Under the pieces are notes generated by a model. It had not been told where the DNA came from. It made no database searches and worked only from the letters and a program-made list of their open reading frames with translations. This document shows positions 1-39,190 of a DNA stretch of 39,190 bases, in pieces. The stretch spans positions 1 to 39,190 of the forward strand of contig ONKU01000020.1 of NCBI GenBank assembly GCA_900318535.1, written 5' to 3'. Each line of letters starts with the position of its first letter. Position 1 is the stretch's first letter. The translations under genes and the position numbers were made by a program. Source of the DNA: an uncultured Prevotellaceae bacterium. GTDB lineage: Bacteria > Bacteroidota > Bacteroidia > Bacteroidales > Muribaculaceae.

Positions 1-2
1 AT

Positions 3-68
3 TTCAACAATGTCAAAGAGCTCAATGGTTCAAGTGAACCGAGTTTGTTTGAAAATTTTATTTATTAA
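3..68 (+). CDS. Possible 3' end of a transposase-like ORF (partial)
   Basis: Frame 3 is open from the window edge to a TAA at 66-68. It encodes about 21 residues ending in EPSLFENFIY. A short acidic tail of the form ELxxxxEPSLFxxF resembles the C-terminus of some Bacteroidales IS4-type transposases, as I remember them. The peptide is too short to prove this. Frame 1 is also open to 165 but has no protein-like character. The upstream sequence is needed to settle what this is. Confidence 0.3.
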   Translation, partial: FNNVKELNGSSEPSLFENFIY

Positions 69-70
69 CC

Positions 71-90
71 GTCCACAATTTTTAGTGGAC
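71..90. other. Small perfect hairpin after the partial ORF
   Basis: GTCCAC (71-76) and GTGGAC (85-90) form a perfect 6-bp stem with an 8-nt AT-rich loop, 3 nt after the TAA of the partial ORF. It could be a terminator without a U-tract. It could also be part of an insertion-sequence end if the partial ORF is a transposase. Confidence 0.4.
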
Positions 91-159
91 AGCAATGAAT
101 GGGTGATGGATATTAGGGCAAAGGGGCCTGTTTCAATAGGCGGGCAGGCCGACGGCCTT

Positions 160-388
160 GAATAAGAACAACCCCAGGGCGCACAGGCCGTAGGTCTGTG
201 TAGCCTGGGGAGTGAGCATGATAGTGTATGGGCCTCGAAGAGGGCCACTCACTGCAGCCATAAGTGGCCCCCTTCGGGGCCCGAGAGGGGATATAGCCTC
301 TATCACCAAGCCACGAGGACCTACGGCCCTCGCGCCATGGTGTTGGCTCAAGTCAAGACCTCCGGTCTGCATCTTCAACAGGCGTTAT
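160..388. other. GC-rich intergenic stretch with several hairpins
   Basis: I see no convincing gene here. The two short minus-strand ORFs have no coding character. Several strong stem-loops are present: CCCCAGG (172-178) with CCTGGGG (204-210), enclosing CACAG/CTGTG; GGGCCACT (242-249) with AGTGGCCC (263-270); and CCCC-TTC-GGGG around 270-280. GGCCGTAGGTC near 187 is also complementary to GACCTACGGCC near 318, so the ends of the region could pair. This could be a degenerate repeat element or a structured RNA. I cannot name a family. Confidence 0.45.
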
Positions 389-431
389 TAAAAAAAAGAG
401 CCAGGGACTCAACACAAAGAGTCTCTGGCTC
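389..431 (-). terminator. Intrinsic terminator of the first M16 peptidase gene
   Basis: A 13-bp stem, GAGCCAGGGACTC (398-410) with GAGTCTCTGGCTC (419-431), has one G-U-type mismatch and an 8-nt loop. On the minus strand it is followed by a run of eight T (390-397 read in reverse). It lies 21 bp past the stop codon of the minus-strand M16 gene. This is a textbook rho-independent terminator. Confidence 0.9.
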
Positions 432-452
432 GTGAATGAATGCGTCTTGTGA

Positions 453-3284
453 TTACTCGGCGGGGGTCATGACTACCTCAACCTTGTTGCCGGCGGCCAG
501 GATCTGGCGGGCAAAGGCGGCAATCGACTCGGGCGTCTGGGCCTTGACGATGTCGATATAGCCGGTGTGGGGATCGATGCCACGCTCCACATAGCGGTTG
601 AGTACCCACATCCAGTACCAGTTCTCCTTAATCTCGTTGTTGTAGTCCTTGATCAGGAGCTCCTTGAAGTCCTCGAGCGAGCTGGCGTCGATGTTCTTGC
701 AGGCGGCAACGAGCTCATCGTTCATGATTTGCAGGGCCAGGTCGGTGTACTCGGGCTTGACGGGGCAGTAGGCGTAGATGCAGCTGAAGGGGTTGTCACC
801 GTTCAAGGTTGACCAGCCGCTGGCGCTGGTGGAATAGGCGGCACCGGCATCCTCGCGAATCTTCTGCAGGTAAATCTTGTCCAGGGCGCGAGCCAGCAAG
901 TCGGCCTTGACATTGTTCTCCATGCTGTAGGGCGTGGTCTTGTCATACCAGTAGATGGTGGTGTAGGCCTTGGGGTCTTCCATCTTGCGGGTGAAGTGGT
1001 TGATGACCTGACCGACGGGGTAATTGTCGATGTTCACCCAGTTGGGCTTGGCACCCTTCTTACCAGGCAGGCTGGCAATGTACTGCTCGATGAGCGGGCG
1101 GATTACAGCCTCGTCAAACGAGCCGACGAAGTAGAACGTGTAGCTGCCGGCATTGGCGGTGACCTCTTTGGCCATCTGCAGAGTGCGGTCGTAGTCGAGC
1201 TGCTTGACCATCTCGGCAGTGAAGGGCCTGCTGCGCCAGTTGTGGCTGCCCAGGGTCAGGCTCAGCGAGTCGCTGAATGCAGTTTCGGGAACGAGGTCCC
1301 TGTTCTTGAGCATCATGTCGAGCTGGCTCATCAGGTTGTTGAACTTCTTCTCGTCCTTGCGGATATCGGTGAACATCAGGTAGTTGAGCTGGAACAAGGT
1401 CTCCAGGTCTTTGACGGTCGATGAACCGCTGACCCTGTTAAACTCACTGTTCATGCTCATGCTGCAGCTCACCTGTTTGCCGGCGAGGGCCTTCTCGAGC
1501 TCGGTGTTGTTGAACTCACCCAGGCCGCTCACTTCGACGACTGCATCAAAGAGTGAGAAGTTGGCCTGGTCTTTCTCGCCATAGATCGAGTTTCCGCCGC
1601 GCTGCAGCGCCGTCATTTGGATGTCGTCTTCCTTGAAGTCGGTCTTCTTGAGGATGACGCGTGCGCCATTGCTCAGTTCCAGTTCCTTGTAGCCGAACTG
1701 CTTGTTCTCGGTCTCCTTGACGATTTTACCCTTCTTGGGCAACTGGGCGATGAGGGGCTCCTGCTTCACGTTGTCCACATAGGCCTCGACGTTGGCGTTG
1801 AGGCCGGCATCGACGGCGGCCTTCATGGCTTCGGGCGTGGGATAAACGGCGCCTTCCTTATCCTGGTTGAAGTTCACGACGATCAAGTTCTTACCATCGG
1901 TGGTAATGATCTCGGGCAAAATAGAGTTGATGGCCTCGACGGGAATCATGGGCACGATCTGGTTCATGATCTCGTACTTCTGCTCAATCGAGGGGATGGG
2001 CTCGTTGTCGAGGTAATGGCTGCAGTACTCGCGGCCGTAGAGGTCGTTGTCCACCTTGTTGCGCTCGTTGTACTGGCTCTCCAGACCGCTCAGGTACTCT
2101 TCACGGGCACGGATATACTCGGTCTCGGTAAAGCCGTGTTTCACGACGCGCATCGCCTCGCTGACGATGTCCTGAGTAGCCTCCTCGGTCATGCCCTCCT
2201 TGGGGACAAAGACGAGGTTGAAGGCATCTTTGTTCTTGGACAGCAGGTAGCCGCCGTCATAGGCATATCCCATCAGGTAGGGACAGTCGGCATCCTGAGC
2301 CTTCTCGCTCAAGCGGCTGTTGAGCATACTGCCCATCATGCCGCGCATGTAATTGACGAGGAGGTAGCCGAGTGAGGTTTTCGCTTCCTTATCTACAGCA
2401 TCGTGCTTGAAGATAACCTGAGCGCTGTTGACCTGTTGCTCCTTGTCCTTGTCGACGACGATGATAGCCGTCTCGTTGTCGGGCACGGGCTCTTCAACCA
2501 CCTGTGCGGCGTTGGGGTCGAGTTTGCAGTCCTTGAAGAGTTCCTTAATCTGGGCCTCGATGTGGTCCACGTCCACGTCACCCACGATGACCAGGGCCTG
2601 GTTGTCGGGGCGATACCACTTGTGGTAGTAGTCGCGCAGCTCCTGGTAGGGGAAATTGTCCACCACGCTCATCAGACCGATGGGCATGCGCTTGCCGTAC
2701 TTCGAGCCGGGATACAGGGTCTCGAGGTTGTTCTCGAGCATGCGCATCTGCGCGCCGCGGCTCAGTCGCCACTCCTCGTGGATGACGCCGCGCTCCTTGT
2801 CGATCTCCTCGTCGGTGAGCAGCAGGCCGCCGCTCCAGTCCTTGAGGATGAGCAGACACGAGTCAAGCGCGCTCTGTCGCGTGCTGGGCACGTTGTTGAT
2901 GTTATAGACGGTCTCGGCAATGCTCGTGTAGGCATTCATGTCGCGGCCGAACTCCACACCCAGCGAGCGGGTGTAGTCGATAATGGTCTTGCCCTCGCCG
3001 TTGAAGTGCTCACTGCCGTTGAAGGCCATGTGCTCCAGGAAGTGGGCGAGACCGCGCTGGCTCTCCTCCTCCTGGATGGAGCCCACACGCTGAGCGATGT
3101 AGAAGTTCACGCGGTGCTCGGGATAGTTGTTGTGGCGGATGTAGTAGGTCAATCCGCAGTCCAGTTTGCCGATGCGCACGGCATCATCGATGGGGATGGG
3201 CGGCATTTCCTGCGCCATCATCACGTTGGTGCTGAATGCCATCAGCATCAGCAACATCAAGGCAAAGAATTTTTTCATGTACAT
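453..3284 (-). CDS. Secreted M16 (insulinase/pitrilysin) family zinc peptidase, copy 1
   Basis: A 943-residue protein. It begins with a signal peptide: KK, then a Leu/Met-rich core, with likely cleavage after MMA before QE near residue 25. The M16 inverted zinc motif HFLEH is at residues 81-85, where H81, H85 and E84 should bind zinc and activate water. The third zinc ligand is expected in ERGVIHEEW at 164-172 (E170 or E171). The length fits the two-lobe pitrilysin/PqqL-type M16 proteins, whose C-terminal lobe is normally inactive but shapes the chamber. Expected role: degradation of peptides in the periplasm. The substrate cannot be read from the sequence. A very similar gene lies directly upstream (3516-6347). 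This copy has its own promoter (3342-3372) and terminator (389-431), so the two are separate transcription units. MKKFF two codons in is an alternative start. Confidence 0.93.
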   Translation of the reverse strand: MYMKKFFALMLLMLMAFSTNVMMAQEMPPIPIDDAVRIGKLDCGLTYYIRHNNYPEHRVNFYIAQRVGSIQEEESQRGLAHFLEHMAFNGSEHFNGEGKTIIDYTRSLGVEFGRDMNAYTSIAETVYNINNVPSTRQSALDSCLLILKDWSGGLLLTDEEIDKERGVIHEEWRLSRGAQMRMLENNLETLYPGSKYGKRMPIGLMSVVDNFPYQELRDYYHKWYRPDNQALVIVGDVDVDHIEAQIKELFKDCKLDPNAAQVVEEPVPDNETAIIVVDKDKEQQVNSAQVIFKHDAVDKEAKTSLGYLLVNYMRGMMGSMLNSRLSEKAQDADCPYLMGYAYDGGYLLSKNKDAFNLVFVPKEGMTEEATQDIVSEAMRVVKHGFTETEYIRAREEYLSGLESQYNERNKVDNDLYGREYCSHYLDNEPIPSIEQKYEIMNQIVPMIPVEAINSILPEIITTDGKNLIVVNFNQDKEGAVYPTPEAMKAAVDAGLNANVEAYVDNVKQEPLIAQLPKKGKIVKETENKQFGYKELELSNGARVILKKTDFKEDDIQMTALQRGGNSIYGEKDQANFSLFDAVVEVSGLGEFNNTELEKALAGKQVSCSMSMNSEFNRVSGSSTVKDLETLFQLNYLMFTDIRKDEKKFNNLMSQLDMMLKNRDLVPETAFSDSLSLTLGSHNWRSRPFTAEMVKQLDYDRTLQMAKEVTANAGSYTFYFVGSFDEAVIRPLIEQYIASLPGKKGAKPNWVNIDNYPVGQVINHFTRKMEDPKAYTTIYWYDKTTPYSMENNVKADLLARALDKIYLQKIREDAGAAYSTSASGWSTLNGDNPFSCIYAYCPVKPEYTDLALQIMNDELVAACKNIDASSLEDFKELLIKDYNNEIKENWYWMWVLNRYVERGIDPHTGYIDIVKAQTPESIAAFARQILAAGNKVEVVMTPAE

Positions 3285-3341
3285 ACTCGTTAGATTTTTA
3301 TAATTGATAATAATTAGTAATAATCAGAGCTGTTATTGCTG

Positions 3342-3372
3342 CAAATTTACAGCATATTATAGAAACTGTCAA
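3342..3372 (-). promoter_or_regulatory. Bacteroidota-type promoter of M16 copy 1
   Basis: On the minus strand, TAAATTTG (3342-3349) matches the -7 consensus TAnnTTTG exactly. TTG (3370-3372) lies 20 nt upstream as a -33 element. It leaves a leader of about 50 nt before the ATG at 3284. Confidence 0.7.
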
Positions 3373-3443
3373 GATTTTTATCATGCAAAACCATTGCTTG
3401 ACTAAAATATATGCATTTTGGGGTATCTGAGGGCATAAAGTGA

Positions 3444-3479
3444 GGTGGCCGCCAGGATGAATTTCATCCGGCGGCCACC
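3444..3479 (-). terminator. Strong hairpin downstream of M16 copy 2
   Basis: GGTGGCCGCC (3444-3453) pairs with GGCGGCCACC (3470-3479). Inside it, GGATGA pairs with TCATCC around a 3-nt loop, giving about 16 bp in total. It sits 36 bp past the stop of the minus-strand M16 copy 2. The following U-tract is weak (ACTTTATG), so termination may be partial. Confidence 0.7.
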
Positions 3480-3515
3480 CGTTGAATAGTGACGGTAAAA
3501 TGAGTTACCGGTCGT

Positions 3516-6347
3516 TTACTTCTCGGGAGCCATCACGAGTTCAATCTTGTTGCCGGCGCTGTAGAGCTTGCGGGCAAACTCGGCGATAGTCTCGGGTGTC
3601 TGGGCCTTCACGATTTGTTCATAGCCGCTGATTTGGTCAGAACCGTACAAGAGATAATTCGAGAGAATACCCATCCAGAACCAGTTCTCCTTGATGTTGG
3701 TGTTGTAGTCCTTGAGCATGTTCTCCACGGCCTCGTTGAATGCGGTGGCATCGATGGTGGTGCCGGCATTAACCATTTCCTCGTTGAGGATGTCCAGTGC
3801 CATCTGCTCAAACTCGGGATTTACGGGGCACACAGCGAGTACCAGCGTCTGGGGCTTGCCGCCCGAGATACCTACTTGGCCCATGGCCTGGGTGGAGTAG
3901 GCTGCACCGGCATCCTCGCGGATCTTCTGCAGATAAACGCGACTCAGCACTTGACCTAGAATGTCGGCCTTGATTTCGTTCTCCAGGCTGTAGGGCAGAT
4001 TCCTGTCGTGCCAGATGACAACCTCATATTCCTTGGGCGACTCCATTTTCTTGGTGAAGTGGCAGATGGTCTGGCCATCGGGCATGTCGATATCGTTCAC
4101 CCAGATGGATTTCTTACCTTTCTTGGCGGGCAGGCTGGCGATGTACTGCTCGATGAAAGGACGGATAACGGCCTCGTCAAAGTTGCCGATGAAGGTAAAG
4201 GTATAGTTGGCGGCATTGGCGGTGCGCTCCTTGGCAATCTGCATGATGCGGTCCAGGTTGACAGCCTTCAGGTCATCGACATTGAAGGGTTTGGTGCGCC
4301 AGCTGCGGTTGGTCAAGATGTACTGCAGCGAGTCGCTCAGTGCGCTCTCGGGCATGAGGTCCTTGTTCTTGAGCTGGGTCTCGAGCAGGGTCATCGTCTG
4401 GTTGAACTTCTTCTCGTCCTTGGTCAGAGCGGTGAACTTGAGGTAGATCAACTGGAACATGGTCTCCAGATCCTTGACGGTACTGTTACCGCTCAGTTGG
4501 TCGGTAAACTGGTCGATGCTCAGGCCTACGTTAACCTGCTTGCCGGCAAGCGCCTTCTTGAGGTCGGAGTTGGAGAAGTTGCCCACACCGGTGAAGGAGT
4601 TGAGGTCATCAATCAGCTTCAGGTTGGCCCAGTCATTCTCGCCGTAGAGCGACTGACCGCCGCGCTGGAAGGCACTCATGCGGATTTCGTCCTGCTTGAA
4701 GTCGGTCTTCTTGAGGATGACGCGTGCGCCATTGCTCAGCTGCAGTTCCTTGTAACCCAGGGTAGTGTTCTCGGTCTCCTTGGTGATCTTGCCCTTCTTG
4801 GGCATCTTGGTCATCAGGGGCTCGTTGTTCACGTTATCGACATAGGGCTCGATGTTGGCGCTGGCGGCAGCCTCATAGGCGGCCTGCAGACCCTCGACGG
4901 TGGGATAAACGGCGCCGTCCTTCTCCTGGTTGAAGTTGGTGATGACGAGGTTCTTGCCGTCGGTGCTGATGAGCTCAGGCAGCAGACCGTTGATCATGTC
5001 AACCGTGATATTGGGAGCAATCATGCCCATGATCTGGTAGAGCATCTCCACCGAGGGGATGGGCTCGCCGTCCAAGTAGTTGCTGCAGTACTGGCGGCCG
5101 TAGCTCTCGTTGCTGATCTTGTCGCGGTTGTTATAGCGCTTCTCGAGTTGGCTCATGGCCTCGTCGCGGGCGCGGTCATACTCGCTGGCGGTGAAACCGT
5201 GCTGGGCGGCACGCATCACCTCGATGATGACGGCCTGAGCAGCGGCTTCGGTCTGGCCCTCCTTGGGCATCACGTCCACAGTAAAGGCATCCTTGGAGTT
5301 GGCGAGGATATATTCGCCATCATAGCAGTAGGCGTTGGTGAAGGGGCAGTCGGGCTCCTGAGCCATGTCGCTCAGGCGCTGGTTGAGCATGTCGGTGGTC
5401 AGGTCGGTGAAGAAGTCCAGGATCAGGTAATCCATGTTGGCCTTGTCCTCCTTGGGCACGGCATCATGCTTGAACATGATGCTCACGTCGCTGTACTGCT
5501 GCTCCTTGTCCTTGTCAACGACGATGATGGGCTTGTCGTTGTCGGGCACGGGCTCCAAGGTCACTTGGGCGGCATTGGGGTCGAGGGTGTAACCGGCGTA
5601 CATCTCCTTGATCTTGGCCTCGATGTGGTCCACATCCACGTCACCCACGATAACCAGGGCCTGGTTGTCGGGACGATACCACTTGTGGTAGTAGTCGCGC
5701 AGGTCCTTGTAGGGGAAATTGTCCACCACGCTCATCAGACCGATGGGCAGGCGCTTGCCGAACTTCGAGTCGGGGAACAGGGTCTCCAGCTGGCGCTCGA
5801 GCATGCGCATCTGTGCGCTCTGGCCCAGACGCCACTCCTCGTGGATGACGCCGCGCTCCTTGTCGATCTCCTCGTCGGTGAGCAGCAGACCGGTGCTCCA
5901 GTCCTTGAGGATGAGCAGACACGAGTCGATGGCGCTCTGGCGGGTGCTGGGCACGTCGTTGATGTTATAGACGGTCTCGGCAATGCTGGTGTAGGCATTG
6001 AGGTCGCCACCGAAGTTCACACCCAGCGAGCGGGTGTAGTCGATGATACCCTTGCCCTCGCCGTTGAAGTGCTCACTGCCATTGAAGGCCATGTGCTCCA
6101 GGAAGTGGGCGAGACCGCGCTGGCTCTCCTCCTCCTGGATGGAGCCCACACGCTGGGCGATGTAGAAGTTCACGCGATTCTCGGGGTAATCGTTGTGGCG
6201 GATGTAGTAGGTCAATCCGCAGTCCAGTTTACCGATGCGCACAGCATCGTCCACGGGGATGGGCGGCATTTCCTGTGCCATCATCACGTTGGCGCTGAAT
6301 ACCATGAGCATCAGCAGCAACATCGAAAATAATTTCTTCATGTTCAT
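3516..6347 (-). CDS. Secreted M16 (insulinase/pitrilysin) family zinc peptidase, copy 2
   Basis: A 943-residue paralogue of the downstream M16 gene. The open frame extends up to 6446, but a perfect promoter (-7 at 6400-6407) lies inside that extension. Only the ATG at 6347 (MNMKKLF) or 6341 gives a proper signal peptide, so I start at 6347. Signal peptide cleavage is predicted after MMA near residue 25. The zinc motif HFLEH is at residues 81-85 and the downstream ERGVIHEEW at 164-172, the same positions as in copy 1. The first 200 or so residues are nearly the same in the two copies. The C-terminal lobes differ much more. The two proteins may have different substrates, or they may act as an active/partner pair as some M16 proteins do, but both keep the full zinc site, so both should be active. 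Confidence 0.93.
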   Translation of the reverse strand: MNMKKLFSMLLLMLMVFSANVMMAQEMPPIPVDDAVRIGKLDCGLTYYIRHNDYPENRVNFYIAQRVGSIQEEESQRGLAHFLEHMAFNGSEHFNGEGKGIIDYTRSLGVNFGGDLNAYTSIAETVYNINDVPSTRQSAIDSCLLILKDWSTGLLLTDEEIDKERGVIHEEWRLGQSAQMRMLERQLETLFPDSKFGKRLPIGLMSVVDNFPYKDLRDYYHKWYRPDNQALVIVGDVDVDHIEAKIKEMYAGYTLDPNAAQVTLEPVPDNDKPIIVVDKDKEQQYSDVSIMFKHDAVPKEDKANMDYLILDFFTDLTTDMLNQRLSDMAQEPDCPFTNAYCYDGEYILANSKDAFTVDVMPKEGQTEAAAQAVIIEVMRAAQHGFTASEYDRARDEAMSQLEKRYNNRDKISNESYGRQYCSNYLDGEPIPSVEMLYQIMGMIAPNITVDMINGLLPELISTDGKNLVITNFNQEKDGAVYPTVEGLQAAYEAAASANIEPYVDNVNNEPLMTKMPKKGKITKETENTTLGYKELQLSNGARVILKKTDFKQDEIRMSAFQRGGQSLYGENDWANLKLIDDLNSFTGVGNFSNSDLKKALAGKQVNVGLSIDQFTDQLSGNSTVKDLETMFQLIYLKFTALTKDEKKFNQTMTLLETQLKNKDLMPESALSDSLQYILTNRSWRTKPFNVDDLKAVNLDRIMQIAKERTANAANYTFTFIGNFDEAVIRPFIEQYIASLPAKKGKKSIWVNDIDMPDGQTICHFTKKMESPKEYEVVIWHDRNLPYSLENEIKADILGQVLSRVYLQKIREDAGAAYSTQAMGQVGISGGKPQTLVLAVCPVNPEFEQMALDILNEEMVNAGTTIDATAFNEAVENMLKDYNTNIKENWFWMGILSNYLLYGSDQISGYEQIVKAQTPETIAEFARKLYSAGNKIELVMAPEK

Positions 6348-6399
6348 CTTACTTTTTATAAATGATTGATAGATATAATTGTTGTTGTTTTTGCGGTTG

Positions 6400-6430
6400 C
6401 AAATGTATAGCATCCTGAACGATTGGCAAA
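6400..6430 (-). promoter_or_regulatory. Bacteroidota-type promoter of M16 copy 2
   Basis: On the minus strand, -33 TTTG (6427-6430) and -7 TACATTTG (6400-6407) are both exact consensus, spaced by 19 nt. The promoter decides the start codon of the M16 gene: an ATG at 6446 would lie upstream of transcription start. Confidence 0.85.
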
Positions 6431-6489
6431 CGATTTTGCCGCTCAAAATGGGACAAATGCCTCAATTTATATGCTTTTCAGCCAAATAA

Positions 6490-6909
6490 TTAGTCAGCTG
6501 ACTGCTCTTTTCGAGTTCGGTTCAGGGAAGTAATGCCGACGCCCAAGCAGCCACAAAGCATGTAAATGAACAGTCGGTTCAAACTCAGGCTTCCAAACAG
6601 TGTGACATCGCTGACAAAGGATGTTACCAAATGGCCAAGGAGAAACACGGCAACTAGGATTTTGTAAGATAGGAAGTCCTTGGCCGTTTTCTTGTCCCAA
6701 CGGTGCTTGCGGCCGATGAGAATTCCTAAAATCCAAATGTTGAAACCGCCCATGATGGTGCCGAAAAGCCAGTCTTTGGCATCAAGTTCAGGGAGGTTCC
6801 ACATGTTGGCAAAGCCACCAATCAGGACGATGAGGCCACCTATTGACATCATGATACCTAGAGCAATCAGCACAATGCTCAAGGTCTTATTTCTTTTTTC
6901 GTTTTCCAT
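6490..6909 (-). CDS. Small four-helix membrane protein of unknown function
   Basis: A 139-residue protein with four likely membrane segments, roughly at residues 10-32, 45-65, 82-102 and 110-128. The N-terminus is short and charged (MENEKRNK). A basic patch (GRKHRWDKK) lies between helices 2 and 3, and the tail ends RTRKEQSAD. The positive-inside rule places these basic parts in the cytoplasm. I do not recognise a family. It ends 142 bp upstream of M16 copy 2 on the same strand, and that gene has its own promoter. No exact TAnnTTTG box is visible upstream; a near-match lies around 6964. The base composition is less GC-rich than that of the M16 genes. Confidence 0.75.
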   Translation of the reverse strand: MENEKRNKTLSIVLIALGIMMSIGGLIVLIGGFANMWNLPELDAKDWLFGTIMGGFNIWILGILIGRKHRWDKKTAKDFLSYKILVAVFLLGHLVTSFVSDVTLFGSLSLNRLFIYMLCGCLGVGITSLNRTRKEQSAD

Positions 6910-6979
6910 AACTCGTGATGTTTTTTTTCAATTGTTTTCATCCTTTAGACGCATCCACTGTCCCAAAAACTACACAGAT

Positions 6980-7066
6980 CTATATTTTTTGGCTAAAAAC
7001 GTCCGGAGCAGCTGTTTCGAGCCGCCCCAGGAGGTCTTGGAGAATCAGGGTTTTACTGGCATTCAT
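6980..7066 (-). CDS. Micro-ORF, 28 residues, second of a tandem pair
   Basis: A minus-strand ATG at 7066 opens a 28-codon frame ending in TAG at 6980-6982. The product starts MNASKTLILQDLLGRLE and ends VFSQKI. It is mostly helical and amphipathic, with no membrane segment. It begins 12 nt after the stop of the upstream 31-residue ORF, as expected for a co-transcribed pair. Codon usage is only mildly like that of neighbouring genes. No family is recognised, and chance opening cannot be excluded at this length. Confidence 0.35.
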   Translation of the reverse strand: MNASKTLILQDLLGRLETAAPDVFSQKI

Positions 7067-7078
7067 CTTGAAGGCGTC

Positions 7079-7174
7079 TCACTTGGTGACGTGTGACAGG
7101 ATGATGCTGGTGATGAACGAGACGATGGCGATGGCCACTGCGGTGGCGGTTGCTACAAATGCTTTCTGTTCCAT
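7079..7174 (-). CDS. Micro-ORF, 31-residue single-pass membrane peptide
   Basis: A minus-strand ATG at 7174 opens a 31-codon frame ending in TGA at 7079-7081. The product is MEQKAF, then a hydrophobic Ala/Val/Ile helix of about 20 residues, then a tail ending SHVTK. Nearly every codon ends in G or C (GCC, ATC, GTC, ACC, CTG), as in real genes of this genome and unlike the AT-rich intergenic DNA. It resembles the tiny membrane peptides often missed in Bacteroidales annotation. It does not match the smalltalk peptide as I know it. A second micro-ORF follows 12 nt downstream. A palindromic repeat (7194-7344) ends 20 bp upstream and may supply the promoter. Confidence 0.5.
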   Translation of the reverse strand: MEQKAFVATATAVAIAIVSFITSIILSHVTK

Positions 7175-7193
7175 AATTGTTCTATTCTTTTAA

Positions 7194-7344
7194 AAACTAC
7201 GAATTACACGAGTGGCGCTAATGATCATCTCGGTATTGTTGATTTATTAGTTTAATTCGTGTAATCCGTAGTTCAGTTATTAGTCAAATTCGTTTACAAT
7301 TGGATGCGGATGCTAATTAGTTTAATTAGCGTAATTCGTAGTTT
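7194..7344. repeat. Gene-less copy of the dispersed palindromic repeat
   Basis: The left end AAACTACGAATTACACGA (7194-7211) and the right end GCGTAATTCGTAGTTT (7329-7344) are inverted copies of each other. An internal inverted copy, TCGTGTAATCCGTAGTT, lies at 7257-7273. The right part (7281-7344) is almost the same as 33881-33943, including the shared core ATGCGGATGC (7304-7313). The unit fills the gap between the micro-ORFs and the GntR gene. It appears to be a non-coding relative of the GxxExxY-bearing element at 33392-33943. Confidence 0.8.
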
Positions 7345-7351
7345 AATTGGG

Positions 7352-7714
7352 TTACTTGTTGAGATAGTTCTGGTAGAGTCCCTGGAGCTCGGCGGGGGTG
7401 ATGCCCACGGCCTTGAGCTGGCCCAGGAAGTAGTCCATTTCGCCCTGCATGAGCTGGTCACGTCGCGTGGCGACAATCTTCTCCTGTGCGTCGGGGCTCA
7501 CGAAGTAGCCCAGTCCGCGCTTGGTGTAGATGACCCCGTTCTGCTGCAGGTGGTCGTAGGTGCGCGCCACGGTGTTGGCGTTGACCTCGATCTCGGCGGC
7601 GAGTTCACGCACGCTCGGCACTTTTCCTTCGGGAGTCAGGGCTCCTGAGAGGATCTGGTCCCCGATGCGGTCTGCAATCTGCAGATAAATCGCTTTATTA
7701 TCCTTGAAATTCAT
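7352..7714 (-). CDS. GntR-family regulator, short YtrA type
   Basis: A 120-residue protein. Residues about 8-75 form a GntR winged helix (YLQIADRIGDQILSG; PSVRELAAEIEVNANTVART; GVIYTKRGLGYFV). Only about 45 residues follow, so there is no large effector domain. This is the architecture of the YtrA subfamily, which represses ABC-transporter operons and is often released by cell-envelope stress or antibiotics. It is the last gene of an ATPase-permease-regulator operon, 16 bp after the permease. In many YtrA loci the regulator comes first. Likely autoregulation: a perfect palindrome (9503-9526) with AGTGTA/TACACT half-sites overlaps the operon's transcription start. The inducer is unknown. Confidence 0.9.
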   Translation of the reverse strand: MNFKDNKAIYLQIADRIGDQILSGALTPEGKVPSVRELAAEIEVNANTVARTYDHLQQNGVIYTKRGLGYFVSPDAQEKIVATRRDQLMQGEMDYFLGQLKAVGITPAELQGLYQNYLNK

Positions 7715-7730
7715 AATACTTTCCTATTTA

Positions 7731-8624
7731 TTATTTCCACCACTTGAGTGAAATGACATCTTTATGCTTAAACAGGTACCATGACAATCCCCAGTAGATG
7801 ATGCCCTGGATGATCGAGAAGATGGTCAATGTGATCACGAAACCCTCCAGATGATAGATGATCCACTGGCCTAATGTTTCCATGTCAATGTTGATGGCGA
7901 CGATCATAAAGATGATGCCCAGAATGATCTCGATGCCGTAAACGGCAGCAAATGTCTTGAGCAGTGAGAGGCGAGGCCACAGGATGCTGCCCAGCACGAA
8001 CAAGCCGGGACCTGCCAGCAGTCCGATGTACATGTTGATGCCGAACCACTTGCCGGGATTTCCGATGACTGCGCTGGCGCTGCCGATGCCCTCAAGTTCG
8101 CTGGCGCTGCCAATGCCGAAGCCGTCGACAGCGTCGGGGATGAGATTCAGGAAGTTGATGGGACCGGGGACGATGAGGTATTCATCCCTGAAGAACCACA
8201 GCACGGCAATGCGGGTGAGGTCGGCCAGCTGGGTGCAGATGAAGAAGGCCACGATATAGCCGATCACGTAGATCAGAGTATTGACCAGGAATTTCTCGAG
8301 CGTGGACGAGGGCGAGGTGAACATCTCGATGCGTCCCGTCTTACTGGTCAGTTTCCTGAAAGCCAGCGAAGCGACAATCATGGTGGCAAAGCCGAGGAAC
8401 ATATAGACGAACTTCTGTGGCACACAGTAGGTCAGCGACTCATATACCGCGTCGTGGGTACTGGTGCTGAGGTTGCCCAGAATCATGATCATCGTGAGCA
8501 GGCCATAAGTGCCCAACAGGGTGAACAGTATCGCGCGTTTGTTTTCTACAAGTTCCTTGCGCAGTGTGGCCGTGAAACGGCTCCAGTCGAAAGTTTGATT
8601 GACGGTATTCATAGTGGTGATCAT
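7731..8624 (-). CDS. ABC transporter permease subunit (six membrane helices)
   Basis: A 297-residue integral membrane protein with six hydrophobic segments. The N-terminal cytoplasmic part (about 30 residues) has the pattern WSRFTATLRKELVENKR seen in ABC-2-like permeases. The helices start near residues 31, 72, 107, 195, 224 and 260, and a longer loop between helices 3 and 4 carries a repeat of GIGSASELEGIGSAS. The start is the ATG at 8624, which overlaps the TGA of the ATPase gene by 4 bp (ATGA), indicating translational coupling. It should form a homodimer with the upstream ATPase. The substrate is not visible. YtrA-linked transporters are often tied to envelope stress or antimicrobial peptides, so an exporter is more likely than a nutrient importer. 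Confidence 0.85.
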   Translation of the reverse strand: MITTMNTVNQTFDWSRFTATLRKELVENKRAILFTLLGTYGLLTMIMILGNLSTSTHDAVYESLTYCVPQKFVYMFLGFATMIVASLAFRKLTSKTGRIEMFTSPSSTLEKFLVNTLIYVIGYIVAFFICTQLADLTRIAVLWFFRDEYLIVPGPINFLNLIPDAVDGFGIGSASELEGIGSASAVIGNPGKWFGINMYIGLLAGPGLFVLGSILWPRLSLLKTFAAVYGIEIILGIIFMIVAINIDMETLGQWIIYHLEGFVITLTIFSIIQGIIYWGLSWYLFKHKDVISLKWWK

Positions 8625-9463
8625 TTTTGGGTGGTGAATAATTGGTTGATAGCCTCAGGGTTCTGCAGGGTGGCGTTGAAGAGCATCTCCAGGTCAACCT
8701 TGGTCTCCTCGCCGTCACGGGCGGGAACAGCCACGAGCGAACCCATGGCACTCTGCTGCACGAAGATGGGCTGGTCGCCCTCGCGCATGGGACGGAAGGC
8801 CAGGCGGCTCATCACGTCGGCAAAACTGGTGTTGAGCAGCACGCGGCTCTGGTCGATGATGGTCACGTGGTCGAGGATGTCGCTGATGTCGCGCACCTGG
8901 TGGGTGGAGATGAGCATCAGCTTCTCGTCGCTCATGCTGGTGGTGACGAGTTTGCGGAACTGGCTCTTGCTGGGGATGTCCAGGCCGTTGGTGGGCTCGT
9001 CCATGATCAGGGCGCGGGTGTTGGTGGCAAAGGCGAAGGCCATGAACACTTTCTTCTTCTGGCCCATCGACAGGCTGTTGAGTTTCACATCCATCATCCC
9101 GCCCATCTCAAAGATGTCCAGGTAGCGCTGCATGTCCTCCATGCTGAAGCGGGGGTAGAACGTGGCGTTGATGGCCACATACTTCTCCAGGGTGAGGTGG
9201 GGCAGGTCAAACTCCTCGGGGACGAGGAAAATGTCGCTCATGGTCTTGGGCAGACGGTTGCGCACGTTCTCGCCGTCGAACAGCACCTCGCCGGCTTGCG
9301 GAGTGAGCAGACCCGTCATCAGATAGATGAGTGTGGACTTGCCGGCACCGTTCTTGCCCAGCAGGCCATAGACGTTACCGGCATTCAGTTCAAGCGAGAA
9401 ATCCTGGAACAGATTTCCGAAGCGCTTGTTGTAGCCAAAGCTTAATTGATTGATTGTAAACAT
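8621..9463 (-). CDS. ABC transporter ATP-binding subunit
   Basis: A 280-residue ATPase. Walker A GKNGAGKST is at residues 36-44, signature LSMGQKKK at 131-138, Walker B ALIMDEP at 151-157 (D155, catalytic E156) and the H-loop STHQ at 186-189. The usual Q-loop glutamine is not obvious: the region reads FLVPEEFDLP (79-88). The C-terminal 60 or so residues follow the nucleotide-binding fold and are family-specific. It is the first gene of a three-gene operon and drives the six-helix permease that follows. Transcription starts just upstream at a TACCTTTG box with a palindromic operator. Confidence 0.93.
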   Translation of the reverse strand: MFTINQLSFGYNKRFGNLFQDFSLELNAGNVYGLLGKNGAGKSTLIYLMTGLLTPQAGEVLFDGENVRNRLPKTMSDIFLVPEEFDLPHLTLEKYVAINATFYPRFSMEDMQRYLDIFEMGGMMDVKLNSLSMGQKKKVFMAFAFATNTRALIMDEPTNGLDIPSKSQFRKLVTTSMSDEKLMLISTHQVRDISDILDHVTIIDQSRVLLNTSFADVMSRLAFRPMREGDQPIFVQQSAMGSLVAVPARDGEETKVDLEMLFNATLQNPEAINQLFTTQK

Positions 9464-9502
9464 AATAGATAGATATTTAATGTGGTTAATAATTACTTAT
9501 CT

Positions 9503-9526
9503 AGTGTACTACTCAACTAGTACACT
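9503..9526 (-). promoter_or_regulatory. Palindromic operator for the YtrA-type GntR regulator
   Basis: AGTGTACTA (9503-9511) and TAGTACACT (9518-9526) are perfect inverted repeats with a 6-nt spacer. The palindrome begins 1 nt downstream of the -7 box and so covers the expected transcription start, as a repressor site should. The AGTGTA...TACACT half-sites resemble the operator I recall for Bacillus YtrA. Binding by the co-encoded regulator is inferred. Confidence 0.75.
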
Positions 9527-9527
9527 G

Positions 9528-9560
9528 CAAAGGTATAACAAGAAAACAATACCAACCAAA
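9528..9560 (-). promoter_or_regulatory. Promoter of the ABC-GntR operon
   Basis: On the minus strand, TACCTTTG (9528-9535) is an exact -7 box. A TTTG (9557-9560) lies 21 nt upstream as a possible -33 element. The leader before the ATPase ATG at 9463 is about 60 nt. Confidence 0.75.
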
Positions 9561-9598
9561 TTTCTTAACATTTTTTAAGAATTTTATCTGGAGACGCG

Positions 9599-9819
9599 AC
9601 TATTCATCGAATCACCGTGATGCCCAACCCCACGCTAAGCCGCAAAGGCGCTAAGATATTGATTTTAAAAATATTAATTTATTTTTCCGCTGGGGATGAC
9701 AATCAGCAATGCCAATGCATTATAGCCATGAGATGATTTCTATAGATAAACTTATGACATTGATTATAAAAAACTTAGCGTCTTTTCGCCTTTGCGTGGG
9801 GACACATTCGGTGAATAGT
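9599..9819. repeat. MITE-like inverted repeat with no gene
   Basis: The outer ends ACTATTCATCGAAT (9599-9612) and ATTCGGTGAATAGT (9806-9819) are inverted copies. Inside them, CCCCACGCTAAG...GCAAAGGCGCTAAG (9629-9654) is mirrored by CTTAGCGTCTTTTCGCCTTTGCGTGGGG (split across 9774-9801). The roughly 220-bp unit has an AT-rich centre and no usable ORF. The GCAAAGGCGCTAAG type of sequence occurs as a dispersed repeat in many bacterial genomes. The flanks show no certain target duplication, although GCGAC occurs at 9596-9600 and 9826-9830. Confidence 0.65.
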
Positions 9820-9871
9820 TATCTAGCGACTCTAGATTATCTAGAACATCTAGAGGGGTGGGGATATGAAA

Positions 9872-9901
9872 GCGCCACCTGGATTACAATCCAGATGGCG
9901 C
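9872..9901 (-). terminator. Hairpin downstream of the small dockerin-like gene
   Basis: A 14-bp stem with one mismatch, GCGCCACCTGGATT (9872-9885) against AATCCAGATGGCGC (9888-9901), with a 2-nt loop. On the minus strand it is followed by TTTCATATC, a weak U-tract. It lies 27 bp past the stop of the minus-strand gene and fits a terminator. The nearby stretch 9821-9856 holds several CTAGA motifs with no clear role. Confidence 0.7.
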
Positions 9902-9928
9902 CAAACCACAAGTTTATTCTAGCGTCAA

Positions 9929-10357
9929 TCAGTTGACGGTTAGCAGCATGTCGATGAGGTGTGTGACATCTGAGATGTCCACGCTGTTATCTTCATTGAC
10001 GTTGGCAGCGGTCAGGTCTATGACGCTGTCGTCACCGTTCAGCAGATAGTCGATGAGCGCTGTCACGTCGGCAATGTTGACATCGCCGTCCATGTTCACG
10101 TCGCCCAGCTGATAGACGGGAGTGGTGCTGCCGTCGTTGCTGAAGTACATGTCCTTCACCTCGGCCAGGGCAAGGGTTGTCGTGCCCTCGGCATTGGTGA
10201 CGGTCACATTGGCATTATCGTAGGTGATCTTGAGACCTTCTACCGAGCAGGTCACGGTCGAACCGTTGGTCTTGGTAAACTTCAGGTAGCTATAGGTCTC
10301 GGCGCTGGCGCAGATGGCCACCAGTGCGATCAGCATCGTTATAATCGTCTTTTTCAT
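9929..10357 (-). CDS. Small secreted protein with paired dockerin-like calcium loops
   Basis: A 142-residue protein from the MKKTIIT start, chosen because it gives a clean signal peptide (cleavage after ASA, near residue 19). The upstream in-frame ATG at 10387 adds only a non-signal extension. After the signal comes a small beta domain of about 60 residues, ending LALAEVKDMYFS, of a kind common in secreted Bacteroidales proteins. Residues about 85-142 hold two type I dockerin-like repeats. The first has the loop DVNMDGDVNIAD followed by VTALIDYLLNG. The second is NVNEDNSVDISD followed by VTHLIDMLL. It lies 50 bp downstream of the beta-helix gene on the same strand and is probably co-transcribed. 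Its role may be calcium-dependent binding to a partner at the surface. No cohesin is recognised in this window. Confidence 0.8.
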   Translation of the reverse strand: MKKTIITMLIALVAICASAETYSYLKFTKTNGSTVTCSVEGLKITYDNANVTVTNAEGTTTLALAEVKDMYFSNDGSTTPVYQLGDVNMDGDVNIADVTALIDYLLNGDDSVIDLTAANVNEDNSVDISDVTHLIDMLLTVN

Positions 10358-10407
10358 ATTGCTAAGTCTTTTTAATAATGATGTCATTGTTTATAACTAC
10401 TTGAGGA

Positions 10408-12819
10408 TTAATGGGGCCAGCCACCACCGCCAGAATAGGTCGAGAGGCTAACTTGTGAACCGCCGGTAGCATTGGTAGCACCCTTACCGTTCCAGAAGGT
10501 GGTTCCGCTGGCCGTCACACCCCTGTAGAGTTTCGGGGTGGAAGGAGCTGTAACCACGATGGTCTTGCTGGAGGAACTGCCGCCACCGCCGGGACCGTAA
10601 CCACCTCCACCAGAGAAAGTGGGCGTGTAGGCTGCAAAGGCTACGTTGCTGCCGCTGTAGAGGGCATACCAGGTGTTGGCGCTTGCCGTGCCGCTGTAGC
10701 AGGTCTGACTGATGCTGGCACCGCTCTCGATGGCACCCATGTTACCGCCGATGGCCATCAGGTTGGCACCGCTTTGGATATATACCTTGTAGCCGCCCTC
10801 GCTGTTGGCATCGAGTCCTTCCTCACTGCCGCAGCAGAAGACGTAACCGCCGCTTAGGTACATGTTACCGTTGGAGTCGATGGCATCATTGCCAGTAGCC
10901 ACAGCATAAGAGTAACCACCCTTGAAGTACATGTGCGAAGAGCTGTTCAAGGCGTCGTCATAGCTGGTCACCTCGATGTAACCGCCATTGATGGTCATGA
11001 TTTTCTTGGACTCCATGCCCTCAGCACCCTCGCCACCAGTGGCCGAGATGGTGATGGTTCCGCCGTTGACGGTGATGTTGCCGTCCACCTTAATGCCCTT
11101 GGGCGAGGAGCGCCTGTCACTGCTCGACGATGAGCTACCGCCACCGGGCCAACCGCCGCCGCTGCTCTGGCCGTAGCGGCTGCCTGTGGTGGTCACCTTG
11201 ATGTTACCGTCGTTGATGATGAGTTCGCCGTCGATGCTCATGCCCTTGTCACCGTTACCGGTGGCCTTGAGGTCAAAGGTACCGCCGTCGATGGTCACGT
11301 TGTTGTCGCACTTGATGCCGGCGCTGGCACTGGTCGTCTGGTCGCTGGCCGTCTCGCCGCCGCCGCTCACGGTGCCGCTGATGTTGCCGCCCGTGATGTG
11401 CAGGTTGCCCTCGCACTTGAGCGCCTTGCTGGCAGGACCGTTGATATTGTAGGTGATGGTGCCTCCAGTGATTTCCATGTCATAGTCGCTTTTGATACCA
11501 TGGTCATAAGTGTTGAGCGTCAAGACTCCGTCGCTGATGAGGACGGTGCCTTCGCTGTGAACGCCCACGGCCTCGTCCTTGACGGTGGTGCACTTGAGGC
11601 TCGCACCGTTCAGGATAAAGGCATAGTCGGCCTTGGCGCATTTCACACTGCTGGTGTCAACGGTGCTGTAGGCCCAGTCACCCCCCGAGCAGTTGATGTC
11701 GATGGTACCCGCGGTAGCGGTCATCGTGCTGTCGCACTTCATGCCACGTGCGCCATTGCCCGTCATGGTGATGTTGATGACGGCTTCGGTGCCGTTGATG
11801 GTGAGGTTGCGGTCGGTGCCGATACCTGTGGCTTCCTTGATCTTGCTCTTGTCAGTGTCCCAAACGGGAATGCCGGTGTGCTTCAGCGTCAAGGTGCCGC
11901 CCTCGATGTCGATGTTACCCTCTGCCTTGATGCACTTGGTGCCGTCAGCGCTGCCGTTGATGGTGAGCGTGCCGCCCTTGATGAGCACATGACCATCCTC
12001 CTCAGGAATGGCGGTGTCCTCGGCATCTACCTGGATGCCGTCGTCACCGCAGCTCTGGATGTTGATGGTACCGCCGTTCATCTGGAAGTACTGCGACACG
12101 TTGATGGCGTCGGCCACAGCACCAGTGATGGTGATGGTGCCCACGGTCTTCTTCACCTCCATGTACTCGTTGCAGGCCAGGGCATGTTTCTTGTTGCCCG
12201 TGATGGTGAGCGAGCCGCCCTTGGCAAACTCGGCATGGCCCTTAACAAGGAAGGCAGCCTTCTTGGTGTTGTTGGCACCGTCGGCCAGGGTGTTGGTCGT
12301 GCCGTCAACCAGTTGCACGGCGATGCGCTTGCTGTTCTGGATGTTGATGGCGGCGCTGTCGGGGTTGGTCAGGTTCACGCCATTGAGCGCCAGCGTCATC
12401 TTGTAAGCGCCGGCATGGTAGAAGCAGCCGCTTGCGCTGGTGCCCTGCAGGGTGTAGGTGTACTCGGTGGCGACGTCAGCGTCTTGCATCACAGCCACGC
12501 GTGCTCCCGTCACCTGGGCGGTGATGTGGTTGGCGATGTTGCCGGCGACATACACGTCGGCCACGGTGTTGTTGTACTTGACGAGGACATTGTCGTCGGC
12601 GAACGTCTCGTTCTTGACGGTCACGCTGTCCACATCGGCTAGAGTAAAGCCCTTCTCGAGCACGGTAAGCAGATTGGCCGACGAATACGGCATCGTGCCC
12701 ACCGCATCGGTGTTATAGGCCCAATGCACATGGCCCGTGTGAATCCACATGGTCTGTTGTGCATAGCCTAAGACACCTGCCATAGCAATCAGTGTTGCTA
12801 AAAGGAATCGTTTTCTCAT
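10408..12819 (-). CDS. Secreted beta-helix protein, Cthe_2159-type carbohydrate-binding domain
   Basis: An 803-residue protein. Its signal peptide is MRKR plus a hydrophobic core, cleaved after GYA near residue 20. From about residue 100 it consists of many short repeats of the form GGTITI...GADAINV, GGTLTLKHTG and DGIQVDAED, which build a right-handed parallel beta-helix. This matches the Cthe_2159-type carbohydrate-binding family, whose founding member binds polygalacturonic acid and calcium. Two Gly/Ser-rich linkers interrupt the helix, one near residue 560 (GGGWPGGGSSSSSS) and one near 745 (GGGGYGPGGGGSSSS). The last part is a small non-repeat domain ending GGGGWPH. I see no lipobox and no T9SS-type C-terminus. 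Likely role: surface or extracellular binding of an acidic polysaccharide. It leads a probable two-gene unit with the small dockerin-like protein. Confidence 0.85.
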   Translation of the reverse strand: MRKRFLLATLIAMAGVLGYAQQTMWIHTGHVHWAYNTDAVGTMPYSSANLLTVLEKGFTLADVDSVTVKNETFADDNVLVKYNNTVADVYVAGNIANHITAQVTGARVAVMQDADVATEYTYTLQGTSASGCFYHAGAYKMTLALNGVNLTNPDSAAINIQNSKRIAVQLVDGTTNTLADGANNTKKAAFLVKGHAEFAKGGSLTITGNKKHALACNEYMEVKKTVGTITITGAVADAINVSQYFQMNGGTINIQSCGDDGIQVDAEDTAIPEEDGHVLIKGGTLTINGSADGTKCIKAEGNIDIEGGTLTLKHTGIPVWDTDKSKIKEATGIGTDRNLTINGTEAVINITMTGNGARGMKCDSTMTATAGTIDINCSGGDWAYSTVDTSSVKCAKADYAFILNGASLKCTTVKDEAVGVHSEGTVLISDGVLTLNTYDHGIKSDYDMEITGGTITYNINGPASKALKCEGNLHITGGNISGTVSGGGETASDQTTSASAGIKCDNNVTIDGGTFDLKATGNGDKGMSIDGELIINDGNIKVTTTGSRYGQSSGGGWPGGGSSSSSSDRRSSPKGIKVDGNITVNGGTITISATGGEGAEGMESKKIMTINGGYIEVTSYDDALNSSSHMYFKGGYSYAVATGNDAIDSNGNMYLSGGYVFCCGSEEGLDANSEGGYKVYIQSGANLMAIGGNMGAIESGASISQTCYSGTASANTWYALYSGSNVAFAAYTPTFSGGGGYGPGGGGSSSSKTIVVTAPSTPKLYRGVTASGTTFWNGKGATNATGGSQVSLSTYSGGGGWPH

Positions 12820-12873
12820 AAATGCTAAAATTTAGTGTGTGATATAATAAATAATTATTATGCTTATATCTCG

Positions 12874-12881
12874 CAAAACTA
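12874..12881 (-). promoter_or_regulatory. -7 box of the beta-helix gene promoter
   Basis: On the minus strand, TAGTTTTG is an exact TAnnTTTG, 55 bp upstream of the ATG at 12819. A TTG (12903-12905) lies 21 nt further upstream as a possible -33 element. The 250-bp intergenic region is divergent and also holds the promoter of the plus-strand gene at 13070. Confidence 0.6.
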
Positions 12882-12999
12882 GCGAAAACTTGGCATAAGG
12901 GACAATTATTTTCAATCAATCCCGCATTTTCTTCGGCCAAAATGACGCTAGAGACGTCTTATTGGTAACATTTTAATGGTATTTTTCGTTTTTTCTGAT

Positions 13000-13007
13000 T
13001 ACTTTTG
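13000..13007 (+). promoter_or_regulatory. -7 box upstream of the Ig-like/dockerin gene
   Basis: TACTTTTG is an exact -7 box, 62 bp upstream of the ATG at 13070. The -33 region is T-rich but lacks a clear TTTG. Confidence 0.6.
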
Positions 13008-13069
13008 CAGACATGTTCTTGTCATCGCAAAGAAGAGCTGATGACTTACCTTTAATAATATTATAAAAA

Positions 13070-13954
13070 ATGAAAAGATCTGTACTACTGTTCGCCATGT
13101 TGATCATGGCTGTGTGCTATAGCACAACGGCACTGGCCGTAGTTGACCCGTATGATGTGATGCAAGTCACGCCTGCCGAGGGTGACGTGACCAGTCTGCA
13201 GCACTTCACCATCACGTTTGCCGACCTGCCCGTTACGGTCAAGGACAATGCGGTCCCCACGCTGGAGAAGGGTGGCGGCGCCACCGTTGAGGGCACGATG
13301 CGTGCCGATGCCGACGGCAAGACCGTGCTGATTGACTTTGAGGAGAGCTTTACCGTTCCCGGTCACTATTTCCTGAACATTCCCGAGTCGTCCCTCGTCG
13401 TGAACGGCCAGACGCTGTTGCCGTTGACGTTCAGGTTCATCATTCCAGTCACCCCCGAGTCGTTCTATGAGCAAATCACCATCGACCCTGCCGAGGGCGT
13501 CGTGGAGAGCCTGCAGAACTTTACCGTCTCGTTGCCGCTGATGATAGGCGAGATGGAATACGGCATGGAGGCCACGCTGACCAACACCACGACGGGTGAG
13601 ACGTGGAGCACCGACATGTATGACGTGCGTTACAACGTGCTGATGTACTTCCCCGAGGAGGTGACCGCCCCCGGTGAGTATGTGCTGACGATTCCCGCTG
13701 GCGCCATCATCATCTACACGCTGGGCGAAGCAGTGCATGAGCTCACCTTCAACTACACCATTGCCGGCGGTTCCTCGTTTATCCGTGGTGATGTTGACGG
13801 TGACACCAACGTGAACATTGCCGACGTGACGGCCTTGATCGATATTCTGCTCAATGGCACTGTGGCTCCCGAGGCTGCCGACGTGGACGGCGACACCAAC
13901 GTGAACATCGCCGACGTGACCGCCTTGATCGATATGCTCTTGAACGGCAATTGA
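13070..13954 (+). CDS. Secreted protein: two Ig-like repeats plus C-terminal dockerin-like module
   Basis: A 294-residue protein. A signal peptide (MKRS plus hydrophobic core, cleavage after ALA near residue 23) is followed by two beta-sandwich-like repeats. Each opens with a pattern such as TPAEGDVTSLQHFTITF or DPAEGVVESLQNFTVSL and closes with a pattern like PGEYVLTIPAG. Residues about 237-294 form a dockerin-like module with two almost identical loops, both DVDGDTNVNIAD followed by VTALID. The two loops are also nearly the same in DNA, pointing to recent duplication or gene conversion. The neighbouring gene at 14260 shares the N-terminal part but has a different C-terminus. Probable role: cell-surface or extracellular binding; the ligand is unknown. 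I do not recognise a named family for the repeats. Confidence 0.85.
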   Translation: MKRSVLLFAMLIMAVCYSTTALAVVDPYDVMQVTPAEGDVTSLQHFTITFADLPVTVKDNAVPTLEKGGGATVEGTMRADADGKTVLIDFEESFTVPGHYFLNIPESSLVVNGQTLLPLTFRFIIPVTPESFYEQITIDPAEGVVESLQNFTVSLPLMIGEMEYGMEATLTNTTTGETWSTDMYDVRYNVLMYFPEEVTAPGEYVLTIPAGAIIIYTLGEAVHELTFNYTIAGGSSFIRGDVDGDTNVNIADVTALIDILLNGTVAPEAADVDGDTNVNIADVTALIDMLLNGN

Positions 13955-14000
13955 CGGCTAATGGGGGAATGGCCTTAGTATAACCATCAACATGCTATGA

Positions 14001-14057
14001 CACAGCGAGATGCGCTCAAAAGCTAAACTGGATGGCTTTTGGGCACATCTCGTTGTG
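14001..14057. other. Large imperfect hairpin between paralogous genes
   Basis: A 24-nt arm (14001-14024) pairs with 14034-14057 around a 9-nt loop, with only four non-Watson-Crick positions, several of them wobble pairs. The cores are CGAGATG and CATCTCG, and CAAAAGC and GCTTTTG. It starts 46 bp past the stop of the dockerin gene. No U-tract follows on the plus strand, so it may be a factor-dependent terminator or an RNA-stabilising 3' end. Confidence 0.65.
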
Positions 14058-14123
14058 ATCAATGCAGGTCAATTTACAGAATGAAGACAAATTAAGGGTA
14101 ATTTGTGTTTTTTTGCTGTTTTA

Positions 14124-14156
14124 TTTGACTTTTTTTGAAAGAATCGAGTAATTTTG
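14124..14156 (+). promoter_or_regulatory. Promoter of the large Ig-like repeat protein
   Basis: TTTG (14124-14127) and TAATTTTG (14149-14156) match the -33 and -7 consensus with a 21-nt spacer. It leaves a leader of about 100 nt before the ATG at 14260, which is long for this window. I see no riboswitch in it. Confidence 0.7.
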
Positions 14157-14259
14157 CAGGAAATTGAATGATTAGCACCTTTTTATTAAACGATAATTTG
14201 TAAAAGTCTACAATAGGTGGTTTTATTGCTGAGACGTTTTTCAAGTTAATTTTTTTGGA

Positions 14260-17148
14260 ATGATGAGACAAACTTTACGACTATTATCATTGTTGATGGC
14301 TGTCCTGTATAGCACATCGGCGCTGGCTGCTGTTGACCCGTATACGGCTTTGCAAGTCACACCCGCCGAGGGTGTTGTGGAGAGCCTGCAACACTTCACC
14401 ATCACGTTTGCCGACCTGCCCGTTGTGGTCAATGAGGCCGCTGTGCCCACGTTGCAGAAAGGTGGCGGTGCCACTCTTGAAGGCCACATGGCTGCCGATG
14501 GCGATGGCAAGACCGTGCTGGTGGATTTTGACGAGGCCTGCACGCTGTCGGGCCAGTATTACCTGAACCTGCCCGAGGGCTCCCTCACGGTCAATGGCCA
14601 GCGCCTGTTGCCGCTGACGCTGAGGTTCAGCATCGAGGGCACAGTGGAATCCTTCTATGAACAGATCACCATCGACCCGGGCGAGGGCGAGGTGAAAAGC
14701 CTTCAGAATTTCACCATCTCGTTGCCGGAGTATGTGAGTGAGATAGCCTATGGCAGCCGTGCCTCATTGATCAATACCACGACGCAGGAGACCTACAGGA
14801 GCGAAATGTATGATGTGGGATTCAATGTACTGGTGAACTTTCCACAGGAAGTCAGGAAATCAGGCAGTTACAGGCTGGTTATTCCTCCCGGTTCGCTGTT
14901 GATCAACGCGCTGGGCGAGGAGACCAAGGAACTCAACTTCAATTACTTCATTCCTGAAGACAGCACGGCAGCGTTCTATGAGCAGATTACCATTGACCCG
15001 GCCGAGGGTCGCGTGGAGAGCCTTCAGAATTTCACCATCACGTTGCCGGAATATGTGAGCGAGATTGTTGACGGCAGCCAGGCTGTGCTGACCAACGTTA
15101 CCACGGGCGCCGAGAGCCGTGCCCAGATGGTGGACGTGGGCAATAAGGTGCTGGTGAACTTTGCCGAGGCGGTTACCGAGGCGGGACAATACACCTTGAG
15201 CATTCCCGCCGGTTCAATCGTCGTGGATGCGCTGGGCGAGGAGGTGCATGAGTTGCATTTCACCTATTACATTTTCCAGGAGGGAATGCCCGAATATACC
15301 ATCAACCCTGCCGAGGGCGAGGTGTACAGGCTGCAGTATTTCACCCTTGATTTTGGCCAGCAGGTCAATGTTGATGAAACAATCCATCCCACGCTGACCA
15401 ACGATGAGACCGGGGAGGCCTATGAGTGCAATCTGCTGGTGCTGGGAGGCAATGCCGTGGCATTTAAGGAATACCCGTTGAGCATTCTGGGCTCCTATAC
15501 CTTGACGATTCCCGCCGGTTGCATCATTCTGACGTCTAGCTGGCAAACCAATGCCGAGATGGAGTTCCATTACACCATTGTCGAGAAAGATACCTTTGTC
15601 CCCCCCGTCATCGAGAGCCAGCCCGAGGGCGAGCTGAAACTGTATCATCGCAGCGGAGGCGTTGTCAGGGAAGTGGAGAAGGAATATACCGTGGAAGAAG
15701 GCGAGAGCCCCTACGAACTTGTTTATGAGCAGCAGAATGGCTCGTTGAGCATCGTGTTTGCCGAGAATAACAAGGTGTATATCCAGCGCCCCGTTTCCTG
15801 GTCCTACTACAACGGCTGGGTAGAGGGCACCCTGAGTGACGACGGCAAGACCATCACTGTGCCCATGGGACAGTATATCGCCTATACCAAGTCGCTGGAA
15901 ATGGCAGTGCAGGTGGGCATGTTCGTCTATGATGATGCCGAGAACACCTACTTCTATGATGAGTCAATCGACGAGCTGACCTATGCCATCAACGACGACG
16001 GCTCGATTACCCAGGAATACACTAACCAGTATGTGATCCTGGGAACGATGAACCGTGCCTTTGGCGACGTGTTCCAGTATCTGGACTACGAGTGGCTGCA
16101 GGCTGGCGACTATGAATCGGTCTATTACCCTGCCACCGAGCAGCCGGTTGCACCTCCCGACAGTCTGGTTACCGAGGTTTATCACCTGACTACCGCTGTC
16201 AACGACGGCATGGCCTGGGATGCTTATCACACCCAAGTGAAGATAGGCTTTGACGGCGATGACGCATGGTTGCAGGGCATCTGCCCCTATCTGCCCGAGG
16301 CATGGATCAAGGGCACCCGCGACGGCAACACCGTGACCTTCCCCAACTCGCAGCTGCTGGGTTCCTATGAGGTATTGCTCTACTTCAAGTGTGCCGAGCT
16401 TGACCTCACCACCGGCGCTACGACCCAAAAGGACCTGGTGCTGACCTTTGACGGCGAGGACACCTATACCACCTATGACTACGTCTTCATCACTGCCGAC
16501 AAGAACGACCTGTTCTACCTCAACTACTATCAGGGACTGACGATTTCCAAGCAACCCGATACGCTCGTCGAGGCTCCCGAGGACATGGAGGTCAAGGAGT
16601 ATAAATACAACTACACGACCACCTTCGACGGCAGCACGATGATCAATGAGCAGAAGAGTGCCAACGTCGGCTTTGTGGGTGACGAGGTTTACATCCAGGG
16701 TCTGTGGGAGTACTTGCCCGAAGCATGGGTGAAGGGCAAACTCATCGATGGCAAACTGGTGATTGACATGCCGCAGTACTTGGGCACCTATGAGGATGAG
16801 ACCAACACGGTTTATCCCATCTACATCGTCTGCTTCGAACGCAATACGGGCACGATTCTCCGTCAGTTGACGTTCAATTACAACGAGGCCACGGGCATCT
16901 TCAGCAATCCCAGTGACGCCTATGGCGTGGGCATCAACAAGACGGGCTACCTGAATGTGCAGGACATCTATGAGGCGACGCTCATTCCCGTTCCCAATGC
17001 GCTCACCGACATCCAGGCCGATGGTACAACCTATCCTATCGAGCACTTTGACCTGCAGGGACGCCGCATCACCGACATCAGCACGGCAAGGGGTGTCATC
17101 ATCACCCGCAATGCTGATGGCAGCGTCACCAAGACATACAGGAAGTAA
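14260..17148 (+). CDS. Large secreted multi-domain protein with Ig-like repeats and T9SS-like C-terminus
   Basis: A 962-residue protein. The signal peptide ends after ALA near residue 24 (a second ATG one codon downstream is an alternative start). Four repeats follow in about residues 25-445, each opening with a PAEG or PGEG pattern such as DPAEGRVESLQNFTITLP. The first is clearly homologous to that of the gene at 13070. From about residue 460 to 900, three longer repeats share VYIQ...WV(K/E)G...(I/V)T(V/F)P..Q, a pattern seen in other Bacteroidales secreted proteins. The last 50 residues (HFDLQGRRI...ARGVIITRNADGSVTKTYRK) look like the Bacteroidales C-terminal sorting-type domain linked to type IX secretion. 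That would place it outside the cell or attached to the surface. The ligand is unknown. It is probably a separate transcription unit, ending at the terminator 17176-17210. Confidence 0.85.
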   Translation: MMRQTLRLLSLLMAVLYSTSALAAVDPYTALQVTPAEGVVESLQHFTITFADLPVVVNEAAVPTLQKGGGATLEGHMAADGDGKTVLVDFDEACTLSGQYYLNLPEGSLTVNGQRLLPLTLRFSIEGTVESFYEQITIDPGEGEVKSLQNFTISLPEYVSEIAYGSRASLINTTTQETYRSEMYDVGFNVLVNFPQEVRKSGSYRLVIPPGSLLINALGEETKELNFNYFIPEDSTAAFYEQITIDPAEGRVESLQNFTITLPEYVSEIVDGSQAVLTNVTTGAESRAQMVDVGNKVLVNFAEAVTEAGQYTLSIPAGSIVVDALGEEVHELHFTYYIFQEGMPEYTINPAEGEVYRLQYFTLDFGQQVNVDETIHPTLTNDETGEAYECNLLVLGGNAVAFKEYPLSILGSYTLTIPAGCIILTSSWQTNAEMEFHYTIVEKDTFVPPVIESQPEGELKLYHRSGGVVREVEKEYTVEEGESPYELVYEQQNGSLSIVFAENNKVYIQRPVSWSYYNGWVEGTLSDDGKTITVPMGQYIAYTKSLEMAVQVGMFVYDDAENTYFYDESIDELTYAINDDGSITQEYTNQYVILGTMNRAFGDVFQYLDYEWLQAGDYESVYYPATEQPVAPPDSLVTEVYHLTTAVNDGMAWDAYHTQVKIGFDGDDAWLQGICPYLPEAWIKGTRDGNTVTFPNSQLLGSYEVLLYFKCAELDLTTGATTQKDLVLTFDGEDTYTTYDYVFITADKNDLFYLNYYQGLTISKQPDTLVEAPEDMEVKEYKYNYTTTFDGSTMINEQKSANVGFVGDEVYIQGLWEYLPEAWVKGKLIDGKLVIDMPQYLGTYEDETNTVYPIYIVCFERNTGTILRQLTFNYNEATGIFSNPSDAYGVGINKTGYLNVQDIYEATLIPVPNALTDIQADGTTYPIEHFDLQGRRITDISTARGVIITRNADGSVTKTYRK

Positions 17149-17175
17149 ACCGCATAGTTTCTTCCGTCCAAGAGC

Positions 17176-17210
17176 AAATCACCCCGGCCAGTCGGTCGGG
17201 GTGATTTCTT
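17176..17210 (+). terminator. Intrinsic terminator after the large repeat protein
   Basis: A perfect 11-bp stem, AAATCACCCCG (17176-17186) with CGGGGTGATTT (17197-17207), has a 10-nt loop and is followed by CTT. It lies 27 bp past the stop codon. The A-rich left arm makes it potentially active in both directions. Confidence 0.85.
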
Positions 17211-17255
17211 AGATAAAAAATCAGGGCCATCATCATCAGATTTCAAAAAATGTAC

Positions 17256-17263
17256 TATATTTG
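17256..17263 (+). promoter_or_regulatory. -7 box of the GYF/dispanin gene
   Basis: TATATTTG is an exact -7 box, 50 bp upstream of the ATG at 17314. No clear -33 element is present. Confidence 0.55.
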
Positions 17264-17313
17264 CCAACAGAATTGTGGCTTTTAGGTGAAATACATTATA
17301 ATTCTCAAGAACG

Positions 17314-18006
17314 ATGAAATACTATATTGCAGAAAATGGCCAGCAGGCCGGCCCGTTTGAGGCTAATGAGCTGCTGATGCACGGGCTGACAGTGAATTCG
17401 CTGGTGTGGTGTGAGGGTATGGCTAACTGGACCTCGGCGAGCCAGGTGCCTGAGTTGATGGCCTTGCTGACGGGACAGACCTTCAATCCCGGCGGCATCG
17501 ACACGCAACTGCCGCCAGTGCCCCCCATGGGTGACAGCCAGTTGCCCCCCATGCCGCAGATGCCGCCCTTTGATGGCGGACAGCAGTTGCCGCAGCAGCC
17601 CACGACGCCCTACGGCACTCCCTACGGACAGGGAACGCCCAACCAGCCGTATGCTCCACCGCAATATGGCCCCAGCACCAACACGCCGACCAACCAGGTG
17701 ATGCCCAAGACGTGGCTCACCGAGTCGATACTTGCCACGGCGGCCTCGTTGCTGTGTTGCTTCAATATCGTGGGAATCGTGACGGGCGTGTTGGCCATCT
17801 TCAAGGCCAATGGCGTCAAGTCCAAGTTCATGAAGGGTGACACGGCAGGTGCCAACCAGGACTCGGCATCGGCCAAGAAGTGGATGATGATCACTATTGC
17901 CGTGGGTGTGGTGTGGACACTGATCCAGGCCTACCGCATGATAAGCAATCCCACACTGTTGCAACAGATACAGGAAGGCACGGTAGGTTCACTCTACGGC
18001 TTGTAA
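17314..18006 (+). CDS. GYF_2-domain protein with C-terminal CD225/dispanin-like membrane region
   Basis: A 230-residue protein with three parts. Residues 1-50 form a bacterial GYF_2-type domain (YYIAENGQQAGPFEANEL ... VWCEGMANWTSASQVPEL). Residues 60-130 form a linker rich in Pro, Gln and Gly. Residues 130-215 resemble the CD225/dispanin family, with two hydrophobic segments around SILATAASLLCC and MMITIAVGVVWTL joined by a loop AGANQDSASAKKW. There is no signal peptide, so the GYF domain should stay in the cytoplasm, where such domains bind proline-rich or peptide partners. This GYF-linker-dispanin layout is common in Bacteroidota, but its cellular role is not established. It is a single-gene unit that converges with the ribH operon, 40 bp apart. 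Confidence 0.85.
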   Translation: MKYYIAENGQQAGPFEANELLMHGLTVNSLVWCEGMANWTSASQVPELMALLTGQTFNPGGIDTQLPPVPPMGDSQLPPMPQMPPFDGGQQLPQQPTTPYGTPYGQGTPNQPYAPPQYGPSTNTPTNQVMPKTWLTESILATAASLLCCFNIVGIVTGVLAIFKANGVKSKFMKGDTAGANQDSASAKKWMMITIAVGVVWTLIQAYRMISNPTLLQQIQEGTVGSLYGL

Positions 18007-18046
18007 AAAAAACGGGAAAACGGCGGGCGGCCGCTCGGGTTGCCCC

Positions 18047-18544
18047 TTAATGACAGAAGTTGCGGGCGAAGTGTGCCATCTTGATGGCTGCTTCGGCCGC
18101 TTCGGTGCCCTTATTGCACAGGGCTCCGCCAGCACGGTCTAGGGCCTGCTGCATGTCGTCACAGGTCAATACACAGAAGATCACGGGTACCGGCTGGGTG
18201 GCGTTCAGCTGGGCGCAGCCCTGGGTGACATTGTCACAGACGTAGTCGAAATGCGGTGTTCCGCCGCGAATCACGCAACCAATCATGATAATCGCGTCAT
18301 AGCGGCCTGTGCGTGCCATCTGTGCGGCGCCAAAGGTCAGTTCGACCGTGCCGGGCACATGGGCTACGGTGATGTTCTCGCTGGGATAACCTTCCTGGGC
18401 AAACAGGTCGAGTGCGCCCTGGAGCAGGGCACCGGTAATCTGGTCGTTCCACTCGGCGCAGACGATGCCCACGGTGAGGCCGTCAACGTGGGGGAGGGTA
18501 TGGAGGGCACTGGAGCCCTCTTGTTTATTCAGTTCGGTTGACAT
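18047..18544 (-). CDS. ribH: 6,7-dimethyl-8-ribityllumazine synthase
   Basis: A 165-residue protein from the MSTELN start. The longer open frame to 18646 overlaps the upstream gene and is rejected. It catalyses the penultimate step of riboflavin synthesis, joining 5-amino-6-ribitylamino-uracil and 3,4-dihydroxy-2-butanone 4-phosphate. Family motifs are in order: AEWN (30-33), VPGTVEL (63-69), GCVIRGGTPHFDYV (89-102) with the catalytic His at H98, and NKGTEAAEAAIKMA (144-157). The length fits the family, which assembles as cytosolic pentamers or icosahedra. It follows the TPR-GDPD gene by 8 bp and is the last gene of the operon. No FMN riboswitch is seen upstream. Confidence 0.95.
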   Translation of the reverse strand: MSTELNKQEGSSALHTLPHVDGLTVGIVCAEWNDQITGALLQGALDLFAQEGYPSENITVAHVPGTVELTFGAAQMARTGRYDAIIMIGCVIRGGTPHFDYVCDNVTQGCAQLNATQPVPVIFCVLTCDDMQQALDRAGGALCNKGTEAAEAAIKMAHFARNFCH

Positions 18545-18552
18545 TTCGTGTT

Positions 18553-20331
18553 TTACAATTCTTTGGGGAAGCGGGCGTTGGTGGTGATGTAGTCCACGCC
18601 CATGGCCTTGACTCGATTGAAATCCTCGACCTTGTCCACGGTCCACACGTTGACCTTGAGGCCAGCGGCATGCATGGCGTCAACGGCCTCCTTGGTGACG
18701 ATGGTGTGAACGACGTCCAGGTCCATCTTGTACTGCTTGCACCATTCCACCCATTCCATGATGGTGCCGTCCTCGTCACCGGCCAGCACCTGAACGGTAA
18801 CATCGGGATAATGGCGGTGGATGAACTCTACCACACCGGGCATGAACGAGATGATGACGGCCTTGTCGGTCATCCCCTTCTGGTCAATGAGGTTGATCAG
18901 GGCGGGAATGCCGTCAAACACGGGCTCATTCTCGGCCTTGGTGTTGCTGTGGATGCTGGTGCACACCTTGACCTCGATGACGGGCACCACGTCGTATTCC
19001 TTGCAGATGTCGAGGAACTCGCCCAGCGTGCAGGGGTTGCCGGCGTAGGTGATGCCGTGGCGTTTGCTGGTCAGGCGGGTCGAGAGCACGGCTTCGGTGG
19101 TCATATCGGCAATCTCGGTCTCGGGGCCTCCCAGGCGCTTATAGTTGGCGTCATGGCTCACGACGAAGGTGCCGTCGGCAGTGACGCGGATATCGCATTC
19201 CAGACCCCATGCCCCGGCGTTGGCTCCGTTGATAAAGGCGGCACGGGTATTTTCCACACCCCACTGCGAGCCGCGGTGGCCCACGATGAGCTGTGCATTC
19301 ATCCCCAGTGAACCCACGATGATGAGCGTGGCGGTAAAGATACTCTTGAGCAGTGTCATAATGTTCACGTTTTTATTCTTGTTGTTGAGTAGGTCTTGTA
19401 TCTCGTGCACCTGGGCGGTGGCGTCGAGCCGCTGGGCCAGGGGCAGCAGGGAGCGTAGCAGCTGCTCGGCTGCCGTGCGGCGGTTGATGAGTCGCATCAG
19501 GGCCTTGGCCAGGCCGATGGACAGCGTCAACTCGCGATGTCCCATTTTCTCGCCCAGTTTCTTCTGGTAGCGCAGGGCCTTGGTGTAATATTTGACCGCA
19601 TTGCGGCTATTGCCCATCTCGAGCATGATGTCTCCCTCCTTGCCCAGCGTGTCTACCAGGTTGGACATGGCGGTGCGTGTCTCATTCACATCGCCGTTGT
19701 CCAGTTCGCTCATGTAGAGCTCGCTGGCGCTCTGGTAATGGGCCAGGACGTTCATCTGCTTGGTTTTGGACTTGATGACCTCGGTCGAGGCCTCGACGGC
19801 CATGAGCAGCAGGGCGCTGAAGCGCGACTCGTTGCGCTTCGATAACCGTTCCAGCAGCTGTTGGGCCTTGGTCAGCTCTTTGGCGGCCCGGCTGTTGTCG
19901 CCCATGTCGTGATGGGCGAGGGCCAGGTTGTAGATCAGTGACGCCACGATGGCGTTGAAATCCTCGGTCTTCTTGCCCTGGTGGGACGATAGCACAAGCA
20001 GGGCGTTCTCGGCGGCTCCCAGCGACAGCGAGGGATTGCCTCCGTCGATGAGCAATGCCATGCGGGCGAGCCACAGCCATGCGGCATAGAGCTCGGGCAA
20101 CGACATCATGCGCTCGTCGTCATAGATGAATTCCTCGATCACCTGCTCGGCCTCCAGATCGCGCTTGTTGGCGATGAGGTACTCGGCATAGCAGATCTGC
20201 ATCTCGGTGACGATGGCGGGATCCAGGCCTTTGCTGGGCGGCATCGTCTGGCTCATGGCCATCTGGGCACGGGCGATGGTCATGTCGTTCTTGAAATGCG
20301 GCAGTGCGACGGTGACGGGCAGGGGATTCAT
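18553..20331 (-). CDS. TPR-like protein fused in frame to a glycerophosphodiester phosphodiesterase
   Basis: A 592-residue frame with two unlike halves. Residues 1-324 are helical TPR-like repeats (AEYLIANKRDLEAEQVIEEF; LALAHHDMGDNSRAAKELTKA; NAVKYYTKALRYQKKLGEK) with no signal peptide. Residues 325-592 form a complete secreted GDPD. They start with Met (ATG at 19359), a signal-peptide-like helix ending MNA, then the GDPD catalytic residues: H352-R353 of HRG, E378 and D380 of LECD, and H393 of SHD. GDPDs hydrolyse glycerophosphodiesters to glycerol 3-phosphate and an alcohol. The joint is A-rich and looks like a start region (AAGAATAAAAACGTGAACATT precedes the ATG, split here for length: AAGAATAAAAAC, GTGAACATT). 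Two readings fit. One is a membrane protein with TPR inside and GDPD outside. The other is two genes that lost a stop through mutation or sequencing error. It lies between the pfkB-like gene and ribH. Confidence 0.8.
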   Translation of the reverse strand: MNPLPVTVALPHFKNDMTIARAQMAMSQTMPPSKGLDPAIVTEMQICYAEYLIANKRDLEAEQVIEEFIYDDERMMSLPELYAAWLWLARMALLIDGGNPSLSLGAAENALLVLSSHQGKKTEDFNAIVASLIYNLALAHHDMGDNSRAAKELTKAQQLLERLSKRNESRFSALLLMAVEASTEVIKSKTKQMNVLAHYQSASELYMSELDNGDVNETRTAMSNLVDTLGKEGDIMLEMGNSRNAVKYYTKALRYQKKLGEKMGHRELTLSIGLAKALMRLINRRTAAEQLLRSLLPLAQRLDATAQVHEIQDLLNNKNKNVNIMTLLKSIFTATLIIVGSLGMNAQLIVGHRGSQWGVENTRAAFINGANAGAWGLECDIRVTADGTFVVSHDANYKRLGGPETEIADMTTEAVLSTRLTSKRHGITYAGNPCTLGEFLDICKEYDVVPVIEVKVCTSIHSNTKAENEPVFDGIPALINLIDQKGMTDKAVIISFMPGVVEFIHRHYPDVTVQVLAGDEDGTIMEWVEWCKQYKMDLDVVHTIVTKEAVDAMHAAGLKVNVWTVDKVEDFNRVKAMGVDYITTNARFPKEL

Positions 20332-20374
20332 TCTGAGGGGGAGGGTTATGGGTTAGGGTAGCCTGCTTGAGAAA

Positions 20375-21307
20375 TCAATATTTCAGTTCGGCTGCATAAC
20401 GGGCTGCCAGGGCCTCGTCAATGCAGTCGTCGGGGTTGGCCGATGCCGATGCGATGGCCTGGGCGCCGGTGACGATGTCGATCCATGCGGCACGGGGCAG
20501 CTGGTGGATGTTGGAGCGGGTCACCTCGTTCTTCAACAGCCCGTAGATGACGCCTGCCGTGAATCCGGCCTGCCAGCCCAGCATGTGGCGCGTGGGGGTG
20601 CCGAGGGCAGGGTGGGGCAGCGCTTTGCCGCCCTTGTCGAAACGGGTCACCGACAAGTCGGGATGGATGTGCAGATAGTTGTTGCAGTAGAACTCGACAT
20701 GGTTGGTATAGGCCTGCTGGGCGGTCTCGCCGGGGAACACGTCACGCAGGTCGCGCTCATGGGCAATGACCAGGTCGCTCACCTCCAGGTTCTCGAGGAT
20801 GGCGGGCATGACATGGGCAATGTGGAAATTTATGCCGTGCTGGAAACCAGGCAGATACAGGATGATGGCCTTGCGTTCCACGGCATAGTTCACCAGTTCG
20901 AACAGGGCCTTGCGCTGCGGCTCGGTAATGGCATACAGCGAGCCGAACAGCAGGATGTCGTCCTCGTCGATGCGGGGCCAAACCACGTCGAAGCGCTCCT
21001 TGGGATAGACGCCATAGTTGACCATGGTGTCCTTGCCGCCATCGTTGAAAATGATGGACATGGCAGCGGCACCTGTCGTGTAGCGGTCGATGGAGTTGAC
21101 GTCAACGCGGTGGCGGGTCAGGTAGTCGACGATGATGTCGCCCACACGGTCGGCACAGCACTCGCTCACCATGGCCACGGGCAGTCCCATGGTGCCCAGG
21201 ATGGCAGCGGCATTGGCGATACGTCCGCCCACAAACGAACGGGTGGGCTGGTTGCCGCTATAGACGGTGTCGAGCACCGATTCGCCGATGGCTATGATCT
21301 TTCTCAT
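20375..21307 (-). CDS. PfkB-family sugar-kinase homologue lacking the catalytic motif
   Basis: A 310-residue protein from MRKIIAIGES. The frame open to 21451 adds low-complexity sequence overlapping the SIS gene and is rejected. The fold is that of PfkB/ribokinase proteins: the first motif FVGGRIANAA (25-34) is intact, and the body aligns with Bacteroidales carbohydrate kinases beginning MRKIIGIGE as I remember them. The kinase signature IGAGDNFNAG, which carries the catalytic Asp, is LGWQAGFTAG here (243-252), so that Asp is replaced by Ala (A247). The earlier DPNFR motif is YLPGFQ (151-156). The protein is therefore probably not a kinase. It could be a regulator or scaffold for the adjacent SIS isomerase, or have a changed activity. 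The frame is intact, so it is not a decayed pseudogene. Confidence 0.82.
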   Translation of the reverse strand: MRKIIAIGESVLDTVYSGNQPTRSFVGGRIANAAAILGTMGLPVAMVSECCADRVGDIIVDYLTRHRVDVNSIDRYTTGAAAMSIIFNDGGKDTMVNYGVYPKERFDVVWPRIDEDDILLFGSLYAITEPQRKALFELVNYAVERKAIILYLPGFQHGINFHIAHVMPAILENLEVSDLVIAHERDLRDVFPGETAQQAYTNHVEFYCNNYLHIHPDLSVTRFDKGGKALPHPALGTPTRHMLGWQAGFTAGVIYGLLKNEVTRSNIHQLPRAAWIDIVTGAQAIASASANPDDCIDEALAARYAAELKY

Positions 21308-21335
21308 TCGGGTTGATGAAGGATATTTGGGTGAT

Positions 21336-21944
21336 TCAATATTTGGTGCCCTTGGCAACGCTGCCCAGGTAACCGCCGTGGTGGCGCAGGGCGTAGTCCT
21401 CGCGGGTGAATCCGGTGGCGCGCATGGTGTTGACCACCAGCACGTCGCCAATGACGGTCATCACTGTAGTCGAGGTGGTGGGGGTGAGTCCAAGGGGGCA
21501 GACTTCCTGGGTGGTGCCGGTCCACAGGCAGATGTCGGCCAGGTGGGCCAGTTCGCTGTCCTTGTTACCGGTGATGACCACAATCTTGAGCTGGGGATAC
21601 AGGTTGTGGGCCAGCGACACGAGGGCGCAGATTTCGTTGGTGCGGCCCGAGTTGGACAGCAACAGCAGTACGTCGTGGGGTTGTACCACGCCCAGGTCGC
21701 CGTGTTGTGCCTCGCTGGGATGCAGGAAGATGGCGGGAATGCCCGTCGAGGAGAAGGTAGTGGCGATGTTGTCGGCAATCTGGCCGCACTTGCCCATGCC
21801 CGAGGTGACCAGCTTACCTCCCTCGTGCTTCACCTGCTCGACAATGAGCTTGACAGCCTCTTCATAGGCATCGGTAATGGGTATGTTAAGGACGGCCTTG
21901 CTCTCGGCCTCCAGGATCTCTTGCATTGATTGTTTTACGTCCAT
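21336..21944 (-). CDS. SIS-domain sugar-phosphate isomerase, KdsD/GutQ-like, without CBS domains
   Basis: A 202-residue protein. I start at 21944 (MDVKQSMQEI) because the -7 box at 21972-21979 overlaps the alternative ATG at 21974. SIS-domain landmarks: SGMGKCGQIA (48-57), HPSEAQHGDLG (75-85), SNSGRTNEI (97-105) and TPTTSTTVMTVIGD further on. These are the motifs of arabinose-5-phosphate isomerases (KdsD/GutQ/KpsF), which convert ribulose 5-phosphate to arabinose 5-phosphate for Kdo. Full-length KdsD proteins have two C-terminal CBS domains (about 320 residues), and these are absent here. A different sugar phosphate is possible. It is the first gene of the operon, 28 bp ahead of the PfkB-like gene, so the two probably work together. 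Confidence 0.87.
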   Translation of the reverse strand: MDVKQSMQEILEAESKAVLNIPITDAYEEAVKLIVEQVKHEGGKLVTSGMGKCGQIADNIATTFSSTGIPAIFLHPSEAQHGDLGVVQPHDVLLLLSNSGRTNEICALVSLAHNLYPQLKIVVITGNKDSELAHLADICLWTGTTQEVCPLGLTPTTSTTVMTVIGDVLVVNTMRATGFTREDYALRHHGGYLGSVAKGTKY

Positions 21945-21971
21945 AATGTGGTATCTATAGTTTTGAACACG

Positions 21972-21979
21972 CAAAGGTA
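21972..21979 (-). promoter_or_regulatory. -7 box of the SIS-PfkB-TPR/GDPD-ribH operon
   Basis: On the minus strand, TACCTTTG is an exact -7 box 27 bp upstream of the chosen ATG. No later promoter is evident before ribH. The DNA upstream (21990-22020) has repeated TCAGTT motifs. Confidence 0.7.
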
Positions 21980-22054
21980 CAAAGAAGTTTTCAGTTGTCA
22001 GCCGTCAGTTTTCAGTTTTTGGGTGCCTGGTGCAGTTTTGTGGATAAAATGATG

Positions 22055-22062
22055 TATTTTTG
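22055..22062 (+). promoter_or_regulatory. -7 box of the DUF3667 gene
   Basis: TATTTTTG is an exact -7 box, 46 bp upstream of the ATG at 22109. A TTTTG (22036-22040) is nearby, but the spacing of 14 nt is short for a -33 element. Confidence 0.55.
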
Positions 22063-22108
22063 CAGGATAGTAATCACGAAGAACCTGTAAGGAAGATGTA
22101 ATTGAAAG

Positions 22109-23071
22109 ATGAATTGGCAAGATATTAAGGGAAAATACCGGCAATTCAAGCAATGGCAACTGAATCCGATGAAATATGCCGACTGTGATGATGTCCATTA
22201 CTGCAATAATTGCGGACTGATGTTCTCTGGCAACTTCTGTCCCCGTTGTTCGCAGAAGGCCGACTTGGGCCGCATCAGCTGGAAAAGCGTGCGCAACGGC
22301 GTTATGGACATTTGGGGCTTGGGAACACGTTCGCTGCTTTACAGTGTCTGGCAGCTGCTGATGCGCCCCGGATATTTCATCAGTGACTACATCAGCGGCA
22401 AGCGCCAGGTGAGTTTCCCACCGGTAAAAATGCTGTTTATTGTCACCGTGATTTATTCACTTATCATCTATTGGCTTTTCCCCAAAGTTTTTGGCATTCA
22501 GCTGCATGACATAGATGAGGGAAGCCGTCAGCTGCTGAGTGATTATTACAATTGGTATGAGAGCCATTTCAGTTGGGCGATGTTGGGGATGTCTGTACTT
22601 GCCATTATCCCGACGTGGGTCATGTTCCGATACGCACCGCGCAATACCCGTCACAGTCTGCCCGAGGGCTTTTTCATTCAAGTCCTCTTCTCGGTGCTGA
22701 TGGTGGTGCTGAATTTCTTCTTGATATATTTGGTGCGGGTAAATCTCATTGCCTATAATGTCGCCATATCCCTATTCACGATGTTCTATTACATTGTCGG
22801 TTATATGCAGCTTTTTGGTTATGGATTTTGGGGCACCCTTTGGCGTGAGGCGTTCGTCTTACTGCCCATCGTCTTAATCGAGTTTGGGTTAATTTTCGCA
22901 TTCTTCGGTGTTGATGCTCTTGCCCCTCTCAACAAGCAACTCTCAGCTGATGAGATGCTGCAAATGAAAATCATTGCGGTAGGTGGCATGCTGTTATTGG
23001 CTGTTGTGATTATGGCCGTGGGCTGGGTAATCAATCTCATAGCCACACGCAAGGCGAGGAGGAGTCTTTAG
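22109..23071 (+). CDS. DUF3667 membrane protein with N-terminal zinc ribbon
   Basis: A 320-residue protein typical of Bacteroidota DUF3667. Residues 32-47 hold a zinc ribbon: C32 and C35 (YCNNC), C44 and C47 (CPRC). A conserved segment (GVMDIWGLGTRSLLYSVWQLLMRPGYFISDYISGKR, residues 64-99 in short) leads into six predicted membrane helices, near residues 106-124, 153-172, 187-207, 219-240, 250-270 and 289-309. The function is not established for this family. It is an integral inner-membrane protein with a cytoplasmic zinc knuckle. It is a single-gene unit that converges on the thioesterase gene, with tandem short repeats in between. Confidence 0.88.
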   Translation: MNWQDIKGKYRQFKQWQLNPMKYADCDDVHYCNNCGLMFSGNFCPRCSQKADLGRISWKSVRNGVMDIWGLGTRSLLYSVWQLLMRPGYFISDYISGKRQVSFPPVKMLFIVTVIYSLIIYWLFPKVFGIQLHDIDEGSRQLLSDYYNWYESHFSWAMLGMSVLAIIPTWVMFRYAPRNTRHSLPEGFFIQVLFSVLMVVLNFFLIYLVRVNLIAYNVAISLFTMFYYIVGYMQLFGYGFWGTLWREAFVLLPIVLIEFGLIFAFFGVDALAPLNKQLSADEMLQMKIIAVGGMLLLAVVIMAVGWVINLIATRKARRSL

Positions 23072-23114
23072 TCCCTAGTTTTTAGTCCCTAGTCCTTAGT
23101 TTCTAGTTTTTAGT
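23067..23114. repeat. Short degenerate tandem repeat (TAGTCCCTAGTTTT)
   Basis: The stretch between two convergent genes consists of about four imperfect copies of TAGTCCCTAG/TAGTTTTTAG. It includes the end of the DUF3667 gene and the stop codon of the thioesterase gene. Such CTAGT tracts probably arise by slippage. I see no hairpin with a U-tract. Confidence 0.7.
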
Positions 23115-23550
23115 CGTGGCCCTCAAAGGCGACGATGGCGTCGCGCCACACCTGTGGAATCGGGCTGGGCTGGTTGGTCTCGGGAGCCATATTGACCATC
23201 ACGGTGGCACAGGTGGCTTTCACCTCGCGGGTGCCGCTGTTGACCACGTGCTGCAGCAACGTCAGGCTCTTGTTGCCCAAGCGCATGCACTGGGTGAGCA
23301 CCTCGACGGGCTCGTTGAACAGGGTGGGTTTGAGGAAACTGCAGTTCACGTTGGCGATGATGACCGTGGGACGGCGCCAGTCGATGTCGGCCTGCACATT
23401 CAATCCTTTGAAATAATGCGTCTTACCCAGGTCAAAAAACTGGAAATAGACCGAATTGTTGACGTGGCCCAGTGCGTCCACGTCGTTGAAACGCAGCTGC
23501 ATGGGTGTTGAGCACTTGAAGGGGTATGGTGATTCGATTGCGTGATTCAT
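23110..23550 (-). CDS. Acyl-CoA thioesterase, hotdog fold (YbgC/FadM type)
   Basis: A 146-residue protein. The start MNHAIESPYP at 23550 is chosen because the open frame above it overlaps the DUF721 gene. The 4HBT signature is NDVDALGHVNNSVYFQFFD (residues 22-40), with D25 as the likely catalytic Asp of the D-x-D-x-x-G-H-x-N pattern. It should hydrolyse acyl-CoA thioesters in the cytoplasm; chain length cannot be predicted. It is the last gene of the recF-DUF721-thioesterase unit, 5 bp after DUF721. The stop codon lies within the CTAGT repeat tract. Confidence 0.9.
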   Translation of the reverse strand: MNHAIESPYPFKCSTPMQLRFNDVDALGHVNNSVYFQFFDLGKTHYFKGLNVQADIDWRRPTVIIANVNCSFLKPTLFNEPVEVLTQCMRLGNKSLTLLQHVVNSGTREVKATCATVMVNMAPETNQPSPIPQVWRDAIVAFEGHD

Positions 23551-23555
23551 TGTCG

Positions 23556-23846
23556 TTATTTGAAGATGATTTCGTGGATGATTTCGCGGCCCAGGGCCTC
23601 GTTGATGCGCTGGATGATGCTGGCGCGGATGAGCATCAGCTCGTTGGCCAGCGAGGCTGAAGACAGGCGTACGGTCATCACGCCGCCTGTCACGCTTCGC
23701 GAGATGGTGTAGCGGTTGATGCCGTCGCCCACGATTTGGGGCCACAGGGCACTGGCACGGTGCTCGTCGAGGGCGACGTCCAGGTTCTCCTTCTTGAGCA
23801 GGTCGTTGATGATTTGGCCGACGTTTTTGGCCTCGGTGCGTTTCAT
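23556..23846 (-). CDS. DUF721 (DciA-like) protein
   Basis: A 96-residue protein with the DUF721 pattern: an N-terminal helix (VGQIINDLLKKENLDVALDEHRASALWPQIVGDGINRYT, residues 9-47 in short), then LxVRLSSASLANELMLIRASIIQRINE near the C-terminus. DUF721 includes DciA, which loads or regulates replicative helicase in bacteria without DnaC, so a role in replication is plausible. Its ATG overlaps the recF stop by 4 bp, so the two are translationally coupled. This recF-DUF721 order is common in Bacteroidota. Confidence 0.88.
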   Translation of the reverse strand: MKRTEAKNVGQIINDLLKKENLDVALDEHRASALWPQIVGDGINRYTISRSVTGGVMTVRLSSASLANELMLIRASIIQRINEALGREIIHEIIFK

Positions 23847-24955
23847 GCCTGTTCTCCTCCTTTCAGCGTTGTGACGTTGCCGTTCTCGACCTGCATCAGG
23901 CAGTGGCCGCCGCCGTGGCGGGCAACGATTTCGTCGAGATGGGTGCGGTTGGTGTCAGTAATGAAGATCTGGCCGAAGCGGTCGCTTGACACGACATCGA
24001 CGATGCGCTCGACACGGCTGGCATCGAGGCGGTCAAAGATGTCGTCGAGCAGCAGGATGGGTACGGTGGCGTTGTTGGCCTTGAGGAAGTCAAACTGGGC
24101 GAACCTCAGGGCGATGGTGTAGGTCTTGCACTGTCCCTGACTGCCCGTGTGGCGCATGGGGTAATCGTCGAGCATGAGCTCGATGTCGTCGCGGTGGATG
24201 CCGCGTGTGGTGTGGCCGATGATGAGGTCGCGTTCGCGTGTGGCGGCCAAGTGCTCCTGCATCGTGCCGTCGTTGAGGTGGCTTTTGTAGTGCAGGCTCA
24301 CGGTCTCGTTCTCGCCGGCCACGGCATGATAGTAGTGCATGAAGATGGGCAGGAATTGCTCTACCCACTGGCTGCGGCGCTGGTGGATCAAGGCGGCATG
24401 CTGTGCCATGGCCTGCTCGACGGTCTCATACAGCAACGGGTCGCGCATCTCCTTCTTGATCATGGCATTGCGCTGCTCGACGGCCTTGTTGTAGCGGATG
24501 AGGGCATCGAGGTATTCGTTGTCGTTCTGCGAGATGATCAGGTCCATGAAACGGCGGCGCTCCTCACCGCTGCCGCGCACCAGATCCCAGTCCATGGGCG
24601 ACACCATGACCACGGGCAACAGTCCGATGTGCTGGCTCAGGCGCTGGTATTCCTTGCCGTCGCGGCGCACGACCTTGCGCTTGCCGCGTTGCAGGGCAAC
24701 GCTGATTTCCAGCGGCGTATCTTGACGGGTGTAACTGCCCTGGAGCATCATGTAAGGCTCGCCATGGCGTATGACCGCGCTGTTGTCGCTTGTCGAGGCA
24801 AAACTGCGGCACATGCTCAGGTAATAGATGGCATCGAGCACGTTGGTCTTGCCCTGCCCGTTGTTGCCGATCAGGCAGTTCAGCTTGGGCGAGAATTCCA
24901 ATCGCGCCTCGGCGATGTTCTTGTAGTTGACTATGGTGGCCGTATTCAGTGTCAT
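23843..24955 (-). CDS. recF: DNA replication and repair protein RecF
   Basis: A 370-residue SMC-like ATPase. It loads RecA at single-stranded gaps together with RecO and RecR. Walker A GNNGQGKT is at 30-37. The ABC-type signature region reads TGSQGQCKTYTIALR, and Walker B PILLLDDIFDRLDASR follows. I start at 24955 (MTLNTATIV) and not at 24964, because TACCTTTG (24962-24969) overlaps the latter. The chosen ATG is 6 nt past that -7 box, so the mRNA appears leaderless. It is the first gene of a three-gene unit with DUF721 and a thioesterase, and divergent from the pgeF-like gene. Confidence 0.95.
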   Translation of the reverse strand: MTLNTATIVNYKNIAEARLEFSPKLNCLIGNNGQGKTNVLDAIYYLSMCRSFASTSDNSAVIRHGEPYMMLQGSYTRQDTPLEISVALQRGKRKVVRRDGKEYQRLSQHIGLLPVVMVSPMDWDLVRGSGEERRRFMDLIISQNDNEYLDALIRYNKAVEQRNAMIKKEMRDPLLYETVEQAMAQHAALIHQRRSQWVEQFLPIFMHYYHAVAGENETVSLHYKSHLNDGTMQEHLAATRERDLIIGHTTRGIHRDDIELMLDDYPMRHTGSQGQCKTYTIALRFAQFDFLKANNATVPILLLDDIFDRLDASRVERIVDVVSSDRFGQIFITDTNRTHLDEIVARHGGGHCLMQVENGNVTTLKGGEQA

Positions 24956-24961
24956 GATGTG

Positions 24962-24969
24962 CAAAGGTA
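24962..24969 (-). promoter_or_regulatory. -7 box of recF, next to the start codon
   Basis: On the minus strand, TACCTTTG is followed by CACATC and then ATG. Transcription should start within about 1 nt of the start codon. The -33 region has no clear TTTG. Confidence 0.65.
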
Positions 24970-25013
24970 CTGAGATTTCTTCGATCTAAGGTGAACTAAT
25001 GGGAATAAAATGT

Positions 25014-25021
25014 TACCTTTG
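25014..25021 (+). promoter_or_regulatory. -7 box of the pgeF-like gene, next to the start codon
   Basis: TACCTTTG is followed by TTGTC and then ATG at 25027. As with divergent recF, the transcript should be leaderless or nearly so. No TTTG is found at -33. Confidence 0.65.
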
Positions 25022-25026
25022 TTGTC

Positions 25027-25815
25027 ATGATAGAACTTGAGAAATTGGAATTTGCGAGAGAGCTGGCGGGAGTGGAGGCCTTCTCGACGACGCGTGGCCA
25101 GGTGGATGGACGCAATGCCTACTCGGGCGTGAACTTGTGTGACTATGTGGGCGACGATGCCCTGCGGGTGCTTGACGCGCGGCTCACGCTGGCGATGCAG
25201 CTGGGTGTTGACCTCGATGACCTGGTCATGCCGCGGCAGACGCATTCGTGCCGCGTGGCCGTCATCGACGAGCGTTTCCGCGCGCTGGACATCGACCAGC
25301 AGGAGGCGACCCTCGAGGGTGTAGACGCATTGGTGACAAGGCTGCAAGGCATCGTCATTGGCGTGAATACGGCCGATTGCGTGCCCATCGTCCTGGTTGA
25401 CAGTCAAGCTGGCATCGTCGCCGTGGCCCACGCGGGCTGGCGTGGCACGGTGGGACGTATTGCCAAGGCTGTGGTTGAGGAAATGTGCCGTCAAGGCGCC
25501 ACTGTCGACCGCATTCAGGCAGCAATGGGACCCAGCATCTGCCAGGACTGTTTCGAGGTGGGTGACGAGGTGGTCGAGGCCTTCAAGCAGGCCCATTTCA
25601 ACCTCAATGCTATTGTTAAACGCAACGCCGCAACGGGCAAAGCCCACATCGACCTGCGCGCCGCCAACCGCGCTGTGCTGACCGCAGCCGGCGTGCCCGC
25701 GGCCAATATCGTCGAGTCACAGCATTGCTCCCGTTGCGAGCACACTCGTTTCTTCTCAGCCCGCCGCTTAGGCATCAACAGCGGCCGAACCTTCACCGGA
25801 ATATATAGGAAATAA
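25027..25815 (+). CDS. pgeF: Peptidoglycan editing factor / YfiH-type purine nucleosidase family protein
   Basis: A 262-residue member of the multicopper-oxidase-like YfiH family (DUF152, Cu-oxidase_4). The three metal-binding landmarks are present: H73 in PRQTH (69-73), C118 in NTADCVPI, and H135 in AHAGWRG. Members act on purine nucleosides (adenosine deaminase and phosphorylase activity), and E. coli PgeF/YfiH keeps wrong amino acids out of peptidoglycan. Earlier labels such as laccase are probably misleading. The length is typical. It is cytoplasmic, a single-gene unit, divergent from recF and convergent with the metallopeptidase gene. The choice of ATG at 25027 is supported by the -7 box 5 nt before it. 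Confidence 0.9.
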   Translation: MIELEKLEFARELAGVEAFSTTRGQVDGRNAYSGVNLCDYVGDDALRVLDARLTLAMQLGVDLDDLVMPRQTHSCRVAVIDERFRALDIDQQEATLEGVDALVTRLQGIVIGVNTADCVPIVLVDSQAGIVAVAHAGWRGTVGRIAKAVVEEMCRQGATVDRIQAAMGPSICQDCFEVGDEVVEAFKQAHFNLNAIVKRNAATGKAHIDLRAANRAVLTAAGVPAANIVESQHCSRCEHTRFFSARRLGINSGRTFTGIYRK

Positions 25816-25818
25816 AAC

Positions 25819-25856
25819 AAAATCGTGACCGAGGATAACATCCCCGTCACGATTTT
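25819..25856. terminator. Bidirectional terminator between convergent genes
   Basis: AAAATCGTGAC (25819-25829) and GTCACGATTTT (25846-25856) form a perfect 11-bp stem, with a further GGAT/ATCC pairing in the loop. A-rich and T-rich sides on the two flanks suit both strands. It serves the pgeF-like gene (+) and the metallopeptidase (-). Confidence 0.9.
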
Positions 25857-25877
25857 GGATACTGTTGTCAATGGGTT

Positions 25878-26753
25878 TTACAGGGTGGCGTCGCTTTCCT
25901 GGAAGGTGGTGGCGCGGCGCACGTCGCCGGTCTGGTAACCCAGCTTGAACCACTTCATGCGCTGTGCGCTGGTGCCGTGGGTGAAGCTCTCGGGCTGTGC
26001 ATAGCCCTGTGAGCGCTTCTGCAGGTAGTCGTCACCGATCTTCTGTGCGCAGTCGATGGCCTCCTGCAGGTCCCTGTCGCTGATGGAGCCGAATAACTTG
26101 CTCTCATAGTGTGCCCACACGCCGGCATAGAAGTCGGCCATGAGTTCCAGACGCACGCTGTACTTGTTGGCGTTGGTCTGGTTGGTGGCCTGCATGCGCT
26201 GGTGAGCCTTGTCCAGGGTGCCCATCAGGTACTCGATGTGGTGACCCACCTCGTGAGCGATGACATAGGCCTTGGCAAGGCTGGAGTTGTCACCCTTCAC
26301 GCCCAATTGACGGTCCATGGTCTGGAAGAATGAAAGGTCGAGATAAACCTTCTGGTCGCCCGAGCAGTAGAACGGTCCGACTGCGGCATTACCCTGTCCG
26401 CAAGCGGTTTGGGTCGTACCGGTGTACAGCACCAGCGTGGGAGCGGGATATTCGCCGATTCCATACTCTCTGAAAATCTGTGACCAGATGTCCTCGGTGC
26501 TGGCAATAACCTGCTTGGAGAAGGTGGCCAGTTCCTGTTCCTCCTCGCTGAACTCGCCTTCCTGTACGGTCTCGTTCTGCATAGCCATGCCACCAGCCTG
26601 TTGTAACACGTCGCCGATGTTGCCACCCATCAGCAGGGTGATCAGTCCGGCAATAATCAGTCCGCCGATGCCACCCAGACCAATCTTGGTACCGGTGCCC
26701 ATTCTGCGGCGATCTTCCACATTTTCGCTTTCGCGTCTTCCTTCTAGTCTCAT
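25878..26753 (-). CDS. Neutral zinc metallopeptidase, YpfJ type, membrane anchored
   Basis: A 291-residue protein of the YpfJ/zinc_peptidase family. It has a basic N-terminus (MRLEGRRES...RRR), a membrane anchor at about residues 23-43 (GLGGIGGLIIAGLITLLMG) and then a periplasmic catalytic domain. The zinc motif HEVGH is at 167-171, inside VIAHEVGHHIEYLMG. C118 and C130 may form a disulfide. The C-terminus has the conserved GTSAQRMKWFKLGYQTGD. It is a predicted membrane-tethered peptidase of unknown substrate. It is a single-gene unit, with its own promoter (26801-26833) and the shared terminator at its end. Confidence 0.92.
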   Translation of the reverse strand: MRLEGRRESENVEDRRRMGTGTKIGLGGIGGLIIAGLITLLMGGNIGDVLQQAGGMAMQNETVQEGEFSEEEQELATFSKQVIASTEDIWSQIFREYGIGEYPAPTLVLYTGTTQTACGQGNAAVGPFYCSGDQKVYLDLSFFQTMDRQLGVKGDNSSLAKAYVIAHEVGHHIEYLMGTLDKAHQRMQATNQTNANKYSVRLELMADFYAGVWAHYESKLFGSISDRDLQEAIDCAQKIGDDYLQKRSQGYAQPESFTHGTSAQRMKWFKLGYQTGDVRRATTFQESDATL

Positions 26754-26800
26754 AGTGATAATGCTATTTTTAAGTTGTTGTTATTCTCCTCTAAAGAGTG

Positions 26801-26833
26801 CAAATTTAATGTTTTTTTTAATAATGCATCAAA
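26801..26833 (-). promoter_or_regulatory. Promoter of the metallopeptidase gene
   Basis: On the minus strand, TTTG (26830-26833) and TAAATTTG (26801-26808) match -33 and -7, spaced by 21 nt. The leader is about 40 nt. Confidence 0.75.
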
Positions 26834-26935
26834 TTCTCGCGTTTTTTCTTCATTTTTCTCGATGAATTGCAATCGATTTCGGGGCAGAAATGCAAAAAGC
26901 GGTGTAAAGAAGCAATGATATTGAGGTTTAATTTG

Positions 26936-26943
26936 TACCTTTG
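26936..26943 (+). promoter_or_regulatory. -7 box of glgB
   Basis: TACCTTTG is an exact -7 box, 30 bp upstream of the glgB ATG at 26974. The region is divergent from the metallopeptidase promoter, and the two are about 100 bp apart. Confidence 0.65.
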
Positions 26944-26973
26944 TGCTCATCACTTAATAAGAACTGACCGAAA

Positions 26974-29055
26974 ATGAGGAAGAAAAAGAATCTTGCGATT
27001 ATCAACGATGACCCGTGGCTGGAGCCTTACAGCGACGCCATCAACGGGCGGCATCAGGATGCTGTGAACAAGATAGCCGAGCTCACGGGCGGCACGGGCA
27101 ATCTGGTCGAGTTTGCCAACGCCTACAACTACTATGGCTTGCACCGCACGACCGACGGCAACTGGGTGTTCCGTGAATGGGCACCTAATGCTACCGAGAT
27201 TTATCTTATCGGCCAGTTCAACGACTGGCGCGAGTGTGCCCCCTACAAGCTGAAACGGCTGGACAACGGCAATTGGGAAATCGTCTTGCCCGAGCGCGCC
27301 ATGCACCACGGCGACCTGTACAAGCTGCGCGTGCACTGGCAGGGCGGAGAAGGCGAGCGCATCCCGGCCTATGCCACGCGCGTGGTTCAGGACGAGAAGA
27401 CCTACATCTTCTCGGCCCAGGTGTGGGCACCCGAACAGCCCTACGAGTTCAAGGTCAAGGACTTTGTACCCAACACGGGTCCGCTGCTCATCTATGAGTG
27501 CCACATCGGCATGGCGCAGAACCGCGAGGGTGTGGGTACCTATGAGGAGTTCCGCGTGAACGTGCTGCCGCGCATCGTTGCCGACGGCTACAATGCCATC
27601 CAGATCATGGCCATCCAGGAGCATCCTTACTACGGCTCATTCGGCTACCATGTGTCGAGTTTCTATGCAGCCTCGTCGCGTTTCGGCACGCCCGAGGAGT
27701 TGAAACATCTCATCGACGACGCCCATGCCGCCGGCGTGGCCGTTATCATGGACATCGTGCACTCCCATGCAGTGAAGAACGAGGTCGAGGGCTTGGGCTG
27801 CTTTGACGGCACGGGCGACCTGTACTTCTACGGCGATGGCAAGCGCGAACACCCGGCATGGGACTCGTTGTGCTTCGATTACGGCAAGAATGCCGTGTTG
27901 AATTTCCTGCTGTCCAACTGCAAGTTCTGGCTGCAGGAGTACAAGTTTGACGGCTTCCGCTTTGATGGCGTGACCTCGATGCTCTACTTTAGCCACGGCT
28001 TGGGACAGGCATTCGGCAGCTATGACGATTATTACAATGGCGGCGAGGACACCAATGCCATCACCTATCTCACGCTGGCCAACGTGCTGATCCACACCAT
28101 CAATCCCCATGCCATCACCATTGCCGAGGAAATGAGCGGCATGCCCGGACTGGCCCGCACTTTCAAGGACGGCGGCATCGGCTTTGACTACCGCATGGCG
28201 ATGGGCATCCCCGACTACTGGATCAAGACCATCAAGGAGCGTAAGGACGAGGATTGGCACCCCACTTCCATTTTCTGGGAGCTGACCAACCGCCGTGCCG
28301 ACGAGAAAACCGTTTCCTATGCCGAGAGCCACGACCAGGCCCTCGTGGGTGACAAGACCATCATCTTCCGCCTCATCGACAAGGAGATGTACTGGCACAT
28401 GATGACGGGCGACCACGACGGCACCGTGGACCGCGGCATGGCGCTGCACAAGATGATTCGCCTGGTGACCGCTTCGCTCATCAACGGCGCCTATCTCAAC
28501 TTCATGGGCAACGAGTGGGGACATCCCGAGTGGATTGACTTCCCCCGTGAGGGTAACGGCTGGAGCTACAAGTATGCCCGCCGCCAGTGGGATCTCGTGG
28601 ACCGTGAGGACCTGAAGTACCAGTTCCTCAACAACTGGGACAACGACATGATCCACCTCATTGGCGGAGTCAAGAATTTCCAGCAGCTGCCCGTGCGCAA
28701 GCTTTGGGACAAGGACGACGACCAGGTGCTGGCCTACATGCGCGGCCACTTGGTGTTTGTCTTCAACTTCAGCCCCACGCAGTCCCATGTGGATTATCCC
28801 ATGCTGGCTCCTGAGGGCGAGTATGAGTCAGTGTTCGACAGCGATAATCCCCGCTATGGCGGCTATGGCAATATCGATGAGGACGTTAAGCACTTCACCG
28901 AGCATGACGGCCTGTATGCCGATGCCCATTTGGGGTGGCTCAAACTCTACCTGCCGGCCCGCAGCGCTCAGGTCCTGCGCCTGAAACCGCCCAAGCGCAA
29001 GCCGGCCACCAAGCCAAAGGCATCGTCGCCAAAATCAAAAAAATCTGCCAAATAA
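26974..29055 (+). CDS. glgB: 1,4-alpha-glucan branching enzyme (GH13_8 type)
   Basis: A 693-residue glycogen branching enzyme. It cuts alpha-1,4 chains and rejoins them as alpha-1,6 branches. An N-terminal CBM48-type domain (residues about 55-165, FREWAPNATEIYLIGQFNDW) precedes the GH13 barrel. Catalytic residues: nucleophile D331 (FRFDGV), acid/base E385 (IAEEMSG) and the transition-state stabiliser D454 (ESHDQ). The GH13_8 type is the one closest to eukaryotic branching enzymes and is common in Bacteroidota. The C-terminal 25 residues are Lys/Pro/Ser-rich (KPPKRKPATKPKASSPK), probably a disordered tail. No other glg gene is next to it. The stop codon lies inside the loop of the terminator that follows. 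Confidence 0.96.
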   Translation: MRKKKNLAIINDDPWLEPYSDAINGRHQDAVNKIAELTGGTGNLVEFANAYNYYGLHRTTDGNWVFREWAPNATEIYLIGQFNDWRECAPYKLKRLDNGNWEIVLPERAMHHGDLYKLRVHWQGGEGERIPAYATRVVQDEKTYIFSAQVWAPEQPYEFKVKDFVPNTGPLLIYECHIGMAQNREGVGTYEEFRVNVLPRIVADGYNAIQIMAIQEHPYYGSFGYHVSSFYAASSRFGTPEELKHLIDDAHAAGVAVIMDIVHSHAVKNEVEGLGCFDGTGDLYFYGDGKREHPAWDSLCFDYGKNAVLNFLLSNCKFWLQEYKFDGFRFDGVTSMLYFSHGLGQAFGSYDDYYNGGEDTNAITYLTLANVLIHTINPHAITIAEEMSGMPGLARTFKDGGIGFDYRMAMGIPDYWIKTIKERKDEDWHPTSIFWELTNRRADEKTVSYAESHDQALVGDKTIIFRLIDKEMYWHMMTGDHDGTVDRGMALHKMIRLVTASLINGAYLNFMGNEWGHPEWIDFPREGNGWSYKYARRQWDLVDREDLKYQFLNNWDNDMIHLIGGVKNFQQLPVRKLWDKDDDQVLAYMRGHLVFVFNFSPTQSHVDYPMLAPEGEYESVFDSDNPRYGGYGNIDEDVKHFTEHDGLYADAHLGWLKLYLPARSAQVLRLKPPKRKPATKPKASSPKSKKSAK

Positions 29056-29070
29056 GGCAGATTTTTTTTG
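29041..29070 (+). terminator. Intrinsic terminator of glgB, overlapping the gene end
   Basis: AAATCTGCC (29041-29049) and GGCAGATTT (29056-29064) form a perfect 9-bp stem. The glgB TAA (29053-29055) lies in the loop. A run of eight T (29062-29069) follows and runs directly into the -33 region of the next promoter. Confidence 0.92.
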
Positions 29071-29096
29071 TTTTATCGCAAAAATCACTACCTTTG
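29067..29096 (+). promoter_or_regulatory. Promoter of the dockerin-SusD fusion gene
   Basis: TTTG (29067-29070) and TACCTTTG (29089-29096) match -33 and -7 with an 18-nt spacer. The -33 box is the end of the T-tract of the glgB terminator. The leader is about 55 nt. Confidence 0.7.
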
Positions 29097-29156
29097 TAAA
29101 TGGTATATTGATTCTCCAAGCCTTTAATTATTTATTATCATAAAACCCTAGAGACA

Positions 29157-32006
29157 ATGAAAACGAGAACGACTTTTTTTACCATTAGGCGATTTATGAC
29201 CCTGGCAATGACATTGCTGGGAGTCGTTACATCGTCTTGGGCCGGCAATTTCAATTTGCCCGAAGTTGCCGATGTGAATGATGTTTTTGCCGCTCCCGCA
29301 GTATTCAAGGCTGGGGCGCAGGCTCCGCAGTTTACCCTAAGCCCCGTTATTGTGGGCGATGTTAACCGTGACGGTACGATGAACATCACTGACGTGACCG
29401 AACTGATTGATGCTTTGCTCTCAAATAATGATTATGGCCTCAACGGTGATGTTGACGGTGACGGAAATGTGAATATCAGCGACGTGACCGACTTGATTGA
29501 CAGGCTGCTGTCCGGCACTGTCGAAACCCGTTTGGGAACTGGAGAACTGGCTAGTGCAATGAATAACATCTACAGGATGTTGCGCACGGCGGGTTGGTCT
29601 TCAACAGGCAATACCCATCAGGCCTTTGGAATTCTTGCCCATACGTTGACTGCCGAGGTCATGGGCGATGACATGATTATGGCTGCCCAAGGCTCGGGCT
29701 GGTTCTGGTTTGATGCGACCTACAATGTCAAGAGTCGCTACACCAGTACAGCATGGCGCAGTTTTGACTTGTGGAATACCTATTACACTTGCATTGCCGA
29801 GGCCAACAGCATTATCTCCCAGAAAAACAATATCACTGGTTCGACCGACTTAGTGAACTATTATGTGGGACAGGCATACGCCCTGCGTGCCTATAGCTAT
29901 TTTATGCTCTCGCAGTGGTTTGCCCGCACCTATAAGGGCCATGAAAGTGATCCCTGTGTGCCCCTGTTCACAGGCACCGTCTTTAACGGCTCGACAGGTC
30001 AGCCCCGTGCTACCGTCACCCAGGTCTATGCTCAGATTGATTCCGATATCCAACAAGCCGTCAATTTGTTGAAAAACACCACCCAGCTAAGTCCGTCCCA
30101 CATAGGATATGCTGTGGCTCTGGGTTTGCGGTCGCGCATCTACCTGGTCGAGGAGAAATGGAACAATGCCTATATCGCAGCCAGGGATGCCATCACAGCT
30201 GCTGAGGCACAAGGCAAGGGCATCCTGGAGGTGTCAGACTTCAATGGTTTGAATGATGCCACCAAGGGCAATGTGATGTGGGGTGCCGAGATTCCTAATG
30301 CCCAGTCGGGCCAGTATGCTGCGTTCTTTACTCACATGGATGTTTCAGGTAGTATGACTACTTATGCTCAGCGTGCACCCAAACAGATCTCCACATGGCT
30401 CTATGGCAAGATGAGTGCTACCGACGCGCGTCGCGCTTGGTGGGATCCCAGCAGTAGTTATAGCACTGGAGGCTATGTTACCCAGAAGTTTAAAATGAGG
30501 GAAGGCGTCATTGGGGCTGGCGACTACATCTACATGCGTGTCGAGGAGATGTACCTCAACGCTGCCGAAGCATTGGCTCACCGCGGAGGGATGGACGCCA
30601 ATGCAAGGAATTGGCTCAATCAGCTCATGGCCAAGCGTGACCCCAACTACAACTGCACCAAATCAGGTAACGCATTAGGCGGGTTAACTAACGATGAGAC
30701 CGGCTCGCTGCTTGAGGAAATCCTGTTGCAGCGCCGCATCGAGCTGTGGGGCGAGGATGGCCGCATCTACACCATCCGTCGTTTGCGCCAGGGCTTTGAG
30801 CGTACCGCCGAGAACGGATGGCCCAATTCGCTCTTGCTCACGAGCCGTTCGCTGCAAGATCCTGAGAGTTATCCTTGGGTCATTACCATACCGTTGGCGG
30901 AGTTCGATGGTAATCCCAATATGAACTTCACTAATGACCAGAACCCGTTGGACGATTATGCTGAAACTCCTGCTACTGGTCCGCAGAACGTTTCTTTTGT
31001 CCAGGCAACACAAGAGGTGCAGACACCTAGCGTGGCACAAACTGTTAATGTGCCCATCAAGCGCGCGACCAGTCAAGGCTCCTACTACGCTCGAGTAAAC
31101 ATTCATTATTCAAATGATATGTCGCCCAATGGTGGCACTTCCACCAGTATGGTACATTTTCTTGATGGTGTAAGCGAGACAGTAGTTGCGGTTAGCACCA
31201 ATGATATGGAACTCGGCCATGATTACTATGTGGATTTGACCCTCTCTGATTACGATGTGGCCAATTCCAGTCCCTCGTTGGGCTCCACAATCACATCAAC
31301 AAGGGTCATCGTCCACTGCAAGAACGGGAGTGCCGCCGGACAGAAAATCTCGTTTACCGAGCCTGAAGTGCAGCATGAGGCAACTTCATCGATGGTGTCG
31401 GTGCCTGTGACCTTGACGCGTGCAATCACCTCCAATGCTTATTCCGCGACGTTGATACTCAGTGAGAATGATGAGCACGTGAAGCTATATAATTCTCGAG
31501 TCGTCTTTGATGAGGGCAAGAATAGTGCTACTGTCTATTTAGACTTTTCAGCCATTCCAGAGGGCCACTCTTGCTCTTGCCTGTTGTCTCTCTCGCCTGC
31601 CGATGCCGCTACCGGTGGAGAGTACACGTCTATTCGCATCACCCTCGTTCGCTCAAGCTGGAACTATCTTGGCTATGTCAATTATAATTCCGAATTTGTG
31701 GGCGAAGTGACTGCTCGGCTTGAGCAGATGACTGGTACTGGCAACTACAGGCTGGTCAATCCGTTTGGTGAAGGCTATGACATCCGTCTAATCATTGACA
31801 ATGATAACAGTATTTATGTGGAACCTCAACCCTGCTTTGGTAGTACCTATGGTTTGGTATATATGCGTGGCTATGCCAATAGCGACGAATCCAACTATGC
31901 GGGAACATATGATCCCAGCACTCGTTTGGTGTCGATGCTGATTTCTTACTATGTGCCTGGAGTTGGTAGATTTCCTACTTCGACAGACTCATTCTACATG
32001 CCGTAA
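29157..32006 (+). CDS. Dockerin-like / SusD-like / Calx-beta-like fusion protein
   Basis: A 949-residue secreted protein. The signal peptide is hydrophobic up to TSSWA, near residue 29. There is no lipobox Cys, unlike normal SusD proteins. Residues about 65-120 hold two dockerin-like loops, DVNRDGTMNITD and DVDGDGNVNISD, each followed by VTxLID and LL. From about 127 to 590 the sequence is SusD/RagB-like: ASAMNNIYRMLRTAGW, the helix ALRAYSYFMLSQWF, YIYMRVEEMYLNAAEALA and the late RRIELWGEDGRIYTIRRL. SusD proteins bind glycans as outer-membrane partners of SusC. After about 610 come two Calx-beta-like repeats (VSFVQATQEVQTPSVAQTVNVPI; ISFTEPEVQHEATSSMVSVP, given in short) and a small C-terminal domain. 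No SusC lies nearby. Likely role: a soluble or dockerin-tethered ligand-binding protein. Confidence 0.85.
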   Translation: MKTRTTFFTIRRFMTLAMTLLGVVTSSWAGNFNLPEVADVNDVFAAPAVFKAGAQAPQFTLSPVIVGDVNRDGTMNITDVTELIDALLSNNDYGLNGDVDGDGNVNISDVTDLIDRLLSGTVETRLGTGELASAMNNIYRMLRTAGWSSTGNTHQAFGILAHTLTAEVMGDDMIMAAQGSGWFWFDATYNVKSRYTSTAWRSFDLWNTYYTCIAEANSIISQKNNITGSTDLVNYYVGQAYALRAYSYFMLSQWFARTYKGHESDPCVPLFTGTVFNGSTGQPRATVTQVYAQIDSDIQQAVNLLKNTTQLSPSHIGYAVALGLRSRIYLVEEKWNNAYIAARDAITAAEAQGKGILEVSDFNGLNDATKGNVMWGAEIPNAQSGQYAAFFTHMDVSGSMTTYAQRAPKQISTWLYGKMSATDARRAWWDPSSSYSTGGYVTQKFKMREGVIGAGDYIYMRVEEMYLNAAEALAHRGGMDANARNWLNQLMAKRDPNYNCTKSGNALGGLTNDETGSLLEEILLQRRIELWGEDGRIYTIRRLRQGFERTAENGWPNSLLLTSRSLQDPESYPWVITIPLAEFDGNPNMNFTNDQNPLDDYAETPATGPQNVSFVQATQEVQTPSVAQTVNVPIKRATSQGSYYARVNIHYSNDMSPNGGTSTSMVHFLDGVSETVVAVSTNDMELGHDYYVDLTLSDYDVANSSPSLGSTITSTRVIVHCKNGSAAGQKISFTEPEVQHEATSSMVSVPVTLTRAITSNAYSATLILSENDEHVKLYNSRVVFDEGKNSATVYLDFSAIPEGHSCSCLLSLSPADAATGGEYTSIRITLVRSSWNYLGYVNYNSEFVGEVTARLEQMTGTGNYRLVNPFGEGYDIRLIIDNDNSIYVEPQPCFGSTYGLVYMRGYANSDESNYAGTYDPSTRLVSMLISYYVPGVGRFPTSTDSFYMP

Positions 32007-32031
32007 TCTTTTATTGAGTTGAATTATAACG

Positions 32032-32062
32032 AAGGGCACTCTTCACCAAGTAGAGTGCCCTT
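32032..32062. terminator. Terminator hairpin between convergent genes
   Basis: AAGGGCACTC (32032-32041) and GAGTGCCCTT (32053-32062) form a perfect 10-bp stem with an 11-nt loop. It is 26 bp past the stop of the dockerin-SusD gene and 31 bp past the end of the U32 gene (-). The U-tract is weak on both sides (CCTATATTT; CGTTATAATT). Confidence 0.8.
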
Positions 32063-32092
32063 CCTATATTTCAAGTGGTGGCTTGTTTAATC

Positions 32093-33376
32093 TCAACAGT
32101 CAGTTATTGTCGGCGGTTGGGGAGTGGCATCTTTTGGGGTGACAGGTAGCCATTGGTAGAGTTTGTCGCTGGGGCGTATTTTCTCGGGCACGGCGATGGA
32201 GAAGTGCTCGCCCTTGACGGTCTTCTCTACGGGTTTGAGGTCCACGCGTATTTCCTCGATCGTCAACGGGATGGCACCCGTCGTGGGGCCGATGATCCAT
32301 GCCTCGTCGCCCACGTGCAGTTCGCCGGCCTCCATCAGGAACTCGGCAACACCGAGCTTGCTGTAATAACGGATGCCCTTGGCGACATATTTCTTGACGC
32401 GTGTGGCGCTGGAGCCATATTTGGCCGACCACTCGCCCAGGCGCTGCCCCATGTAGTAACCGTCCCAAAAACCGCGGTTAAAGACCTTGGCCAGGCGCTC
32501 GTTCCACTCGTTGATGCGCTCCTCGGTGTAGGTGCCGTCGCAGATGGTCCGTAGTGCCTCGTCATAGCAGCCGATGACCGTGCGCACATATTCCGGTCCA
32601 CGTGCACGTCCCTCAACCTTGAATACCGTGACGCCAGCATCCACCATCTTGTTGAGGAAGTGGATGGTCTTGAGGTCCTTGGGCGACATGATGTATTTGT
32701 TCTCGATGGCCAGTTCGTCGCCGTTCTCGCGGTCGGTGACGATGTAGCCCCGACGGCAAATCTGGCGGCACGCGCCGCGGTTGGCGCTGGTGTTCTCCTG
32801 ATGCAGGCTCATGTAGCACTTGCCGCTCACGGCCATGCATAGCGCTCCGTGGCAGAACATCTCCAGTCTGACGCGCTCGCCATGAGGTCCGCGAACGTCA
32901 TTTTCCTCGATGAAATGGGTGATTTTGGTCACCTGCTCCAGGTTCAGTTCACGGGCCAGTACCATGACGTCGGCCCACTGGCTGTAGTAGCGCACGGCTT
33001 CGCTGTTGCTCACGTTGACCTGGGTGGAAATGTGCACCTCCACGCCGATGGAACGGGCAAACAGGATGGTCGCCATGTCGCTGGCGATGATGGCGCTCAC
33101 CTGGGCATCTCGGGCGGCGGTGACAATCTGGCGCATGTAGTCCATGTCCTCGTCATAGACGATGGTATTTACCGTCAGATAACTCTTCATGTCATGCTCG
33201 TGGCACCACTGGGCGATGGTGCGCAGGTCGTCGAGCGTGAAATTCACGCTGGAGCGCGACCGCATGTTCAGTCCCTCGATGCCAAAGTAAATGGCGTCGG
33301 CACCACCCTGATGGGCGGCATATAGCGATTCCCAAGAGCCCACAGGGGCCATAATCTCAAAATCCTTGCGATTCAT
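32093..33376 (-). CDS. U32 family protein (RlhA/TrhP type, RNA hydroxylation)
   Basis: A 427-residue U32 protein. The N-terminus MAPVGSWESLYAAHQGGADAIYFG (in short) is typical. The four Cys signature is C175 (EMFCHGALC), C180, C187 (SGKC) and then C203 and C207 (GACRQICRR). The cysteines are thought to bind an Fe-S cluster. Although labelled peptidases, characterised members RlhA and TrhP hydroxylate 23S rRNA or tRNA using prephenate-dependent chemistry. An RNA-modifying role is therefore more likely here. Directly upstream is the terminal repeat of the GxxExxY element (ends at 33392, 15 bp before the ATG). I find no exact -7 box in the gap, so the element may supply the promoter. Confidence 0.9.
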   Translation of the reverse strand: MNRKDFEIMAPVGSWESLYAAHQGGADAIYFGIEGLNMRSRSSVNFTLDDLRTIAQWCHEHDMKSYLTVNTIVYDEDMDYMRQIVTAARDAQVSAIIASDMATILFARSIGVEVHISTQVNVSNSEAVRYYSQWADVMVLARELNLEQVTKITHFIEENDVRGPHGERVRLEMFCHGALCMAVSGKCYMSLHQENTSANRGACRQICRRGYIVTDRENGDELAIENKYIMSPKDLKTIHFLNKMVDAGVTVFKVEGRARGPEYVRTVIGCYDEALRTICDGTYTEERINEWNERLAKVFNRGFWDGYYMGQRLGEWSAKYGSSATRVKKYVAKGIRYYSKLGVAEFLMEAGELHVGDEAWIIGPTTGAIPLTIEEIRVDLKPVEKTVKGEHFSIAVPEKIRPSDKLYQWLPVTPKDATPQPPTITDC

Positions 33377-33391
33377 GATTCAGTTCATTTT

Positions 33392-33943
33392 AAACTACGA
33401 ATTACGCGAATTTTACTAATGGCATCCGCATACTTATTATTTCAAATTATACTAATTGTGATATCTGGATATGATTGGTTGTCAGTTGTTTGGATATTGT
33501 TTTTTGATGTTGCAAAATCGTTCTGTCTTTAAACTGGTTTCGCCAAAATTGGCGAGGATTCCCAATTCATATCCTGTAGCTTTCAGATAATTGATGACTT
33601 GGGCTTTTTCGACATCTGATAACTTACTGATTGCTTTCAATTCGACAATAATCTTGTCGTAGCACACAAAATCAGCGATATATTCTTGCTGTAGAGGCAC
33701 TCCCCTATAGAATATCTTTAAACTGACTTCTCTCTGGAAAGGAATCTCTTCTGCGATGAATTCACGTTCTAATGCTTCTTGGTATACTTTCTCCAAGAAT
33801 CCGCAACCCAACTCACGATGGACCTTCATCATGCACCCAATAATTTTATATGATTCGTTCGGATAAATGATCATGATTCTTAGTCAAATTCGTTATAATT
33901 GAATGCGGATGCTAATTAGCTTAATTAGTGTAATTCGTAGTTT
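33392..33943. mobile_element. Candidate element: GxxExxY gene flanked by long terminal inverted repeats
   Basis: A 552-bp unit fills the whole gap between the U32 and mutS genes. The left end (33392-33456) reads AAACTACGAATTACGCGAATT then GCATCCGCAT (33422-33431). The right end (33881-33943) is its inverted copy, with ATGCGGATGC (33903-33912) and ending GTAATTCGTAGTTT. The two ends are about 63 nt long and imperfect. Between them is only the GxxExxY gene. The unit is visibly richer in AT than its surroundings. A related gene-less copy is at 7194-7344. I see no clear target-site duplication. Calling it mobile is an inference. Confidence 0.65.
33482..33874 (-). CDS. GxxExxY protein, PD-(D/E)XK nuclease superfamily
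   Basis: A 130-residue protein of the GxxExxY family, part of the PDDEXK_3 nuclease-like clan. The name-giving motif is G25-x-x-E28-x-x-Y31 (GFLEKVYQEAL). A putative nuclease core is D68 (ADFVCYDK) with E78-x-K80 (IIVELKA), as in restriction-type nucleases, followed by the conserved AQVINYLKATGYELGILANF (in short). The residues look intact, so it may be catalytically active. Its biological role is not settled. It lies alone inside inverted terminal repeats (33392-33943), and its AT-rich codons differ from those of mutS and the U32 gene, suggesting acquisition. No clear promoter box is seen. Confidence 0.88.
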   Translation of the reverse strand: MIIYPNESYKIIGCMMKVHRELGCGFLEKVYQEALEREFIAEEIPFQREVSLKIFYRGVPLQQEYIADFVCYDKIIVELKAISKLSDVEKAQVINYLKATGYELGILANFGETSLKTERFCNIKKQYPNN

Positions 33944-33949
33944 CTAAAA

Positions 33950-36571
33950 TTATCTTTCTTTCTTGCCGGTGAGGATGCCCTTGATGTCGTAGAGCTTGTT
34001 CAGGGCCTCAACGGGCGTGAGGTTGTTGATGTCGATGGTGAGGATCTCGTCGCGTATCTGGCTCAGCACAGGGTCATCGAGCTGGAAGATGGACAGCTGG
34101 TAGCCCGAGCGGCTGCTGGCCACGTCGCCCAGGTCCTTGGTGATGGCATTGTCGCTGCGGTTGTTGGCCTCGAGTTGCTTGAGCACCTCGTTGGCCCGTT
34201 TGACGATGCTGGGCGGCATGCCTGCCAGCTTGGCGACGTGGATACCGAAGCTGTGTTCGCTGCCTCCCTTGACCAGTTGGCGCACAAACACCACCTTGCC
34301 GTTGATTTCCTTGACACTCACGTTGTAGTTGACGATGCGCTTGAAGGATTTCTCCATCTCGTTCAGCTCGTGGTAGTGGGTGGCAAACAGCGTTTTGGGC
34401 CTGGCGGCGTGCTCGTGGATGTGCTCGACGATGCTCCAGGCGATGGAGATGCCGTCATAGGTGCTCGTGCCGCGGCCCAACTCGTCGAACAGGATGAGGC
34501 TGCGCTGGCTCATGTTGTTGAGGATGGCGGCGGCCTCGGTCATCTCGACCATGAAGGTGGATTCGCCCAGCGAGATGTTGTCGCTGGCGCCCACGCGGGT
34601 GAAAATCTTGTCTACCACGCCGATGCGGGCCTGCTCGGCAGGCACGAAACTGCCCATCTGGGCCATCAGGGTGATGAGTGCCGTTTGGCGTAACAATGCC
34701 GACTTACCGGCCATGTTGGGACCGGTGATGATCATGATTTGCTGTTCGTCGTTGCTCAGGCGGATACTGTTGGGCACGTAGGTCTCGCCCGGCGGCAACT
34801 GGCACTCGATGACGGGATGGCGTCCCATGGCGATGTCGATGTCCAGGCTGTCGTCCAGTACGGGGCGGTTGTAGCGGTTCTCCATCGCTACGCGCGTCAG
34901 GGCGTTGAGGCAGTCGAGCTGGGCGATGATGGCGCTGTCGTTCTGGATGGCGGGGATATACTCGGTCACCGCGGTCACCAGCTCGTTGAACAGGCGGGTC
35001 TCGATAATGAGGATTTTTTCCTCGGCACCCAGGATTTTCTCCTCATATTCCTTGAGTTCCTGGGTCACATAGCGCTCGGCATTGACCAGCGTCTGCTTGC
35101 GTATCCACTCCTCGGGCACCTTGTCCTTGTGGGTGTTGCGCACCTCGATATAGTAACCGAACACGTTGTTATAGGCGATTTTCAGGCTGGGGATGCCCGT
35201 TTGCTCGCTCAATGTGCGCTGCATGGCCACCAGGTAGTCCTTGCCGCTGCTCGAGATGTCGCGCAACTCGTCGAGTTGGGCATCCACGCCACGACAGATG
35301 ACGTTGCCACGGTTGGTCTGGTTGGGCGCATCGGGGTTGATTTCGCGTTCGATGCGGTCGCGTATCAGGGTGCAGGGGTTCAACTGCTCTCCCAGATTGT
35401 GCAACACGTCACACGCCGCCTGCTGGCAGTACTGCTTGATGGGCTCGATGGCCTGCAGAGCGCTCTTGAGCTGCACCAGTTCGCGCGGGGTGATGCGTCC
35501 CACGGCGGCCTTGGACGTCAGGCGCTCCATGTCGCCGATAAGCTCCAGACGTTCCTTAATCAGTTCGCGCCCCTCGGGGTCACGCATGAAGTGCTCCACC
35601 ACGTCCAGGCGGCGGTTGATGGCCTTGACGTCCTGCAGCGGGAAGAGCACCCAGCGGCGCATCATGCGTCCGCCCATCGGCGAGATGGTGCGGTCGATGA
35701 CGTCGAGCAGCGACTTGCCGTCGTCGCTCATGGGGGCCACGAGTTCCAGGTTGCGGATGGTGAACTTGTCGAGGCGCACATAGCGCTCGGCCTCGATGCG
35801 TGACAGGTGGGTGATGTGTCCCAGCTGAGTGTGCTGGGTGATGTCCAGGTAGTGCAGGATGGCGCCGCTGGCGATGATGGCGTTGTCCATGGCCGTGATG
35901 CCGAAGCCCTTGAGGCTGCGTGTCTCGAAGTGCTTCAGCAGGCGGTCGTTGGCCGCCTCAAAGGTGAATACCCAGTCCTCGAGTTCAAACGTCAGGTAGC
36001 GCGACGAGAACGTGGCGGCAAACCGCTGGCGGTTGCTGCGCTCGATGAGCACCTCCTTGGGCGAGAAGTTGACGAGCAGTTTGTCGATATACTCCTCGTT
36101 GCCCTCGGCGGTCAGGAATTCGCCCGTGCTGATGTCGAGAAAGGCTACGCCCAGCGTTTTCTTGCCGAAGTGGACCGCAGCCAGGAAGTTGTTCTCCTTG
36201 CGGTCGAGCATCGTCCCGCCCACGACCACGCCGGGTGTCACCAGCTCGGTAATGCCGCGCTTGACGAGTTTCTTGGTCAGTTTGGGGTCCTCAAGCTGGT
36301 CACAGATGGCCACGCGTTTGCCGGCGCGCACGAGTTTGGGCAGATAAGTGTCCAGGGCATGGTGGGGAAAGCCCGCCATCTCGGTTGCTGCGGCCGCACC
36401 GTTGCTGCGCCGCGTCAGGGTGATGCCCAGTATCTCGCTGGCAATCACGGCATCCTGCAGGTAGGTCTCATAGAAATCTCCCACACGGAACAGCAGGATG
36501 GCGTCGGGATGCTTGGACTTCATCTCGACGAACTGCTTCATCATCGGCGTTTTCAACGGGTCTTGTGCCAT
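33950..36571 (-). CDS. mutS: DNA mismatch repair protein MutS
   Basis: An 873-residue MutS. I start at 36571 ([14 protein letters not shown]) and not at 36598, because the -7 box (36600-36607) places transcription start below 36598. The mismatch-reading motif GDFYE is at 31-35 (F33 inserts at the mismatch, E35 contacts it). The ATPase has Walker A GPNMAGKS (617-624), DELGRGTST near residue 695 and THYHEL further on. It recognises mismatches and small loops and recruits MutL. The length is normal. The stop is 6 bp from the end of the GxxExxY element. Confidence 0.97.
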
Positions 36572-36599
36572 CTTGTTTGCATGAATGGTTTCAAACATG

Positions 36600-36607
36600 C
36601 AAAGTTA
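36600..36607 (-). promoter_or_regulatory. -7 box of mutS
   Basis: On the minus strand, TAACTTTG is an exact -7 box and leaves a leader of about 23 nt before the chosen ATG at 36571. The -33 is not clear. Confidence 0.65.
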
Positions 36608-36734
36608 GCAAATTTCCATCAACCTGCCGCAGCGAGCCGCTATTTTTTCCCAAAACCACAGCGTCGTGTCTCATGTGGAATGCCACTCATCAATTCCAAG
36701 TCCTAGAATCGCCTTGTCCCGCCCTGTCCCGTGG

Positions 36735-36753
36735 ACCGAGGCTCCGCCTCGGT
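36735..36753. other. Short perfect hairpin in the mutS-rnhA intergenic region
   Basis: ACCGAGGC and GCCTCGGT form a perfect 8-bp stem with a 3-nt loop. The rest of 36608-36789 holds no ORF I can support, only a duplicated TGTCCCG stretch. The two genes are divergent, so this is not a terminator for either. Confidence 0.55.
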
Positions 36754-36789
36754 AAAAACGGTCTCTCAACCTGTGGAAATGCGGTGCTT

Positions 36790-36821
36790 TTTGTGGATGT
36801 GGGAAAAATGATGTAACTTTG
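36790..36821 (+). promoter_or_regulatory. Promoter of the RNase H operon
   Basis: TTTG (36790-36793) and TAACTTTG (36814-36821) match -33 and -7 with a 20-nt spacer, 29 bp upstream of the ATG at 36851. Confidence 0.8.
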
Positions 36822-36850
36822 CCCTTTCAAGCAACTGAAAGAGCAACCTC

Positions 36851-37495
36851 ATGGCAATCGACAAGCGCAAATGGTATGTGGTCTGGAAGGGCACCGAGCC
36901 GGGTGTCTGCGACTCCTGGGCGGAGTGCGAGTTGCGCGTCAAGGGCTTTCCCGGGGCGCGTTACAAGGCATTTGACACCCAGCAGGAGGCCGTCGAGGCA
37001 TTCCGCAACGACCCGGGCGAGATGGACATCTTGCGAGCCATTGCCCGCGGGCCGCACGAGGTGGTCAACTATGAGGCCATCCCTGGCATCGTGCGCGATA
37101 GCATTGCCGTTGACGGGGCTTGCTCGGGTAACCCTGGGCTGATGGAATACCGTGGCGTGGATGTGCCTACAGGGGTGGAACTGTTCCGTCAGGGGCCGTT
37201 CCCCGATGCGACCAACAACATCGGCGAGTTCCTGGCCATCGTCCATGCGTTGGCCTTATTCGCCAATCAGGGCAATGACCACACGGCCATCTACAGCGAC
37301 AGCAAGACGGCGCTGGCATGGATCCGTGCACGTCAGTGCCGCACCAAGTTGGCCCGCACCGACGCCAATGCCCGCTTGTTTGAGATTATCGCCCGCGCCG
37401 AGCGTTGGCTGGCGTCCCACACGTGGAGCAATGCCTTGCTCAAGTGGAACACGGCCGAGTGGGGCGAGATTCCGGCCGACTTTGGCCGCAAATGA
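36851..37495 (+). CDS. Ribonuclease H with N-terminal viroplasmin-like domain
   Basis: A 214-residue two-domain RNase HI. Residues 7-52 are the viroplasmin/Caulimovirus-type RNA-binding domain (YVVWKGTEPGVCDSWAECE ... GFPGARYKAFDTQQEA). The RNase H domain has the four acidic catalytic residues: D88 (VDGACSGNPG), E126 (NNIGEFLAIVHAL), D150 (IYSDSKTAL) and D210 (PADFGRK). It cuts RNA in RNA-DNA hybrids. This fusion is common in Bacteroidota, where the N-terminal domain increases hybrid binding. It is the first gene of a unit with the hypothetical protein 10 bp downstream. Confidence 0.94.
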   Translation: MAIDKRKWYVVWKGTEPGVCDSWAECELRVKGFPGARYKAFDTQQEAVEAFRNDPGEMDILRAIARGPHEVVNYEAIPGIVRDSIAVDGACSGNPGLMEYRGVDVPTGVELFRQGPFPDATNNIGEFLAIVHALALFANQGNDHTAIYSDSKTALAWIRARQCRTKLARTDANARLFEIIARAERWLASHTWSNALLKWNTAEWGEIPADFGRK

Positions 37496-37505
37496 TAAGA
37501 GAGAT

Positions 37506-38039
37506 ATGTCTGAAAAACGAATGATGAAATATCGCGACGAGCTGGACAAGAGCTACGGTGTGGCCGGTATGGCATTGGGCCTGTCGGTCTTTGATGCCGC
37601 TGACCTGTTTACAGCAGTCACACTCGATGGTGATGGACCGGGTAGCATCCAATTCACGCCCGAGTTCTACTTTGCTGGCAACCCCAGGCTCTCGCCTCGT
37701 GGGGCGTGGCAGTACATCCTTGGCCATTACCGCATCACGGTGGGCCTGGCAGTGGCCAATGCGCTGTGCCGCCGCATGGTGCTGGACAATGAGCGCGTTG
37801 ACGACCAGCTCAAGGACGACCTGTTCAATGCCGCCTATGAGGACGGGAGAGACTTTTGCCAGCTGGAGCGTGACGAGGTGGAGCCCATCTTTGACGAGGC
37901 ATTAGACAGCATGGTGCGTCTGTTCTCCAATTCACAGGTGCGCAAGGCAATGGATACCTTTGCCGACGCGTTGCAGCGCCGCCGCACGCTGTCGCACATC
38001 GACGTCAACGACATCCTGCAGCAGCTGAATCTGATTTAA
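37506..38039 (+). CDS. Conserved-looking hypothetical protein, cytoplasmic
   Basis: A 177-residue protein with ATG at 37506, 10 bp after the RNase H stop. The much longer open frame to 37152 overlaps RNase H in another frame and is rejected. It is acidic and mostly helical, with no signal peptide or membrane segment. The middle (FTPEFYFAGNPRLSPRGAWQYILGHYRITVGLAVANALCRR, in short) is the most conserved-looking part, followed by an acidic run DNERVDDQLKDD. I do not recognise a family. Translational proximity suggests co-expression with RNase H. Confidence 0.8.
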   Translation: MSEKRMMKYRDELDKSYGVAGMALGLSVFDAADLFTAVTLDGDGPGSIQFTPEFYFAGNPRLSPRGAWQYILGHYRITVGLAVANALCRRMVLDNERVDDQLKDDLFNAAYEDGRDFCQLERDEVEPIFDEALDSMVRLFSNSQVRKAMDTFADALQRRRTLSHIDVNDILQQLNLI

Positions 38040-38094
38040 TGCTTTATTATTATATATAATGTGTAAATCACACTAAACACTAAAACCATAACAT

Positions 38095-38874
38095 ATGCAA
38101 ACCGTACTTTTCCATTCAACGATATACGGACCCATCCACAGCCGCAGGCTGGGAATGTCCCTCGGTATTAACCTCATGCCCAACGACGGCAAGATCTGTT
38201 CTTTTGACTGCCTGTACTGCGAGGCCGGCTTCAATGCCCAGGGTCCCGGCAAGGATGGCGTGCCCACACGGGAGGCCGTGAAGAAACAGCTCAGGCACAA
38301 ACTCGAGGAAATGAAGGCCAACGGACAGACACTCGACGTCATCACCTTCTCGGGCAATGGAGAACCCACCCTGCACCCTGAGTTCAAAAAAGTGGTGGAC
38401 GATGTGCTCAGACTGCGAACCGAGTTTTTCCCTGATGCCAAGGTGTCGGTGCTCAGTAACTCGACCATGGCAGGAAAGCCTACCGTTGTCGAGGCCCTGC
38501 TCAAGGTGGACAACAACATTCTCAAGCTCGACAGCGCCATGCCGCACACCTTCAGGGTGCTCAACCGCCCCACGTCGCCCAACTGCCTGCCCGATGGCGT
38601 CATTGCCGACCTCAAGCGATTCAAGGGGCAGTGCGTGGTACAGACGATCATGGTTCGCGGCGAATATGACGGCGAGCACTTCGACAACACCACCGACGAG
38701 GAGTTGGATGCCCTCTTGAGTGCCTATCTCGAGATCGGTCCCCGCGAGGTGATGCTCTACAGCATCGATCGCAAGACGCCCGCCGAGAACCTCGAAAAGG
38801 TCTCCAAAGAGGAGCTGGAAAAGATCGCCCAGCGATTCCGTGACGCTGGAATCAAGGTCCAGGTCAACGCATAA
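38095..38874 (+). CDS. Radical SAM protein
   Basis: A 259-residue radical SAM enzyme. The cluster motif is C35-x3-C39-x2-C42 (CSFDCLYCEAG), which binds the [4Fe-4S] cluster used to cleave S-adenosylmethionine. SGNGEPT at 86-92 is the SAM-binding motif. The N-terminus (YGPIHSRRLGMSLGINLMP) and overall size resemble small COG0731-type radical SAM proteins. The reaction cannot be told from the sequence. It is separated by 55 bp from the upstream hypothetical gene, in AT-rich DNA without an exact -7 box, so it may be co-transcribed. GTGTAAATCACAC (38061-38073) there is a weak palindrome. Confidence 0.9.
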   Translation: MQTVLFHSTIYGPIHSRRLGMSLGINLMPNDGKICSFDCLYCEAGFNAQGPGKDGVPTREAVKKQLRHKLEEMKANGQTLDVITFSGNGEPTLHPEFKKVVDDVLRLRTEFFPDAKVSVLSNSTMAGKPTVVEALLKVDNNILKLDSAMPHTFRVLNRPTSPNCLPDGVIADLKRFKGQCVVQTIMVRGEYDGEHFDNTTDEELDALLSAYLEIGPREVMLYSIDRKTPAENLEKVSKEELEKIAQRFRDAGIKVQVNA

Positions 38875-38898
38875 TTGGAGCAGTATCTTTTTAATAAT

Positions 38899-38950
38899 AA
38901 ATGGGCTCATTTTCGCTAGTAATACTTTCGAGGCGAAAATGAGCCCATTT
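38899..38950. terminator. Perfect 18-bp hairpin after the radical SAM gene
   Basis: The arms 38899-38916 (AAATGGGCTCATTTTCGC) and 38933-38950 are perfect inverted repeats, with a 16-nt loop. It starts 25 bp past the stop. No T-run follows, but the arm itself ends CCCATTT, so a weak U-tract exists. It is longer and more perfect than the other terminators here, and an RNA-processing or repeat origin is possible. Confidence 0.6.
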
Positions 38951-39033
38951 AATACCGAATTTTCTCGAAAAATGGCCAAATTCGCTACCGAATTGTTAAC
39001 GGAAGTTATTTTTAGAAGTTTTTGACTGGAATA

Positions 39034-39065
39034 TTTGGTCAGTTTCTGGAACGGCTATACTTTTG
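39034..39065 (+). promoter_or_regulatory. Strong promoter reading out of the window
   Basis: TTTG (39034-39037) and TACTTTTG (39058-39065) match -33 and -7 with a 20-nt spacer. Transcription should start near 39070 and proceed to the right. Confidence 0.8.
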
Positions 39066-39078
39066 CATCGCTTTTGCG

Positions 39079-39114
39079 GCTCACAATATGTCAAATTGCG
39101 TGAGCGATTTTTTT
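39079..39114 (+). promoter_or_regulatory. Attenuator-like hairpin in the leader of the next gene
   Basis: GCTCAC (39079-39084) and GTGAGC (39100-39105) form a 6-bp stem with a 15-nt loop. It is followed by GA and seven T (39108-39114), the form of an intrinsic terminator. It lies only about 10 nt past the predicted transcription start and upstream of the next start codon, so it could attenuate that gene or end a short RNA. Confidence 0.5.
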
Positions 39115-39164
39115 GACGCCTTTTTCGGGCGGTCTGTTGTGCCGGAAAAGCTTAGTTCTTTGAA

Positions 39165-39190
39165 ATGTTTGCAATGAGGAAATTGACAGT
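39165..39190 (+). CDS. Probable start of the next gene (partial)
   Basis: ATG at 39165 and, in the same frame, at 39174 (MRKLT) open a frame that runs off the window. MRKLT is a typical signal-peptide start. It lies about 95-105 nt past the predicted transcription start. Only a few codons are visible, so the identity is unknown. Confidence 0.35.

Follow-up and report, generated by a model that had tools for sequence, protein, structure and literature searches.

The DNA window analysed in this study, meaning the whole stretch of 39,190 nucleotides, carries a small gene of the GxxExxY family which is enclosed by two inverted arms and lies between a U32 peptidase-like gene and a gene which we take to be mutS. 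The features are as follows.

32093-33376, minus strand: U32 peptidase-like gene, a neighbour given as context (named after an earlier note on this DNA)
33392-33455, plus strand: arm adjoining the U32 gene, 3' of the GxxExxY gene; AAACTACGAATTACGCGAATT..., units of about 9 nt in tandem, and then GGCATCCGCAT
33482-33874, minus strand: GxxExxY (TIGR04256 / PDDEXK_3) nuclease gene, 130 aa
33879-33943, minus strand: arm adjoining mutS, 5' of the GxxExxY gene; it repeats the other arm in inverted form, with outer end AAACTACGAATTAC
33950-36598, minus strand: presumed mutS, a neighbour given as context (named after the same note)
7194-7344, no strand assigned: gene-less copy of the repeat of the unit, consisting of a hairpin (7195-7273) and an extra arm-like half up to 7344

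The earlier note had described a lone GxxExxY gene between inverted copies of a sequence of about 63 nt, and this was found to be correct. The first 63 nt of the arms have 49 bases in common, the gapped similarity extends over about 65-70 nt, and the local alignment score of the arms was reached by none of 2000 single-base shuffles. In an ungapped comparison, 33392-33420 and 33915-33943 match over 29 nt with 83% complementarity. Inverted repeats scoring at least 13 were present in the flanks of only 1 of the 27 window ORFs tested, namely the GxxExxY gene. The unit is also AT-rich as had been stated, its G+C content being 35.3% against 54.8% for the window. The further statement that it fills the gap between mutS and the U32 gene exactly holds for nearly the whole gap, but about 15 nt towards the U32 gene and 6 nt towards the mutS stop codon are left over. 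No Rfam match was obtained in 33300-34000, and the unit is intergenic, between mutS and the U32 gene, rather than inside an rRNA gene. Another inverted repeat of the window, at 38895-38954 (22 nt, 95%, loop of 16 nt), is unrelated to the GxxExxY element.

The 130-aa protein matches TIGR04256 (E-value 2.2e-43, 147.3 bits, curated cut-off 35) and PF13366 (E-value 5.3e-41, 140.1 bits, curated cut-off 22) far above the cut-offs, which places it in the GxxExxY / PDDEXK_3 family. In 37 aligned sequences the residues E28, Y31, D68, E78, K80, Q92 and Y96 are invariant, and D68, E78 and K80, which had been judged intact from the window gene, are among them. This E...D...ExK...QxxxY set is the one found in RecB/Cas4-type nucleases. 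The AlphaFold2 model of the protein is confident (pLDDT 91.8), and Foldseek gave four matches at an E-value of 0.001 or lower, i.e. SSO0001 twice (4ic1, which we take to be Cas4), DinG and LHK-Exo. The next matches were RecE, AddAB and lambda exonuclease, with E-values near 1e-2 or below and TM-scores on the query of 0.39-0.58. The likeness to Cas4, lambda exonuclease and RecB-type PD-(D/E)XK enzymes is therefore one of predicted fold and residues, whereas the gene differs from them in standing alone, at 130 aa, beside mutS and the U32 gene and not beside CRISPR or helicase genes. Searches of Pfam and NCBIfam at E-values up to 0.001 returned PD-(D/E)XK families only, with no HUH tyrosine (Y1) nuclease and no known transposase domain. 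No PDB sequence matched the GxxExxY profile (best E-value 0.33), PHROGs gave weak matches only, and PADLOC gave only a weak SduA match (E-value 0.018), which does not place the protein in anti-phage defence. No function for GxxExxY was found in the literature searched, which included few subscription papers and no bioRxiv preprints; one paper mentions the name once, where another pipeline called a cas4 gene (PMC8934634).

Inverted arms were found to accompany most of the related genes. The genus set consisted of 61 genomes, 54 of them with GxxExxY genes and together giving 201 TIGR04256 matches. The sample of 135 of these was non-random, as the best match per genome was read and then further matches down the score order; 134 were scored and one was dropped due to a short flank. 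Arms scoring at least 15 are present at 122 of the 134 genes, compared with none of 1340 flanks after dinucleotide shuffling and none of 201 shifted positions, the latter being mostly coding DNA and supplemented by the ordinary window ORFs, of which 1 in 27 passes as described above. In another control, the upstream flank of one gene was paired with the downstream flank of another, and 3 of 35 genes stood above the 99th percentile; this control is spoiled by the sharing of arms within a clade. The distant set covered relatives of the CGCTAAG clade only, from named genomes of many phyla, and comprised the best 80 of at least 570 confirmed matches, 3 of which were dropped for short flanks. Arms are present at 58 of the 77 loci scored, whereas shuffling gave 0 of 385 and shifting the position 2 of 414. 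The association of gene and repeat thus exceeds chance in the genus and among these best matches, as the earlier note had anticipated, and no clear arms are seen at 12 of the 134 genes in the genus and at 19 of the 77 loci in the distant set. Among seven plasmid loci, arms were seen in Bacteroides, Sphingomonas and Bernardetia, the Gemmatirosa gene has a broken frame with a whole hairpin on either side, the Treponema locus has an 11-nt pair and that of Prevotella nigrescens has no arms. A GxxExxY gene on a Fusobacteria plasmid (L207) is flanked by repeats of about 45 nt which are direct and not inverted, as judged by eye, and a Sphingomonas element (L204) lies between fabD and fabG in the same direction as both.

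The plan of the arms is common to these loci and their sequence is specific to the gene. Each arm consists of a few tandem units, typically of about 9 nt and overall of 8-10 nt, for example CACGCTAAG-TCGCTAAG-ACGCTAAG at L057 and GACAAGAAA-GACAAGAAG-GACAA at L134. The self-match of genus arms at a lag of 9 is.464 versus.306 in shuffles, and the observed self-match of the distant-set arms at a lag of 8 is.434. A single repeat common to all GxxExxY genes was considered and rejected, as the six GxxExxY genes in the genome of the window carry different arms; inverted repeats flank five of them, and L025, the sixth, has only downstream hairpins.

Arm sequence was found to follow the protein. Pairs of loci were compared which have an arm score of at least 15 and no internal stop, and which lack similarity in their outer flanks. 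Arms are shared by 24 of 25 pairs whose proteins are 80% or more identical and by 16 of 5338 pairs below 45%. For cross-genome pairs alone, at 80% identity or more and without outer-flank homology, 23 of 24 share arms, the permuted mean being.069 and 0 of 2000 permutations reaching the observed value. The sharing observed at identities of 0.5, 0.6, 0.7 and 0.8 was also unreached in 2000 permutations of the arms. Just 15-21% of the pairs with 50-70% protein identity share arms, and the arms therefore diverge faster than the proteins. Among the 58 armed loci of the distant set (from the best 80 of at least 570), 47 have at least two CRCNRAG units in their arms, as do 7 of 7 members of the CGCTAAG clade in the genus; elsewhere in the genus such units were seen at 2 of 115 loci, and one of these two (L061) aligns with the CGCTAAG clade. 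This conservation across phyla, seen in the arm sequences, is the strongest sign that the arms may be recognised by their cognate proteins, and horizontal transfer of whole elements would also give rise to it.

The repeat is also dispersed apart from the gene. In the 2.92-Mb genome, whose gene content points to a probable member of the Bacteroidales, AAACTACGAATTA occurs 23 times and the pattern read backwards 0 times. The occurrences fall into 16 places; one flanks the GxxExxY gene of the window, the other 15 are gene-less, and none of these is at another of the six GxxExxY genes. By our own classification, a hairpin with both arms facing is present at 8 of the 15 (C15, C18, C31:19630, C33, C34, both C43 places and 7194-7344 of the window), and the other places hold halves or worn copies. 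The segment 7274-7344, like some other copies, keeps the interior of the 5' arm of the gene (by eye), as if the gene-less copies were derived from the gene-bearing form. Across the 61 genus genomes, 416 copies of AAACTACGAATTA were counted in 29 genomes versus 4 copies read backwards, and 677 copies of CGCTAAGNCGCTAAG, the repeat of the CGCTAAG clade, versus 1. The RNA folds computed for gene-less copies were strong in all five tested, with z-scores from -4.1 to -7.3. A further dispersed repeat was noticed at L003:2127-2160, in the final part of the sequence with which site 3 (see below) was searched, and it matches many places in many genus genomes.

Copy number was compared with the presence of the cognate gene. 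Among the genes read (135 of 201), GxxExxY genes with CTACGAATT arms come from 12 genomes, all of which contain 6-62 copies of AAACTACGAATTA; of the other 49 genomes, 32 lack the repeat and 17 carry 1-27 copies. For the CGCTAAG clade the protein was searched in all 61 genomes, and the nine with a gene at least 70% identical to L026 (interrupted by a stop codon in one genome and cut by a contig end in another) all contain 19-52 copies of CGCTAAGNCGCTAAG; of the 52 genomes without such a gene, 34 have no copy and 18 have 2-108. A Mann-Whitney comparison limited to carriers gave p values of.004 for AAACTACGAATTA and.0015 for CGCTAAGNCGCTAAG, which are nominal, since the two sets of carriers largely overlap, kinship among them is probable and the genomes are incomplete. 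Neither repeat is present in the 7 of 61 genomes which have no GxxExxY gene at all. Many repeats with no cognate gene found were seen in G054, with 108 CGCTAAG copies, and in G009, with 27 AAACTACGAATTA copies and five of its six genes read.

The gap between mutS and the U32 gene (site 1) was then compared in relatives. The two genes adjoin with a gap below 900 nt in 18 of the 50 loci read, and 12 of these gaps hold inverted repeats scoring at least 12, which belong to two families. Nine are of the AAACTACG type, with the gene in G000, G019, G036, G037 and G051, with gene pieces recognised by eye in G006, G054 and G059, and with neither in G058; three are of the TTTAGTTGTAAGT type (G007, G009 and G024). 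The remaining six gaps score 6.5-11. By eye, a worn AAACTACG hairpin can be recognised in G057 and in G044, and the gaps of 66-70 nt show short TCTAGA repeats in G017, G023 and G032 and a AGGTCTTTA pair in G025. The earlier note had named in advance, as evidence against a link of gene and repeat, that the repeat should also stand at this locus where the gene is absent. It does so in G058 and, in a more worn state, in G057 and G044; but in G059, G006 and G054 the arms enclose pieces of the gene, and the gene-less copies therefore look like products of deletion. The G054 gap (L170) holds about five half-elements in tandem, each of about 85 nt, together with the gene piece (by eye), which suggests local amplification of one arm. 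In five further species (G001, G011, G042, G045 and G049) an S23/IVP gene lies at most a few hundred bases from the U32 gene. S23/IVP is the four-helix-bundle protein of rRNA intervening sequences (IVS).

Three more places with a AAACTACG hairpin in the same genome (sites 2-4) were followed through relatives, with the closest loci taken from each search (24, 26 and 21). Hairpins scoring at least 12 are present in 23 of 24 loci at site 2 (four families), 22 of 26 at site 3 (six clusters) and 17 of 21 at site 4 (six clusters), where the single-member clusters of G057 (site 3) and G036 (site 4) look like kin of another cluster and five families may be the fairer count. Since the sites were picked for a hairpin in the genome of the window, their occupancy is biased upward and their variety of families is unbiased. 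In scans over 3 kb, hairpins scoring at least 14 fell in the 150-nt bin of the site in 23 of 23, 22 of 26 and 17 of 21 spanning loci for sites 2, 3 and 4; the other bins, most of which appear to be coding, held such hairpins in 6 of 23 loci at one site 2 bin and in 1, 1, 6 and 1 of 26 at four site 3 bins. Many of the site hairpins have arms which match those of GxxExxY genes (e.g. L047, L052, L057, L122, L133, L134, L151 and L152) or of S23/IVP genes (L301, L314 and L315); for the GATTAGTGATTAG, ATAGGACTTATAAG and TAAGGTCCTTAGG site hairpins no good match was found among the sampled genes. Different species thus carry different hairpin families at four intergenic sites, including the mutS-U32 gap. 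We read this turnover, from the comparison of genomes, as a sign that hairpins are probably inserted at others already present or take their place.

The hairpins would also stay in place if selection favoured a hairpin between these genes. According to such an explanation, the host retains hairpins at the ends of genes for termination or mRNA stability, the hairpins are exchanged via recombination or template switching, and the small genes are passengers in their loops. The short intergenic gaps, the presence of hairpins in most loci at sites 2-4 and the strong RNA folds are in agreement with it, as are the terminator-like hairpin of G055 at site 2 (by eye) and the layout common to the S23/IVP genes, which are free of a nuclease. 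It leaves unexplained the tracking of protein clade by arm sequence across phyla, the invariant catalytic residues and, unless this is mere kinship, the absence of both repeats from the seven GxxExxY-free genomes. Moreover, site 4 has no hairpin in G002 and G026, where about 15 nt separate the genes. We consider host-kept hairpins an unlikely explanation of the unit.

The unit is more probably, in our moderately confident judgement, a small mobile (selfish) element of REPIN/RAYT-like kind which carries a PD-(D/E)XK nuclease resembling Cas4 and lambda exonuclease. The association of gene and arms, the clade-specific arms, the dispersal, the gene remnants and the site turnover, all as they appear in the genomes compared, are the observations from which this reading starts, and recognition, cutting and movement by the GxxExxY nuclease are what it would add to them. 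Each GxxExxY clade would have its own arm sequence, presumably recognised by its protein. The arms may pair as a hairpin or cruciform in single-stranded DNA, the strong fold having been computed for gene-less copies as RNA, and the cognate nuclease may then cut near the hairpin, as the conserved catalytic residues and the fold would suggest. The hairpin would be copied or pasted into short intergenic gaps, preferably those already bearing a hairpin, so that families replace each other; the turnover is seen in the relatives and the mechanism is a putative one. Loss of the gene would leave short hairpins of about 60-110 nt, which may persist and spread in gene-less form as REPINs do with RAYTs. 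Several observations count against this reading: no transposition was seen, target-site duplications were not apparent by eye, S23/IVP genes free of a nuclease have the same layout (see below), repeats abound in G054 and G009 with no cognate gene found among the genes covered, few pairs at 50-70% protein identity share arms, some genes lack clear arms or, like L207, have direct repeats, and in the mutS-U32 gap only 12 of 18 loci pass the hairpin score, in two families.

The RAYT/REP parallel had been proposed in the earlier note, and its anatomical part has held: a nuclease gene is flanked by inverted short repeats, gene-less hairpin doublets are dispersed, and the repeat type tracks the protein type. 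RAYTs are HUH tyrosine nucleases, and on this defining enzyme the parallel failed, as GxxExxY is a PD-(D/E)XK protein with a Cas4-like fold. The GxxExxY arms differ further in being built of tandem units of 8-10 nt, with several families exchanging at the same sites. As for the GTAG/CGTC tag of REPINs, the AAACTACGAATTA arm contains CTAC/GTAG and the CGCTAAG arm does not, by direct inspection without statistics.

If the unit were an ordinary insertion sequence, the nuclease would be a cut-and-paste transposase, the arms terminal inverted repeats and the hairpins MITEs. The gene between inverted repeats, the internally deleted copies and the empty or alternative sites would fit this, and the gene-less derivatives of a gene-bearing parent resemble MITEs. 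The element differs from these in that inspection of sites 1, 3 and 4 by eye, where the flanks have diverged, revealed no target-site duplication, and no known transposase domain was found. The arms, furthermore, are made of tandem units and the same sites are reused. We regard an insertion sequence of the usual kind as very improbable.

S23/IVP genes were found to have the same layout. PF05635 (S23/IVP) is matched in 55 of 61 genomes, above the curated cut-off in 51, and 30 loci (L290-L319, best per genome) were returned, of which 29 were used and one was dropped for a short flank. Arms scoring at least 15 are present at 24 of the 29, versus 0 of 168 shifted positions. These genes, e.g. L294, L302 and L308, are outside rRNA, and the arms belong to tandem-unit families of their own, e.g. 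TTAGTCCC and TCAGTTGT. These genes have no nuclease domain and share the layout, and a nuclease is therefore not required for the architecture in general. The parallel speaks against nuclease-driven movement as the general cause.

An element acting at the level of RNA, like the rRNA IVS, has to be weighed at this point. Its arms would pair in RNA around the gene, the protein would act on RNA or DNA hairpins, and copying would pass through RNA. S23/IVP proteins are the proteins of rRNA IVS and have the same layout in this genus. The IVS of Coxiella is described as having an S23 ORF in the IVS loop and three tandem GACAGAT heptamers upstream, and old proposals that such sequences are mobile are cited there (PMC4990558). 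The GxxExxY unit resembles it in having a small ORF between inverted repeats with tandem short repeats, and differs in being intergenic and in that its ORF encodes an unrelated nuclease and not the S23 four-helix bundle. The nearest folds of GxxExxY are mostly DNA nucleases, and the locus has no Rfam match, both of which argue against an RNA-level element; we hold it to be improbable.

Returning to a mobile element of DNA, a broader proposal may be put forward tentatively, and we think it rather doubtful at present. Hairpin elements, each family with its own tandem unit of 8-10 nt, would spread into intergenic positions which already bear a hairpin, either overwriting it or inserting there, and would be carried by at least two unrelated small proteins (GxxExxY and S23/IVP), the rRNA IVS being members that landed in rRNA helices; this would be a categorically new class of mobile DNA. 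The GxxExxY genes with their own versions of the arms, together with the scattered and interchanging gene-less repeats, suggest an undescribed kind of mobile genetic element; no description of one was found in the literature searched, within the coverage given above. GxxExxY genes are present in many bacterial phyla, and if each protein partners its own repeat family, its role becomes testable. If this is true, many unexplained intergenic repeats would gain an origin and the puzzle of the origin of rRNA IVS a candidate answer. In the window itself, tandem TTAGTCCC/TAGTTTTTAGT units which resemble the arms of S23/IVP genes were observed at 23060-23115.
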